DNA of 49,002 bases from Vulcanimicrobiota bacterium. Its GTDB lineage: Bacteria; Vulcanimicrobiota; Vulcanimicrobiia; Vulcanimicrobiales; Vulcanimicrobiaceae. This document shows, piece by piece, positions 1-49,002 of this stretch. Below the pieces are notes generated by a model, which saw only the letters and a list, made by a program, of their open reading frames with translations, ran no database searches and was not told where the DNA came from. The translations under genes were made by a program, and so were the position numbers. Within the stretch, counting starts at the first letter, position 1. Each line of letters begins with the position of its first letter. Location: assembly GCA_013036315.1 (NCBI GenBank), contig JAAXMC010000066.1, positions 1-49,002 on the forward strand. The letters run 5' to 3'.

Positions 1-1014
<1,014 letters not shown>

Positions 1015-1018
<4 letters not shown>

Positions 1019-1764
1019 GCACCCCCGCGCGCGCTTACAAGACGACCGCCGTCGTCTTGCGGGGGCGCACCTATGGTGAAGCGGATCGCATTCTCACTTT
1101 TTTTTCGACCGAACGCGGAAAGATCGACGCAATCGCCAAAGGCTCGCGCCGCACCAAGAGCCACTTGGCCGGCAGGCTGGAGCTCGGCAACGAGGTAGCG
1201 CTGACGATGCATCGCGGCAGAAATCTGGACGTCGTGGTTTCCGCTGAGATCGAAAATGCCTATTGGCAGAACCTGGTGGCGCCGGAACGCTACGCGGCGG
1301 CCAATCTCATCGTCGAATTGGTCGATACGTTCTGCGAGCCGGACTTGCCGATGCCGGAGATCTACGCGTTGCTGACGGGCGCGCTGCGTGCCATCGGACG
1401 CAGTGACGACGCGCTCGCGCTCGTTCCGCGCTTCTCTTTGCTCTTGCTCGGCGCGTTGGGCCTGGCCCCGCCCCTTGATTCGTGCATCGTCTGCGGCGCT
1501 TCGCTGCAGGGAAAAACCGCGTGGCTCGATCAGGAGCAGGGCGGTTTCGGCGGCGAGGAATGCAGGCCGGCGTGGCACGAAGCGGCGATCCTGGACCAAG
1601 ACGACATGGATAATCTGCGCGCACTCGCCGCGCCGCGCGGCGATGCGTCGGCCGTTCTGCGTGCGACGCCGGCCGCTGCGCGCGCGATTGAGACGCTTGT
1701 GAATCATCATTTGGGACGGCGTCCAAGAGCCGGTGCACACGCGGCGGAGTTCGCCAAGAACTAA
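1015..1764 (+). CDS. recO: DNA repair protein RecO
   Basis: RecO works with RecF and RecR to load RecA onto SSB-coated gaps and to anneal single strands. The N-terminal OB fold is recognisable from YKTTAVVLRGRTYGEADRIL, then TFFSTERGKIDAIAKGSRR and the LAGRLELGNEVAL strand. A helical C-terminal domain carries a CIVC pair and one later Cys, a degenerate form of the four-Cys zinc site seen in many RecO proteins. The 249 residues are typical. The start ATG overlaps the cdd stop (ATGA), and ruvX begins immediately after the stop codon, indicating one operon. Confidence 0.92.
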
Positions 1765-2187
1765 ATGCCGGTGATGGCGCTGGACGTCGGTACCAAGCGG
1801 ATCGGCGTGGCCGTCGCAGATCCGAGCGGAAGCTTTGCGCTTCCAATCCTTGTGTTGGAGCGCGCGAATCTGCAAGCCGATTTGCAGCGCATCGTCGAGC
1901 TGGCAAAAGAATACGACGCGGGCGAACTCGTCGTCGGCGACCCCATCCGGCTTTCGGGAGAACGCGGGCTTGCGGCCGAGCAGATCGATCGTTTCGTGGA
2001 ACATCTGCAGAAGAAGTACGCGGGCCGGATTCATCGCGTCGACGAACGGCTGACGACGGCGCAGGCGCAAAGAGCGTTGCTGGCCGCCGACGTGAGCCGG
2101 GCCAAACGCAAGACCGTCATCGACAAGATGGCGGCCGCGCTGATTCTTGAAACGTTCCTGGCGCGACGGCGTTTATCGACGGAATGA
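1765..2187 (+). CDS. ruvX: Holliday-junction resolvase-like protein RuvX/YqgF
   Basis: RNase H-fold nuclease family, known for 16S rRNA 5'-end maturation (YqgF) and a proposed junction-resolving activity. The first strand MALDVGTKRIGVAVAD holds the catalytic Asp. ELVVGDPIRLSGERG is the second conserved block, and VDERLTTAQAQ carries the next acidic pair. A final DKMAAALIL segment supplies the last conserved Asp. Length (140 residues) matches the family. The ATG directly abuts the recO TAA; a second ATG three codons later could also serve. mltG starts on an ATGA overlap at its end. Confidence 0.92.
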   Translation: MPVMALDVGTKRIGVAVADPSGSFALPILVLERANLQADLQRIVELAKEYDAGELVVGDPIRLSGERGLAAEQIDRFVEHLQKKYAGRIHRVDERLTTAQAQRALLAADVSRAKRKTVIDKMAAALILETFLARRRLSTE

Positions 2188-3173
2188 AACGCGCGCTCGG
2201 ATTTGCGTTTACGGCGCTTGTGCTCGTTATCATTGCGGGCGTTTCCTGGATTGCGTTCGGAATTTTCGGAGATCGCTCGCGGCCGGCGGCGACGACAGGC
2301 GTGGTGATCCCGCAGGGTTCGACGTTTTCAGATATCGCGGCGCAATTACGCGCGGCCGGGATCATCGGCAACTCGACGATCTTCCGGCTCTATGCCAAGG
2401 CGTTGCATGCCGACACGCAGGCGCGCGCCGGCGAGTTTCGCTTCACGCCCCATCAAACGGAAGCCGAGGTATTGCAGCGCTTGCAAACCGGCGGCGCGCA
2501 AATCGCCAAATGGATAACGATTCCTGAGGGCTATACGGCCAAGCAGATAGCCGCGCAACTGCAGAACGAAGGGTTCGGCGACGCGCAAACCTATGCGTCC
2601 GCGTTCATGCACGATTCGATCGTGATCGACGGCGTGCGGACGAAGAATATGGAAGGCTACCTGTTTCCGGACACGTACCTTATGCCGCTCGGCGCATCAC
2701 CCGCCGCGGTCGAAACGATCATGAGCTCGCAGTTCAGAAAGGAATTGCCTGCCGATGCCGCGCGCAAGGCGCGCGCCCGCGGTCTGACCGTGCCCCAAAT
2801 CGTGACGCTGGCTTCGCTCATCGAACGCGAGGCCAAAGCCGATGACGAGCGCCCGCTGATGGCCGGCGTCTACTATAACCGCCTGCGGCTAGGCATGCCG
2901 CTCGAGGTGGACGCGACGATCGAATACGCCCTGCCCGCGCACCAAACCGTCATCACCTATAGTGATCTACGGCTCGATTCGCCTTATAATACATACCTGC
3001 ACCAGGGGCTGCCGCCCACGCCCATCGCCAATCCGGGGCGGCCATCGCTGATCGCCGCGCTCAATCCGCGCCCGTCCGAGTATCTCTACTACGTGTATAA
3101 AGGCCATGGGCACCACGTGTTCGCAAGAACACTCTCGGAGCAAAACGCGAACGTTGCCAAGTATTTGAAATAG
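2184..3173 (+). CDS. mltG: Endolytic murein transglycosylase MltG (YceG-like)
   Basis: Inner-membrane enzyme that cuts nascent glycan strands and sets their length. An N-terminal transmembrane helix covers about residues 5-28. A LysM-like subdomain begins at VVIPQGSTFSDIAAQL (about 40-55). The YceG signature follows: EGYLFPDTY near 157-165, LASLIEREA near 209-217 with E214 aligning to the catalytic Glu of E. coli MltG, and the LEVDATIEYAL and GLPPTPIANPG blocks. The 329 residues are near normal length. It overlaps ruvX by 4 bases; the ruvX-mltG order is widespread. The next gene lies 10 bases downstream after an AGGGAG-like ribosome binding site. Confidence 0.94.
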   Translation: MKRALGFAFTALVLVIIAGVSWIAFGIFGDRSRPAATTGVVIPQGSTFSDIAAQLRAAGIIGNSTIFRLYAKALHADTQARAGEFRFTPHQTEAEVLQRLQTGGAQIAKWITIPEGYTAKQIAAQLQNEGFGDAQTYASAFMHDSIVIDGVRTKNMEGYLFPDTYLMPLGASPAAVETIMSSQFRKELPADAARKARARGLTVPQIVTLASLIEREAKADDERPLMAGVYYNRLRLGMPLEVDATIEYALPAHQTVITYSDLRLDSPYNTYLHQGLPPTPIANPGRPSLIAALNPRPSEYLYYVYKGHGHHVFARTLSEQNANVAKYLK

Positions 3174-3183
3174 GGAGAACAAG

Positions 3184-3471
3184 ATGTCAACCGACGGCGA
3201 ATCCGGCCAACCGCAGCGGGACCTCGAGTTGCGCGACGTTCTCGTGATCAAGACGACGGGCGACGACAAACAGCTGGAGTTCGAAGTGGTCGGCTTGGTA
3301 GAAGATGAAGAACACAAGTCCTTCGCGGTGCTCTATTGCGAACCCGAGGACGAATTCGTCGTGACCGATGCACAAGGGAATCTCTTGCAAGACGAGGATC
3401 TGGCGCAGGAAATCCTCGACGACTTTTTTGTCTTGGCTGAAGAATCAGGCGGTCAAGGAGCCGCCGAGTAG
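3184..3471 (+). CDS. DUF1292 family protein
   Basis: Small acidic protein of 95 residues. The core reads ELRDVLVIKTTGDDKQLEFEV, then VGLVEDEEHKSFAVLYCEPE, which fits DUF1292 (YrzB-like) proteins. The family often lies beside ruvX/yqgF and mltG, as here; its function is unknown. A purine-rich GGGAGAA lies just before the ATG. The gene ends with TAG at 3469-3471, inside the region that must encode the beginning of the next protein, so the two coding regions run together. Confidence 0.8.
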   Translation: MSTDGESGQPQRDLELRDVLVIKTTGDDKQLEFEVVGLVEDEEHKSFAVLYCEPEDEFVVTDAQGNLLQDEDLAQEILDDFFVLAEESGGQGAAE

Positions 3472-3512
3472 TTCGCGCGCTCTTTCTTTCTGCGAATGTC
3501 GGCGTCGGCCAC

Positions 3513-4610
3513 ATGGCCGCTGCCTCGGCGTTGCGCGCGGAGCTCGCGCGAGAAGATCCCGCGTTCGAATCGGCCGTCGTCGACTCGTACAAGTACGCAG
3601 CATCGGTGGTTTCCCGCGTCGTTTCCGACGGTTATCTGGGTATGGTGAAAACGATTCCGCAGATGTACCGTTTCCTGTACGACCGCGCCGAGCGCGCGAC
3701 TGAAGTCGGTCCGTTCCGCACGTGGATCCACCAATTCACGGCGGCCAATCTGCGCGGACTGATGCAGGAGATGAAACCCGACGTCGTCATCTGCACGCAC
3801 GCATTTCCGTGCGGCGTCATGGCCGAGTACAAGAAGCAATTCAGCGATGCGCCTCCGGTCGTTGGCGTTGTAACGGATTTTGCCGTGCACAGTTTTTGGA
3901 TGCATGACAACATCGAGCGGTACGCGGTCGCAACCCCGGAAATGCGCGCGACGATGATCGAACGAGGAATTCAGCCGGGGCGCGTCATCGTATCGGGCAT
4001 TCCGATCAGCCCGACATTCGGCCAACTGCCGGCCGATGTGGAGGGCTTGCGCGCGCGGCTGGATTTGCCGCGCGATCGCAACGTCGTGTTGATGATGGGC
4101 GGCGGCCTTGGGATCGGGCCGCTTTCGACGGTGATGCAGGCGCTCAACACGCTAAACGTTCCCATTTGCGCCGTCGTGATCGTCGGCCGCAGCAGCCGTT
4201 CGGCAGAGCGCGTCTTGGAAGCGGCTCACGACGTCCATTACCCGGTTCGCGTTTTAGGTTTTGTCGGAAACGTCGACGACTACATGCATGCCGCCGATGT
4301 GCTGGTTACAAAGCCGGGCGGCTTAACCTCCGCCGAAGCGCTCGCGGCGCGGGTGCCGATGGTGCTCTTTAAACCGTTGCCCGGCCAGGAGGAACGTAAC
4401 ACCCGCTATCTCGTCGAGCGCCATGCGGCGTTGCGCGTGAAGCGCGCGAACGACCTCCCGCGCACGATTACGGGTTTATTGCAATCCGAAAATGCGCGCA
4501 GCGGAATGCGAGCCGCAATGAGCGCGCTGGCCAAGCCCGATGCGGCCAGGGAAGTTGCAGGCGTGATTCGGGATCTCGCCGCAGACTCAGGTGAGGAGGC
4601 GACCGCATGA
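3513..4610 (+). CDS. MGDG synthase/MurG-like glycosyltransferase (GT28-type)
   Basis: Glycosyltransferase like 1,2-diacylglycerol 3-glucosyl/galactosyltransferases, which add a sugar from a UDP donor to diacylglycerol at the membrane. The N-terminal MGDG-synthase domain (DSYKYAASVVSRVVSDGYLG, then MYRFLYDRAE) is followed by a GT-B C-terminal half with MMGGGLGIG and KPGGLTSAEALA, the donor-binding loop. The usual first motif, an LSAN-x-GxGH loop, is encoded just upstream at about 3480-3512. That stretch has no ATG, GTG or TTG after the in-frame stop at 3438-3440, so 3513 is only the first canonical codon and would remove the GxGH loop. AAGGAG at 3454-3459 could serve a non-canonical start. The acceptor lipid cannot be read from sequence. 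Confidence 0.85.
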   Translation: MAAASALRAELAREDPAFESAVVDSYKYAASVVSRVVSDGYLGMVKTIPQMYRFLYDRAERATEVGPFRTWIHQFTAANLRGLMQEMKPDVVICTHAFPCGVMAEYKKQFSDAPPVVGVVTDFAVHSFWMHDNIERYAVATPEMRATMIERGIQPGRVIVSGIPISPTFGQLPADVEGLRARLDLPRDRNVVLMMGGGLGIGPLSTVMQALNTLNVPICAVVIVGRSSRSAERVLEAAHDVHYPVRVLGFVGNVDDYMHAADVLVTKPGGLTSAEALAARVPMVLFKPLPGQEERNTRYLVERHAALRVKRANDLPRTITGLLQSENARSGMRAAMSALAKPDAAREVAGVIRDLAADSGEEATA

Positions 4611-5140
4611 TCGTGCAACGCTCCGCGCTCTCGGGCTGGCTTCTCATTTTCCGTTTGTACGCCGGTGTTTTCTGGCTGGTGCACGGCCTGCCGAAATTCT
4701 TAAATCCCGGAATGTTCATGCCGCCCAATGGTTACATGGGCCAAATGATCGCGCGCGCGTCGCAAACGAACACGGGGTTTTATCACGACTTTCTCGTGAA
4801 TACGGTTACGCCCAACATCGGCCTATTTGCAGAACTCGTTCGCCTTGGCGAAGTGCTGACCGGCATCAGTTTGCTGCTTGGTTTCCTTACGCCGCTCGGC
4901 GGACTCGCCGGCTGTTTTCTCGCGTTGAATTACTTGGCCGCCGCCGGTGAGTTTCGATCGGTCACGGGATTAGGGACGATCAATGCCGCCGCATTCATGT
5001 TGTCGTTCTTTTGCATCGTGTTGCCGGTGGGCCGTTTCGCGGGCATAGACGCGCTGCTCGCGCGCAAGCCGAATACGCGAGCGGTGAAGGCGGAGTTCGT
5101 GGACGAGCCGATTGCGGGGCCGCGAGCGCCGCCCGACTAG
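4607..5140 (+). CDS. DoxX family membrane protein
   Basis: Four-helix integral membrane protein of 177 residues. The first helix ends with VFWLVHGLPKFLNP, the DoxX signature of a helix followed by a HGxxK-type turn. Later helices are near residues 74-95, 98-115 and 122-142. DoxX relatives act in membrane redox or oxidative stress, but no specific reaction is established for this subgroup. The ATG overlaps the glycosyltransferase stop (ATGA), so it closes the first operon. No terminator is visible before the tRNA-Ser that follows 39 bases later. Confidence 0.85.
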   Translation: MIVQRSALSGWLLIFRLYAGVFWLVHGLPKFLNPGMFMPPNGYMGQMIARASQTNTGFYHDFLVNTVTPNIGLFAELVRLGEVLTGISLLLGFLTPLGGLAGCFLALNYLAAAGEFRSVTGLGTINAAAFMLSFFCIVLPVGRFAGIDALLARKPNTRAVKAEFVDEPIAGPRAPPD

Positions 5141-5179
5141 GGAGCTGCGCGCCGACTATGGTATAGTGGGTGGCGCTCG

Positions 5180-5267
5180 GGAGAGGTGGGTGAGTGGCTG
5201 AAACCAGTCGTTTGCTAAATGACCGACGGCTAAAAACTGTCCGAGGGTTCGAATCCCTCCCTCTCCG
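5180..5267 (+). tRNA. tRNA-Ser (GCT)
   Basis: Cloverleaf of 88 bases. The acceptor GGAGAGG pairs with CCTCTCC and the discriminator is G. The anticodon loop TTGCTAA has GCT at 5214-5216. There is a long class II variable arm and a T arm GAGGG-TTCGAAT-CCCTC. CCA is not encoded. A -10-like TATAGT lies at 5162-5167. The last 16 bases (5252-5267) belong to a 20-bp inverted repeat with 5304-5323. Confidence 0.97.
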
Positions 5268-5323
5268 AAGCGAAAAAGAAAAAACTCCTAGGGAGTTTTT
5301 TCTGCTTCGGAGAGGGAGGGATT
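5252..5323. repeat. Perfect 20-bp inverted repeat covering the tRNA-Ser 3' end
   Basis: Bases 5252-5271 (tRNA-Ser T-loop to 3' end plus four bases) are repeated exactly, inverted, at 5304-5323. The inner part contains a second dyad, AAAAAACTCC/GGGAGTTTTTT, so the whole 72-bp block is nearly palindromic around 5289-5290. The right arm is a tRNA-Ser 3' fragment in minus orientation, directly beside the repeat element at 5331-5390. Confidence 0.9.
5279..5302 (+). terminator. Rho-independent terminator after tRNA-Ser
   Basis: Stem AAAAAACTCC, 2-base loop TA, then GGGAGTTTTTT with a T-run. The A-run on the other side makes it potentially bidirectional. Confidence 0.8.
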
Positions 5324-5330
5324 ATGTTTA

Positions 5331-5390
5331 ACAGGCGCTCGCGCTGCGCGGCTCGCCGCCCCCTACGGGCGGAGCCCGTAGGGTACCCCA
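5331..5390 (-). repeat. Structured intergenic repeat element, copy A
   Basis: Read on the minus strand it contains the stem CCCTACGGGC-TCC-GCCCGTAGGG (5383-5361), followed by GGCGGCGAGCCGCGCAGCGC and ending in CGCC. It aligns with the element at 12837-12899, including two compensatory pair changes in the stem. It has no coding capacity. Confidence 0.7.
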
Positions 5391-5409
5391 CGTACTTGCC
5401 AAAGCTGAG

Positions 5410-5439
5410 TTGGACATGCGGAATGTTGAAAGGTATAAA
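5410..5439 (+). promoter_or_regulatory. Sigma-70-type promoter for tRNA-Arg(ACG)
   Basis: -35 TTGGAC (5410-5415), 18-base spacer, -10 TATAAA (5434-5439). Initiation would fall near 5446, giving a short leader before the tRNA at 5469. Confidence 0.65.
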
Positions 5440-5443
5440 ATAA

Positions 5444-5463
5444 ACCCCGAGGTATCACTCGGG
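5444..5463 (-). terminator. Terminator for the minus-strand secreted-protein operon
   Basis: On the minus strand the hairpin CCCCGAG-TGATAC-CTCGGGG is followed by TTTATTTTA. It would end transcription of the 11766-to-5545 gene block after crossing the antisense side of tRNA-Arg. Confidence 0.65.
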
Positions 5464-5468
5464 GCTGT

Positions 5469-5542
5469 GCGGTCGTAGCTCAATTGGATAGAGCAACAGG
5501 CTACGAACTTGTAGGTTGGGGGTTCGAGTCCCTCCGACCGCG
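5469..5542 (+). tRNA. tRNA-Arg (ACG)
   Basis: Acceptor GCGGTCG/CGACCGC, discriminator G, anticodon loop CTACGAA with ACG at 5503-5505, T arm GGGGG-TTCGAGT-CCCTC. CCA is not encoded. A34 is the inosine site modified by TadA, which is encoded at 12365-12814. Confidence 0.97.
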
Positions 5543-5544
5543 CA

Positions 5545-6189
5545 TCAACACTTACGCGTGCTCACACCCGGCTTACCGTCGTAGGTTCCTTCTAACTTCA
5601 TGCCGTCGGCGGAGAGCGTAAATATGTCGTTGGTGTTGGATGACAGCCAGTGAACGCGGTAGCTGTTTCCACCTGTTTTTTGCCATCTGCCGACTCCGCT
5701 GCGCACGAGCGAGCTGCCCCTATACGTAGCGCCGCCGTTGGCGTTGAACGTAACCGTGTAACCGTTCCACCAATTCCAGCTGCCGATGATTCCCTGATCC
5801 ATTTCGTCGATTTGCTTTTGAAGGTAGGAAGCCCAGCGTCTACCGGCCTGAACGTCGACCATGCCGCCTGTTTCTTCATGCGCTTTCTTTTCGCGCCAAA
5901 AATTCAGTGCGTCTTCAAAAAGCTGCGCCGTTGGATTATCCTGGCCGGGAGTAATCGAGCGCCAGTGTTCGACAAGCTGAGTGTAATCCTTGAAATTCCG
6001 GTCGATGACGGCGGGATCGTTTGTAGACATCTCCTTGAGGGTCGCTTTGAGTTTCTCAGGGTTGTGCCCTTGCAAGCTGGAACCGCCGCATCCGGCTGTC
6101 TGAGCGAAGGCGGCCGGCGCGGCTCCTAAGAAGCTGCCACTGAATAAGATGGCCGCGGCGATTACGCGCGTAAAAATCCGCTTTAACAT
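5545..6189 (-). CDS. Secreted protein with C-terminal WNWWNG domain
   Basis: 214 residues, family not recognised. A clear signal peptide ends near AAPAAFAQ (about residue 30). A helical middle region (about 45-135) follows. The C-terminal domain of about 80 residues begins GSWNWWNGYTVTFNANGG and ends DGMKLEGTYDG with a terminal TRKC. The same domain ends the neighbouring protein at 6183-6791, so the two are paralogous at the C-terminus. Alternating aromatic/polar strands suggest a small beta-barrel (inference). One base separates this ATG from the upstream stop, so it is the last gene of a five-gene secreted-protein operon. Confidence 0.75.
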   Translation of the reverse strand: MLKRIFTRVIAAAILFSGSFLGAAPAAFAQTAGCGGSSLQGHNPEKLKATLKEMSTNDPAVIDRNFKDYTQLVEHWRSITPGQDNPTAQLFEDALNFWREKKAHEETGGMVDVQAGRRWASYLQKQIDEMDQGIIGSWNWWNGYTVTFNANGGATYRGSSLVRSGVGRWQKTGGNSYRVHWLSSNTNDIFTLSADGMKLEGTYDGKPGVSTRKC

Positions 6190-6791
6190 GCGCGCGTACC
6201 GGTCCCGGCTGTACCGTTGTAGTTTCCCGGCATATGCATGCCGTCGGGCGAAATCCTAAAATAATCGTCCGAGTTATAGGCGTCCCAGTGAACGCGGTAA
6301 CTCCCGTCAGAAAGTTGCTGCCACTCCCCGGCGGAGCCGCTCGGGTGCCGCGCGGTCCCGTTAGCGTAGAACGTTGCGACTCCGCCGTTCCACCAGTTCC
6401 AGTTGCCGACGGGCGACGTCGAGGCGCAGCTCGCCGCTTGCGTTCCAAAAATCACTGCCTGCATCCGGTCTCGCACTTGGTCGGTGGTCATCGGACTGAC
6501 GCCGCCGACCTGCGCTGCGACCGTGATCGTCACGATGAACCTATTTCCGAGATCGTAGCAAACCAGCGAGGCCGTGAACACATCGTCGGAGCCGTGGAAG
6601 AAGCGTCCGTCCTGAGTCGCACTTAAGCCGACGGAGCCAAGCGCTTGACTTCCGCGATCCCAACATTGGCTGAACGGCACGCCGGGATCCGATGTCCACT
6701 GTCCCCACGACATATAGGGGCCGGCCGCCGCCGGCGCGAGCGCGGCGAGGAACAACACCGCAGTCGCAGCGTAAATTCGAATCCGTTTCAT
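6183..6791 (-). CDS. Secreted protein with C-terminal WNWWNG domain (paralog)
   Basis: 202 residues from the ATG at 6791, chosen because it overlaps the upstream stop (ATGA) and gives a good signal peptide ending near LAPAAAG. A longer frame exists upstream but reads through the neighbouring gene. The mature N-terminal part (WTSDPGVPFSQCWDRGSQAL) looks like a small alpha/beta domain with an MTTDQVRDRMQAVIFG helix. The C-terminal about 75 residues match the downstream gene: WNWWNG, ATFYANG, YRVHW, SPDGMHMPGNYNG and a terminal TRAC. Unknown function; extracytoplasmic by signal peptide. Confidence 0.72.
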   Translation of the reverse strand: MKRIRIYAATAVLFLAALAPAAAGPYMSWGQWTSDPGVPFSQCWDRGSQALGSVGLSATQDGRFFHGSDDVFTASLVCYDLGNRFIVTITVAAQVGGVSPMTTDQVRDRMQAVIFGTQAASCASTSPVGNWNWWNGGVATFYANGTARHPSGSAGEWQQLSDGSYRVHWDAYNSDDYFRISPDGMHMPGNYNGTAGTGTRAC

Positions 6792-8575
6792 GGTTTCTTG
6801 CGGCTCCATGATCCGCTGCTCTCCGAACCGGGATGCATGCCCGTGCACTGATTGATGTCCGGGCACGTCCCGACGCCGAGCGTGATGGTGCCGGTGTCTT
6901 GATGGAAGCGATAGGATATCGAATCTTCGGCAGGCGTCCTTCCGGCCACGAACGTTAAGGTTCCGTGACCGGAGCGATCCACTTGCTTACCGCCGTCGTG
7001 GGTGGGCGGAATGTCGCTATAGAGTGAATGCCATTTGCAGGTTGCCGTGCTTCCCTTTACGGTGCAGCTCCCGCTGCCTGTGTCCGTCAAAGGGCAGCAC
7101 GTTCCAACTCCCTGGGAGCGCGTTGCGGTATAGCCGAGCGACCCGGTTCCACCGGAAATCTGCATCGTGTACGGCCCCTCATACCACGTTCCGCTCCATC
7201 TCGTATTTTCTGTTTTGGGTTTTATGTAGATGAGGTAGCGCGGGGATTCGCCCTTGATCAGCGAGCTCGATATCGTTTGCGTGGTCGATTCCCAACCTCC
7301 GTGTTTTGCCTCGACGCGAGCCTCGCCGTTGAGTAGAGCTTCATCGATGTCTTGCGCGCTGAAGACCGCCTCACCCTGGCCGTTCGTTTCCCCGTGGCCC
7401 ACGACGGTGCCGGGGTAATGCACGGGTTTATACAGGATTACCTCGACACCGTGAACGGGCTTATTCGTATCTCGATCGAGCACTTCAACCGTGAGATTTC
7501 CGTGCTCTTCGGCCGGATCGAGCATGAAATCGGCGCTTTCACGCGCGTACGTCACACCGACTCCCGACGCGGTGCCGGACTGGAGCTGCTTGGTCTGCGG
7601 TTTCCAGTGCTGTGCTTCAGCCTTTATTTCATAGGTTTCACCCAAGGGTGCCTCGATCGTTCCAATCGCCGCTCCGTTTGTGTCGGTTGTCGCGATCACG
7701 TGGCCCGAGGAATCTAAAATCCGGGCGCCCGCAATACGTTGGCACTGGCAAGCATTGTGTTTGCTGGGATTTCGTCCGCGAACGGTTACGTCGATCTGAT
7801 GCTTTTCGGCATTGGTATTGTTGCCGCCGAGCACAATGTTCAGATAATCCTCGGCTCGTGTCGTACGCATTCCGCTTTCGGAGGCTCCGACAATGAAAGA
7901 GGCACTTGCCGGTTCCCAGCCTGGTTCGTTTCCGGGCATCGCCGCTGGGACGGCTTTCAAGGTGACCGTCTCACCCAGCACCTCCTTATGTTGGAGCACG
8001 GCGACGCCTTGGTAGTTGGTGTGGGCGATCAGTTTCCCGGTTCTATCGTAAATTGCGGCGTAGTGCACCGGAACGAGTGAGCTTCCTTGGCGGCCTTTTA
8101 CGATAACGTGCAGCGTGCGCGTCTTCGGATTCATGAATTTGTTTGAATTCAGCGACGAGCGCTGCGCGCGTGGCACGAGGGAGAGTTCGAGCTGGTAATC
8201 TGCCACGCCGGGTTCGACCGTAAACTCGTTGCGATCGCCCTCAAAGAACTGTCCGGCGTTCACGTAGACCGCAGCGCTTCCCGGGCAGGCCGGCACGCTA
8301 AGATCTGCGACGCCCCCGGGATTCGTTTCGTCGCCGCTCAAATAATTGGCTTGCGGAAGCGGGGAGTGTTTGGTGGGGCCGCACCGCGTGAATTCTTCGT
8401 AGAATACGGTCACGCCAGGGACCGCGCTGCCGTCCTTCTGGTTGAAAACGTAGACTTGGATCCGGATGGGCTGATAGCCATTACTGCTTGCCCCCAAACT
8501 CGTAAGCGAGCTTGTTTGCAGTGCAAAAAGAAGAACGAGTAGTAAGCATCCGATGTTTTTCAAGCGGCTCATCAT
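6788..8575 (-). CDS. Secreted multi-domain protein with carboxypeptidase-regulatory-like repeats
   Basis: 595 residues with an N-terminal signal or membrane segment (about 8-28). At least four beta-sandwich-like units can be seen: near 35-135 (RIQVYVFNQKDGSAVPGVTV), 155-250 (LHVIVKGRQGSSLVPVHYAA), 268-360 (IDVTVRGRNPS..CQCQRIAGA) and 370-460 (LTVEVLDRDTNKPVHGVEVI). Each has the pattern of a property, then a TD/TN-x-x-G turn, as in CarboxypepD_reg/Big-type surface domains. A Cys-rich C-terminal part (about 465-595) follows. Likely a cell-surface or secreted binding protein. Second-to-last promoter-proximal position is uncertain because 79 bases separate it from the protease-like gene upstream. 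Confidence 0.72.
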   Translation of the reverse strand: MMSRLKNIGCLLLVLLFALQTSSLTSLGASSNGYQPIRIQVYVFNQKDGSAVPGVTVFYEEFTRCGPTKHSPLPQANYLSGDETNPGGVADLSVPACPGSAAVYVNAGQFFEGDRNEFTVEPGVADYQLELSLVPRAQRSSLNSNKFMNPKTRTLHVIVKGRQGSSLVPVHYAAIYDRTGKLIAHTNYQGVAVLQHKEVLGETVTLKAVPAAMPGNEPGWEPASASFIVGASESGMRTTRAEDYLNIVLGGNNTNAEKHQIDVTVRGRNPSKHNACQCQRIAGARILDSSGHVIATTDTNGAAIGTIEAPLGETYEIKAEAQHWKPQTKQLQSGTASGVGVTYARESADFMLDPAEEHGNLTVEVLDRDTNKPVHGVEVILYKPVHYPGTVVGHGETNGQGEAVFSAQDIDEALLNGEARVEAKHGGWESTTQTISSSLIKGESPRYLIYIKPKTENTRWSGTWYEGPYTMQISGGTGSLGYTATRSQGVGTCCPLTDTGSGSCTVKGSTATCKWHSLYSDIPPTHDGGKQVDRSGHGTLTFVAGRTPAEDSISYRFHQDTGTITLGVGTCPDINQCTGMHPGSESSGSWSRKKP

Positions 8576-8654
8576 GTGTTACGCTCCAGTGCTTGCAGTC
8601 GAGCGCTGGAAACCTTTGCGCTCTGCCGTCGTCACCCTGCCGCGGTGCGGCCGC

Positions 8655-10226
8655 TTATTGGATATTATTCGGAGTTAGCACGAACTTTGCATCGGGATAA
8701 TCAATCGTCCAATCAAAGTGCCGCAAGAAATCATTGCCAATCGCTCCGCCGTCCTCGCCAAAGACGCCCGAGCCGACAAAACACAGCGGCGGGCTTTGGT
8801 ATTTGTACGGACCGATCAACGCTTGGCTAAGCAGAACGCAATTGCCCGATCCGGTCGCGCCGGTGTAATCGGTATAACCGAGTTGCACGGGGTCGGATTC
8901 AATCATGGTGCCTTGGAAACCGCGCGTTCCCGCTCGCGGGCTGAATGACTCCGTTGTGAGGTCGCTCGCCGAAACGGCTCCGCTTTCACGCAATCGTTGC
9001 GACAACAGCATGAAGTATGGCTCGCCCGTCGAGAAATATGGGAAGCCGTAGGCTTTACCGGAAAGGCGCATGCCGAAAACCGGCCGGCGTATCGTTAGGT
9101 CGATGGGAAACGCAAAAGCGCCGGCGGTTACCGCCGGTTGCATGTTTGCCGGGTTAAAGAGCTGCATCCGCCGGCTCGAAAGATCGATCTCGGCGATAAC
9201 ACCGGCATAGAAGTCGTAACCCAAGAGCCCGGCGATCCGGTTATCCGGATCGGCGATTCGTTCGATGATGACGTTATGCAGGGTGCTGTTGCCGGCCGTC
9301 AGGGATTGCACCAGGCCGTAACCCTGGTATCGCGGGTTGCCGGCAAAGGGCGAAAAGTCGGCGCCGTCGATAGCGACCACGCCTGCCCGGCCCGCAAAGT
9401 TGCTGAACAGCACGATCGACGGCGTTCCCGTGTCCAACACAAAAACGCCCGAAACGCCATTTACGGTCGCCGTGACGCGTGGTTGATAGCGCTGGTTGGA
9501 GAGATCGAAAAGATCGACGGGCACGGTCGCATCGCCGAATGTCCACGTCGCGGTCGGTTGAGGTGCAGTCAGATCGGCATCTGCAACATGTGAGGCAGTC
9601 AGAGCTGTAAACGTATATTGCAAGGAGTCGATCGTCCACTGGCTGACTGCTTTTTTGCCGGGCGCGACATCGGCATACGCGTCGATCGAGACGACCGTTC
9701 TGGCCGGGCCTTCGGGATCGACCACGGCCTGTAAGAACGCGCCGGAATTTGGATCCTCGTAAATGTCCATGGGCGGCGCAACCGTCGGCTTGACCCGGAG
9801 AATCGTGGTCGTCACGCCGCGTACCTGCGCGGTACCGCTAACCGTCATGTCGGGAATCGAGGCGAGCGTTTCCGCGCGAATGAGATTGAGGTCGTATGCA
9901 ACCTGCGCCGGTTTGCCGGCTTGCTTGACCATGAAGCCGTTCGGGTCGCTTTCCCAAACCATCGTCCCGGTGAATCCCATTTGTTCGCTAACGCGGCCGC
10001 CTGCGGCAGTGAGCGTGTCGCGGTAGGCGATGCCGGTGCGTTTCTCGGCAAATGTATCGAGGGCGCGGCCATTGGTCCGCGTCCCGGCCGCAACCCAACC
10101 TTGCACGCTTGGGTCGCCGGCTTGCCACCCGACATATTGTGCGTGCTTTGCAAGCAAGGCAGATGCGTCGTTTTTTGCGGAAACCGAAAGGAACACGGCT
10201 CCGAGTATCACGGCCAATAGGCTCAT
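8655..10226 (-). CDS. Secreted retropepsin-like aspartyl protease (DTG / STG)
   Basis: 523 residues from the ATG at 10226. This start has AGGAGGG about 6 bases upstream and begins a signal peptide (MSLLAVILGAVFLSVSA); the TTG nine codons earlier has neither. Residues 20-220 form an N-terminal domain resembling the LolA-like part found before such proteases. The first retropepsin unit has VFVLDTGTPS with D265. A second unit, near residue 400, has STG where DTG is expected, so the second catalytic Asp may be lost. IAGLLGYDF and GAIGNDFLRHFDWTIDY fit the conserved G-x-D-hydrophobic segments of the family. Paralog of the next gene upstream. Substrate unknown. Confidence 0.8.
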   Translation of the reverse strand: MSLLAVILGAVFLSVSAKNDASALLAKHAQYVGWQAGDPSVQGWVAAGTRTNGRALDTFAEKRTGIAYRDTLTAAGGRVSEQMGFTGTMVWESDPNGFMVKQAGKPAQVAYDLNLIRAETLASIPDMTVSGTAQVRGVTTTILRVKPTVAPPMDIYEDPNSGAFLQAVVDPEGPARTVVSIDAYADVAPGKKAVSQWTIDSLQYTFTALTASHVADADLTAPQPTATWTFGDATVPVDLFDLSNQRYQPRVTATVNGVSGVFVLDTGTPSIVLFSNFAGRAGVVAIDGADFSPFAGNPRYQGYGLVQSLTAGNSTLHNVIIERIADPDNRIAGLLGYDFYAGVIAEIDLSSRRMQLFNPANMQPAVTAGAFAFPIDLTIRRPVFGMRLSGKAYGFPYFSTGEPYFMLLSQRLRESGAVSASDLTTESFSPRAGTRGFQGTMIESDPVQLGYTDYTGATGSGNCVLLSQALIGPYKYQSPPLCFVGSGVFGEDGGAIGNDFLRHFDWTIDYPDAKFVLTPNNIQ

Positions 10227-10296
10227 CCCGACCCTCCTATAACAGCGTAACAAAACTCCCTTAGCGTGCCGGAGTGGGAAATCATCCTTGCTAGTT

Positions 10297-11766
10297 CTAC
10301 TTTGCCTGCGGAGCGAGGATCATAGCGGCATGCTGATAATCAAAATGGAGCTTTCCTAAACCTTTGAGAAAATCGTAGCCCAACAGGGCATTATGCAATC
10401 CGAAATCAGGAACCGTGCAGGCATTCGGCTTATCGTAGACGATCGGGCCGAGAGTCATATCGTCCAATAAGCCGCATCCTCCCAAAACGCCGGCCGCAGT
10501 TATGTGAAGGCCGTACGTGTAGAGCAACTGTGGGTCGATAAGGATTACCCTAGGGCTGCCTGTATCAAGCAGCGCATTGACCGTAGCCGTTTTCCCTTGG
10601 ACTCCCATTTCCGTGAAGGGAACACCAGAACTCAAATCGACGGCAATGTGAACGCCGGGAACCGTTGATTCATCGACGGCGGTGGGATCCTGGATCTGCA
10701 CGGTCGATTGCTGAAAATCAACACTTACAAACGCGCCGGCGAGCAGATCAAAACCCAGCAGCCCGTCGGGTGCCGCATCATCGATCGCGCCGGATCCAAA
10801 ATACAGCGTGACGTTGTGAAGCGTGTTTCCGCCGATCTCAAGCGAGTCGGCAATGCCGGAATCGTTCTGCTCGGAGCCGTAAAGCGTGTAAGTAGTAGCG
10901 TGGCCTTGCGCTTTGATGCCGGCACGGCGCGCAAAGGCACCGCTCAAAAACAAGCTTGAAGCGCCTGAGTCGAGTAGAAACTGACCCTCGACACCATTCA
11001 CGCGGGCGGTCACGATAATCCGATCGCTAGTCAAACGGATTTTAAAAGGTGTGGCATTCGTAAAGTCCCAATGGGCCGCGGGTCGAGGCGGATGCAGATC
11101 GTCGCCGGTCAAAGGAGCGCCCAGCCGGATATTGCTGGCGCCATGAATGCTCTTCTCTCCGTCAACCTGCCATCGGCCCACAAATCGTTTTTCGTTTTGT
11201 GTTTGGTAATCGAGCACATGGATCGTCTTTTCGTGGTCGCCCTTCGGGTCGATGACGATACCGCCGTACTGACCGCTTGCAGGATCCACGTAGAGGTCGA
11301 CTGCCGCTGCCGACGGGGCTTGCAAATGCACGACGTTATAGGTGGCGTTCCAGCGTTGTTCGGTTCTCGCGGACGTCCACGGCATCTGCGCGTAACCATC
11401 GACGAAGAAGAGGTCCTCGGCCAGTCGCGCTCTTGCGGTGCCGCCCACAATAGGCACGGTAAAACCATTCTCATCGGAATACCAAAAAAGGTTTCCCGTG
11501 AACCCGGTCGACCAATTTACAGCAGACTTGACCTCGTGCGTATCCGCCCGAAAGAGTGCGCCGATACGCTTGATTTCTTGCGTTTTTACTATTTCGGTGC
11601 CGTTGGTCACCGTATCCGTCATTTGAAGAAAATGGGTTTGATCGTCGTTAAACTGCCAACCCGTAAACGCCTTATGTCTTGCCAATAAAGATGCCGTGTC
11701 GTCGGCGCGCGACGGCGGTGGCAGTATCGCCAACGCACCAAGCAAAAGAAATGACAGCATCCGCAT
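10297..11766 (-). CDS. Secreted retropepsin-like aspartyl protease (DSG / DTG)
   Basis: 489 residues, signal peptide ending near PPPSRADD, and GGGAGTG before the ATG. The N-terminal domain (about 22-230) matches the downstream paralog: ASLLARHKAFTGWQ against ASALLAKHAQYVGWQ, and a shared FTG-x-[LM]-[FV]-W-x-SD-x-NGF block. Two retropepsin units follow, FLLDSGASSLFL with D266 and ALLDTGSPRVIL with D401; both catalytic Asp residues are present. GLLGFDLLAG and ALLGYDFLKGLGKLHFDY are the post-active-site segments. Probably made by local duplication with its neighbour; first gene of the minus-strand secreted block. Confidence 0.82.
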   Translation of the reverse strand: MRMLSFLLLGALAILPPPSRADDTASLLARHKAFTGWQFNDDQTHFLQMTDTVTNGTEIVKTQEIKRIGALFRADTHEVKSAVNWSTGFTGNLFWYSDENGFTVPIVGGTARARLAEDLFFVDGYAQMPWTSARTEQRWNATYNVVHLQAPSAAAVDLYVDPASGQYGGIVIDPKGDHEKTIHVLDYQTQNEKRFVGRWQVDGEKSIHGASNIRLGAPLTGDDLHPPRPAAHWDFTNATPFKIRLTSDRIIVTARVNGVEGQFLLDSGASSLFLSGAFARRAGIKAQGHATTYTLYGSEQNDSGIADSLEIGGNTLHNVTLYFGSGAIDDAAPDGLLGFDLLAGAFVSVDFQQSTVQIQDPTAVDESTVPGVHIAVDLSSGVPFTEMGVQGKTATVNALLDTGSPRVILIDPQLLYTYGLHITAAGVLGGCGLLDDMTLGPIVYDKPNACTVPDFGLHNALLGYDFLKGLGKLHFDYQHAAMILAPQAK

Positions 11767-11825
11767 TGTGGTTCACTCCCGAAGCAGCGCTGCAACCGGC
11801 TGGCTGACTTCGAGGTTTGGCGGCC

Positions 11826-11855
11826 TTGATACCTGGCCCCGGGATTTGATACAGT
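11826..11855 (+). promoter_or_regulatory. Candidate promoter for tRNA-Met
   Basis: -35 TTGATA (11826-11831), 18-base spacer, -10 TACAGT (11850-11855), 27 bases before the tRNA. Confidence 0.5.
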
Positions 11856-11882
11856 AGAGCGTCGGAGGGAAACCGGCGCAAC

Positions 11883-11957
11883 GGCTCGGTAGCTCAGTGG
11901 TAGAGCGGGGGACTCATAAGCCCTAGGTCGTAGGTTCAAATCCTACCCGAGTCACCA
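11883..11957 (+). tRNA. tRNA-Met (CAT), elongator type
   Basis: Acceptor GGCTCGG/CCGAGTC, discriminator A, CCA encoded. Anticodon loop CTCATAA with CAT at 11915-11917. T arm GTAGG-TTCAAAT-CCTAC. The paired 1-72 position and normal D stem argue against initiator tRNA. The innermost anticodon-stem pair is A-G, a mismatch. A tRNA-Ile2 (lysidine-modified CAT) identity cannot be excluded. Confidence 0.88.
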
Positions 11958-12014
11958 ATTTTCGCGGGCGCTGACGGCGCAGGTGCTTGAAAAGCGCCTG
12001 TGAATTCACAAACT

Positions 12015-12251
12015 ATGTCTACCATACCGTGTGATTTCTGTCCGCATGCCGTCGACCGCAATCAAATGGAAGAAATCGAGATCTCGCATTACGTGCCCGA
12101 TAGCGAGGGAGACGACTTAGCTTACGCGCGTACGTATTTTTTCGGACATCCGGACTGCGTGCGGAAGTTCTACCGGTCACTGATCGATCACAAGCTCGAT
12201 CTGTTCAAGCATATTCCGAGCGCGGGGAACTCGCCGGAGAGTGCTCGCTAA
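12015..12251 (+). CDS. Small Cys/His protein, possible zinc-binding
   Basis: 78 residues from the ATG at 12015 (a GTG five codons earlier is the alternative). CDFC near the N-terminus and HPDC near residue 48 could form a CxxC/HxxC metal site. The sequence between is acidic and aromatic (ISHYVPDSEGDDLAYARTYF), and the end (YRSLIDHKLDLFKHIPS) is helical. No family recognised. It sits alone between tRNA-Met and tRNA-Arg(CCG) with no clear ribosome binding site, so the call rests on length, composition and the Cys spacing. Confidence 0.55.
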   Translation: MSTIPCDFCPHAVDRNQMEEIEISHYVPDSEGDDLAYARTYFFGHPDCVRKFYRSLIDHKLDLFKHIPSAGNSPESAR

Positions 12252-12272
12252 GGATTGCATGTCACGAGTCGT

Positions 12273-12346
12273 GCGCTCGTAGCTCAGTTGGATAGAGCGC
12301 TTCCCTCCGAAGGAAGAGGCCGCGAGTTCGAGTCCCGCCGAGCGCA
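12273..12346 (+). tRNA. tRNA-Arg (CCG)
   Basis: Acceptor GCGCTCG/CGAGCGC, discriminator A, anticodon stem CTTCC/GGAAG with loop CTCCGAA and CCG at 12307-12309. CCA is not encoded. It ends 18 bases before the tadA start, so the two may share a transcript. Confidence 0.97.
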
Positions 12347-12364
12347 AATTCTCATAGAATACAG

Positions 12365-12814
12365 ATGCTCGCTTTAGACGAACGATACATTCGCCGTGCG
12401 CTGCAGCTTGCGGCCGAAGCTGAAGCGTCGGGCGACGTGCCGATCGGCGCGGTGCTCGTGGCCGGCGAACTGGTTGTAGAAGCAAAAAACGAAAAGGAGC
12501 TGCGCGGTGATGCCACGGCTCACGCGGAGATGTTGGCGCTGCAGCAGGCGGCCTCCAAACTGAAAGTTTGGCGGCTTCCGGAAGCCACGCTCTACGTAAC
12601 GAAGGAGCCGTGCGTCATGTGCGCCGGTGCGATGGTTGCCGCCCGAATCAAACGGCTCGTCTATGGCTGCAAAGATCCCAAAGGCGGCGCTGCGGGGAGC
12701 ATCGTCGATCTCGTAAGGAACGCGGAACTAAACCACCGGCTGGAGGTAACCGGCGGTGTATTAGAAGATGAAACCGCGGCGCAACTGCAGGCGTTCTTCC
12801 AAAAGCGCCGATAA
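12365..12814 (+). CDS. tadA: tRNA-specific adenosine deaminase TadA
   Basis: Converts A34 to inosine in tRNA-Arg(ACG), letting it read CGU, CGC and CGA. The Zn site is complete: HAE (H53, with proton-shuttle E55) and PCVMC (C83, C86). Also visible are DVPIGAVLV and the substrate-loop VYGCKDPKGGAAGS. Length is 149 residues, typical for the family. It lies directly after tRNA-Arg(CCG); its expected substrate tRNA-Arg(ACG) is encoded 7 kb away at 5469-5542. No terminator is visible before the repeat element that follows. Confidence 0.95.
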   Translation: MLALDERYIRRALQLAAEAEASGDVPIGAVLVAGELVVEAKNEKELRGDATAHAEMLALQQAASKLKVWRLPEATLYVTKEPCVMCAGAMVAARIKRLVYGCKDPKGGAAGSIVDLVRNAELNHRLEVTGGVLEDETAAQLQAFFQKRR

Positions 12815-12836
12815 AACCAGATGGCAGATGGGCCGA

Positions 12837-12899
12837 AGGCCGGGGGCCCCACGCGCTTCGCGCGTGGGGGCGTGGAGCGCGCAGCGCGGATACGCCTTT
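12837..12899 (+). repeat. Structured intergenic repeat element, copy B
   Basis: Contains CCCCACGCGC-TTC-GCGCGTGGGG (12847-12869), then GCGTGGAGCGCGCAGCGCGG and a CGCC end followed by TTTTA. It matches copy A (5331-5390, minus strand) in stem length, loop size, the GAGC..GCGCAGCGCG core and the trailing CGCCTnTTA. Confidence 0.7.
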
Positions 12900-12905
12900 T
12901 AGGTA

Positions 12906-12934
12906 CTCCGTAAAAACCTTCGGTTTTTACGGAG
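12906..12934. repeat. Perfect palindrome overlapping the tRNA-Ser(CGA) 5' end
   Basis: CTCCGTAAAAACC (12906-12918) pairs perfectly with GGTTTTTACGGAG (12922-12934). The last four bases of the right arm are the first four bases of the tRNA acceptor stem. On the unprocessed transcript this hairpin competes with acceptor-stem formation. Confidence 0.85.
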
Positions 12935-13018
12935 AGGTGGTCGAGTGGTTGAAGGCACCCGCCTCGAAAGCGGGCGAACGTGATGAGCGTTCCGAGAGTT
13001 CGAATCTCTCCCTCTCCG
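12931..13018 (+). tRNA. tRNA-Ser (CGA)
   Basis: Acceptor GGAGAGG/CCTCTCC, discriminator G, anticodon stem CCCGC/GCGGG with loop CTCGAAA and CGA at 12965-12967, long variable arm, T arm GAGAG-TTCGAAT-CTCTC. CCA is not encoded. Confidence 0.97.
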
Positions 13019-13028
13019 AAGTGATACT

Positions 13029-13053
13029 AGCCCGGCGATTCGCCGGGCTTTTT
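13029..13053 (+). terminator. Rho-independent terminator after tRNA-Ser(CGA)
   Basis: Stem AGCCCGGCG, loop ATT, CGCCGGGCT, followed by TTTTATT. It also separates the tRNA from the convergent minus-strand gene ending at 13055. Confidence 0.88.
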
Positions 13054-13054
13054 A

Positions 13055-13558
13055 TTAGGTTCCAAATGGCGGGTGATAAGCTTCGAGTGGAACGATCGCT
13101 TTGCTGTAATTCGCGCCGTTGAATGCGTCGCCCATGAAGATGCCATCCCAAAAGCGCAGGTTGGCGCTCGAAAGATCGGTCGGGATCCGAAAGTCAAGCT
13201 CGGCCGTACGTTCAGCGCCGGGCTGCAGAACGAATCCGCCGGAGGTAAGCGGATAAAAATTGTGCCCGAAGCCGCCTGAGTCGAAGGCGCGCACGTAGGC
13301 GATAGTGTCACGCCATTGATAGTTTACGGTTTTCGCCCGATTTTGAATCTTTACGGCGACTCGATACTGCCTCGTGCCGTTCGGCAGCGTATGTGCGCGA
13401 ATTTGCGTGACGGTGAAGAAGAAATCGTCATGCTGGATCGGCGTTCCGAGCGCGACGACGTATGGCGGGCGTATCTGCGGCCAGAGCATGAACCCTGCGA
13501 GCAGAAGAGCGACGACGATGAGGGCCGCACCGCTCACGACGTACCGAACGTTGCGCAT
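13055..13558 (-). CDS. Membrane-anchored protein with DUF4352-like domain
   Basis: 167 residues with one N-terminal transmembrane or signal-anchor helix (about 7-27). The rest is an all-beta domain: DDFFFTVTQIRAHTLPNG, then YRVAVKIQNRAKTVNYQW, GGFVLQPGAERTAELDFRIP and a final strand. This is the layout of DUF4352-like immunoglobulin-type domains, known from many exported proteins of unknown role. The gene stops right at the tRNA-Ser terminator and runs convergently to it. The promoter should lie in the 48 bases between it and the next minus-strand gene or upstream of that. Confidence 0.7.
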   Translation of the reverse strand: MRNVRYVVSGAALIVVALLLAGFMLWPQIRPPYVVALGTPIQHDDFFFTVTQIRAHTLPNGTRQYRVAVKIQNRAKTVNYQWRDTIAYVRAFDSGGFGHNFYPLTSGGFVLQPGAERTAELDFRIPTDLSSANLRFWDGIFMGDAFNGANYSKAIVPLEAYHPPFGT

Positions 13559-13606
13559 ATCCTTTACTTTGTATCACAAAGTAACTGGGAGCGCAAGCGT
13601 GGGGCT

Positions 13607-14326
13607 TTAAGGGCCGAGGCGCGGATCCGGCGGCGTTGCCGGAAATTCGAATTGGTCGTACGTCGTGTCCGAAACGACTTGGAATGTGAGCGGGCCTACG
13701 TGCTGGCGCGAAGTGAACGTGCCGTGCGTGATAACCCAGTGATTTTGCAAAACCTGGTAATCGAGCGTGATGATTTCATCGTCGCCGCCGGTTGTCCGCA
13801 TTTCGATGCGCGCCGGTAAGTGCGTTCGCGGGTCTTCGATGACCTGGGCCGGATAGAGCGAGCCCGTCGCATACATCGGCGTCGGCGCGATTAGGATATC
13901 CGCGCGCGCGGGCGTAGAGTCGGGCGCGTAGCTGGGCGCCCAGAAGCTGAAGTACGGAACCAAAACGTCCACAGTCGCATCGGCCGGCGGTAAAGGGAAT
14001 ACCCCTGGCGGCGAGCGTTGCAGCGTGATGTCGACGCGCTTGAGATTTGCGAACCACGAAAACGTGAATTGCGTAAACGGATCGAAATACGGAATGATCG
14101 GGAACGCCTGCCCGGTTCGCTCCGCGCCTTGCGGGAGATCCTGCATGACGGCGTAATTGTCGGCCTGCCGCACCTTAACGGTCCGGTCGATATCCTGCGT
14201 GCGGCCCAGGCTCGCAGCCGAGACATGCGTGTGTTCGCGGTACACGATGAAAGCCGGCGCGTTTTGCACGTACGCTGCAGCGGTGCGGTTCATCAGATTC
14301 GCCAGCGCGACATCGGCCGAGGTCAT
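13607..14326 (-). CDS. Conserved hypothetical protein, possible exported LolA-like fold
   Basis: 239 residues from the ATG at 14326; ATGs at 14380 and 14437 give longer forms overlapping the divergent amidohydrolase start, and none adds a convincing signal peptide. The sequence is rich in beta strands (FQVVSDTTYDQFEF, LPARIEMRTTGGDDEIITLD) and resembles in style the LolA-like N-terminal halves of the secreted proteases at 8655-11766, but this is only an impression. No motif gives a function. The start of the divergent gene lies 53 bases away, so the promoters overlap. Confidence 0.6.
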   Translation of the reverse strand: MTSADVALANLMNRTAAAYVQNAPAFIVYREHTHVSAASLGRTQDIDRTVKVRQADNYAVMQDLPQGAERTGQAFPIIPYFDPFTQFTFSWFANLKRVDITLQRSPPGVFPLPPADATVDVLVPYFSFWAPSYAPDSTPARADILIAPTPMYATGSLYPAQVIEDPRTHLPARIEMRTTGGDDEIITLDYQVLQNHWVITHGTFTSRQHVGPLTFQVVSDTTYDQFEFPATPPDPRLGP

Positions 14327-14378
14327 TTCTGCATGCTTCGCGCGGAGGGGCGGGTTCACCGCCGCGGAAAAGCGCTGC

Positions 14379-15575
14379 ATGACGGTCAGCCTGCACAACG
14401 AGGTCCTTTCGCGCGTAATCGACCTCCGGCGCGACATTCACCGCCATCCCGAGCTCGGGTTTGAGGAGACACGGACGCAAGGCGTGATCGAGCGCGAGCT
14501 GGATGCGATTGGCGTCGAACACCGGCGCTGCGCGCGCACGGGCGTGGTGGCGGTGATTCGCGGCGCGCATCCGGGACACGTTGCAGGCTTGCGCGCCGAC
14601 ATGGACGCGCTTCCGATCACCGAGCGGTCGGGTGAGCCGTTTTCGTCCGAAGTTGAAGGCCAAATGCACGCGTGCGGCCACGACGCGCACACCGCGATGC
14701 TGCTCGGCGCGGCGCATGTGTTGCAAGGAATGCGCGACGATCTGCGCGGAACCGCGGTGCTGTTGTTTCAGCCGGCGGAAGAAGGCGCAGGTGTGCCTTC
14801 GCTGGGCGGCGCGGAGCCGATGATTGCCGAAGGCGCACTCGACGATCCTAAAGTTGAAGCGATCGCAATGCTGCACGTCGATCATCGCCTGGAAACCGGA
14901 CAAATCGGCATTACGCCCGGTCCGGTAAACGCCTCCGCCGACGAGTTTATGATCTCCGTGCACGGCCGCGGCGGACATGGCGCGTATCCGCACACGGCGG
15001 CCGATGCGATTCCGGCCACGGCGGCGATGATCTTGGCGCTGCAGAACATCGCGTCGCGCGAGACGGATCCCTTGAAAAGCGTGGTCGTCACCGTAGGAAC
15101 CATTAACGGCGGTTACCGGAGCAATGTGATCGCCGACGAAATAAAAATGACGGGAACGCTGCGCGCGCACGACCCGGAGATCCGTAACGGTTTGGAAGCG
15201 CGCTTACGGCGGATCCTTGACGGCGTGGCAAGTGCGTACGGCGTCAGCGTGAAGCTCGACGTGCATTACGGCTATCCGCCCGTCGTGAATAATACGGCGC
15301 TTGCAGAGAACTTTGCGCGCTATATGAAAGCCAACTCGCAGCTTTCCGTCCAGCGCCCCGCCGCCACAATGGGAGCGGAGGACTTCGCATACTACGCTGA
15401 GCGCATTCCCGGCGTGCAAGTGCGGCTGGGTATTCTCAATCCGCAGGCGGGCTCGACCCACTCCGGGCATAGCCCGCTTTTTCGCATCGACGAGAAAGCA
15501 TTGCCGGTGGGCGTGGAAACGCTGGTCGGTTTTGCGCGATCGGTCGGTGCGGGCGAGGTGAGCGCGGATCCCTAG
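14379..15575 (+). CDS. M20-family amidohydrolase (hippurate hydrolase/N-acyl-amino-acid type)
   Basis: Metal-dependent hydrolase removing acyl groups from amino acids. The ATG at 14379 is chosen because the conserved block starts shortly after it; upstream codons have no similarity. Metal-ligand and catalytic motifs: HRHPELGFEE, GLRADMDALPI, MHACGHDAH (C99, H101), LFQPAEEG (E134/E135), HVDH near 166-169, HGRGGHGAYPHTAADAI in the dimerisation domain and GSTHSGHSPLF near the end. About 398 residues, normal for the family. The acyl group or amino acid cannot be told from sequence. It is followed 59 bases later by an SRPBCC gene. Confidence 0.9.
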   Translation: MTVSLHNEVLSRVIDLRRDIHRHPELGFEETRTQGVIERELDAIGVEHRRCARTGVVAVIRGAHPGHVAGLRADMDALPITERSGEPFSSEVEGQMHACGHDAHTAMLLGAAHVLQGMRDDLRGTAVLLFQPAEEGAGVPSLGGAEPMIAEGALDDPKVEAIAMLHVDHRLETGQIGITPGPVNASADEFMISVHGRGGHGAYPHTAADAIPATAAMILALQNIASRETDPLKSVVVTVGTINGGYRSNVIADEIKMTGTLRAHDPEIRNGLEARLRRILDGVASAYGVSVKLDVHYGYPPVVNNTALAENFARYMKANSQLSVQRPAATMGAEDFAYYAERIPGVQVRLGILNPQAGSTHSGHSPLFRIDEKALPVGVETLVGFARSVGAGEVSADP

Positions 15576-15634
15576 GGCTTGTGGATAACCCGCCGGGAGG
15601 GCACTAGATATAGGGGCATCGAAGGCCTAATGCC

Positions 15635-16102
15635 ATGGAAATACGTGCGTCCGTCGAGGTTCAGTCGCCGGCCGAGAGCGCCTTTTCGCTGTTGTGCGCG
15701 GTGGAAAAGTGGCCGCTGTGGCTGCCTTTCTTTCGCACGGCCAAATTGCGCGAACCGAACGAAACGTTGGGCCAGGGGAGCGAAATCTTCGTGCGGTCGG
15801 CGATTCCCGGCGAGGCCGAGCAACTGTTCGAAGTCGATCGTTTTATTCAGAATCACCAGGTCTCGCTCGTCGGCGCGTATTCGACGCGGCGGCGGCTCGA
15901 TTTTCGCCTTGAAAGCCGAAGCAAGTCCGCGCGCCTTCACGCGCGTCTCGAGTATCCCGCCTATGGAGGCCGGCTCGGCGTTTTATACGATCGCTTTCGC
16001 AGCGCGCGCAAGCTCAAAACGCAATTCGAAGAAGCCGTTGTGCATTTCAAGCACCTCGTCGAGTACGACGCTACGAAAGACGCATTGCTCGCGGATTTTT
16101 GA
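15635..16102 (+). CDS. SRPBCC (polyketide cyclase/START-like) family protein
   Basis: 155 residues starting MEIRASVEVQSPAESAFSLL, the usual first strand and helix of the SRPBCC fold. VEKWPLWLPFF and a long C-terminal helix (FEEAVVHFKHLVEYDA) complete the hydrophobic-pocket architecture used to bind lipids or aromatic ligands. The usual family length is 140-160. The ligand is unknown. The gene is in a plus-strand run with the amidohydrolase before it and the FmdB protein 14 bases after it. Confidence 0.8.
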   Translation: MEIRASVEVQSPAESAFSLLCAVEKWPLWLPFFRTAKLREPNETLGQGSEIFVRSAIPGEAEQLFEVDRFIQNHQVSLVGAYSTRRRLDFRLESRSKSARLHARLEYPAYGGRLGVLYDRFRSARKLKTQFEEAVVHFKHLVEYDATKDALLADF

Positions 16103-16116
16103 GGTATACTTCGGAA

Positions 16117-16419
16117 ATGCCGCTGTACGACTACAAGTGTTCGGCTTGTCACAAGGTCACCGAGGTGCGCCACGGGTTCGGAGAAAGCTTCACGAGTCCG
16201 TGCCCCGAGTGCGGCGGTAAGCTCGACCGGGTTTTTAATCCGGCGCCTATCGTTTTCAAAGGCTCGGGATTTTATGTGACCGATTCGCGCGGCAAGTCTG
16301 CGAAGTCCGATGCGTCGAAATCCGACGCGCCGAAAGATGCGCCCGCCAAACCGGCCAAGGACGCTCCGGCGAAAGACACCCCGGCGAAGGATGCACCGGC
16401 GAAAGATCCGGCTGCCTAA
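16117..16419 (+). CDS. FmdB-type zinc-ribbon protein with K/D/A/P tail
   Basis: 100 residues. The zinc ribbon MPLYDYKCSACHKVTEV, then CPECGGKLDRVF, is the FmdB/CxxC_CXXC_SSSS signature. VFKGSGFYVTD is the conserved continuation of that family. After about residue 60 comes a low-complexity tail of short DAPAK-type repeats (KDAPAKDTPAKDAPAKD), a disordered Lys/Asp/Ala/Pro region. The ATG at 16117 places the family start correctly; an upstream in-frame ATG at 16099 adds only six residues. Function of the family is unproven. Confidence 0.85.
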   Translation: MPLYDYKCSACHKVTEVRHGFGESFTSPCPECGGKLDRVFNPAPIVFKGSGFYVTDSRGKSAKSDASKSDAPKDAPAKPAKDAPAKDTPAKDAPAKDPAA

Positions 16420-16422
16420 ATC

Positions 16423-16758
16423 ATGAGCGCTTGGGACTTGGTGTTGATCGGGCTCTGCGCCGCCGGGCTGTTGCTGGCGGTCATTTCATCTATCCCAGTG
16501 CTGATCGCAGCGATGCGCTTGAACCGCCGTGTAGCTGCGTTAAGTGAATCGCCGTTCGTTACGAAACTCGAATCGCTGCAAATTCAGACTGCCCGTTTCG
16601 GTCGCACAGCCGACGATATCCAGGCGTTGGAACGCCGGGCGAAGGCCGCCGTTGAATCGTTGCGCCGCACCGCGGAGACGAGCGGTTTCAATGCGCTTGG
16701 GGATTCCTGGCGCGACTGCGCCGCGCAAGTGCGTGCAATCGTAGCGGAGCTTTCCTAA
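16423..16758 (+). CDS. Small single-pass membrane protein with coiled coil
   Basis: 111 residues. One N-terminal transmembrane helix (about 4-30) is followed by a charged helix MRLNRRVAALSESPFVTKLE and then a heptad-like region through about residue 90. The topology resembles DUF948/YtxH-type proteins, but I cannot assign a family. It starts 3 bases after the FmdB stop, implying co-transcription, and its stop overlaps the convergent aroA stop by a few bases. Confidence 0.6.
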   Translation: MSAWDLVLIGLCAAGLLLAVISSIPVLIAAMRLNRRVAALSESPFVTKLESLQIQTARFGRTADDIQALERRAKAAVESLRRTAETSGFNALGDSWRDCAAQVRAIVAELS

Positions 16759-18020
16759 GCGACGGACTGCGCTCGGCGCCACGCTTCACGAAACCCCGGA
16801 AAACTGACGTCGACGGCTGCGCCGTCATCGATGCTTAGTTCGCCCCCGCCCGCGGCGAGCGCCGCGGCAGCCATGGCGGTGCGGTGATCTCCGTGCGTTT
16901 CAATCGCCGCCCCTCGCATCTTGGGAGTTCCGCCGCTTATCGCGATACCGTCGGCCAGCGTTCGAACGGAAATACCGGCGGCCCCTAACAAGCGAACGAT
17001 CGCGGCGACGCGATCCGATTCCTTATTGCGCAGATCGCGCACGCCGGTGATCTGCGTTTCGCCTTCCGCGAACGCCGCGGCTACAGCCAGAACCGGAATC
17101 TCGTCGATAGCCCGCAGCGCTATGGCGGGTCCGATGGAGACGCCGCGCAGGCGCATCGACTCTACAATGATGTCGGCGATCGGCTCGCCGCTCTGCTCGC
17201 GCTCGTTTTCAAGACGGATGCGCGCGCCCATCGCCTGCAGCGCGTCGAGCAAACCGGTACGGGTCGGATTCACTCCCACGTTTTCGATGCGCACGGAGCT
17301 GCCGGGCGTGACCGTCGCAGCCACGATAAAAAATGCGGCCGCCGAAAGATCTCCGGCTACGTCAAGCGGCTTGAAATCGCGCGGCGGGGAGCGCAGCTCG
17401 ATGAGTTCACCATCGCTTACAATGCCGGCGTCCCAATAGCGCAGCAGCCGCTCCGTATGATCGCGCGAACCTTTGTCGCCGCGAATCGTAACCGGAACGC
17501 GGCCGAACACGCCTGCCAGCAGCAGCGCCGTTTTTATTTGAGCGGAAGGCGAGAGAAGAATGAAGTTGCGGGTCTGCGGTTCCGGCGTACCGGCTACGTC
17601 TGCCGGAAGATTTCCGCCGGTCGTTTGTATGCGCGCGCCAAAGGCGCGCAGCTGAGCTGCGACCGGTTCCATCGGGCGGCCGCGCAGCGATGAATCGCCG
17701 TCGAAATGCGCGCGCAGGTTTCCGCCGGCGCATACGCCCATCAGCATGCGCGCGGTCGATCCTGAGTTCATGCAGTCGATCGTGGCGCCCGGAGCGCGCA
17801 GACTGCCGCCTGCAACCACGGCATCGTCGCCGTTCCATGTAATAACCGCGCCCAGCGCGCGCAGGCCCTCACAGGTCGCTGCGACGTCGCGGCCGGGGTT
17901 GAGATTGCGAACGAAGACCGGCTGCGAGCCGCTTGCGGCCAGGATGAGCGCGCGATGCGAAATGGACTTGTCGCCGGGAACGCGGACGGTGCCGCCCAGC
18001 GCTCCCGGCGCGAAGATCAA
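16755..18020 (-). CDS. aroA: 3-phosphoshikimate 1-carboxyvinyltransferase (EPSP synthase)
   Basis: Sixth step of the shikimate pathway: transfers enolpyruvyl from PEP to shikimate-3-phosphate. Motifs: VRVPGDKSISHRALILAA near the N-terminus, NSGSTARMLMG, SLRGRPMEPV, GDKGSRDHTERLL, and near the end IRNKESDR-like RNKESDRVAAIVRLL and HGDHRTAMAAA. About 420 residues from the TTG at 18020, which is typical. This TTG overlaps the upstream TGA (TTGA), a coupling-type start with GGGGAAG upstream. An ATG at 18059 would overlap the neighbouring secreted-protein gene by 43 bases and lacks a ribosome binding site. Class II (GDKS) type by its PEP-site motif. Confidence 0.9.
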   Translation of the reverse strand: MIFAPGALGGTVRVPGDKSISHRALILAASGSQPVFVRNLNPGRDVAATCEGLRALGAVITWNGDDAVVAGGSLRAPGATIDCMNSGSTARMLMGVCAGGNLRAHFDGDSSLRGRPMEPVAAQLRAFGARIQTTGGNLPADVAGTPEPQTRNFILLSPSAQIKTALLLAGVFGRVPVTIRGDKGSRDHTERLLRYWDAGIVSDGELIELRSPPRDFKPLDVAGDLSAAAFFIVAATVTPGSSVRIENVGVNPTRTGLLDALQAMGARIRLENEREQSGEPIADIIVESMRLRGVSIGPAIALRAIDEIPVLAVAAAFAEGETQITGVRDLRNKESDRVAAIVRLLGAAGISVRTLADGIAISGGTPKMRGAAIETHGDHRTAMAAAALAAGGGELSIDDGAAVDVSFPGFREAWRRAQSVA

Positions 18021-18424
18021 CCGCCGCTTCCCCGCGGGACGAAGCTCGGATTGGTGCATTGCTTGCTGCCGTTGGCGCGCGCGTTGCTCATCGCCGTGAG
18101 CTTCGCTCTGATTGCAGCGGGCCAGCCCTTTGGCTTTTGCGTTCCCACGAGCATCCAGTTGCCGCTTTTCTTGATCCAAAAGTCGGACATCTGTCCGGCA
18201 TAAGATATGTCAACTTGCGCGTAGGTACCGAGAACCACGATCGCCATGATGTACGTTTTGTTTATTTTCTTCGAACCTTTGTGAAGGTTGGCGTTGAAGA
18301 AGTAGATGGTCCCATTTTGGACGTCGAATACGTCCTTGGATGGGCCACACATTGCGGCCATCGCGGGCCGAGGGATGAATGACAGGGCGACGCCAAGAGC
18401 GCCGGCTATCAAAAGAGATCGCAT
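18017..18424 (-). CDS. Secreted protein, tandem paralog 2
   Basis: 135 residues from the ATG at 18424 (GGAGACA lies just before it). Signal peptide ends near RPAMAAM. The mature protein starts MCGP and has a beta-rich body (KKINKTYIMAIVVLGTYAQV, then DFWIKKSGNWMLVG) with a second Cys near the end (SKQCTNPSF). It aligns along its whole length with the gene at 18455-18865. No family recognised. Its TGA overlaps the likely aroA start, so aroA translation may depend on it. Confidence 0.75.
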   Translation of the reverse strand: MRSLLIAGALGVALSFIPRPAMAAMCGPSKDVFDVQNGTIYFFNANLHKGSKKINKTYIMAIVVLGTYAQVDISYAGQMSDFWIKKSGNWMLVGTQKPKGWPAAIRAKLTAMSNARANGSKQCTNPSFVPRGSGG

Positions 18425-18454
18425 ATGTCTCCGTTCTTTCTTAGTGGGCAAGAA

Positions 18455-18865
18455 TCAACCCGAACTCGATCGGTTTTTCCAATTTGGATTAATGCACTGC
18501 TTGCTGCCACTGGATGTCTCGCCGCTCATCTTATTGAGCTTAACGGCGACCGAAGCTGGCCAACCTTTTGGCGCTTGTTGTCCGGCGTACGTCCAGTTGC
18601 CGCTTTTCTCAATCCAAAACTGGAAGATTGGTCCCTGCGGAAAATCCAAGTTCACTTCCGCATAGGTACCGAGAATCGCAATCGACATGATGTATGTCTT
18701 GTCGATTTTTTTCGAATTCTTACCCGCGGTAGCGTTGTAATTGTAGACCGTTCTCGTTGCGATGACGGCCACGTCACCGGATGGGCCGCACATTGCGGCG
18801 ATCGCGGGCCGGGGAATGAACGACGCGGCGACGACAAGAGCGCCGGCTAGGAAAAGAATGCGCAT
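18455..18865 (-). CDS. Secreted protein, tandem paralog 1
   Basis: 136 residues from the ATG at 18865. The signal peptide, the AMCGP mature start, KKIDKTYIMSIAILGTYAEV and KQCINPNW match the downstream paralog; both keep two Cys that could pair. Longer in-frame starts read from inside tRNA-Leu and are unlikely. The pair looks like a recent tandem duplication lying between tRNA-Leu and aroA. Function unknown; exported by signal peptide. Confidence 0.75.
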   Translation of the reverse strand: MRILFLAGALVVAASFIPRPAIAAMCGPSGDVAVIATRTVYNYNATAGKNSKKIDKTYIMSIAILGTYAEVNLDFPQGPIFQFWIEKSGNWTYAGQQAPKGWPASVAVKLNKMSGETSSGSKQCINPNWKNRSSSG

Positions 18866-18883
18866 AGATCTCCGATCCTTGAG

Positions 18884-18968
18884 TGGTAGGGAAGGAGGGA
18901 TTTGAACCCTCACGGGGTTTGCCCGGCCGCTTTTGAGGCGGCTGCGTCTACCGTTCCGCCACTTCCCC
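18884..18968 (-). tRNA. tRNA-Leu (CAA)
   Basis: On the minus strand the acceptor GGGGAAG pairs with CTTCCCT, discriminator A, CCA encoded (18886-18884). Anticodon stem GCCGC/GCGGC with loop CTCAAAA; CAA complements 18933-18935. Long variable arm. The permease-glycosidase reading frame on the same strand ends at 18910, inside this tRNA. Confidence 0.96.
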
Positions 18969-21900
18969 GGGCTATCGGCAAAGGCGGCAATTTCGCGAAT
19001 GCCGCGAGGGCTGCCTGCGCTTGCGCAACGCCCGTTGTAGATGCAACGCCGATGCGAACCTCGCCGGTTCCGCGGACGGAAAACATCAGCGTGAGGAGCG
19101 CGCTGTCCGGGTTCCGTTCAATCTTGTGTTCTTGTGCGTCGGCCGGCGGCCACGCGATCTCCACGACGCGGTGTTTGGCTGGGTCGTATAGCCCATAACC
19201 ATTCGTCGCGCCGAGAATGCGCGTTGCGGGCGTGATCGCAAATGACGTCAGCTGCTCGGCGCGTTGTGTGACCGAACTCGCGAACCATGCCGTCGTTCTC
19301 ACTGTGAGGACCCGCAGTCCCGGATAGAATCGAATCTCTTTCTCGAACGTGCCACCCTTCGGCGGAGCATCGGGTGCCTTATATGCGAAATACATCGAAT
19401 GTTGAGCGACATTCGCTGTGCTTGAGTAACAGCGGTTGAACGTGCCGGTCGCGATTGGATGTGTGTACCGCGCGATATAATCTCGCTTTGAGGGTAGCAA
19501 TGTTTGCGACCAAGCATCGCGGAATGCGCCAACCGTTGTGAACAAATTCTCGTGCGCCGGCTTGTACTCGAGGACAAACGCGCGCGCCCCGGCACACGGC
19601 GATACGATGAGCCTCAAGAGCGCATTCTCCATCACGGCAGCTCGATATCCGTCGCGAAATGTTTGCGCTCCGTCATAAGGCATCCAGCTGCCGGGCCGCA
19701 GTGGCAGTCGTTCGCCGCGTTGGAGCGGCGGCTCCGGTTGTATCAGAGGCTTGACGCGCGGAAATGCGCTTTCAGGAGCGTTAATCGGAATCAAGCCCGC
19801 GTCGCGGGCAGGTACAGTAAACGCGGGGGATGTCGCGTGTAGATATTTTGCGTAAATCTGAGCCTCGGGCACGTATTGTGGTTTGTTCGTGTAGTTGACG
19901 ATGCTCAACAGCGCGAAATGTTCGGTGGGATCGGCAAGCAGCACGGCATTTGGAATCCCCCCCGCGGCCGGATGCAAAATCTTTAGGCTCCTGACGTTCG
20001 CAACGGGCCGGCCCCCGCGGGCGCCATAGGTTACCAGTTTTTTCCGAACGGCGGAAACGAATGTCAAATTGTGCGGACCGGGCGGAATGACGATGACGGG
20101 ATAAAGCTGCAAATCCCGGGCGGAAATAAATCGCAGGTCGACAACCGCACATGTGATGCGCGCCATGCGGCAATCGCGCTGGGCGTCCATCGTGGCCTGC
20201 GCAATGGAGAAAACGGCGGCCTTCGTGAGCGCCGCCGGATCGTAGGCGCTTGTCAGATACGCAATCGCAGCGTCCGCCTTCACATGCATCCGCGCGAGCA
20301 GCGGGCCGTAGGTATGGATCAGCTCGCCGAACCGGTAGGTCGGCAGCCAGCGGCTTTGATGCGTCAATTGTAGCGCCAGCGCCGCATCCCAAGAATAAAA
20401 TGCATTCGCCCACGGTGCCTCCCAGCCGGCCGGATTGAACGTGTCTTGCACCGGAAAGTTGACAACGCCGCGCGCGCCCTGCTGAAGAAGGGTGTTGAGC
20501 GCGAGCGTGGTGTTGCTGGGATCTGCCGGCCGAGGAAATGCTTGATCGGCGCCTTGTAGCCAACCCGCTTGAAATTCGCTGACCATCACCGGCATGTGGG
20601 GCTGCGTTGCGATCAACCCCGTCGAGAACTCGAGCTGCGAGCGATCGTGTTCGCCGATACTGTAAGCGTCGCTTTGATACCAATTCCCCCACGCCCACAC
20701 CGGCGCCGACGCCGTCACTTTCATGTCGTAAGTGTTTATGAAGAGCGGCACGTGCGCCCCGACGCTGCCGCGCACGACCGATGCGAGATAACGAATGTAC
20801 TTTTGAAAGTGCGGCGCGGGCCAGGTTTGGTTGTCGAGGTATGCGCCCTGATCGTCGTCGAGCGCGATGGCGATGACGTCTCGCTGCCACGGCGCAACCG
20901 CCTGCAGCACACGATCCAGCCAGCGTGTTGCGTACCGCATGTGCGTGCCATTGCGCATCCACTCCGCCGCAGCATCGTCGGATTGCTGGTTCTGCAACGT
21001 TGCGGTTGCGGGATACCGCCCTTCCAAGACGTCGCGCAGCGGCATGTTGTATTCGGGTCTCTCGAGCAGCCAGTCCGGGTAGCCGCCGTTGCGCCATTCA
21101 TTGCGTATAACGGGGCCGGGCCGCAGGATTACTTTCAAACCGTACCGGTCGATGATGCGCAGCAATCCCAGAAGGTCGCGGCGCGAGTTCGTGCGGCCGT
21201 TGAAATCAAACGAACCGTCGCGTACCTCGTGCCAGTTCCACATGACGTAGAGATCGATCGTGTTGATCCCGAGCATCCGGTACTGCGCAATCGAAGCCTC
21301 CCACTGCGCGCGCGGGATCCGTTCGTAGAAAAAAGCCGCTCCATAAATGAAGAACGGCTTGCCGCCGACCGTGTAAACGGGATAACCGCTGCGCTGGACG
21401 ACCGCGCTGCCCGGCCACGCCGCAGCGCGAGCAGTCGTGGGCTGTGCAAAACACAATCCAACGATCAGCGCGGCCGCGAACGGCCAGCGGCGTTGAGCTT
21501 TGGCGGTCAAGAGATACGCGAGCACGCCGACGAGCAGCCATCCGAGGCCGAGCTCGATCGCGCGCGTTCCGGTATAGGCAAATGCGTAGAGCCAGCCCGC
21601 GAGCGCGACGATCGCCGGCAGCGGATAGAGCCACATGCGAAAGGGCGCCGGTTCGTGGCGCGCACGCATGATGAACAGAGCCACGATTTGCATGACGCCT
21701 TGAATCAAGACGATGCCCGCCGTCAGGATCGCGATGACGTCGCCCAACTGAAAAAAGCATGCCAGCAGTGCGGCGCTTCCGATCACCAGGAGCGCCACAT
21801 CGGGAAACTGGCCGCGGGGATGCAAGTGTGCGAAGGGCCGGAAAAACTCGCCATCCTTAGCAGCTGCATACGGGATGCGGGCAAAACCGACGAGGTTTCC

Positions 21901-22785
21901 GTACACCGAGGCAAACGCGGTTGCCAGGATAAGGACCGTCACGACGCGAGCCGCGAGGGGACCCCAAGACTCCGCCACAACGGACGACGCGATGAACTGC
22001 GGATCGCCGGCGGGAACGCCATGCGCGAGGATGCCGATCTGCAACGCGACGTACAGTGCCGCCACGATCAGGATTGAGAAGAGCACGGCGAGCGGAATCG
22101 TGCGATGCGGATGCTTGACCTCGTCGCCGAGTAGCGCCGCATCGCCGTATCCAAGGTAGTCGTAGAGCGTGATGTACAACGCCCCGCCCAGGCCGGCTAA
22201 GAATCCAACACCGAGCTTCACGTGCGGCGGCAATACAAATGCTTGCTGAATGTGCGAATGCGGCAGAAATGCCGCTGCCATGACGGCCAGCAAGGTGAGG
22301 ACCGCGATGACTGCAAAGACCGAGCCGGTCATAGCGATTGCGGTAATGCGACGGTACAGGAGCACGACAGTCAATACGCCTACGGCAATGGCAGTTGCCA
22401 CTTGCCCGGCATGCGATGCGCCGATGCCCGGAACCAAATAGCCCAGGTAAATCGCAAACCCGAGATAGCCGGTTGCAAGAATACACGGCGCAAACAACAG
22501 GAACTGCCAGTTGAAGAGAAACGCGAAGAGCCTGCCCCAACGATCGCGCCCGAAGATCTCGCGTAAGTATACGTAGGTGCCCCCGCTTCCAGGATAGCGC
22601 GAGGAAAGCTCGGCCCAAACCAAGCCGTCGCATAATGCAACGATTGCTCCGGCGATCCACCCGATCAGCGCTAACGGCCCGGCCAGCTGCGCCAGGACGA
22701 GTGGAATCGTGATCAGCGGGCCGATGCCGACCATCGTGATCACGTTGATCGCGACGGCGCTGCGCAAACCGATGCCGCGTATCAT
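18910..22785 (-). CDS. APC-family permease fused to GH35-like beta-galactosidase domain
   Basis: About 1291 residues from the ATG at 22785; the 30 extra upstream residues overlap the divergent esterase. Residues 1-430 are an APC-superfamily transporter with about 12 helices (GLVWAELSSRYPGSGGTYVY, then GDEVKHPHRTIPLAV). At about 432-455 comes a signal-peptide-like segment ending TARAAAW. From about 465 a GH35-type TIM barrel follows: GAAFFYERIPRAQWE, MWNWHEVRDGSFDFNG, ILRPGPVIRNEW, GGYPDWLLE. The acid/base NE-x-G is LDDDQGAY here (D645 in place of Glu), while the nucleophile segment MVSEFQAGWL keeps its Glu (E737). The C-terminus is beta-rich. The stop lies inside tRNA-Leu. The join is open in frame with no stop, so this is a fusion and not two genes, unless the sequence has an error. 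Confidence 0.85.
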   Translation of the reverse strand: MIRGIGLRSAVAINVITMVGIGPLITIPLVLAQLAGPLALIGWIAGAIVALCDGLVWAELSSRYPGSGGTYVYLREIFGRDRWGRLFAFLFNWQFLLFAPCILATGYLGFAIYLGYLVPGIGASHAGQVATAIAVGVLTVVLLYRRITAIAMTGSVFAVIAVLTLLAVMAAAFLPHSHIQQAFVLPPHVKLGVGFLAGLGGALYITLYDYLGYGDAALLGDEVKHPHRTIPLAVLFSILIVAALYVALQIGILAHGVPAGDPQFIASSVVAESWGPLAARVVTVLILATAFASVYGNLVGFARIPYAAAKDGEFFRPFAHLHPRGQFPDVALLVIGSAALLACFFQLGDVIAILTAGIVLIQGVMQIVALFIMRARHEPAPFRMWLYPLPAIVALAGWLYAFAYTGTRAIELGLGWLLVGVLAYLLTAKAQRRWPFAAALIVGLCFAQPTTARAAAWPGSAVVQRSGYPVYTVGGKPFFIYGAAFFYERIPRAQWEASIAQYRMLGINTIDLYVMWNWHEVRDGSFDFNGRTNSRRDLLGLLRIIDRYGLKVILRPGPVIRNEWRNGGYPDWLLERPEYNMPLRDVLEGRYPATATLQNQQSDDAAAEWMRNGTHMRYATRWLDRVLQAVAPWQRDVIAIALDDDQGAYLDNQTWPAPHFQKYIRYLASVVRGSVGAHVPLFINTYDMKVTASAPVWAWGNWYQSDAYSIGEHDRSQLEFSTGLIATQPHMPVMVSEFQAGWLQGADQAFPRPADPSNTTLALNTLLQQGARGVVNFPVQDTFNPAGWEAPWANAFYSWDAALALQLTHQSRWLPTYRFGELIHTYGPLLARMHVKADAAIAYLTSAYDPAALTKAAVFSIAQATMDAQRDCRMARITCAVVDLRFISARDLQLYPVIVIPPGPHNLTFVSAVRKKLVTYGARGGRPVANVRSLKILHPAAGGIPNAVLLADPTEHFALLSIVNYTNKPQYVPEAQIYAKYLHATSPAFTVPARDAGLIPINAPESAFPRVKPLIQPEPPLQRGERLPLRPGSWMPYDGAQTFRDGYRAAVMENALLRLIVSPCAGARAFVLEYKPAHENLFTTVGAFRDAWSQTLLPSKRDYIARYTHPIATGTFNRCYSSTANVAQHSMYFAYKAPDAPPKGGTFEKEIRFYPGLRVLTVRTTAWFASSVTQRAEQLTSFAITPATRILGATNGYGLYDPAKHRVVEIAWPPADAQEHKIERNPDSALLTLMFSVRGTGEVRIGVASTTGVAQAQAALAAFAKLPPLPIARGSGGTVDAAASKAAGQTP

Positions 22786-22836
22786 CCGCCGACCTTCGTG
22801 GTAGTGACTCGCGGACCTGGCGGCGAAATCGAAGGT

Positions 22837-23880
22837 ATGAACGAGTCCAAATCCCGGCTCGCGCGTTTGTTGCATCTCGCGGGCGATCTTCGCATCGAGT
22901 TCATCGAAAGCGCGGCGCTAAAGAACAATCCGTTAGGCGATCCCTCCGAGCGCCCCGTCATTGCTTATCTGCCGCCGGGCTACGATCCGCAAGGATCGCG
23001 CCGTTACCCGGTGCTGTACTGCTTACACGGTTATACCGGCGACGCGGCCGCGCTCGTGAGCGCGCGTCCGTGGGAAACGAACGTGGTGCAATGGATCGAT
23101 CGTCTGATTGCGTCGCGGCGCATGCCCGGAGCGATTCTGGCCATCGTCGATGGATTTACGCGGCTAGGCGGTTCGCAATATGTCAATTCAATCCACAACG
23201 GTGATTACGCGACATACGTGATTCGTGACGTCGTCGGTCACGTGGATGCAACATACCGAACGATCGCCGCCGAGGGCGGGCGCGCCGTTTTCGGAAAATC
23301 TTCGGGCGGGTTCGGCGCGCTCTACCTCTGCATGCAATATCCCGGCGTCTTCGCGGCGCTTGCTTCGCACAGCGGCGATTCGTATTTCGAGTACGCTCAC
23401 CCGCGCTCGTTTCCGGACGTGCAGCGCACGCTGGAAAAGCACGGCTGGGACATCGGGGGATTCGTCACGTATTTTGAGGGGCAGCACAAGCGTCAGCCGG
23501 CCGAGTATTCGACCATCGAGATGTTGGGCTACGCGGCCGCGTATTCGCCGCGGAGCGCGAAGGCTTTCGATCTCGAATTGCCCTTCGAGCATCAAACAGG
23601 TGAACTGGACCCCAAAGTATTCGGCCGGTGGCTGGATTTCGATCCGGCGCGCATGTGCATGCAGAAGAAAGCGGAACTGGGGCGCCTGCGCTTGCGTTAC
23701 CTCGATTGCGGCCGCAAGGATGAGTACGGGCTCGACATCGGCGCGCGCGTGATGGCGCGGCGTTTCCGGGAGCTCGGTCTCGACGTGCGGCACGAAGAGT
23801 TCGATGACGATCATCGAAATGTGGGCTACCGTTACGAAATCTCGCTGCCGGCATTAGCCGGCGTTTTGGAGTCGCAGTGA
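22837..23880 (+). CDS. Alpha/beta-hydrolase esterase (esterase D/antigen 85 type)
   Basis: 347 residues from the ATG at 22837. Opening strands RPVIAYLPPGYDP and YPVLYCLHGYTGDA, the nucleophile elbow GKSSGGFGAL with S155, the oxyanion region near LAIVDGFTRLGGSQYVNS, a KDEYGLD motif for the acid and DDDHRNVGYRYE with the catalytic His. This is the putative-esterase (PF00756-like) family; substrate unknown. It diverges from the permease-glycosidase gene (starts 51 bases apart) and is coupled to the next gene by a GTGA overlap. Confidence 0.85.
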   Translation: MNESKSRLARLLHLAGDLRIEFIESAALKNNPLGDPSERPVIAYLPPGYDPQGSRRYPVLYCLHGYTGDAAALVSARPWETNVVQWIDRLIASRRMPGAILAIVDGFTRLGGSQYVNSIHNGDYATYVIRDVVGHVDATYRTIAAEGGRAVFGKSSGGFGALYLCMQYPGVFAALASHSGDSYFEYAHPRSFPDVQRTLEKHGWDIGGFVTYFEGQHKRQPAEYSTIEMLGYAAAYSPRSAKAFDLELPFEHQTGELDPKVFGRWLDFDPARMCMQKKAELGRLRLRYLDCGRKDEYGLDIGARVMARRFRELGLDVRHEEFDDDHRNVGYRYEISLPALAGVLESQ

Positions 23881-24449
23881 ACCGTTTCGCTCTCGCGTTA
23901 GCGGTGTGCGCATTGCTCGCGCCGGCGCAGGCTTCCGCACAGACACCGGCTCCGGACTCGTCGCCTACGCCGGTCCGAAATCAGTACAACGATCCGGCGA
24001 TGTCGTTCACGGCGCCGCCTGAATATTATCAAGTTGGGCTGGTACCGCACGATCCGGCTCACTTCGACGAGTCGACGGTCGTAGCGGCTTGGGTTGCCAA
24101 TCCCGGCAAACGCGAGCAGCTGACGATTACCCTTTCGATGGAAAATCACGACGGAACCCTGGACGGGTTCGAAATGGTTTCCGAAAACGAGATCCGCGAC
24201 AAAGTCGACAGCGTGTTCTTCAAGAAACACGAGCTGACGAAGCTCGCGAACGGCATGCCTGCATACTGGCAAGAGATGAGCATCGGCTCGGGGTTCGACG
24301 AACTCAAGCGTTTTGGTTACGTGTGGGCCGATGGTGTGCGGGGCATTTCGCTTACTATTACCGGGCGGTATATGTTGCTCGATGAACCCACGGCAAAGAA
24401 AGCGCTGGCCGGCGCGATGGGTGTTGCCTACCCGAAGAACCGGCTCTAG
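23877..24449 (+). CDS. Secreted hypothetical protein
   Basis: 190 residues starting with GTG at 23877, which overlaps the esterase stop (GTGA). Signal peptide ends near AQASAQT. The mature part contains MSFTAPPEYYQVGLVPHD, an ITLSMENHDGTLDGFE stretch and a final helix; the fold looks like the beta-rich DUF1795/PsbP-type domain, but no firm match can be claimed. Its TAG is shared closely with the convergent gamma-lyase gene (overlap of 4 bases). Confidence 0.7.
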   Translation: MNRFALALAVCALLAPAQASAQTPAPDSSPTPVRNQYNDPAMSFTAPPEYYQVGLVPHDPAHFDESTVVAAWVANPGKREQLTITLSMENHDGTLDGFEMVSENEIRDKVDSVFFKKHELTKLANGMPAYWQEMSIGSGFDELKRFGYVWADGVRGISLTITGRYMLLDEPTAKKALAGAMGVAYPKNRL

Positions 24450-25576
24450 CCGAGGGCGCTGCGCAGGTCCTCGATCAGGTCCTCGATATCTTCGATGCCG
24501 ACCGAAAGCCGCAACAATCTGTCGGTCAATCCGCGACGCTCGCGTTCTTCCTTGGGAATCGAACCGTGCGTCATTCTCGCCGGATGGCAAATGAGCGACT
24601 CCACGCCGCCGAGACTCTCGGCGAGGCTGAAATACTTCAACTGATTCGCAAACCCGAGGGCGCGCGCGTCGTCACCTTTGAGCGTAAACGAAACCATGCC
24701 GCCGAATCCGCTCATCTGGCGTTTCGCAAGTTCGTGTTGCGGGTGCGAACGCAGGCCGGGATAATACACGCGGTCGACTTGGGAGTGCGCTTCTAGGAAT
24801 TCCGCAACCGCTTGCGCGTTTTTGGCGTGGTCGCGCATGCGCAAGGCCAGCGTCTTGGCTCCGCGCATTGTCAGCCACGCGTCGTTCGGGCCTGGTACGC
24901 CACCGGCGGAATTCTGCTGAAATTTGATCGCCTCGTACAAGTCCTTGTCGTCGGTGATGGCCACGCCTCCGACGACATCGCTGTGGCCGCCGATGTACTT
25001 GGTGGTAGAGTGCACGACGACGTCGGCGCCCAACTCGAGCGGAAGCTGAAAATACGGGGTCGCGAACGTGTTGTCCACCGCCACGATAAGGTCGGACGCA
25101 GCTTCCGCGACGGCCTTGATGTCCACGAGCGTCAGCATGGGGTTGGTCGGCGTTTCGATCCACATCATCTTCGTGCTCGGACGAATGGCTTTGCGGACGG
25201 CATCGACGTCGGTCATATCCATGTAGGTGAATTGCAATCCGTAGCGGCCGAAGACGTTGGAGAAGAGACGGTATGTTCCGCCGTAGAGGTCGTCTGAAAC
25301 GATCACGTGATCGCCGGAGGACAATACGCCGATGACAGCCGCCGTCGCAGCCACTCCGCTTGCGAACGCGCAGCCGAAGCGCGCATTTTCCAGAGCTGCG
25401 AGCTGGGTCTCCAGCGCGCGGCGCGTTGGATTGGCCGTGCGGCTGTAATCAAAGCCTTTGTGAACGCCGACCGCTTCTTGCGTATAGGTGGACGTTTGAT
25501 AGATCGGCACGATCGTCGCGCCCGTCGCGGGATCCGCGTCTTGGCCGGCGTGTATCGCTTTGGTGCTGAACTTCAC
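24446..25576 (-). CDS. Cystathionine gamma-lyase/synthase family PLP enzyme
   Basis: PLP-dependent Cys/Met metabolism enzyme of 376 residues. Motifs: STKAIHAGQDADPATGA, PIYQTSTYTQE, YSRTANPTRRALE, FASGVAA, ETPTNPMLTLVDI, DNTFATPYFQ, VHSTTKYIGGHSDVVGG with the PLP-binding K193, and ESLICHPARMTHGSIP. It starts on an ATGA overlap with the cystathionine beta-synthase gene upstream, so gamma-lyase in the reverse transsulfuration route (cystathionine to cysteine, 2-oxobutyrate and ammonia) is the best reading. Gamma-synthase activity cannot be excluded from sequence. Confidence 0.9.
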   Translation of the reverse strand: MKFSTKAIHAGQDADPATGATIVPIYQTSTYTQEAVGVHKGFDYSRTANPTRRALETQLAALENARFGCAFASGVAATAAVIGVLSSGDHVIVSDDLYGGTYRLFSNVFGRYGLQFTYMDMTDVDAVRKAIRPSTKMMWIETPTNPMLTLVDIKAVAEAASDLIVAVDNTFATPYFQLPLELGADVVVHSTTKYIGGHSDVVGGVAITDDKDLYEAIKFQQNSAGGVPGPNDAWLTMRGAKTLALRMRDHAKNAQAVAEFLEAHSQVDRVYYPGLRSHPQHELAKRQMSGFGGMVSFTLKGDDARALGFANQLKYFSLAESLGGVESLICHPARMTHGSIPKEERERRGLTDRLLRLSVGIEDIEDLIEDLRSALG

Positions 25577-26979
25577 GCTGAGGGTTTTACCGGCTCGGAG
25601 GCCGCGGAAAGATAGCTGATGATGTCTTGACGCGTGAGCACCCCGATCGGTTCGCTTTCATCCGTTACGACGACGGCGTGGTTGGCGAGCGTCAGCAACT
25701 TGTAAGCCAACTCGATCGCGTCGCTTTGATCGAGCACCGGGAAGGGGCTGCCCATGACCTCACTGACGGGCTTATGAATGATATCGGAACGATCGAATAC
25801 GGCCTGCATCACGGCGACGTCGTTGATGCTGCCGATCTGCTCGTGGTCGCGCATGACGGGAATCTGCGATATTTCGTATTGCCGGAGAAGATCGAGCGCG
25901 TCTTTAACGACGTCCGTGTCTTTGACGGTGATCATCGGCGGCAGAGGACGCTTGCTGCGCAGCACGTCACCGACGGTAGCGCGGCGTTTGCCTTCGGCGA
26001 GAAAGCCGTTGGCGATCATCCACTCGTCGTTAAAGATCTTCGACATGTAACCGCGTCCCGAATCGGGGAACATCACGACGAGCACAGCCTCGTCGGGCAG
26101 CGTTTTCGCAAGCCTGATCGCCGCAACGGCGGCAGTTCCCGACGAACCGCCGACGAGCAATCCTTCCTCGCGCGTGATGCGCCTAGCCATCAAGAACGAC
26201 TCGCGATCGGAAACGCGTACGACCTCGTCGATGACTTTTAGGTCAACGGTCTCGGGCAAATAATTCATGCCGATGCCTTCGACGGCAAACGATTTCGGCG
26301 TATCTCCGGAATAGATCGATCCTTCCGGGTCGGCGCCGACAACGTAAATCTTCGGGTTTTGTTCCTTCAAGTAGCGTGCGGTTCCGGAGATCGTGCCGCC
26401 GGTGCCGATGCCGGCCACCAAGTGCGTAACTTGCCCGCCCGTTGCATCCCAGATTTCGGGTCCGGTCGTGCGGTAGTGCGCTTCCGGATTGTGGTGATTG
26501 TGGAATTGGTTCGGTTGAAACGCACCGGCGATCTCGGCTGCCAACCGGTTTGCGACGCCATAGTACGATTCGGGAGATTCGTTCGGCACATTCGTGGGCG
26601 TCACGACGACTTCGGCGCCGTACGCGCGCAGGAGGTCGACTTTTTCTTTGGCCATCTTGTCGGGCATCACCAGGATGCAGCGGTAGCCCCGAATGGCCGC
26701 GGCCATGGCGAGGCCCGAGCCGGTGTTGCCGCTCGTCGGTTCCACGATAGTGCCGCCCGGTTTAAGATGGCCCGCTTTTTCGGCGGCTTCGAGCATAGCC
26801 AGCGCGGGACGATCTTTCACGCTGCCGCCGGGGTTCATGTACTCGACCTTGGCCAGCACGAGACACTGCGCGCCGTCGGTAACCTTGTTCAGCCGGATGA
26901 GCGGTGTATTGCCAATTGCTTGCAGCGCATCGTCGTAATAACGCATGCCCGTGCGCCGGTCCGTGGCTAGGGTCGCCAA
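25573..26979 (-). CDS. Cystathionine beta-synthase
   Basis: PLP enzyme joining homocysteine and serine to cystathionine. The fold-type II core has MNPGGSVKDRPAL (PLP Lys55), EPTSGNTGSGLAMAAA, IGTGGTISGTARYLK and GGSSGTAAVAAIRLA. Two CBS domains form the C-terminus (about 340-465), as in full-length CBS enzymes. The TTG at 26979 is chosen because GGAGG lies 6 bases upstream; the first ATG, 11 codons later, has no such site. 468 residues. Reading frames upstream of the TTG run into the divergent lipoprotein region and are not believed. Forms a reverse-transsulfuration pair with the next gene. Confidence 0.9.
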   Translation of the reverse strand: MATLATDRRTGMRYYDDALQAIGNTPLIRLNKVTDGAQCLVLAKVEYMNPGGSVKDRPALAMLEAAEKAGHLKPGGTIVEPTSGNTGSGLAMAAAIRGYRCILVMPDKMAKEKVDLLRAYGAEVVVTPTNVPNESPESYYGVANRLAAEIAGAFQPNQFHNHHNPEAHYRTTGPEIWDATGGQVTHLVAGIGTGGTISGTARYLKEQNPKIYVVGADPEGSIYSGDTPKSFAVEGIGMNYLPETVDLKVIDEVVRVSDRESFLMARRITREEGLLVGGSSGTAAVAAIRLAKTLPDEAVLVVMFPDSGRGYMSKIFNDEWMIANGFLAEGKRRATVGDVLRSKRPLPPMITVKDTDVVKDALDLLRQYEISQIPVMRDHEQIGSINDVAVMQAVFDRSDIIHKPVSEVMGSPFPVLDQSDAIELAYKLLTLANHAVVVTDESEPIGVLTRQDIISYLSAASEPVKPSA

Positions 26980-27046
26980 GGGGAACCTCCAGAAGTGCTT
27001 TAACGGAAGAATTCGGCTTCCGCGCGCCGTGCATATGGCCCTCCGC

Positions 27047-27077
27047 TTGGTCATTCTGCCGGGGCTAGGCGTATAAT
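27047..27077 (+). promoter_or_regulatory. Promoter of the lipoprotein gene
   Basis: -35-like TTGGTC (27047-27052), 19-base spacer, consensus -10 TATAAT (27072-27077). It lies between the divergent CBS and lipoprotein genes, 20 bases before the ATG with AGAGGGGAG between. Confidence 0.65.
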
Positions 27078-27097
27078 GTAAGAAGAGGGGAGTCGCC

Positions 27098-27430
27098 ATG
27101 ACACGTGCACGACTACTGAGCGCGGTTTTCGCAGTTGTTGCATTGGCCGCTTGCAACGACAGCGCGCTGCCGCCGGGCGGCACCTATAACGCCGTACAAG
27201 GCGTCGTGCTGGACGCGGCGACGAGTCAACCGATTTCCGGCGCTACGGTTACCATCGACACCGTACTCACGGCCACGACCGATGCCCAAGGAAAGTTTTC
27301 GTTTGCGCAAGTTCCGGTCGGCGACGTGGACGTCGTCATCACCGCGACCGGATACAAAGAGTACAGCGCTCCGGCGCGCCTCGAACCCGATAAACCGCTG
27401 AGTCTTTCGGTCAGCCTCGCTAAACCTTAG
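27098..27430 (+). CDS. Lipoprotein with carboxypeptidase-regulatory-like domain
   Basis: 110 residues. Signal sequence with the lipobox VALAACN, so the mature protein would start at a lipidated Cys. The rest is one beta-sandwich domain: VQGVVLDAATSQPISGATV, then TTDAQGKFSFAQVPVGD and an ITATGYKEYS strand, the CarboxypepD_reg pattern. The layout matches that seen in repeats of the 595-residue protein at 6788-8575, though not in close sequence. Its end overlaps the convergent YvcK gene by 11 bases. Confidence 0.82.
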   Translation: MTRARLLSAVFAVVALAACNDSALPPGGTYNAVQGVVLDAATSQPISGATVTIDTVLTATTDAQGKFSFAQVPVGDVDVVITATGYKEYSAPARLEPDKPLSLSVSLAKP

Positions 27431-28781
27431 CTTCGCCTGACGCCCGCAGCCCAAAAGGCTGCGCCGGTTTAACGTACGATGCGCGGTGAGCGACCGCACG
27501 ATCGATGACTCCCAAAACCTGTTCCCCGAGCTTCTCGGGATCGTGCCTGACATTCACTGTTTCGCTGATCATCTGCGCGCGCACCGGCGTGACCGCTAGT
27601 TCGCGAATCCGGTCGACATCGGCCGTTACCGGTATCTGGCCTTCCCTCGCATAGGCTTCGCGAAGCTTCGACGGCGGTTCGTCGTTGACGATCGCGTAAT
27701 CGCAGATCTTCGCGCCGGCGTTCTCTATCAGCGCCTTGACATGTTCGCTTGCGGTCATGCCGTCGGTCTCACCCGGTTGCGTCATGACGTTACAGACATA
27801 GATCTTCACAGCCGGCGATGCCGCGATGGCATGCGCGATGCGATCGACCAAGAGATTGGGAACGATCGACGTGAACAAACTGCCCGGCCCCAGGACGATG
27901 GCGTCGGCCTCGGCGATCGCGGCGATCACTTCGGCTAACGGCGCCGCGTAGGGCGGATCGAAAAACACTTCTTTGATGCGCTGGCCGGACTTGGAAATGT
28001 TGGACTCGCCTTCGACGACGCTGCCATCTTCGAGGCGCGCGCAGAGCCGCACGATCCCAAGCGTTGAGGGCAGGACGCGGCCTTTGATGTTCAGCACGCG
28101 GCTCGACTCTTTGATCGCCTTGTCAAAATTACCGGTGATGCCGCTCATCGCAGCCAAAAACAGGTTGCCGAATGAATGGCCGGTCAAGCCTTCACCTTCG
28201 CTAAAGCGATACTTGAAGAGATCGGTGACCATCGCTTCGTCGTCTGCCAACGCGACGAGACAGTTTCGCACGTCTCCGGGCGGCAACACGCCAAGCTCTT
28301 TTTGCAGGCGGCCGGAGCTGCCGCCGTCGTCGCTGACGGTCACCACCGCTGTGAGGTTGCTGGTTTTACGTTTGAGTCCGCGTAGCAGCGTGGACAGCCC
28401 CGTGCCGCCGCCAACGGCAACCACTTTGTACCCTTGCTGCAGCCGCATCTCCATCAGCGTGTCGATGATGTTTTCCTTGCCGCCGCTTGAGCTTGCGCGC
28501 AGTATTGCCATCAGCCATTGCCGTATGCCGAAGAAGATCAGCGCGATGCCGAGCACTGCGAAGATCCACGAAAGATATGCGGGCGGGAAGTAATCGGAGA
28601 CAAAACTGTCGACCCACTCGTTGGCGTTGATGCCCGCGCCTTCCGCGACGAGATAGCGGTCGACGCTGTTGACGAGCAGCAATATGCCGATAATGACGAC
28701 GATGAGCCAGCGTTTGACGCCCAGGCCCGGATAGGCCCAGCGCAACGCGGGCGGCAATTTTTGCAAGCGCCGCTGCATCAT
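27420..28781 (-). CDS. YvcK/CofD-like protein with N-terminal membrane helices
   Basis: The YvcK family (UPF0052) is needed for growth on gluconeogenic carbon sources and binds UDP-GlcNAc in Bacillus. About residues 118-440 are the family domain: KVVAVGGGTGLSTLLRGLKR, VTVSDDGGSSGRLQKELG, PPGDVRNCLVAL, GHSFGNLFLAAMS, VLGPGSLFTSIVPNL and YVCNVMTQPGETDG. Unlike the roughly 320-residue Bacillus protein it has about 115 extra N-terminal residues with two transmembrane helices (about 23-40 and 68-92), so it is probably anchored in the membrane. Its ATG overlaps the RapZ-domain stop (ATGA). rapZ-yvcK gene order is common. Confidence 0.9.
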   Translation of the reverse strand: MMQRRLQKLPPALRWAYPGLGVKRWLIVVIIGILLLVNSVDRYLVAEGAGINANEWVDSFVSDYFPPAYLSWIFAVLGIALIFFGIRQWLMAILRASSSGGKENIIDTLMEMRLQQGYKVVAVGGGTGLSTLLRGLKRKTSNLTAVVTVSDDGGSSGRLQKELGVLPPGDVRNCLVALADDEAMVTDLFKYRFSEGEGLTGHSFGNLFLAAMSGITGNFDKAIKESSRVLNIKGRVLPSTLGIVRLCARLEDGSVVEGESNISKSGQRIKEVFFDPPYAAPLAEVIAAIAEADAIVLGPGSLFTSIVPNLLVDRIAHAIAASPAVKIYVCNVMTQPGETDGMTASEHVKALIENAGAKICDYAIVNDEPPSKLREAYAREGQIPVTADVDRIRELAVTPVRAQMISETVNVRHDPEKLGEQVLGVIDRAVAHRASYVKPAQPFGLRASGEAKV

Positions 28782-29167
28782 CGCGCGATATCCCGGGTTT
28801 TCATCCGCACGTCCACGCTGTCACCGGATTCCAGATGCTCGTATAACCGGCTTGCGATATAAACCGAACGGTGCCTTCCACCGGTGCAGCCGATCCCGAT
28901 CTTCAATCCGTTGCGCTCGTCGGCATAACGCGGCACGAGAAAATCGATCAATGCGAACAGGCGCTCCAAGAATGGGGCGGTCGCAGGGTCGGCGGCGATG
29001 TATCCGCCGACGGCGGGGTCGCTGCCCGTGAGGGGCTCGAGTTCGGGTTCATAGTTTGGGTTGCGCAGGAAGCGCACGTCAAAAAGCAGGTCCAGGTCGT
29101 CCGGAACGCCGTGCTTGAATCCGAACGCGACAATTTCTATGGCGAGGCGCCGCTTGAGGATGCTCAT
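28778..29167 (-). CDS. Stand-alone RapZ C-terminal domain protein
   Basis: 129 residues matching only the C-terminal half of RapZ/YvcJ: EIVAFGFKHGVPDDLDLLFD, VRFLRNPNYEPEL, IGIGCTGGRHRSVYIASRL. This half carries the RNA- and metabolite-binding surface in E. coli RapZ. The N-terminal P-loop nucleotide-binding half, about 150 residues, is missing, and the region upstream is occupied by a divergent gene, so it is not hidden in another frame. Overlaps yvcK by 4 bases (ATGA). In known full-length proteins RapZ controls glucosamine-6-phosphate synthesis; here only an RNA/ligand-binding role can be inferred. Confidence 0.85.
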   Translation of the reverse strand: MSILKRRLAIEIVAFGFKHGVPDDLDLLFDVRFLRNPNYEPELEPLTGSDPAVGGYIAADPATAPFLERLFALIDFLVPRYADERNGLKIGIGCTGGRHRSVYIASRLYEHLESGDSVDVRMKTRDIAR

Positions 29168-29218
29168 GCCGCTTTCCTGGGGAAGAAGCCTAAAGATTCC
29201 CGGGAGCGTTCCATCTGC

Positions 29219-29617
29219 ATGAAACTGTTTTCGCCCGAAAAGGCCAACGCCCTCATCCCAAAGGTCGCCCCTTTGGTAGAAGAGCTATGGCAGAAGCGGC
29301 GCGACCTGGCGATTAAGCTGCTCGAGACCGATGCCTCGCTGCGCGGGGTCGAGCCGGCGCCTCCAATCCGGGTGGCCGTGCCGCGCTCGCCGTTTGCGCC
29401 CAGCCGCTTCAGCGAACAGAAGGCCGAGATCGTGCGCATCATCAACCGCATCGAAGCCTACGGCTGTTTGCTCAAAGATCTGGATTTGGGGTTGCTTGAT
29501 TTCCCATCGATGCGCGACGGGCGGGCGATCTATCTGTGTTGGAAAGCGGGCGAACCGGAGATTGCATACTGGCACCCGATGGACGAGGGATACACGTCGC
29601 GGCGGCCGCTGGACTAG
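29219..29617 (+). CDS. DUF2203 family protein
   Basis: 132 residues. The start KLFSPEKANALIPKVAPLVE is the DUF2203 opening helix; a second helical block (AEIVRIINRIEAYGCLLKDL) and the closing DLGLLDFPSMRDGRAIYL, then CWKAGEPEIAYWHPMDEGY, complete the family. Function unknown. The ATG at 29219 is preceded by GGGAG about 11 bases upstream. Longer frames on the same strand are antisense to the RapZ-domain gene. The stop overlaps the convergent DUF1858 gene at a CTAG. Confidence 0.85.
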   Translation: MKLFSPEKANALIPKVAPLVEELWQKRRDLAIKLLETDASLRGVEPAPPIRVAVPRSPFAPSRFSEQKAEIVRIINRIEAYGCLLKDLDLGLLDFPSMRDGRAIYLCWKAGEPEIAYWHPMDEGYTSRRPLD

Positions 29618-30030
29618 ACCGGCGCGGCGCTCGCAGTTACCGGCAGAAAGTCTTCGGCTAAACCTTGCAGGCGAACCTCGCCGAATTCGGCAGTGTAGGC
29701 GCCGCTTTCAACGCTCTTGATTTCGCCGACTTCCGGCACGCTGGCGAGCTGCGGGATCTTCGCGCGAATTTCATCAGGGATACGCACTTTGTCGCCGACG
29801 GTGAGCGTACCCTGATCCCATAACGCATTCAAACTTTCGAGCAGCATCGGCAACGGGATGCCGTAATCTTGGCTGATCGCGCCGATCGTGTGCGACTCGC
29901 TGATCGCGCAATTCGAGCAGCCGCCCAAATGAAACTTCGCAAAAACGCGGCGCGCGCCCGCATGCATTTTGAATGCGTCGTCGACGGTCATCTCGGGAGT
30001 AAATCGTTGCTCGCTCATCACGGTATTCAT
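29614..30030 (-). CDS. DUF1858 domain protein
   Basis: 138 residues. Residues about 10-70 are a DUF1858 domain: PEMTVDDAFKMHAGARRVFA, then FHLGGCSNCAISESHTIGAI with a CxxC pair (C38, C41). Such domains accompany redox or hybrid-cluster proteins. The rest (about 75-138) is a small acidic domain not recognised. Two possible starts, ATG at 30030 and ATG at 30018, have no clear ribosome binding site. The end overlaps the convergent DUF2203 gene by 4 bases. Confidence 0.78.
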   Translation of the reverse strand: MNTVMSEQRFTPEMTVDDAFKMHAGARRVFAKFHLGGCSNCAISESHTIGAISQDYGIPLPMLLESLNALWDQGTLTVGDKVRIPDEIRAKIPQLASVPEVGEIKSVESGAYTAEFGEVRLQGLAEDFLPVTASAAPV

Positions 30031-30071
30031 TGGCTACAACGGCCCGCCGGCCCCGTTGGTTGCACTATTCT

Positions 30072-30421
30072 GTCGCGGAGCACGCCTGTAAGCCGGATTC
30101 TGTAGATGACGGCCATCTCTCTGGGACGCGCGTTGCCGCGCGCCTCGTTGCGACTCATGCTCATCGGAGGGCATCCGCCCCGTGAGGGGACGAGCGTCTT
30201 GCTTCAGGTGGGGTTTACCCGAGCGCGCGTCACCGCGCAACTCCGTGAGCTCTTACCTCACGATTTCAACCTTACTCGTCCGCCGAAACGAACGGGCGGT
30301 ATGTTTCTGTGGCACTTTCCTTCGAGTTGCCCCGACAGGACGTTATCCTGCACCCTGCCCTAGTGAAGCCCGGACTTTCCTCGCCGCTTGCGCGGCGCGG
30401 CCATCCAGCGTACTCCGCGAC
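30072..30421 (-). ncRNA. rnpB: RNase P RNA, bacterial type A
   Basis: On the minus strand: GAGGAAAGTCCGGGCT near the 5' end, GGGTAAACCCCACC in the middle, ACAGAATCCGGCTTACAGGC near the 3' end, the universal conserved blocks. The P1 stem closes the molecule: GTCGCGGAGTACGC (5', 30421-30408) pairs with GCGTGCTCCGCGAC (3', 30085-30072), 14 bp with one G-U. Ribozyme that matures tRNA 5' ends; relevant to the nine tRNAs here. A promoter lies directly upstream. Several short frames inside are not genes. Confidence 0.97.
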
Positions 30422-30426
30422 GACCA

Positions 30427-30456
30427 AGTATACGCTCGCGGGTCCCACCGGCGCAA
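30427..30456 (-). promoter_or_regulatory. rnpB promoter
   Basis: Minus strand: -35 TTGCGC (30456-30451), 18-base spacer, -10 TATACT (30432-30427), placing the start at about 30421, the P1 5' end. Confidence 0.75.
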
Positions 30457-30507
30457 GTTGAGTCCTGCCCGGAGGGCGCTTCGCGAAGGCAAAAGAACGC
30501 TCGGTTG

Positions 30508-31455
30508 ATGCGTACTACCGTTCTGAGCGGCGTGCTACTGGCGATCGTGGGGTGGTTCTATCCAGCTGCCGCACTGGCAAGCTCGGTTGCCGTTACGGGA
30601 GCTCCCGCCCCGAAATACGCCGCCGTCGACCGCGCTGTTGAAATATTTATGCGAACGCAGAACATCCATAACGCCGAGTTTGCGATGTCCGAACACGGCA
30701 AGGTGGTGCTCTCGCACGCGTACGCCTACGGAGCCGCGGGCACGATGCCGGCGACGATATTCCGGCTCGCCAGCATTAGCAAGGCATGGACGAGCGCCGC
30801 CACATACACGCTCTTCCGGCGGGGAACCATTTCACGCAGCACGCTTGCGTTCAACTACCTTGGAATCACAAAGCCGCTGCCCGCGCGAGCGCCCGTGGAT
30901 CCTCGCGTGTTTACAATCACCGTGACCTACGCGTACTGCAATATTTGCTACGTTATTCTTGCCATGATTGTCGCAAAAGCTTCGCACATGACCTACGAGG
31001 ACTACGTTGTGCAAGATGTTGCGGCCCCGATGGGCGTGAGCAATCTGAAGGTTTCACCAACGCTCGAACCGCGCTTGCCCGGCGAGGTGCGCCATTACTA
31101 TTCCATCTACACCGGGCTTAGCGCAATCTACGTGCGCTCCGCGAAGAAAGTCCCCGATCCAAACGGCGGAGATTCGTTGATCCGGTCGGTGGACTTGGGA
31201 GCCGGCGGATGGGCAACCAACGCGGAGTCGATGCTTGCGCTAATGGATCGCTACCTCATTTGGGGGGTTGGGCCGTTGCGACCGGGCGCGGAGTGGGCCC
31301 GCGACGGCAGCGACGAAGGGACGAACACCTGGGCGGAGCAGCGTGCGGACAACAAGCACTGGGCGTTCTTGATCAATACCCGCAATTACAAGCGCGCCAA
31401 CGCGTTCGGTACCTTCGCGAAGCAGATCGACAAGCTGCTGAACAAGGTTCCGTAG
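30508..31455 (+). CDS. Exported serine beta-lactamase-fold protein (class C-like)
   Basis: 315 residues from the ATG at 30508. Signal peptide ends near AALASSV. S89-I-S-K92 in FRLASISKAW fits the SxxK nucleophile of class C beta-lactamase-related esterases and peptidases, and TYAYCNICYVIL offers a YCN form of the YxN motif. The third motif (KTG/HTG) is not convincing (NKHWAFLINT), so the enzyme may be an esterase or a non-catalytic relative; penicillin hydrolysis should not be assumed. The residues before 30508 overlap the rnpB promoter region and are not used. A terminator-like hairpin follows. Confidence 0.78.
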   Translation: MRTTVLSGVLLAIVGWFYPAAALASSVAVTGAPAPKYAAVDRAVEIFMRTQNIHNAEFAMSEHGKVVLSHAYAYGAAGTMPATIFRLASISKAWTSAATYTLFRRGTISRSTLAFNYLGITKPLPARAPVDPRVFTITVTYAYCNICYVILAMIVAKASHMTYEDYVVQDVAAPMGVSNLKVSPTLEPRLPGEVRHYYSIYTGLSAIYVRSAKKVPDPNGGDSLIRSVDLGAGGWATNAESMLALMDRYLIWGVGPLRPGAEWARDGSDEGTNTWAEQRADNKHWAFLINTRNYKRANAFGTFAKQIDKLLNKVP

Positions 31456-31488
31456 AGGGGACGCGTCCGGGAGTCTCAAAGCGTCGGG

Positions 31489-31523
31489 CTGGCAGCGATC
31501 CGGTTATCACTGCCGGCAATTTT
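31489..31523 (+). terminator. Candidate terminator after the beta-lactamase-fold gene
   Basis: CTGGCAGCGAT (31489-31499) pairs with ATCACTGCCGG (31506-31516) with one mismatch and one G-U, followed by CAATTTT. It ends 5 bases before the next start codon. Confidence 0.5.
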
Positions 31524-31527
31524 GCAT

Positions 31528-32247
31528 ATGATAGAGTCGCTTGCAGTCCCACCGCCTTTTGAATCCGTCGACGACGTCGCGGCGGGGCTCGCCGCGCTCG
31601 ATCGTCAATTTCGTGCCGCGCGAGACCTGCGCGGTCTTTTTGTGACAGCCTATATGGCGACCACGCACACGATTGGACAATGGATCGACCGAGGTGTCTT
31701 TCTCGACAATCAGGCTATGGCGCGATACGTCGTCGCGTTCGGAAACGAATACCGCCGCGCGCTGGCTGACTGCGTTGCCGGCGAACGCGATCGCATTCCG
31801 GTGGCATGGCAGCAATCTTTCGATGCGTGCGGCGAGAGAAGCGGCAGCGTTTTCCAATGCTTGATGCTCGGTGTCAACGCGCACATCAAGCGCGATCTTC
31901 CATACGCGGTCATCGAAGCGGGAGTTGATGTCAGCTGCACGCGTTCTTCGCGGGACTATTTTCTCATCGACGATGTGATGGGGTTAAACATTCCGCTGGT
32001 CCGGCAGCGTATCGCTGATGCGTACGGTGCCGACCTTTCGCTTACTCAACGCTGGTTCGGCCGCCTCGCCGAAGCAGGCATGGCTCGCGGCTTTAGGCGC
32101 ACACGGCGGCATGCGTGGGAGTTTGCGCAGCTGCTGGCTCGCGCGGATACCGAGTCGTCGCGCGCTCAGGTCGACCGGATGATCGAAGAACATGCAGCGA
32201 TTGAAGGTCAGAAAATCCTGGGATTTAAGGACGCCGCCGCTGCTTAG
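31528..32247 (+). CDS. DUF5995-like protein
   Basis: 239 residues from ATG 31528. Central motif LMLGVNAHIKRDLPYAV and the helical body (GLFVTAYMATTHTIGQWID) fit the DUF5995 family, whose function is unknown. The C-terminal third is a long charged helix. There is no signal peptide. The gene begins just after the terminator-like hairpin and ends 4 bases before the 3' end of the convergent tRNA-Ala(GGC). Confidence 0.72.
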   Translation: MIESLAVPPPFESVDDVAAGLAALDRQFRAARDLRGLFVTAYMATTHTIGQWIDRGVFLDNQAMARYVVAFGNEYRRALADCVAGERDRIPVAWQQSFDACGERSGSVFQCLMLGVNAHIKRDLPYAVIEAGVDVSCTRSSRDYFLIDDVMGLNIPLVRQRIADAYGADLSLTQRWFGRLAEAGMARGFRRTRRHAWEFAQLLARADTESSRAQVDRMIEEHAAIEGQKILGFKDAAAA

Positions 32248-32251
32248 AATA

Positions 32252-32327
32252 TGGTGGAGGCAAGGAGACTTGAACTCCTGACCCCTTGCATGCCATGCAA
32301 GTGCTCTACCAACTGAGCTATGCCCCC
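32252..32327 (-). tRNA. tRNA-Ala (GGC)
   Basis: Minus strand: acceptor GGGGGCA/TGCCTCC, discriminator A, CCA encoded. Anticodon stem CTTGC/GCAAG with loop ATGGCAT; GGC complements 32292-32294. T arm AGGAG-TTCAAGT-CTCCT. Confidence 0.96.
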
Positions 32328-32340
32328 ACGAGCGGAAATC

Positions 32341-32413
32341 TGGAGATGAGGGGACTCGAACCCCTGACATCCTGCTTGCAAAGCAGGCGCTCTACCAGCT
32401 GAGCTACATCCCC
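32341..32413 (-). tRNA. tRNA-Ala (TGC)
   Basis: Minus strand: acceptor GGGGATG/CATCTCC, discriminator A, CCA not encoded. Anticodon stem CCTGC/GCAGG with loop TTTGCAA; TGC complements 32378-32380. Thirteen bases upstream of tRNA-Ala(GGC) on the same strand, so a likely shared transcript. Confidence 0.96.
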
Positions 32414-32498
32414 CCAGGGCGACGCCGCAGTTTTTTTCGGCCCCGCTAGAGACAGCCCTTGCCTGCAGTGCGATAATCAAACGTAAGGATCTGAAGCG

Positions 32499-33230
32499 AT
32501 GTTTCCGGCACTTGTGCTCGCGGCCGCCTTTTCCAGTCAACATTGCTGGGATATTTTTGACGGCGCTCTGCGCCATAACGCGCTGGGAGCCCACCCCGCG
32601 TACATCAGTTACGACGAGCGCATTTCCGTTACCGGTGACGACTTCCCGATACTCTACAGCTTGGCGCATGTGGATTACCGCGACGATGGAACGGCCCGCG
32701 TGCTCGACGAGCGGTTTAACTATCTTCCGATCTATACCAACCATGCCGAACCGGGTCCGCCCGAACTCGGACCGTACGGCAAAGCGCGTTCGGCGTGGCT
32801 TCCGCTCGAAGGCGTTCGCGAGCTGCCGGTGATAACGAGCGTACACGTGCCGGGCAATGTCACTTGTACCGTGGCCGGCGTCGAGGATTACAAAGGCCAT
32901 CGCAGCTATCACTTGGTCTTCGGAAACTCGGCACGGAATAAGCCGGCCATCAAAGCGATTTGGGTCGACACCGCCTCACAAGACGTTTGGAAGCTGATCG
33001 TGAGCGGCTACATCATGTTCATCGATTCCAATGAAGCGCCGCCGCTGGCCGATTTTGAGGTCGAGCTCGGATATGCCGGGCCATATTTGGTCGTAAACCA
33101 CGTCGTGTGGCAGCTGCGCAGACGCGAGTACTCGCAGTACGCGAATTATTTCGGCGAGTACACGCTGACCGGATTTACGTTTCCGAACACTTTGCCGTCC
33201 GATTATTTTGGGAGCGGTACGCAGCGCTAG
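32499..33230 (+). CDS. Exported hypothetical protein
   Basis: 243 residues. A short N-terminal hydrophobic stretch MFPALVLAAAFSS looks like a signal peptide. The rest is beta-rich with VHVPGNVTCTVAGVEDYKG and ELGYAGPYLVVNHVVWQLRR; I recognise no family. AAGGA lies about 8 bases before the ATG and a GATAAT -10-like box at 32472-32477. It lies between two tRNA genes on the opposite strand and ends 9 bases before the tRNA-Ile 3' end. Confidence 0.65.
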   Translation: MFPALVLAAAFSSQHCWDIFDGALRHNALGAHPAYISYDERISVTGDDFPILYSLAHVDYRDDGTARVLDERFNYLPIYTNHAEPGPPELGPYGKARSAWLPLEGVRELPVITSVHVPGNVTCTVAGVEDYKGHRSYHLVFGNSARNKPAIKAIWVDTASQDVWKLIVSGYIMFIDSNEAPPLADFEVELGYAGPYLVVNHVVWQLRRREYSQYANYFGEYTLTGFTFPNTLPSDYFGSGTQR

Positions 33231-33239
33231 TCAAAGGGC

Positions 33240-33316
33240 TGGTGGGCCATCCTGGTCTCGAACCAGGGACCTCATGCTTATCAAGCATGCGCTCTAACCA
33301 ACTGAGCTAATGGCCC
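33240..33316 (-). tRNA. tRNA-Ile (GAT)
   Basis: Minus strand: acceptor GGGCCAT/ATGGCCC, discriminator A, CCA encoded. Anticodon stem CATGC/GCATG with loop TTGATAA; GAT complements 33280-33282. Starts 13 bases after the stop of the 64-residue coiled-coil gene with no terminator between, so it may be cut from that operon's transcript. Confidence 0.96.
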
Positions 33317-33329
33317 GGGCAGGGCGCCA

Positions 33330-33524
33330 TTATATCATCGCGATGTACTTTTTCAATGCCTCGTCGTCGGCTTTGAGCTGCGCGAGCATCATGTCGCGCC
33401 GGACGTTTTCCTCGCGCAGAAGCTCGGCGCGTTCGTCCATGGTTTCGTCGAAGGCTTCCTGCAGGGCGGCCGTCTTGCGGCTCGGTGCGGGCCGAGCCGC
33501 AGTTTTGGAAACGGGTTCCATCAC
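33330..33524 (-). CDS. Short coiled-coil protein, paralog of the next gene's C-terminus
   Basis: 64 residues. Residues 1-18 are basic and disordered; 19-64 form one charged amphipathic helix. A24-I61 aligns without gaps to A85-I122 of the 127-residue protein at 33521-33904, with 20 of 38 residues identical (AFDE-x-MD, RE-x-N, RD, AQ-x-KAD, KK-x-I). It therefore lacks the hydrophobic N-terminal domain of its partner. It starts on an ATGA overlap with that gene. No signal peptide. Function unknown. Confidence 0.65.
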   Translation of the reverse strand: MMEPVSKTAARPAPSRKTAALQEAFDETMDERAELLREENVRRDMMLAQLKADDEALKKYIAMI

Positions 33525-33904
33525 TCGGTAATCGACTCAATGAATTTCTTGGTGATTTGATTGTCGGCTTTGCGCTGCGCCATCTGCACGTCACGAAGTG
33601 TGTTTACTTCCCGCATCGATTCCGATTTTTGATCCATCATCTCGTCGAACGCTTGGGATTGCATCTGCATCGTTTCCTGATGGCGGATCTGCTCGCCGTA
33701 CATCGCCAGCTGAAAGGCTTCGTCTTGCGCGTTTAGCGCGCCGAGCCCGGCATTTCCGGCCGCGCCGGTGATGTTGCCGGCAGTTGCGCCGCCGCCCGTT
33801 GTAGCACCCGCCAATCCCATCCCAATCGCGGCCAACGGATTTCCGCCGCTCTCCAGCAAGCCCAGGCCGGCGTTCAAGAGTCCGCTTATCAAATTGAAGC
33901 TCAT
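33521..33904 (-). CDS. Gly/Ala-rich hydrophobic domain plus coiled coil
   Basis: 127 residues. Residues 1-58 are Gly/Ala-rich and hydrophobic, with a repeated NAGLG at 11-15 and 51-55 around a Gly/Thr run. Residues 60-127 are an amphipathic, Met/Gln/Glu-rich coiled coil. There is no signal peptide. A hydrophobic hairpin plus coiled coil is the shape of small exported filament or translocon-type proteins, which is inference only. GAGGA precedes the ATG. The stop overlaps the 64-residue gene (ATGA) and the ATG is 15 bases after the transglycosylase stop, giving a tight three-gene operon. Confidence 0.65.
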   Translation of the reverse strand: MSFNLISGLLNAGLGLLESGGNPLAAIGMGLAGATTGGGATAGNITGAAGNAGLGALNAQDEAFQLAMYGEQIRHQETMQMQSQAFDEMMDQKSESMREVNTLRDVQMAQRKADNQITKKFIESITE

Positions 33905-33919
33905 GGTTCGGTCCTCACA

Positions 33920-34564
33920 TCAGATAGAATCGTCGTCGCCGTCGGTGACGATCGATCCGGGATTAGCGTTGTCGTTGCCGGCAAGCTGGCGATATGAATG
34001 CGAATTCGCGCTCGGAGCGGGAGGCGGCATCAACGACACAAAGGACGCGAGCGAGTTTACGCTTTGCATCTCCGTTGCGCTCTCGGCGCTGAGGTCGCCG
34101 ACTGTTGCGCCGCCGCTTATCTGCGCATAGTGACGCATGACTGAATCTGCGTAACCCATGCGCCGGCCGTCTTGCCACGCGGTTACGGTCCCCGTCGCGT
34201 TCGGATCGCCCGCGTTGTAAGCGGAGAGCGCTTTGTGGACGTCGCCGCCGTAGCGTTGCAGAAGATCGGCGATCATGCCGGCGGCGTAATCGGCGTTGGC
34301 TTGCGGATTCATGGCCGCGGCACTGCGCGCGAACGCGTGCCAGCGATCGTCGATCTGAAAGATGCCGCGCCCGTGTCCGCCGTCGCCGACGATGTTGCTG
34401 CCTGCGCTCGACCCCGGTCCGCCCGTTTCTTGCGCAGCCACCGCGGCCAGCAGCGCCGGGTCTACTCCATGACGTTGCGCGGCCTGGGCGATTTCGGGCG
34501 CATAAGCGACACCGTGCCGGGCTAGGTCGCGGGCCGCTAGGCCGGGGCTTGCCGATTCGATCAT
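33920..34564 (-). CDS. Lysozyme-like lytic transglycosylase (SLT/GH23 type)
   Basis: About 214 residues from ATG 34564; a TTG at 34600 lies inside the -35 box of the divergent promoter and is less likely. SLT signatures: AAVAAQETGG with the catalytic Glu, GHGRGIFQIDDRWH and ALSAYNAGD. The C-terminal about 60 residues are low-complexity. No signal peptide is visible, which is unusual for a wall-cutting enzyme and, with the next two genes also lacking one, suggests export by a dedicated machine or a non-classical route. Such enzymes accompany envelope-spanning secretion, conjugation or phage machines; no other component is seen in the window. Confidence 0.82.
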   Translation of the reverse strand: MIESASPGLAARDLARHGVAYAPEIAQAAQRHGVDPALLAAVAAQETGGPGSSAGSNIVGDGGHGRGIFQIDDRWHAFARSAAAMNPQANADYAAGMIADLLQRYGGDVHKALSAYNAGDPNATGTVTAWQDGRRMGYADSVMRHYAQISGGATVGDLSAESATEMQSVNSLASFVSLMPPPAPSANSHSYRQLAGNDNANPGSIVTDGDDDSI

Positions 34565-34593
34565 GCGAGGGTCTATACCGCCGACGAGCCCGT

Positions 34594-34622
34594 TTGACAA
34601 GGCCCGGAGGGGGGTCTACAAT
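34594..34622 (+). promoter_or_regulatory. Near-consensus promoter of the yceD-rpmF-fab operon
   Basis: -35 TTGACA (34594-34599), exactly 17-base spacer, -10 TACAAT (34617-34622). Initiation near 34629 gives a leader of about 37 bases before the ATG at 34666. Confidence 0.88.
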
Positions 34623-34633
34623 GGGTCGAGTTT

Positions 34634-34657
34634 GGAGGGCCCCCGGCGGGGCCTTCC
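34634..34657 (+). promoter_or_regulatory. Leader hairpin before the yceD start
   Basis: GGAGGGCCCC (34634-34643), loop CGGC, GGGGCCTTCC (34648-34657): 10 bp with one G-U, no T-run after it. It lies wholly in the 5' leader, 8 bases before the start codon, and hides the only Shine-Dalgarno-like GGAGG. Confidence 0.6.
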
Positions 34658-34665
34658 TCTATGTT

Positions 34666-35130
34666 ATGGCTTCTACGCACAAAGTCGATGTTGGTGGCTT
34701 GCTGGCGGGTAACCGCCAGCGGATGGTCGTGGACGACCGGGTGCCGCTGGCCCCTTTTGAGGGGGTCACGTTCCCCGAACCGGCCAGCGTGCACCTCGAA
34801 CTGCAAGCTTCCGGGCAACTGCTCGAGATCAGCGGCTCGGTGGCGGCGACGATGCAGAGCGACTGCGCGCGCTGCTTGGCCGAACTCTCCGGCGAAATGC
34901 ATTTGGAGGTCGACGAGCAGGTCGAAGCCGGATCGAGCCTGCAAAACGGTCCTTTCGAGGACAGCAACGTTTTGGCAGGGGAACGCCTCGATGTCGCGGA
35001 CCTGACGACGCAGCTGATTTGCAGCGCGATACCGATTGGGCTATTGTGCAAAGAGGACTGCAAGGGCATCTGTCCGCGGTGCGGAGAGAATAGAAATACT
35101 GCAAAATGCGAGTGTAACGGAGATAGCTAG
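34666..35130 (+). CDS. DUF177/YceD family protein
   Basis: 154 residues. DUF177 proteins are found before rpmF and are linked to 23S rRNA/ribosome assembly and to normal L32 use. Motifs: SGSVAATMQSDCARCLAELS with CxxC, and a second Cys cluster CKEDCKGICPRCGENRNTAKC at the end, a zinc-binding pattern. The ATG at 34666 follows the promoter and leader hairpin; the ATG at 34621 overlaps the -10 box and cannot be used from that promoter. Its TAG overlaps the rpmF start (TAGTG). The plsX gene often found after rpmF is absent. Confidence 0.88.
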   Translation: MASTHKVDVGGLLAGNRQRMVVDDRVPLAPFEGVTFPEPASVHLELQASGQLLEISGSVAATMQSDCARCLAELSGEMHLEVDEQVEAGSSLQNGPFEDSNVLAGERLDVADLTTQLICSAIPIGLLCKEDCKGICPRCGENRNTAKCECNGDS

Positions 35131-35336
35131 TGGCGAACCTCAAATGGAAAACTCCCCGCAGCAAGACGCGCAGCCGTCGCGCCGCAAATTGGAAGCTCAA
35201 CCGGGTGACCACCGAAGAGTGCCCGCAGTGTCACGCGGCCAAGCGCCCGCACTTCCTCTGCGAACAATGCGGCACGTATGCCGGACGCCAGGTCATCGAG
35301 ATAAAGGATGATCGCGCCGGCCAAAAACGCGGCTAG
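35130..35336 (+). CDS. rpmF: 50S ribosomal protein L32
   Basis: 68 residues starting GTG at 35130, sharing one base with the yceD stop. Highly basic N-terminus WKTPRSKTRSRRAANWKL followed by CPQC and CEQC, the zinc-binding form of L32. Ends with basic residues. Followed after 10 bases by fabH, a common order in which ribosome and lipid synthesis are linked. Confidence 0.95.
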   Translation: MANLKWKTPRSKTRSRRAANWKLNRVTTEECPQCHAAKRPHFLCEQCGTYAGRQVIEIKDDRAGQKRG

Positions 35337-35346
35337 GCGCTAAGCC

Positions 35347-36327
35347 GTGAACGGCGTCAAAATCAGCGCGGTGGGTCACTACGCGCCCGCTGCCATTCTG
35401 ACGAACGAAGACCTGGAGAAGACGCTGGACACGTCCGACGAGTGGATCACCACACGCACGGGCATGAAGCGCCGGCACATCGCAGCGGAAAACGAAGCCA
35501 CCAGCGATCTCTGTATAGCCGCCGCGCGCGATGCTTTGCGCAACGGAAAGATTGCCCCATCCGACATCGATTGCTATATCGTCGCTACGTCGACGCCGGA
35601 CTATGCGTTTCCGGCGACCGCGTGCATCGTGGCCGCGCAGTTGGACGCGGTCGGCAAACCGGCATTCGATATGGAAATCGCCTGCAGCGGCTTCATTTAC
35701 GGATTGACGCTTGCTTCCAGTTTGATTCGCGCGGGGGTCTACTCACGCGTCATGCTCATCGGAGCCGAATCGCTGAGCAAGATCGTGGATCGCAGCGATC
35801 GCAGCACGGCCATCCTTTTTGGCGACGGCGCCGGCGCTGTCGTATTGGAGGCTGCAGCCGAGAATTCGTTTCTTTCAAGCGAATTGGGCGCCGACGGGAG
35901 GCGGCCGGAAACACTTTGCCTGCTGGGCGGCGGTTCGCGCCGGCGGTTGACGGCGGAGTCTTTGAAGGCCGGCGAACAGTATCTGCGCATGGAGGGGCGC
36001 GAGATTTTCAAATTCGCGGTGACGAAAATGATCGAGGCGACCGGCATCGCCTTGCACAGAGCAAACCTGCAAAAGAGCGACGTGAACTGGTTGATTCCGC
36101 ACCAGGCGAATAAACGCATCATCGACGCTGCGGCAAAGTATTTGGAGATGCCCGAAGAGCGAGTTATCGTGAATATCGAAGAGTACGGAAATACGTCGGC
36201 CGCTTCGATCCCGATCGCACTTTCGGAAGCTCTCACTGCGGGAAAAATTAAGCCGGGAGATATCATCGTGTTCGTCGGCTTTGGCGGAGGCCTTTCGTGG
36301 GGCGCCGTCACGTGGAAGTGGGCATGA
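35347..36327 (+). CDS. fabH: 3-oxoacyl-[acyl-carrier-protein] synthase III
   Basis: Starts fatty-acid synthesis by condensing acetyl-CoA (or a branched primer) with malonyl-ACP. GTG start at 35347. Catalytic triad: C113 in MEIACSGFIYG, His in WLIPHQANKRII, Asn in EEYGNTSAASIPIAL. ISAVGHYAP and TSDEWITTRTGMKRRH are the family's first blocks. 326 residues. Ends with an ATGA overlap into fabD. Primer preference cannot be read safely. Confidence 0.95.
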   Translation: MNGVKISAVGHYAPAAILTNEDLEKTLDTSDEWITTRTGMKRRHIAAENEATSDLCIAAARDALRNGKIAPSDIDCYIVATSTPDYAFPATACIVAAQLDAVGKPAFDMEIACSGFIYGLTLASSLIRAGVYSRVMLIGAESLSKIVDRSDRSTAILFGDGAGAVVLEAAAENSFLSSELGADGRRPETLCLLGGGSRRRLTAESLKAGEQYLRMEGREIFKFAVTKMIEATGIALHRANLQKSDVNWLIPHQANKRIIDAAAKYLEMPEERVIVNIEEYGNTSAASIPIALSEALTAGKIKPGDIIVFVGFGGGLSWGAVTWKWA

Positions 36328-37265
36328 GAATCGCGGCCATTTTTCCCGGCCAGGGATCGCAAGTTGTCGGCATGGGAGCCGACGTCGCCGAGAAATCGCA
36401 ACCGGCGCGCGAGCTTTTCGAACGCGCGCATGCCGCGCTCGGCTACGACGTGCTCGCGTTGCAGACGCGCGGCCCGGAGGCGCAGCTGCGCGAAACGCAG
36501 TACAGCCAGCCGGCAATTTTCGTGACGAATTTGGCTCTCTATTATGCCGGCGGCGAAGCGCTGGCGCCCGTTGTGAGCGCCGGGCACTCTTTCGGAGAGT
36601 TCTGCAGTTTGACGATCGCCCGCGCGCTCACGTTTGAAGACGCCTTGAAAATGGTGGTCGCGCGCGGCAACGCGATGCAGTACGCCTCCGAGCTTGCGCC
36701 GGGCGGGATGTCCGCCGTTTTGGGGCTGGAGCTCGCGCAGATCCGCGAGGCCGTTTCACGCGCACAAACCAAAACCGGCGCGCGCGTGCAGCTCGCAAAT
36801 CTCAACTCGCCCTCGCAGATCGTTATCAGCGGAGATCGCGCCGCCGTGCAAATGGCGGGTGACGAAATGTTGGAACGCGGTGCGAAACGGGTCGTGCCGC
36901 TCAACGTTTCGGGTGCTTGGCACAGCCGGCTGATGGAGCCCGCCCTCGAACGTTTTGGGCCCGCCGTTGAGGGAGCGCATTTCGAACTGCCGGCATTCGA
37001 TGTCGTGTCGAACGTGGACGCGCAGCCGTACCGGGACGTCCAAACGATCCAGAAAAACCTGATACTTTCGATAACCGAAGAAGTGCGCTGGCACGAGACG
37101 GCGGAAAAGCTCCTCACGTACGATCTCGATCTCGTCGTCGAGTTCGGCGCCACACCGGTGTTGGGTCCATTGATGAGACGGCTACCGAATGCGCCGGAGG
37201 TGTTGAACGTGACCGATTTTGCAGGCGTCGAGAAGATGCAAGAAAAGATGCGTGTGCGCGCATGA
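36324..37265 (+). CDS. fabD: Malonyl-CoA-ACP transacylase
   Basis: Moves malonyl from CoA to ACP. 313 residues from the ATG at 36324, which overlaps the fabH stop. [12 protein letters not shown] opens the protein, GHSFGEF has the nucleophile S89, [13 protein letters not shown] and [11 protein letters not shown] carry the conserved Asn/His region. Overlaps fabG by 4 bases (ATGA). Confidence 0.94.
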
Positions 37266-38008
37266 TCTTCGAGGGCAAAGCGGCTATCGTCACCGGAGCG
37301 AGCCGGGGTATTGGCCGTGCCATTGCGGTCGATTTCGCGCGCAACGGCGCCGCCGTGACACTCGCCGGCAGAGATCGCGCGGCGCTCGAGGTTACGGCCG
37401 CGGCGTGTCGCGAGACGCGCGCCGGTGCGAAATGCTTGGTGGTGACGGGTGACGCGGCGGACTCAAAGACGGTGGAATCGTGGGTCGCGCAGACGCTGGA
37501 AGCTTTCGGCCGCCTCGATTTTGCGATCGCGAATGCAGGTCAGTCGCAGGACGGATTGATCGTACGCCTCAAACCGGAGTCGCTCGATAAGACGCTTTCG
37601 GTGAACCTGAAATCCGCTTTCTATCTCTGCACGGCGGCCGCGAAGCCGATGATGAAGCAGCGGGCCGGCTCGATCGTCCTCATGTCGAGCGTCGTGGGAA
37701 TGATGGGTAACGCGGGCCAGGCAGCATATGCAGCCTCGAAGGCCGGGCTCCTCGGTCTCACAAAGTCCCTAGCAAAGGAATTGGGTTCGAGGAACGTAAG
37801 AGTCAACGCCATCGCGCCCGGCTTGATAGAAACGGCAATGACCGAAAAAATGCCGGACGCCGCCAGGGAGTATCTGCTCAGACAAACGGCGCTCGGGCGC
37901 GCCGGACAACCGGAAGATGTCAGCGGAGTAGTGCGCTTTCTTTGCTCGGATGCCGCCGCCTACGTAACGGGCCAGACGCTCGTGGTCGACGGCGGAGTTG
38001 TAATGTAG
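37262..38008 (+). CDS. fabG: 3-oxoacyl-ACP reductase
   Basis: NADPH-dependent SDR enzyme reducing 3-oxoacyl-ACP. [20 protein letters not shown] is the cofactor site, [10 protein letters not shown] the NAG motif, [20 protein letters not shown] the catalytic Ser and Yxxx[13 protein letters not shown] the following loop. 248 residues, standard. Starts ATGA after fabD and ends 7 bases before acpP. Confidence 0.93.
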
Positions 38009-38015
38009 GAGACGT

Positions 38016-38255
38016 ATGTCCACGTTCGATAAAGTTAAGAAGATCATCGTCGAACAGCTCGGCGTCGACGAATCGGAAGTAACGCCCGAAGCTTCGATAA
38101 CCGATGACCTGGGTGCAGATTCACTCGATCAAGTTGAATTGGTGATGGCCTTCGAAACGGAGTTCAACATCGACATCCCCGACGAAGAAGCCGAAAAAAT
38201 AAAAACCGTCGGCGACGCGGTCAAGCGCATCGAGGAAACCAGCACCAAAGAGTGA
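38016..38255 (+). CDS. acpP: Acyl carrier protein
   Basis: 79 acidic residues. S36 in [16 protein letters not shown] is the phosphopantetheine attachment site. GGAGACG lies before the ATG. The next gene is ffh with its TTG start four bases after the ACP stop; fabF, which usually follows, is missing here. Confidence 0.95.
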
Positions 38256-38258
38256 CCG

Positions 38259-39599
38259 TTGTTTGAAACCCTCTCCGATCGCTTAGGCGCGATCTTTTCC
38301 CGGCTGAGCGGCCGAGGCCGGCTCAGCGAAGGCGACGTAAACGAAGTGATGCGCGAAGTGCGCATCGCTTTGCTTGAGGCCGACGTTTCGCTGGCCGCCG
38401 CCAAAGCATTCGTCAACCGCGTCAAAGAGAGAGCCGTCGGCGCCGACGTGCTGTCCTCGCTTTCACCGGCGCAAACGATCGTCAAGATCGTACACGCCGA
38501 GCTGATCGAATTGCTCGGGCCGCCGGCGGATTCACCGGAAGCGCGTTTACATTTTTCCGATTCGTCGCCGTCGGTCATCATGCTGGTCGGATTGCAGGGC
38601 TCCGGAAAAACGACGCAGGCCGGCAAACTCGCGCTGCGCCTGAAAGAACAGGGGCGCCGCTCGCTACTGGTTGCGGCCGATGTTTACCGTCCGGCCGCGA
38701 TCGACCAGCTGCAAACGATCGGCAAGCAGATCGACATGCCCGTATACGAAAAGGGCGCGTCGGATCCGGTCGGCATCGCGCGCGATGGCGTGGCCGAGGC
38801 GCGCCGGCTCGGATTGTCAACGGTGATCCTCGACACCGCGGGGCGCTTGCAGATCGACGAAAATCTGATGGACGAACTGACGCGCATCAAAGACGCTGTC
38901 AAGCCGGCGGAAATACTGCTCGTTGCCGATGCGATGACGGGGCAGGAAGCCACCAACGTTGCCAAAGGATTTCACGACCGCCTGCACATCACGGGCGTGA
39001 TCCTGACCAAACTCGACGGCGACGCCCGCGGCGGGGCGGCGCTTTCCATTTACAGCGTGACGGGAGCCCCCATTAAGTTTGCGGGCGTCGGCGAAAAATT
39101 GTCGGCGCTGGAACCATTCTACCCGGATCGCTTGGCCTCGCGGATTCTCGGCATGGGAGACGTGCTGACGCTCATCGAGCGGACGCAGAGCGTTTATAGC
39201 GAAGAACAAGCCAAGGCGATCGAGCAGAAGTTCCTCAAGCAGCAGTTTACCCTCGATGATTTTTTAGACCAAATGCGGCAAATTCGCCGGATGGGGTCGA
39301 TGGGCGAGATTCTCAAGATGATTCCGGGGCTGTCGCGGGCGCTGCCGAAAGACTTCGAAATCCCCGAACGCGACCTGAAGAAAATCGAAGCAATCATCTG
39401 CTCGATGACTTCACGCGAACGGCGGGACCCGGCAGTGCTCAACGGTTCGCGCCGTAAACGTATCGCCGCGGGCAGCGGCACGCAGGTTGCCGACGTCAAC
39501 CGGCTGGTCAAGCGCTTCGAAGAGTCGCGCAAAATGATGAAACACATGGGCTTGGGAAGCAAACGAGGCCCGCGCCTTCCGATGGGAATGTTCAAATAA
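38259..39599 (+). CDS. ffh: Signal recognition particle protein Ffh
   Basis: GTPase and signal-sequence-binding subunit of the bacterial SRP. TTG start at 38259, directly after acpP. N domain (1-90), G domain with GLQGSGKTTQAGKLA, DTAGRLQIDENLMDEL and TKLDGDARGGAAL, then the Met-rich M domain (about 300-446) with MGDVLTLIE, FLDQMRQIRRMGSMG and the SRP-RNA-binding end MTSRERRDP. 446 residues, normal. rpsP follows after 3 bases. Confidence 0.95.
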   Translation: MFETLSDRLGAIFSRLSGRGRLSEGDVNEVMREVRIALLEADVSLAAAKAFVNRVKERAVGADVLSSLSPAQTIVKIVHAELIELLGPPADSPEARLHFSDSSPSVIMLVGLQGSGKTTQAGKLALRLKEQGRRSLLVAADVYRPAAIDQLQTIGKQIDMPVYEKGASDPVGIARDGVAEARRLGLSTVILDTAGRLQIDENLMDELTRIKDAVKPAEILLVADAMTGQEATNVAKGFHDRLHITGVILTKLDGDARGGAALSIYSVTGAPIKFAGVGEKLSALEPFYPDRLASRILGMGDVLTLIERTQSVYSEEQAKAIEQKFLKQQFTLDDFLDQMRQIRRMGSMGEILKMIPGLSRALPKDFEIPERDLKKIEAIICSMTSRERRDPAVLNGSRRKRIAAGSGTQVADVNRLVKRFEESRKMMKHMGLGSKRGPRLPMGMFK

Positions 39600-39602
39600 C
39601 AA

Positions 39603-39851
39603 ATGGTAAAAATTCGACTGCGCCGCATGGGCGCCAAGAAACAACCGACGTACCGCTTCGTTGTAGCGGACCAGCGCGCACCGCGTGATGGCCGCTTCAT
39701 AGAAATTCTCGGTCACTATAATCCGCGGACGGATCCGCGCACGGTCGTCGTCAACGAAGAAAAAGCCAAAGCGTGGCTCGCTAAGGGCGCGCAACCTTCG
39801 GACACGGTGCGCAGGCTCTTCACGGAAAAGGGCATCATCGAAGGCAAATGA
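39603..39851 (+). CDS. rpsP: 30S ribosomal protein S16
   Basis: 82 residues. [20 protein letters not shown] is diagnostic; [21 protein letters not shown] and the C-terminal basic part fit S16. Overlaps the KH-protein start by 4 bases (ATGA), in the usual ffh-rpsP-khpA-rimM order. Confidence 0.96.
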
Positions 39852-40387
39852 GCGCATTTGACGACGAGTTCGGCCTATTCGGCGAAAAGGAAGAAGAGAG
39901 CGAGCGCCGTTCTACCTTGGGTGCGCGCCGCATCGCGGCCAACGAAACGATCATCGACGACGTCGAACCTGAAGACGAAGGTCCTCCGCGCCGTCGACCG
40001 CCGATGGGCGGCGCCAGGCCGCCGCACCGCCGTCCGCCGATGCAGCGCCGCGCCCCCGACGATCCCGCCGCCTCACAGAAGCGCGCCGGTGAACTGCTGG
40101 AATTCTTGGCCAAGAAATTGGTTGCGAAACCCGGCGAGGTCACGATTGAAAGCTATCCGCCCGAGAATGGCGAGCAGGCGCTGATCGAACTTGCGGTCGA
40201 TCCGGAAGATATCGGCAAGGTGATCGGCCGCGGCGGCCGCGTGGCACACGCGCTGCGTACGATCGTGCGGGCGACTGCTGAAGGCCGCATTTCCGTTGAG
40301 ATCTTTGACGCGGACGAATATTACGACGATGCGCCCGACGATGATGAAAACAAAGAAGGCGGAGACGGGGAAGCCGCACCCGAGTGA
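39848..40387 (+). CDS. khpA: KhpA-type KH-domain RNA-binding protein with long N-terminal extension
   Basis: 179 residues instead of the usual about 76. Residues 75-160 are the KhpA domain: [40 protein letters not shown] with the IGRGGR GxxG loop. Residues 1-75 are acidic then Arg/Pro-rich ([20 protein letters not shown]), a disordered, probably RNA-binding extension. A short acidic tail follows the KH domain. The ATG overlaps rpsP; the first ATG after the extension would leave the KH domain but lose operon coupling. KhpA with KhpB controls cell-envelope mRNAs in Gram-positives. Confidence 0.88.
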
Positions 40388-40874
40388 CGAGCTCCCGGTA
40401 GGGCGCGTCGCCGGCTTGTTCGGTATCCGGGGCGAATTGAAATGCGACCCGACACGTGCGGGTCGCATGCTTTTTTCGGCGGGAGAGACGTTGCGGGCGA
40501 CGCTCCTGGACGGCACTACCCGTTCCGTTTCGCTCGAATCGGTTCGCGAGCACAAAGGACGGCTGCTCGTGCGCTTCGCGCAGATTGCGTCGCCGCAAGA
40601 AGCCGAAGCGCTCGCGGGCGCGACGCTGTACGCACCCCGGGATCGGATCGAGCTCGCGCCCAACGAATTTCTGGACGCCGACTTGACGGGCTGTGAACTG
40701 CACGATGCGAGCGGCGCGGTTGGGACGGTCGAACGTGTCGAGCACTATCCCGCGTCCGATATGCTTGTGGTGGGCGGCAAATTGGTTCCGCTGATAGAGC
40801 CGTTCGTCAAATCCGTCGACATCGCAAACAAGCGCATCGACGTCGACCTGCCCCAAGGGCTGCTCGAAGACTAG
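40344..40874 (+). CDS. rimM: Ribosome maturation factor RimM
   Basis: About 176 residues from the ATG at 40344, overlapping khpA by 44 bases (the adjacent ATG at 40341 is equivalent). PVGRVAGLFGIRGELKCDP is the conserved start; PRAC-barrel domain follows with ADLTGCELHDASGAVGTV and LVVGGKLVPLIEPFV, ending RIDVDLPQGLLE. Needed for 30S head assembly near S19. trmD and rplS, which usually follow, are not present; the next gene is on the other strand. Confidence 0.93.
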   Translation: MKTKKAETGKPHPSDELPVGRVAGLFGIRGELKCDPTRAGRMLFSAGETLRATLLDGTTRSVSLESVREHKGRLLVRFAQIASPQEAEALAGATLYAPRDRIELAPNEFLDADLTGCELHDASGAVGTVERVEHYPASDMLVVGGKLVPLIEPFVKSVDIANKRIDVDLPQGLLED

Positions 40875-41906
40875 CTAGCTGTTTTGCGGATGGTCCGCCG
40901 CATAAGCGGTCACCGCTGCGTTCACGGCAGCTGATATCGAGTCGCCGTCGCCCGGCAACTCGGCCAGCTTCGCGCCAAAACACGTGTACACGTCGAAGAC
41001 GAACGTGTACCGCGTGCGGCTGAAGAGGCCCCGCCGCACGGAGTTTTTGGAGAGCACGCCCGTAGCTACGGTATTGTTTCGATCGGCGCCGCAGATGGTG
41101 TTGGCTGCTTTGGAAACATCGCCGCCGGCGTTGCTATTGTGCGTAACGTAACGCTGATTGAGCGCGGAATACAGCGCGCCGGTTGCGTCATTGAGTTGTG
41201 CGGCGTTTGCGCTGCCGGTCACGCGGACGACGAAGATCCCTTTGGAGGGCTTGACCACGGCCGCGACGCGCGGTTCGGGAGTCGCGTGAGGCCGGCGTTT
41301 GAACAAGCCCGCGATGCCGCCACTGATATTTGCTTGGTTGCTGGGAAGCGGCGCCGGCGTGGTTTGCGCGGAGCTCTGGTCGAAAGCTTGGGCTTTGCTT
41401 TGCTCGCGCCCGACGATGTCGTCGCGAATGCTTACGGCTTGCGAGGCGGCGTCTTCAAATGACGCAATCTGCGCGGTGGCGCCCAAGATAATCGTCCCGG
41501 TGGACGTATCCACAACTTGTTCGACGAGTGAAACAGCTCCGCCGAGCGGAGTCATATAGCCGGATACGTAGTATGAAGCGCTCAACGATTTGGCATAATC
41601 CAAATAATTCGCGCGCTTGATCGTGGCCGGCGCTTGCAGCGCATCGACGCCGCCGGCCGCATTCATTTCGGTCACGTACAGCTGGGCGGCTCTCAAGCCG
41701 GTGTCGGAGCGCAGGTCGCTGCTGAAGTCGAACGGATAGACGACCACCAAAGGCAATCTCGGCGCAGCCGTGGGCGCAGCAGTGGGCAGTGGGGTCGGCG
41801 TTGCTTTCGGGACGGGCGGGCGCGCTGCGCCGGTGAGCGTAAAGCTCAGGCCAAGTAAGAAGACTGCGAAAACCCGACGCACGAAAGCCTTTTCCTCACC
41901 GGTCAC
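40875..41906 (-). CDS. Secreted TolB/CsgG-like hypothetical protein
   Basis: 343 residues. GTG at 41906 overlaps the upstream YihY stop (GTGA), favoured over the ATG five codons earlier. Signal peptide ends near TGAARPP, then a Pro/Thr/Ala linker. Residues about 50-160 (LPLVVVYPFDFSSDLRSDTG, then SLSASYYVSGYMTPLGGAVS) resemble the TolB/CsgG-type alpha/beta domain. The C-terminal half is a second domain (about 225-335) with two Cys (TICGADRN, VYTCFGAKL). No function can be assigned. Confidence 0.68.
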   Translation of the reverse strand: MTGEEKAFVRRVFAVFLLGLSFTLTGAARPPVPKATPTPLPTAAPTAAPRLPLVVVYPFDFSSDLRSDTGLRAAQLYVTEMNAAGGVDALQAPATIKRANYLDYAKSLSASYYVSGYMTPLGGAVSLVEQVVDTSTGTIILGATAQIASFEDAASQAVSIRDDIVGREQSKAQAFDQSSAQTTPAPLPSNQANISGGIAGLFKRRPHATPEPRVAAVVKPSKGIFVVRVTGSANAAQLNDATGALYSALNQRYVTHNSNAGGDVSKAANTICGADRNNTVATGVLSKNSVRRGLFSRTRYTFVFDVYTCFGAKLAELPGDGDSISAAVNAAVTAYAADHPQNS

Positions 41907-42775
41907 AACGCGCCCTCGCATTCCGCTTCGACGATGTCATGTTTGCCGGGCCGAACCGGATCGACCAAGGGCGCGACCGTCTCGGTTCCCTTGTCGTGCG
42001 CCCAAGCCGCGCTCAGTTCGGCGCCGAAGAAAAAGATCGCGCCGAGCACATAGAACCACAAAAGGAGCACGAGGGGCGCCGAGAGCGCGCCGTAGATATG
42101 CGTGAAATCAACGTGCACGGTATAAAACGCGAACGCGTATTGCGCCGCCGGCCACATGAGCGCCGCGAAGGTCGCTCCCGGTATGCCGAAATACCAGTGC
42201 ACCGCGCGATTGGGCAAGAACGTGTACAGCACGACGATCACCAGGAAGATCAGCAGCATCGAGAGCGCGTACGCCAGCACTTCCGAGACGTTTTGCGGAT
42301 TGTTCACGTGCGCGTACGCGACGAAGAGCGAGACGAGAATCGGCAACCCCATGGCGACGACCATCACGATACCGACCAGGGGGAGCATGATCAGCGAAAG
42401 CGCGATGTCGTGAATAAGCGGGCGGCTCTTGGGAACCGCAAGCGCGCGGTTCAGCGCATAAGCCAATCCCATGAAGAGATTTTTTCCGGCCCAGATCACC
42501 ACGAGAAACGCGATGATGCTCGAGAGGCCGCGGCCGTACACGTACGTTTGCAGATTGCTCGCGACGGTTTGATGGAGCGCCGGCGCAAATTCGTCGACAA
42601 AGCCCAGAATCTGCTGGTTGGCGTTGGGGTAGATCAGCGATGCGCCCGTCAAGATCAGGACGAAAAGCGGGAAGATAGCGAAGAGCGCGTTAAACGCAAT
42701 GGCCTGTGATAAGAATGCGCAGCCATCGCGCGAGAAGCGCATGCCGGCCTCGCGGAACGCAAAGATGAGGCGCAT
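41903..42775 (-). CDS. YihY/UPF0761 family membrane protein
   Basis: About 290 residues from the ATG at 42775, preceded by AGGA at 5 bases. Longer frames upstream read antisense to the next gene. Six hydrophobic helices; SQAIAFNALFAIFPLFVLIL and WAGKNLFMGLAYALNRA are typical YihY blocks, as are PNRAVHWYFGIPGATFAALMW and VLLLWFYVLGAIFFFGAEL. Earlier labelled ribonuclease BN, but the membrane family has no proven nuclease role. Overlaps the next minus gene by 4 bases. Confidence 0.88.
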   Translation of the reverse strand: MRLIFAFREAGMRFSRDGCAFLSQAIAFNALFAIFPLFVLILTGASLIYPNANQQILGFVDEFAPALHQTVASNLQTYVYGRGLSSIIAFLVVIWAGKNLFMGLAYALNRALAVPKSRPLIHDIALSLIMLPLVGIVMVVAMGLPILVSLFVAYAHVNNPQNVSEVLAYALSMLLIFLVIVVLYTFLPNRAVHWYFGIPGATFAALMWPAAQYAFAFYTVHVDFTHIYGALSAPLVLLLWFYVLGAIFFFGAELSAAWAHDKGTETVAPLVDPVRPGKHDIVEAECEGAL

Positions 42776-42805
42776 AAGGTCCTGCGATAGTATCGCGGTT
42801 TCTCG

Positions 42806-43291
42806 ATGATATTCCCACTTATGACGCCTGCGCTCGTCGTGCTGCTCAACGGAGCGATCGTTCATTCGTACAGCCCGGTCTACGTCCGAGGCGGGCACGT
42901 GGTGGCCCCGCTGGAGCCGTTCGTCACGGCGGTCGCGGCCAGCATCGGCTACAGCGGCTCGCACTTGGTCGTCACGCGCGGCGATCGTTTCGCGCAGCTC
43001 GCGGTGGGATCGCGAACGCCGCCGGCCCAATGGGCGCAGACCTACGTTGAAATTGCACCTTTGCTGAGAAGTCTTGGCGTGCGCGTCGCGTACGACGTTC
43101 GTATGCGCCGGCTGGAGATCGACACCACGCAACCCGTTGTAGTCGCGGCGACGCCGTTCAATCCGGCCGTGCCGCTGGCATCGCCGTCGGCTGTTTTTAC
43201 GCCGGCGCCGATTGCGACGCCGCGGCCCGAGGTAAGCGGGAAGCCTGCCCCGCGCCGTACGCCGCTCCCGCTTCAATGCTGCCCGCGCTGA
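42806..43291 (+). CDS. Copper-amine-oxidase-N-like (stalk-domain) protein
   Basis: 161 residues. VVLLNGAIVHSYSPVYVRGG, VVAPLEPFVTAVAASIGY and VRVAYDVRMRRLEID follow the pattern of the Cu_amine_oxidN1 beta-alpha domain used as an exported binding stalk. The last about 40 residues are Pro/Thr-rich with a CC pair (LQCCPR). The signal peptide is weak. Either ATG at 42806 or ATG at 42821 could start it. The end overlaps the hydrolase gene by 16 bases. Confidence 0.68.
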   Translation: MIFPLMTPALVVLLNGAIVHSYSPVYVRGGHVVAPLEPFVTAVAASIGYSGSHLVVTRGDRFAQLAVGSRTPPAQWAQTYVEIAPLLRSLGVRVAYDVRMRRLEIDTTQPVVVAATPFNPAVPLASPSAVFTPAPIATPRPEVSGKPAPRRTPLPLQCCPR

Positions 43292-44115
43292 CGCTGCTCT
43301 TAGGTTTAACATTTCTCTCCGCGGACGGCAGCTCGATCGGCGCGACCGTTTCATATCCGAAAACGATCGGGACAAAAGTGCCCGCCGTGATTCTTATCGG
43401 CACGAACGGCCCCGCGGATCGCACCGAGCCGGTCGGCAAGACACCGGTGTTCGACCTTTACGCGCAGGCGTTAAATGCCGGCGGGTTCGCCGTGCTGCGA
43501 TACGATAACCGGGGCATCGGAGAAAGCACCACGAAAACACAAGCGTCGCAGGTGCGCCGGCAAAATTTCATCGATGATGCCGCGTCTGCAGTGCGGGCGG
43601 CGGCGGCAGTTCCAAAAATCGATGGATCGCGGATCTATCTCTTGGGCCTGAGTGAGGGCGGGGAGACGGCGCTGGCAGTTGCGCTGCAAGGCGCGCCCGT
43701 GCGCGGGTTAATCTTGGTGGGCCCGCTGAGCGTGCCATATTCCCAGGCGATGGAAGAACAGGATCGTAACGCATCGCCGGTTGCGCGCGAGCGCGATACG
43801 CTCTTGTTGGCGCTGCCGTATTTTCAAAGCTATGCAAACGTCGATCCGCGCAAAGAGATTGCTTTCATACGGCAACCGGTGTTGCTGCTGCGCGGATTTG
43901 CCGACACGCAAACACCCGCTGCCGATTTTGATGACTTAGCGAAGGCGGCGCGGGACGCCGGGAGAGTCGTCGCCGTGGAGCGCTTCCCCGGCGACGATCA
44001 TTTCCTCTTGCAGCTTTCAAGCGACGAGCTCCAGGCGGGACCCAAATACGAACTACTGCACGAGTTCGATTCGGCGGCGGCCGCGGCGATCGTTATTTGG
44101 CTACGGTCGCATTAG
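43276..44115 (+). CDS. Alpha/beta hydrolase
   Basis: 279 residues. PAVILIGTNGPADRTEP is the oxyanion-side loop, FAVLRYDNRGIGEST the next strand, IYLLGLSEGGETAL the nucleophile elbow (GLSEGG), PVLLLRGFADTQTP and GDDHFLLQ the acid and His regions. A dienelactone-hydrolase/acyl-peptidase-like family member of unknown substrate. Starts inside the previous gene and ends overlapping the convergent DoxX gene by 23 bases. Confidence 0.83.
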   Translation: MLPALTLLLGLTFLSADGSSIGATVSYPKTIGTKVPAVILIGTNGPADRTEPVGKTPVFDLYAQALNAGGFAVLRYDNRGIGESTTKTQASQVRRQNFIDDAASAVRAAAAVPKIDGSRIYLLGLSEGGETALAVALQGAPVRGLILVGPLSVPYSQAMEEQDRNASPVARERDTLLLALPYFQSYANVDPRKEIAFIRQPVLLLRGFADTQTPAADFDDLAKAARDAGRVVAVERFPGDDHFLLQLSSDELQAGPKYELLHEFDSAAAAAIVIWLRSH

Positions 44116-44605
44116 CGGGACGCGGCAGAAGCCGCGCGCCGGCACTGAGGAGCGCGAGCACGACGGCGGCGCCGATGATAACCCAGCGGACGCTCTCTGT
44201 CGTCAAGACGTTCAGGCCGAACGCATTGTCGAGCGAGTATACGCCGAAGCCGGCGAAATCGATCGCCAGCGCGCCGGCGATATAGAGGCCCGGAAGCTCC
44301 CAGCCATTGGGGATAAAAAAGCCCTTGCCCAAATGGCTCGTGATAATGGCCGTGAGCATGACGAGCACGATAAGGCCCGGCCCGAGGCCCCCCAGGAAGC
44401 CGAGCGCCACCAGCAGACCCCCGCCAACCTCTCCGAGGCCGGCGGCCACAGCAAAAAGGACGCCCGGGCGCCAGCCCATGCCCTCAAAGAAATCGCCCGT
44501 GCCCTTCGGGCCGTATCCGCCGAACCATCCGAACAGCTTCTGGGCGCCGTGCGCCGCGAGTCCCAGACCCACAATCAAGCGGGCAATCAGCAAAGCAATA
44601 ATCAT
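44093..44605 (-). CDS. DoxX family membrane protein
   Basis: 170 residues with four helices. RLIVGLGLAAHGAQKLFGW is the DoxX first helix and HGxxK turn, then GMGWRPGVLFAVAAGLGEVG. Divergent from the HxlR regulator gene with 76 bases between; HxlR-controlled DoxX genes are a known arrangement and the shared dyad lies between them. Overlaps the convergent hydrolase at its 3' end. Confidence 0.9.
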   Translation of the reverse strand: MIIALLIARLIVGLGLAAHGAQKLFGWFGGYGPKGTGDFFEGMGWRPGVLFAVAAGLGEVGGGLLVALGFLGGLGPGLIVLVMLTAIITSHLGKGFFIPNGWELPGLYIAGALAIDFAGFGVYSLDNAFGLNVLTTESVRWVIIGAAVVLALLSAGARLLPRPANATVAK

Positions 44606-44633
44606 TTCTTAATACCTACCTATCGTTGGGCTA

Positions 44634-44667
44634 CTTACTTTTTATAGCCGTATGCTAAAATAGTAAG
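44634..44667. promoter_or_regulatory. Dyad operator between doxX and hxlR
   Basis: CTTACTTTTTA (44634-44644) and TAAAATAGTAAG (44656-44667) form an inverted repeat with one bulge. The plus-strand extended -10 TGCTAAAAT (44653-44661) and a minus-strand TATAAA (44648-44643) lie inside it, so a bound repressor would block both genes. Confidence 0.7.
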
Positions 44668-44681
44668 GGAGTCGCTGGAAG

Positions 44682-45014
44682 ATGTCAATAGCAGCAGAAT
44701 CATTATGCCCACGCTACCACCGGGCCGTAGAGCTGGTAGGCAGGCGCTGGACCGGGGCTATCGTCCGCACGCTCATGGGAGGGCCGCGCCGCTTCAACGA
44801 GCTGCTGGCAGGCATCCCCGGCATCTCCGACCGCCTGCTGACCGAGCGGCTGCGCGAACTCGAGGCCGAGAACGTGGTGCGCCGTGAGGTCAAGCCCGAG
44901 CCGCCGATCCGGGTTATCTACGAACTGACCGATTGCGGACGCGACCTGGGGCCCGCGCTCGACGAAATCGCGCGCTGGGCCGAGCGGTGGATCACGGCGT
45001 CGCACACCGGCTAA
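44682..45014 (+). CDS. HxlR-family transcriptional regulator
   Basis: 110 residues. AVELVGRRWTGAIVRTLMGG and RFNELLAGIPGISDRLLTER, then LRELEAENVVRREVKPEPP, are the winged-helix HxlR signature with the C9 region (SLCPRYH) that acts as redox sensor in HypR-like members. Likely represses itself and the divergent doxX through the dyad. A terminator-like hairpin follows 31 bases after the stop. Confidence 0.9.
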   Translation: MSIAAESLCPRYHRAVELVGRRWTGAIVRTLMGGPRRFNELLAGIPGISDRLLTERLRELEAENVVRREVKPEPPIRVIYELTDCGRDLGPALDEIARWAERWITASHTG

Positions 45015-45045
45015 AAAGGTTCGGCGCCGTCCGGGACCGGATTGC

Positions 45046-45069
45046 AGCCCGGTGAAAGCCGGGCTTTTG
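45046..45069 (+). terminator. Terminator-like hairpin containing the next start codon
   Basis: AGCCCGG (45046-45052), loop TGAAAG, CCGGGCT (45059-45065), TTTT. It would end the hxlR transcript; the GTG used as start of the next gene (45052-45054) spans the stem and loop. Confidence 0.6.
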
Positions 45070-48000
45070 GTTATCATTGCGGCCGTATGCGCGGCCGCAT
45101 CCGCGTCTGCCGCAGAATCGCCGTTCGGCGACCTCGCGTACCGCTGGATCGGGCCTGCCGTCATGGGCGGGCGGCTCGACGCCGTGGCTGGCATTGCCGG
45201 CAATTCGAAGATCGTTTACCTCGCGCATTCGTCCGGCGGTTTGTGGAAATCCGAGAACGGGGGGCTTTCATTTGTATCGGTCTTCGAAGCCGGGCAAACC
45301 GCGGCTGTCGGCGCGATCGCAATCGATCCGCGCGATCCGCGGCGCCTGCTGATCGGAACGGGCGAAGGATTTCCGCGCAACACCGCGGCGTACGGGGACG
45401 GTATTTGGCTTTCCACCGACGGCGCGCGTCAGTGGCAGAACGTCGGCCTGCCCGATAGCGGAAGCATCGCAAAGATCGCGATCGATCCGCAGAATAGCGC
45501 CATCGTTCTGGCTGCGGCCATGGGCCGGGAGTTTGCGCCGACGGGTGAGCGAGGGATCTATCGCAGTTCGGACGGCGGATTACATTGGAGCCGCGTGCTC
45601 CACGTCAACGATACGACCGGGGGCAGCGACCTCGCTTTCGATCCGAAGAACGGCAATGTGGTGTACGCCGGAATGTTCGATTACCTGCGGCGGCCCTGGA
45701 CCATGCGCAGCGGCGGGCCCGGAAGCGGGCTCTATAAGTCAGTCGACGCGGGCCGGACATGGCGAAGATTAACCGATCCGCGGTTGGGGAACGGGCTGCC
45801 GGGCGGTCCGATCAACCGCGTCGGGATAAGCGTTTGCTTTAGCAACCCCGAGATTGTGTACGCATTCGTTCCCGTCAAGAACGGCATGCTTTACCGCAGC
45901 CGGGACGCCGGCGCACATTGGGAGCTCCGCAATTCCAGCCAAGAGATCAACTTCAGGCCGTTTTATTTTTCACAAGTGCGCTGCGACCCATCGAATCCGG
46001 AAAGGGTATTTGCGGTAGCGGGCGGCTTGAGCGTCTCGAAGGACGGCGGCAAACACTTCCGCAGTGCGGGCGGCGGCGGAGATAATCACGATCTGTGGAT
46101 CGATCCGAAGAATCCGCAGCGGCTGCTCAACGGCAGCGACATGGGCTTCCATTATTCCGTAGACGGCGGCAAGACCTGGAGTTTCGACAACGTCGTTCCG
46201 TTCGCTCAGATTTATCGTGTCGGCTACGATATGGACGTTCCATATCACATCATGGGCGGGCTGCAAGACCATGAGGTGTGGCGCGGCCCCAACGAACGAT
46301 TGAATCAAAACGACGGAGTCGGCGGCGGGGCGTGGCTGAACATCTCGGACTGGGGCGACGGACAATACGCGATGGCCGATCCGCGCGATCCCAACGTCAT
46401 TTATGAAGACACGCATTTCGGCGATCTCGCCCGCGAAGATTTACGCACCGGCGAACGCCGGTATATTTCGCCGCAGCCGATCATCGGGTTCGGCACGGGA
46501 GCGCAGACGTACAAGTACCGCTTTAACTGGAGCGCTCCGCTCCTGATATCGCATTTCAATCCGAACGTTGTGTACTTTGGCGGCAACGTCTTATTCAGAT
46601 CACCGGATCAAGGGAATTCGTGGGCGGAATTCAGCCCGGATCTCACGCGCTGCGATCCGTCACAGCTTGAGGCCAGCGGCGGACCAATCACACTTGACGA
46701 TACCAATGCGGAGACGTATTGCACGATCTATGCGATCGGCGAGGACGCGAAAGATCCCGGTACGGTATGGTACGGCACGGACAACGGGCACCTTGAGCTG
46801 ACCCGCAATGGCGGAAAGAGCTGGCACGATCTCATCGGAAATGTCCCCGGGCTCCAGCTGCCCGCGCGCGTGAGTTCGCTTTCGCCCTCGCCGGTGCACG
46901 CCGGCGCAGCGTATGTTTCGTTCGACCGTCACCAATGGAACGATTACGCGACGTACGCTTATGTAACTCGCGACTACGGAAGAACGTGGACCTCAATCGG
47001 CCACGGTCTTTCGGCTTACGTTCATGTCGTTCGCGAAGATCCGCGAAATACAAGCGTGCTTTACGCGGGCACCGAAACCGGCATTTTTGCATCATTTGAT
47101 AGCGGTGAGCATTGGGGCGATCTGCGGCTCGGCATTCCGCACGTACCGATTTTCGATCTGGCAGTGCATCCCCGCGATAACGATCTGATCCTCGGGTCGC
47201 ACGGGCGTGGATTCTACGTCCTCGACGATCTAACGCCGTTGCAGAACTGGAGCCGCGCGCTCGCCGCGGGCGACTACCTGTTCGCGCCGATGCCGGCGCT
47301 GCGCTATTCGAGTTCGTCCTACCACGAGCACGGGCGCGGCGCGTACGTTTCGGACAACAAACCATACGGCGCGCTCATCTCGCTGTACCTTACCAAGGTT
47401 CCACCGGCTGAGGCGAAGGTGAAACCGTCGATTACCGTTCGCATCCTCGATTCGAAACGCCGGGCGATCGATGTCTTTCCCGTGACGGTGCACGCCGGCT
47501 TAAATCGGTTCAGCTGGGACTTACATTCGCTGCCGCCTTCGGGAACGAGCACGGTACAGGACAATCGTCCATATTACATATTTTTCCCGATGAAAATCCG
47601 CGGGCCGCAAGTCTTGCCGGGCGCGTACTCTATCGAGATAGACGTTGCGGGCAAGACGTTGTCCGCGCCGGTTGCCGTGGAAATGGACCCGCATCACCCG
47701 GTGGCGGCCGCGGATCTGCAAGCTCAGTACGATGCATTGCAGTCGTTGGCCGCCACGCAGGAGCGCGTCGAGGTAGCGCTCGCGCGCCTAGATAGCTTGC
47801 GGAGCCAAGTGGCGGCGCTGCGTCCGCGCGCGGGGTCGCAGCAAGCGCAACTCAACGCGTATGACGAGCTCTTAACGGCGCAGCTGGAACGCTTGCGGAA
47901 TCCGGAACCGAGCGGGTACCGCCGCCCCGCGCGCCTGAGCGAGCAACTCGCGTACTTGCGCTACACGGTCGAGCAATACGATGGCGCGCCGACGCGTCCA

Positions 48001-48135
48001 CAGGCGATGCTCGCGGAGATGTATTCCGCCCAGACCGCGCAAGTTGAGGGCCAACTCGCGCCGCTCTTTGGCGAGAGACTAGCCAGATTGAATGCAAGCC
48101 TGCGAGCCGCGGGTCTGCCGGAGCTGCACATCTGA
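45052..48135 (+). CDS. Secreted BNR/VPS10-like beta-propeller protein
   Basis: 1027 residues with a signal peptide ending near SASAAES. At least ten Asp-box (BNR) motifs can be counted, e.g. SENGGLSF, SSDGGLHW, SVDAGRTW, SVDGGKTW, TRDYGRTW, SFDSGEHW, building one or two propellers over about residues 30-730 as in the VPS10/sortilin-like and xyloglucanase-like families. A beta domain (about 790-880) follows, then a long coiled coil (about 885-1020). Carbohydrate- or peptide-binding is likely; no sialidase Arg triad is claimed. The start GTG sits in the hairpin; a TTG at 45067 is the alternative start. Confidence 0.85.
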   Translation: MKAGLLVIIAAVCAAASASAAESPFGDLAYRWIGPAVMGGRLDAVAGIAGNSKIVYLAHSSGGLWKSENGGLSFVSVFEAGQTAAVGAIAIDPRDPRRLLIGTGEGFPRNTAAYGDGIWLSTDGARQWQNVGLPDSGSIAKIAIDPQNSAIVLAAAMGREFAPTGERGIYRSSDGGLHWSRVLHVNDTTGGSDLAFDPKNGNVVYAGMFDYLRRPWTMRSGGPGSGLYKSVDAGRTWRRLTDPRLGNGLPGGPINRVGISVCFSNPEIVYAFVPVKNGMLYRSRDAGAHWELRNSSQEINFRPFYFSQVRCDPSNPERVFAVAGGLSVSKDGGKHFRSAGGGGDNHDLWIDPKNPQRLLNGSDMGFHYSVDGGKTWSFDNVVPFAQIYRVGYDMDVPYHIMGGLQDHEVWRGPNERLNQNDGVGGGAWLNISDWGDGQYAMADPRDPNVIYEDTHFGDLAREDLRTGERRYISPQPIIGFGTGAQTYKYRFNWSAPLLISHFNPNVVYFGGNVLFRSPDQGNSWAEFSPDLTRCDPSQLEASGGPITLDDTNAETYCTIYAIGEDAKDPGTVWYGTDNGHLELTRNGGKSWHDLIGNVPGLQLPARVSSLSPSPVHAGAAYVSFDRHQWNDYATYAYVTRDYGRTWTSIGHGLSAYVHVVREDPRNTSVLYAGTETGIFASFDSGEHWGDLRLGIPHVPIFDLAVHPRDNDLILGSHGRGFYVLDDLTPLQNWSRALAAGDYLFAPMPALRYSSSSYHEHGRGAYVSDNKPYGALISLYLTKVPPAEAKVKPSITVRILDSKRRAIDVFPVTVHAGLNRFSWDLHSLPPSGTSTVQDNRPYYIFFPMKIRGPQVLPGAYSIEIDVAGKTLSAPVAVEMDPHHPVAAADLQAQYDALQSLAATQERVEVALARLDSLRSQVAALRPRAGSQQAQLNAYDELLTAQLERLRNPEPSGYRRPARLSEQLAYLRYTVEQYDGAPTRPQAMLAEMYSAQTAQVEGQLAPLFGERLARLNASLRAAGLPELHI

Positions 48136-49002
48136 AGGCAGCGTACGGCGTTAGGAAGTCCGCACTCCTCAATGCATTTTGGGTGCCGCTGCATTTTCAA
48201 GACACTGCGCTGATCACGATATCGGTACCGGCCGCGATCGTCGTCTTCGCTCCGCTCGACCACGTGAAAGTGTTTGCGGTGCTCGCGGCGCTGGTTTCAT
48301 TCGTGTCGATGGGCGTTCCGCCGCTCGCCGGCGCACTTTCCGATCGGTTGCGCCGCCGCGGCGTTCCACGCCGAGCTTTTATCCTCGGCGGCGCGGCCGT
48401 CGACGTAGTCTGTCTTGTCATGATGGCCGAGGTTCGCAGCCTCGGTCTCTTCACAGCGTTTTTGCTGCTTGCAACCGTCGGCGCAAACGTAGCGTTGGCC
48501 GCATATCAGGCGTTGCTGCCCGACGTCGTGCCGAAAGCGTTGTGGGGAACGGTATCGGGTATCCGAGGTGTCGCGATGGTCGTGGGCGTGGTCGTCGGAT
48601 TAGGCGTCGCGGCCGGAATGTCTCCGCAAAGCGCGTTCGTCGGCATTGCGGTAGCGATCGGGCTCGGCGCGTTGACGCTGTTTGCCGTTCCCGAACGAAA
48701 CGCGCCCAACGAACAAGAAGGCCGCGCGCGGATCGTCGATTGGCATGACTTCACGGTGGTGTTCGTGGCGCGGCTCTTTCTCGCGTTCGGCCTATCGCTG
48801 CTGATGACGTTCATCTTTTTCTTTTTCCGCGACATGCTGAAGGTCGGGGATCCTAAAGTCGGGACGGGGCTCGTGGCGGCAGCTTCCCTGATCGGTTCGA
48901 TAGCATCGGCGGTATATTTAGGATGGCTTTCGGATCGCGTGCCGCGCAAGCTCGTGGTCGCGGCTTGCGGGATTCCGATGGCGCTGGCAGCCGCCGGGGT
49001 TG
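48132..49002 (+). CDS. MFS transporter, N-terminal part (runs off the window)
   Basis: The frame is open from the overlap with the previous stop to base 49002, about 290 residues. No ATG is available at the N-terminus: CTG at 48132 overlaps the TGA (CTGA) and GTG at 48183 is the first common alternative. Helices are spaced as in the major facilitator superfamily; GVPPLAGALSDRLRRRGVPR is the characteristic loop 2-3 motif, and LGWLSDRVPRKLVV the repeat of it in the second half. Substrate unknown. Missing 3' end. Confidence 0.82.
   Translation, partial: MKAAYGVRKSALLNAFWVPLHFQDTALITISVPAAIVVFAPLDHVKVFAVLAALVSFVSMGVPPLAGALSDRLRRRGVPRRAFILGGAAVDVVCLVMMAEVRSLGLFTAFLLLATVGANVALAAYQALLPDVVPKALWGTVSGIRGVAMVVGVVVGLGVAAGMSPQSAFVGIAVAIGLGALTLFAVPERNAPNEQEGRARIVDWHDFTVVFVARLFLAFGLSLLMTFIFFFFRDMLKVGDPKVGTGLVAAASLIGSIASAVYLGWLSDRVPRKLVVAACGIPMALAAAGV

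Follow-up and report, generated by a model that had tools for sequence, protein, structure and literature searches.

Permeases of the APC superfamily typically transport amino acids and have both termini in the cytoplasm. The cytochrome b/c1 polyprotein FbcH of Bradyrhizobium joins a polytopic membrane protein to a periplasmic domain through an internal signal and is cut by signal peptidase. We know of no described fusion between an APC permease and a glycosidase. A full-text search, with sparse coverage of subscription papers, found no published transporter-glycosidase or APC-glycosidase fusion. Literature searches for internal-signal polyproteins gave no match, and those for APC glucosamine transporters no useful match. 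In the SLC3-SLC7 systems, an APC-type transporter is paired with 4F2hc or rBAT, whose extracellular barrels have a glycosidase fold but no known activity (PMC8537225). The archaeal enzyme TkGlmA binds the amino group of its substrate with Asp178 and uses Glu179 as acid/base (PMC6566704).

The window studied here is a 49,002 nucleotide stretch of DNA from a Vulcanimicrobiota bacterium. On its reverse strand, a single frame (positions 18910 to 22785, stop included) runs from an ATG at 22785 to a stop codon at 18910 to 18912, with no internal stop. The 1291 residue product consists of an APC permease (residues 1 to 430), a signal-peptide-like segment (431 to 454) and a GH35-like glycosidase (455 to 1291). 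An alternative start 90 bp further upstream, at 22875, is not conserved; homologues begin at the residue matching 22785. An earlier note, made from the DNA sequence, had described one open frame encoding an APC permease and a GH35-like enzyme. The uninterrupted frame, Pfam matches to both halves and AlphaFold models all bear this out.

The host genome is a metagenome-assembled genome (MAG), 57% complete and in 134 contigs. Hence, an assembly artefact needed to be excluded. The frame might be an error of this kind, or reflect the loss of a stop codon between two adjacent genes; some relatives do have separate genes. However, of 99 genomes searched in the Eremiobacterota/Vulcanimicrobiota family, a group of soil bacteria, 48 have the uninterrupted fusion, among them all seven of the window's genus. 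Some of the family assemblies bearing it consist of only 5 to 9 contigs. Since independent assemblies have the same frame, a mis-join or missed frameshift is untenable. Furthermore, where relatives have separate permeases, these are not adjacent to the enzyme gene. Within the genus, pairwise dN/dS values were 0.04-0.08 in the permease and 0.07-0.20 in the junction; in the enzyme they were 0.04-0.09 across the barrel and 0.13-0.23 elsewhere. Both halves, and the junction between them, are under purifying selection. Thus, an artefact is extremely improbable. The earlier note had proposed a search for the same architecture in related genomes, and had named separate genes in relatives, together with a frameshift or missing stop here, as grounds against a fusion. 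Relatives of both kinds exist, but the frame in the window is intact. Taken together, the fusion is real, old and selected; it is an ancient, conserved trait of the family and not a local oddity. No fusion was found in 117 genomes of the same class outside the family, and two same-class genomes outside the family have only the permease. The named relatives are Candidatus Eremiobacterota/Vulcanimicrobiota MAGs.

The permease half (positions 21496 to 22785) matches the Pfam AA_permease_2 profile across residues 6 to 403 (4e-28; 98.9 bits against a cut-off of 27). AlphaFold, supplied with 31 aligned sequences, gave a confident 12-helix APC fold (pLDDT 86). Helices 1 and 6 are broken in the model, this being the feature examined for the APC superfamily. 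The top-ranked Foldseek matches were BasC, y+LAT1 and LAT1. By profile and by fold, the permease half belongs to the APC superfamily. Its nearest solved relatives, by sequence and fold, are BasC and the SLC7 proteins LAT1, y+LAT1 and xCT. These share ~23% identity with the permease half, carry amino acids and, unlike the protein described here, have no enzyme in the chain. Residue D209, in broken helix 6, is nearly invariant.

The enzyme half contains a (β/α)8 barrel (residues 471 to 830; positions 20296 to 21375). The Pfam Glyco_hydro_35 match, at residues 473 to 580 (1.5e-32; 113.9 bits against a cut-off of 27), spans only profile positions 4 to 107 of 319, that is, the first third. In the AlphaFold model (pLDDT 87) the barrel is followed by mostly β domains (residues 831 to 1265; positions 18991 to 20295), which have no Pfam match. 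The four solved structures that best match the model by fold are archaeal GlmA exo-β-D-glucosaminidases, and GlmA structures are also within the best four by sequence. Directly below them by fold is the β-1,2-glucosyltransferase IaSGT (GH35; 7vkx), a neighbour of GlmA. Whole-model TM-scores are low, at 0.42-0.48 overall and 0.42-0.44 for the GlmA structures, owing to differences in the domains that follow the barrel. GlmA is the best NCBIfam enzyme family, yet the score of 118 bits is far below the equivalog cut-off of 1500; by this measure, the enzyme is not a GlmA. It differs from GlmA too in being fused to a permease and in its predicted export.

Comparison of active site residues gave a mixed picture. 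After barrel strand 4 the enzyme has the motif LDDDQG, in which D643, D644 and D645 (positions 20851 to 20859) are invariant in 53 sequences. Alignment with the TIDDE motif of PhGlmA (5gsl) places D644 at the amino-group-binding Asp178 of TkGlmA (5gsm). D645 falls at the position of the acid/base glutamate; all 53 sequences have aspartate there. IaSGT, a cytosolic enzyme, has Asn-Glu where the fused enzyme has Asp-Asp (PMC8861115). The strand 7 glutamate of GlmA is also kept. This residue, E737 (positions 20575 to 20577), is the predicted nucleophile and lies on strand 280-285 of the model; it is conserved, with one partial sequence of 56 unaligned at this point. The enzyme is GH35-like but lacks the acid/base glutamate. 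The GH35-type barrel of the earlier note thus stands as regards the barrel and nucleophile. The assignment is weakened by a profile match limited to ~110 residues and by the acid/base substitution, and the nearest enzymes are GlmA-like.

With aspartate at the acid/base position in all copies, enzyme activity is only putative. One reading of the substitution is that the fold is dead and serves for binding or scaffolding. We consider this quite doubtful. The nucleophile and ~100 other positions are invariant, and by dN/dS the enzyme is most tightly constrained in its barrel. Moreover, the GH2 glucosaminidase CsxA uses aspartate as its acid/base (PMC6566704), so activity is possible. Invariant residues C872 and C879 (within positions 20149 to 20172) would fit a disulfide formed outside the cytoplasm.

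We next consider the junction. Sequence features and the AlphaFold model identify residues 431 to 454 (positions 21424 to 21495) as an internal signal-peptide-like segment, QRRWPF AAALIVGLCFAQPTT ARA. After helix 12 the chain reads AKAQRRWPF, continues with a hydrophobic core of ~12 residues and ends with PTTARA, followed by AAW. The junction sequence occupies residues 432 to 451 and the ARA-AAW site, which the earlier note had recognised within an embedded signal-like segment, residues 452 to 457. The segment has the positive n-region, hydrophobic core of 7 to 15 residues and AxA motif of a Sec/signal peptidase I type signal peptide. The motif is A452-R453-A454 (positions 21424 to 21432), with a predicted signal peptidase I site after A454. 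Across the 49 fused proteins, the 12 residues preceding the tryptophan carry a mean of 2.5 positive and 0.14 negative charges; positive charge lies ahead of the core and none follows it. Because the junction is rich in alanine, AxA is common by chance. We observed it in 46 of the 49 fused proteins, compared with 35.7 +/- 2.9 in shuffles of the same residues; the maximum reached in 2000 shuffles was 46. The sequence of the hydrophobic core varies across the 49 proteins while AxA stays.

Stand-alone proteins are divided at the same place. Permeases of genus g10, and many of the separate permease clade, have their C-terminus just past the same WPF point; other stand-alone permeases end a few residues before it. 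Most stand-alone enzymes start with their own signal peptide at the equivalent alignment position, and a few have very short leaders without AxA. These observations support the view, put forward in the earlier note, that a secreted-enzyme gene was joined in frame to a permease. Since APC permeases end in the cytoplasm, the junction segment would place the enzyme outside, again as that note had supposed. Internal initiation, yielding a separate enzyme, was considered and rejected; across 47 genes, no start codon around the junction was preceded by a good ribosome-binding site.

The segment could instead remain uncut, as a 13th membrane helix. The enzyme would then be tethered over the outer mouth of the permease, for hand-over of its product or as an ancillary ectodomain like 4F2hc and rBAT. 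The similarity of the permease fold to the SLC7 light chains and BasC is consistent with such an arrangement, as is the fact that many genera have long kept the fusion. Even so, we regard tethering as unlikely. The core is short, and the model contains only a 10-residue, low confidence helix (residues 437 to 446) with disorder after it, which does not resemble a packed 13th helix. The retention of AxA alongside a variable core also speaks against a tether. In addition, stand-alone enzymes with cleavable-looking signals manage without a tether, and the permease half has been lost several times. The brevity of the hydrophobic core and the conservation of AxA lead us to favour predicted cleavage over permanent tethering.

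If uncut, the protein would work like the SLC3-SLC7 transporters. Both systems combine an APC-type transporter with a glycosidase-fold barrel. However, SLC3-SLC7 consists of two chains, and its GH13-like ectodomain is carried by a separate type II membrane helix, whereas the protein here is one chain with a C-terminal GH35-like enzyme and a signal-peptide-like junction. It is not a heteromeric amino acid transporter. An uncut, single-chain bacterial transporter with a glycosidase-fold ectodomain, convergent to SLC3-SLC7 and handing over amino sugars directly, is improbable to the same degree as the tether itself. FbcH has an equivalent layout, but its products are respiratory complex subunits and the sequences are unrelated to those of the fused gene.

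Fused and separate permeases coexist in no genome checked. Among family genomes with a completeness of 90% or more, an additional homologous permease encoded separately was found in 0 of 38 with the fusion (three of these being interrupted by a contig end or frameshift) versus 11 of 14 with a separate enzyme. The difference has a Fisher p of 6e-9 if relatedness is ignored; five independent pairs agree, which is too few for significance. This exclusion suggests that the cell needs both halves, fused or not.

The neighbours of the separate permeases provide clues to the substrate. At eight loci, the separate permease adjoins a gene encoding a SIS-domain protein, closest to the GlmS isomerase and NagB-II glucosamine-6-phosphate deaminase. 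Several separate permeases of genus g9 adjoin a type I phosphomannose isomerase. In genome G057, which is without a close permease, the SIS gene is accompanied by genes for a GH20 hexosaminidase, a further APC permease and a receptor-like CarboxypepD_reg protein. Conversely, the SIS gene in the window's genus is grouped with lysA-like and D-Ala-D-Ala carboxypeptidase genes, which makes envelope turnover a serious alternative. In genus g33 an M1 peptidase adjoins the permease locus, which raises the caution that an amino acid may be the substrate. Under a rival reading, the enzyme might target a different hexoside, or glycans of the envelope, and the permease might carry an amino acid or other co-released amine. 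The usual amino acid substrates of APC permeases, and the M1 peptidase, lysA or D-Ala-D-Ala carboxypeptidase genes that some genomes have close to a permease or SIS gene, are in keeping with this possibility; near-invariant D209 in broken helix 6 would fit any cationic substrate. We nonetheless hold it to be a possible, if less probable, explanation. A GlmA-like enzyme with an amino-group-binding aspartate, and a GlmS/NagB-II-type gene beside the permease at the eight loci, both point to glucosamine. That the permease's nearest relatives carry amino acids is counted against a glucosamine model.

Our preferred model, to which we give about an even chance, is a two-protein unit encoded in one frame, in which an exported, cleaved enzyme frees hexosamine for import by the permease. 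The 12-helix permease would insert into the membrane and end in the cytoplasm. Its positively charged tail, with the short hydrophobic core, would act as an internal export signal and deliver the enzyme to the outer side of the inner membrane. Signal peptidase I would probably cut after A454 and so release free enzyme in amounts equal to those of the permease. The enzyme may then remove glucosamine, probably, or a similar hexosamine from oligosaccharides. The permease would take up the released hexosamine, for use via the SIS-type glucosamine-6-phosphate isomerase/deaminase. Our confidence is greatest for export, lower for cleavage and lowest for hexosamine release and import. The coupling of sugar release to uptake, suggested in the earlier note, would be plausible for an APC permease chiefly where the released sugar is an amine, for example glucosamine. 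As lineages with two separate proteins persist, the benefit of fusion would lie in shared control and a fixed stoichiometry, and not in any obligate contact between the two. If correct, the model would make this a naturally occurring example in which a single translation unit encodes both hydrolysis and uptake. It would also propose that substrates of the glucosamine type can enter by an APC permease, and would tie an uncharacterised transporter, by strong genomic evidence, to the supply of its substrate.

The locus also allows a domain fusion, and its exact in-frame undoing, to be traced. In loci with enough flanking DNA for comparison, the enzyme gene occupies one chromosomal slot, whether fused or unfused, and only the permease half varies. 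On one side are aroA, an fmdB-like gene and M20; on the other is a divergent putative esterase (positions 22798 to 23880, forward strand in the window), then cys/met lyase and PALP-CBS genes. Two loci of genus g20, both fused, depart from this in part of the flank: L112 lacks the esterase side, and L116 lacks both sides. About half of the genomes keep the enzyme fused. Elsewhere the permease half is absent from the slot and a homologous permease is usually present at another locus. The idea that the separate permease was an adjacent gene prior to fusion was rejected; the separate copies sit in other loci, the nearest being ~11 kb away (G129).

On a tree of the flanking genes, eight changes between fused and unfused states are needed, at least five of them forced by well-supported branches. 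Unfused copies are scattered among fused ones in the enzyme tree. In the permease tree, 22 permeases, all of them separate, form a clade distinct from the fused type, whereas a separate permease from G015 falls inside the fused group. Genus g9 is informative, since upstream DNA and the start codon are common to its fused and unfused genes. In fused genes, the 30 bases that follow the ATG encode the start of the permease, MIRGVGLRSAV; all seven unfused g9 genes retain 16-23 of them (p <= 0.017 for each by codon shuffling). The stand-alone g9 enzyme keeps the permease start and first codons, which points to an in-frame deletion. Hence, the separate state is derived in at least one genus. From these sequences, the unfused g9 enzyme would most simply be the fused gene minus the permease body, so that the signal peptide now stands, as is normal, at the N-terminus. 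A single old fusion, followed by repeated loss of the permease half, would be the simplest history. Downstream of the enzyme, 23 of 25 loci checked have a tRNA-Leu(CAA) gene; in the window it lies at positions 18884 to 18968 of the reverse strand, and the stop codon of the fused frame falls within it.

The permease half of the fused gene (18910-22785, minus strand) carries a nearly invariant aspartate, D209 (about 22159-22161 in the window), in broken helix 6. The same position is occupied by a small neutral residue in amino-acid-carrying relatives of the permease. A cationic permease substrate would be compatible with D209.

We also considered the surroundings of the SIS-domain gene, which is closest to GlmS isomerase and NagB-II glucosamine-6-phosphate deaminase. 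In one family genome (G057), a GH20 hexosaminidase, the SIS enzyme, an APC permease and a CarboxypepD_reg receptor-like protein are clustered (L196:3513-11373). This is likely an amino-sugar uptake cluster. At two loci of the window's genus (L187 in G006 and L188 in G003), the SIS gene is flanked by D-Ala-D-Ala carboxypeptidase, lysA-like and CarboxypepD_reg receptor-like genes; a PMI-like gene is also close by.

A tRNA-Leu(CAA) gene (18884-18968), on the minus strand like the fusion, overlaps the 3' end of the fused frame and encloses its stop codon at 18910-18912. Thus, the final ~19 codons of the frame in the window are tRNA sequence. This arrangement is found in six of the seven genomes of the genus, G003 being the exception. 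If the fused gene and the tRNA were co-transcribed, the stop codon of the mRNA would be lost through tRNA 5' processing. Directly downstream of the fusion, two mutually similar, small secreted-type proteins are encoded in tandem on the minus strand (18017-18451 and 18455-18913). No Pfam family was found for either, and their relatives were seen in the window's genus only.

The fused relatives L026/L126, L027/L124, L115, L117 and L125 are at least 1400 aa long, and have a longer C-terminal enzyme part. Four unfused enzymes (L070, L072, L082 and L086, from genera g37, g10 and g30) have very short N-terminal leaders, MHACLMLLGLLW and MHLLIAALLAW, with neither an AxA signal peptidase I motif nor positive charges.
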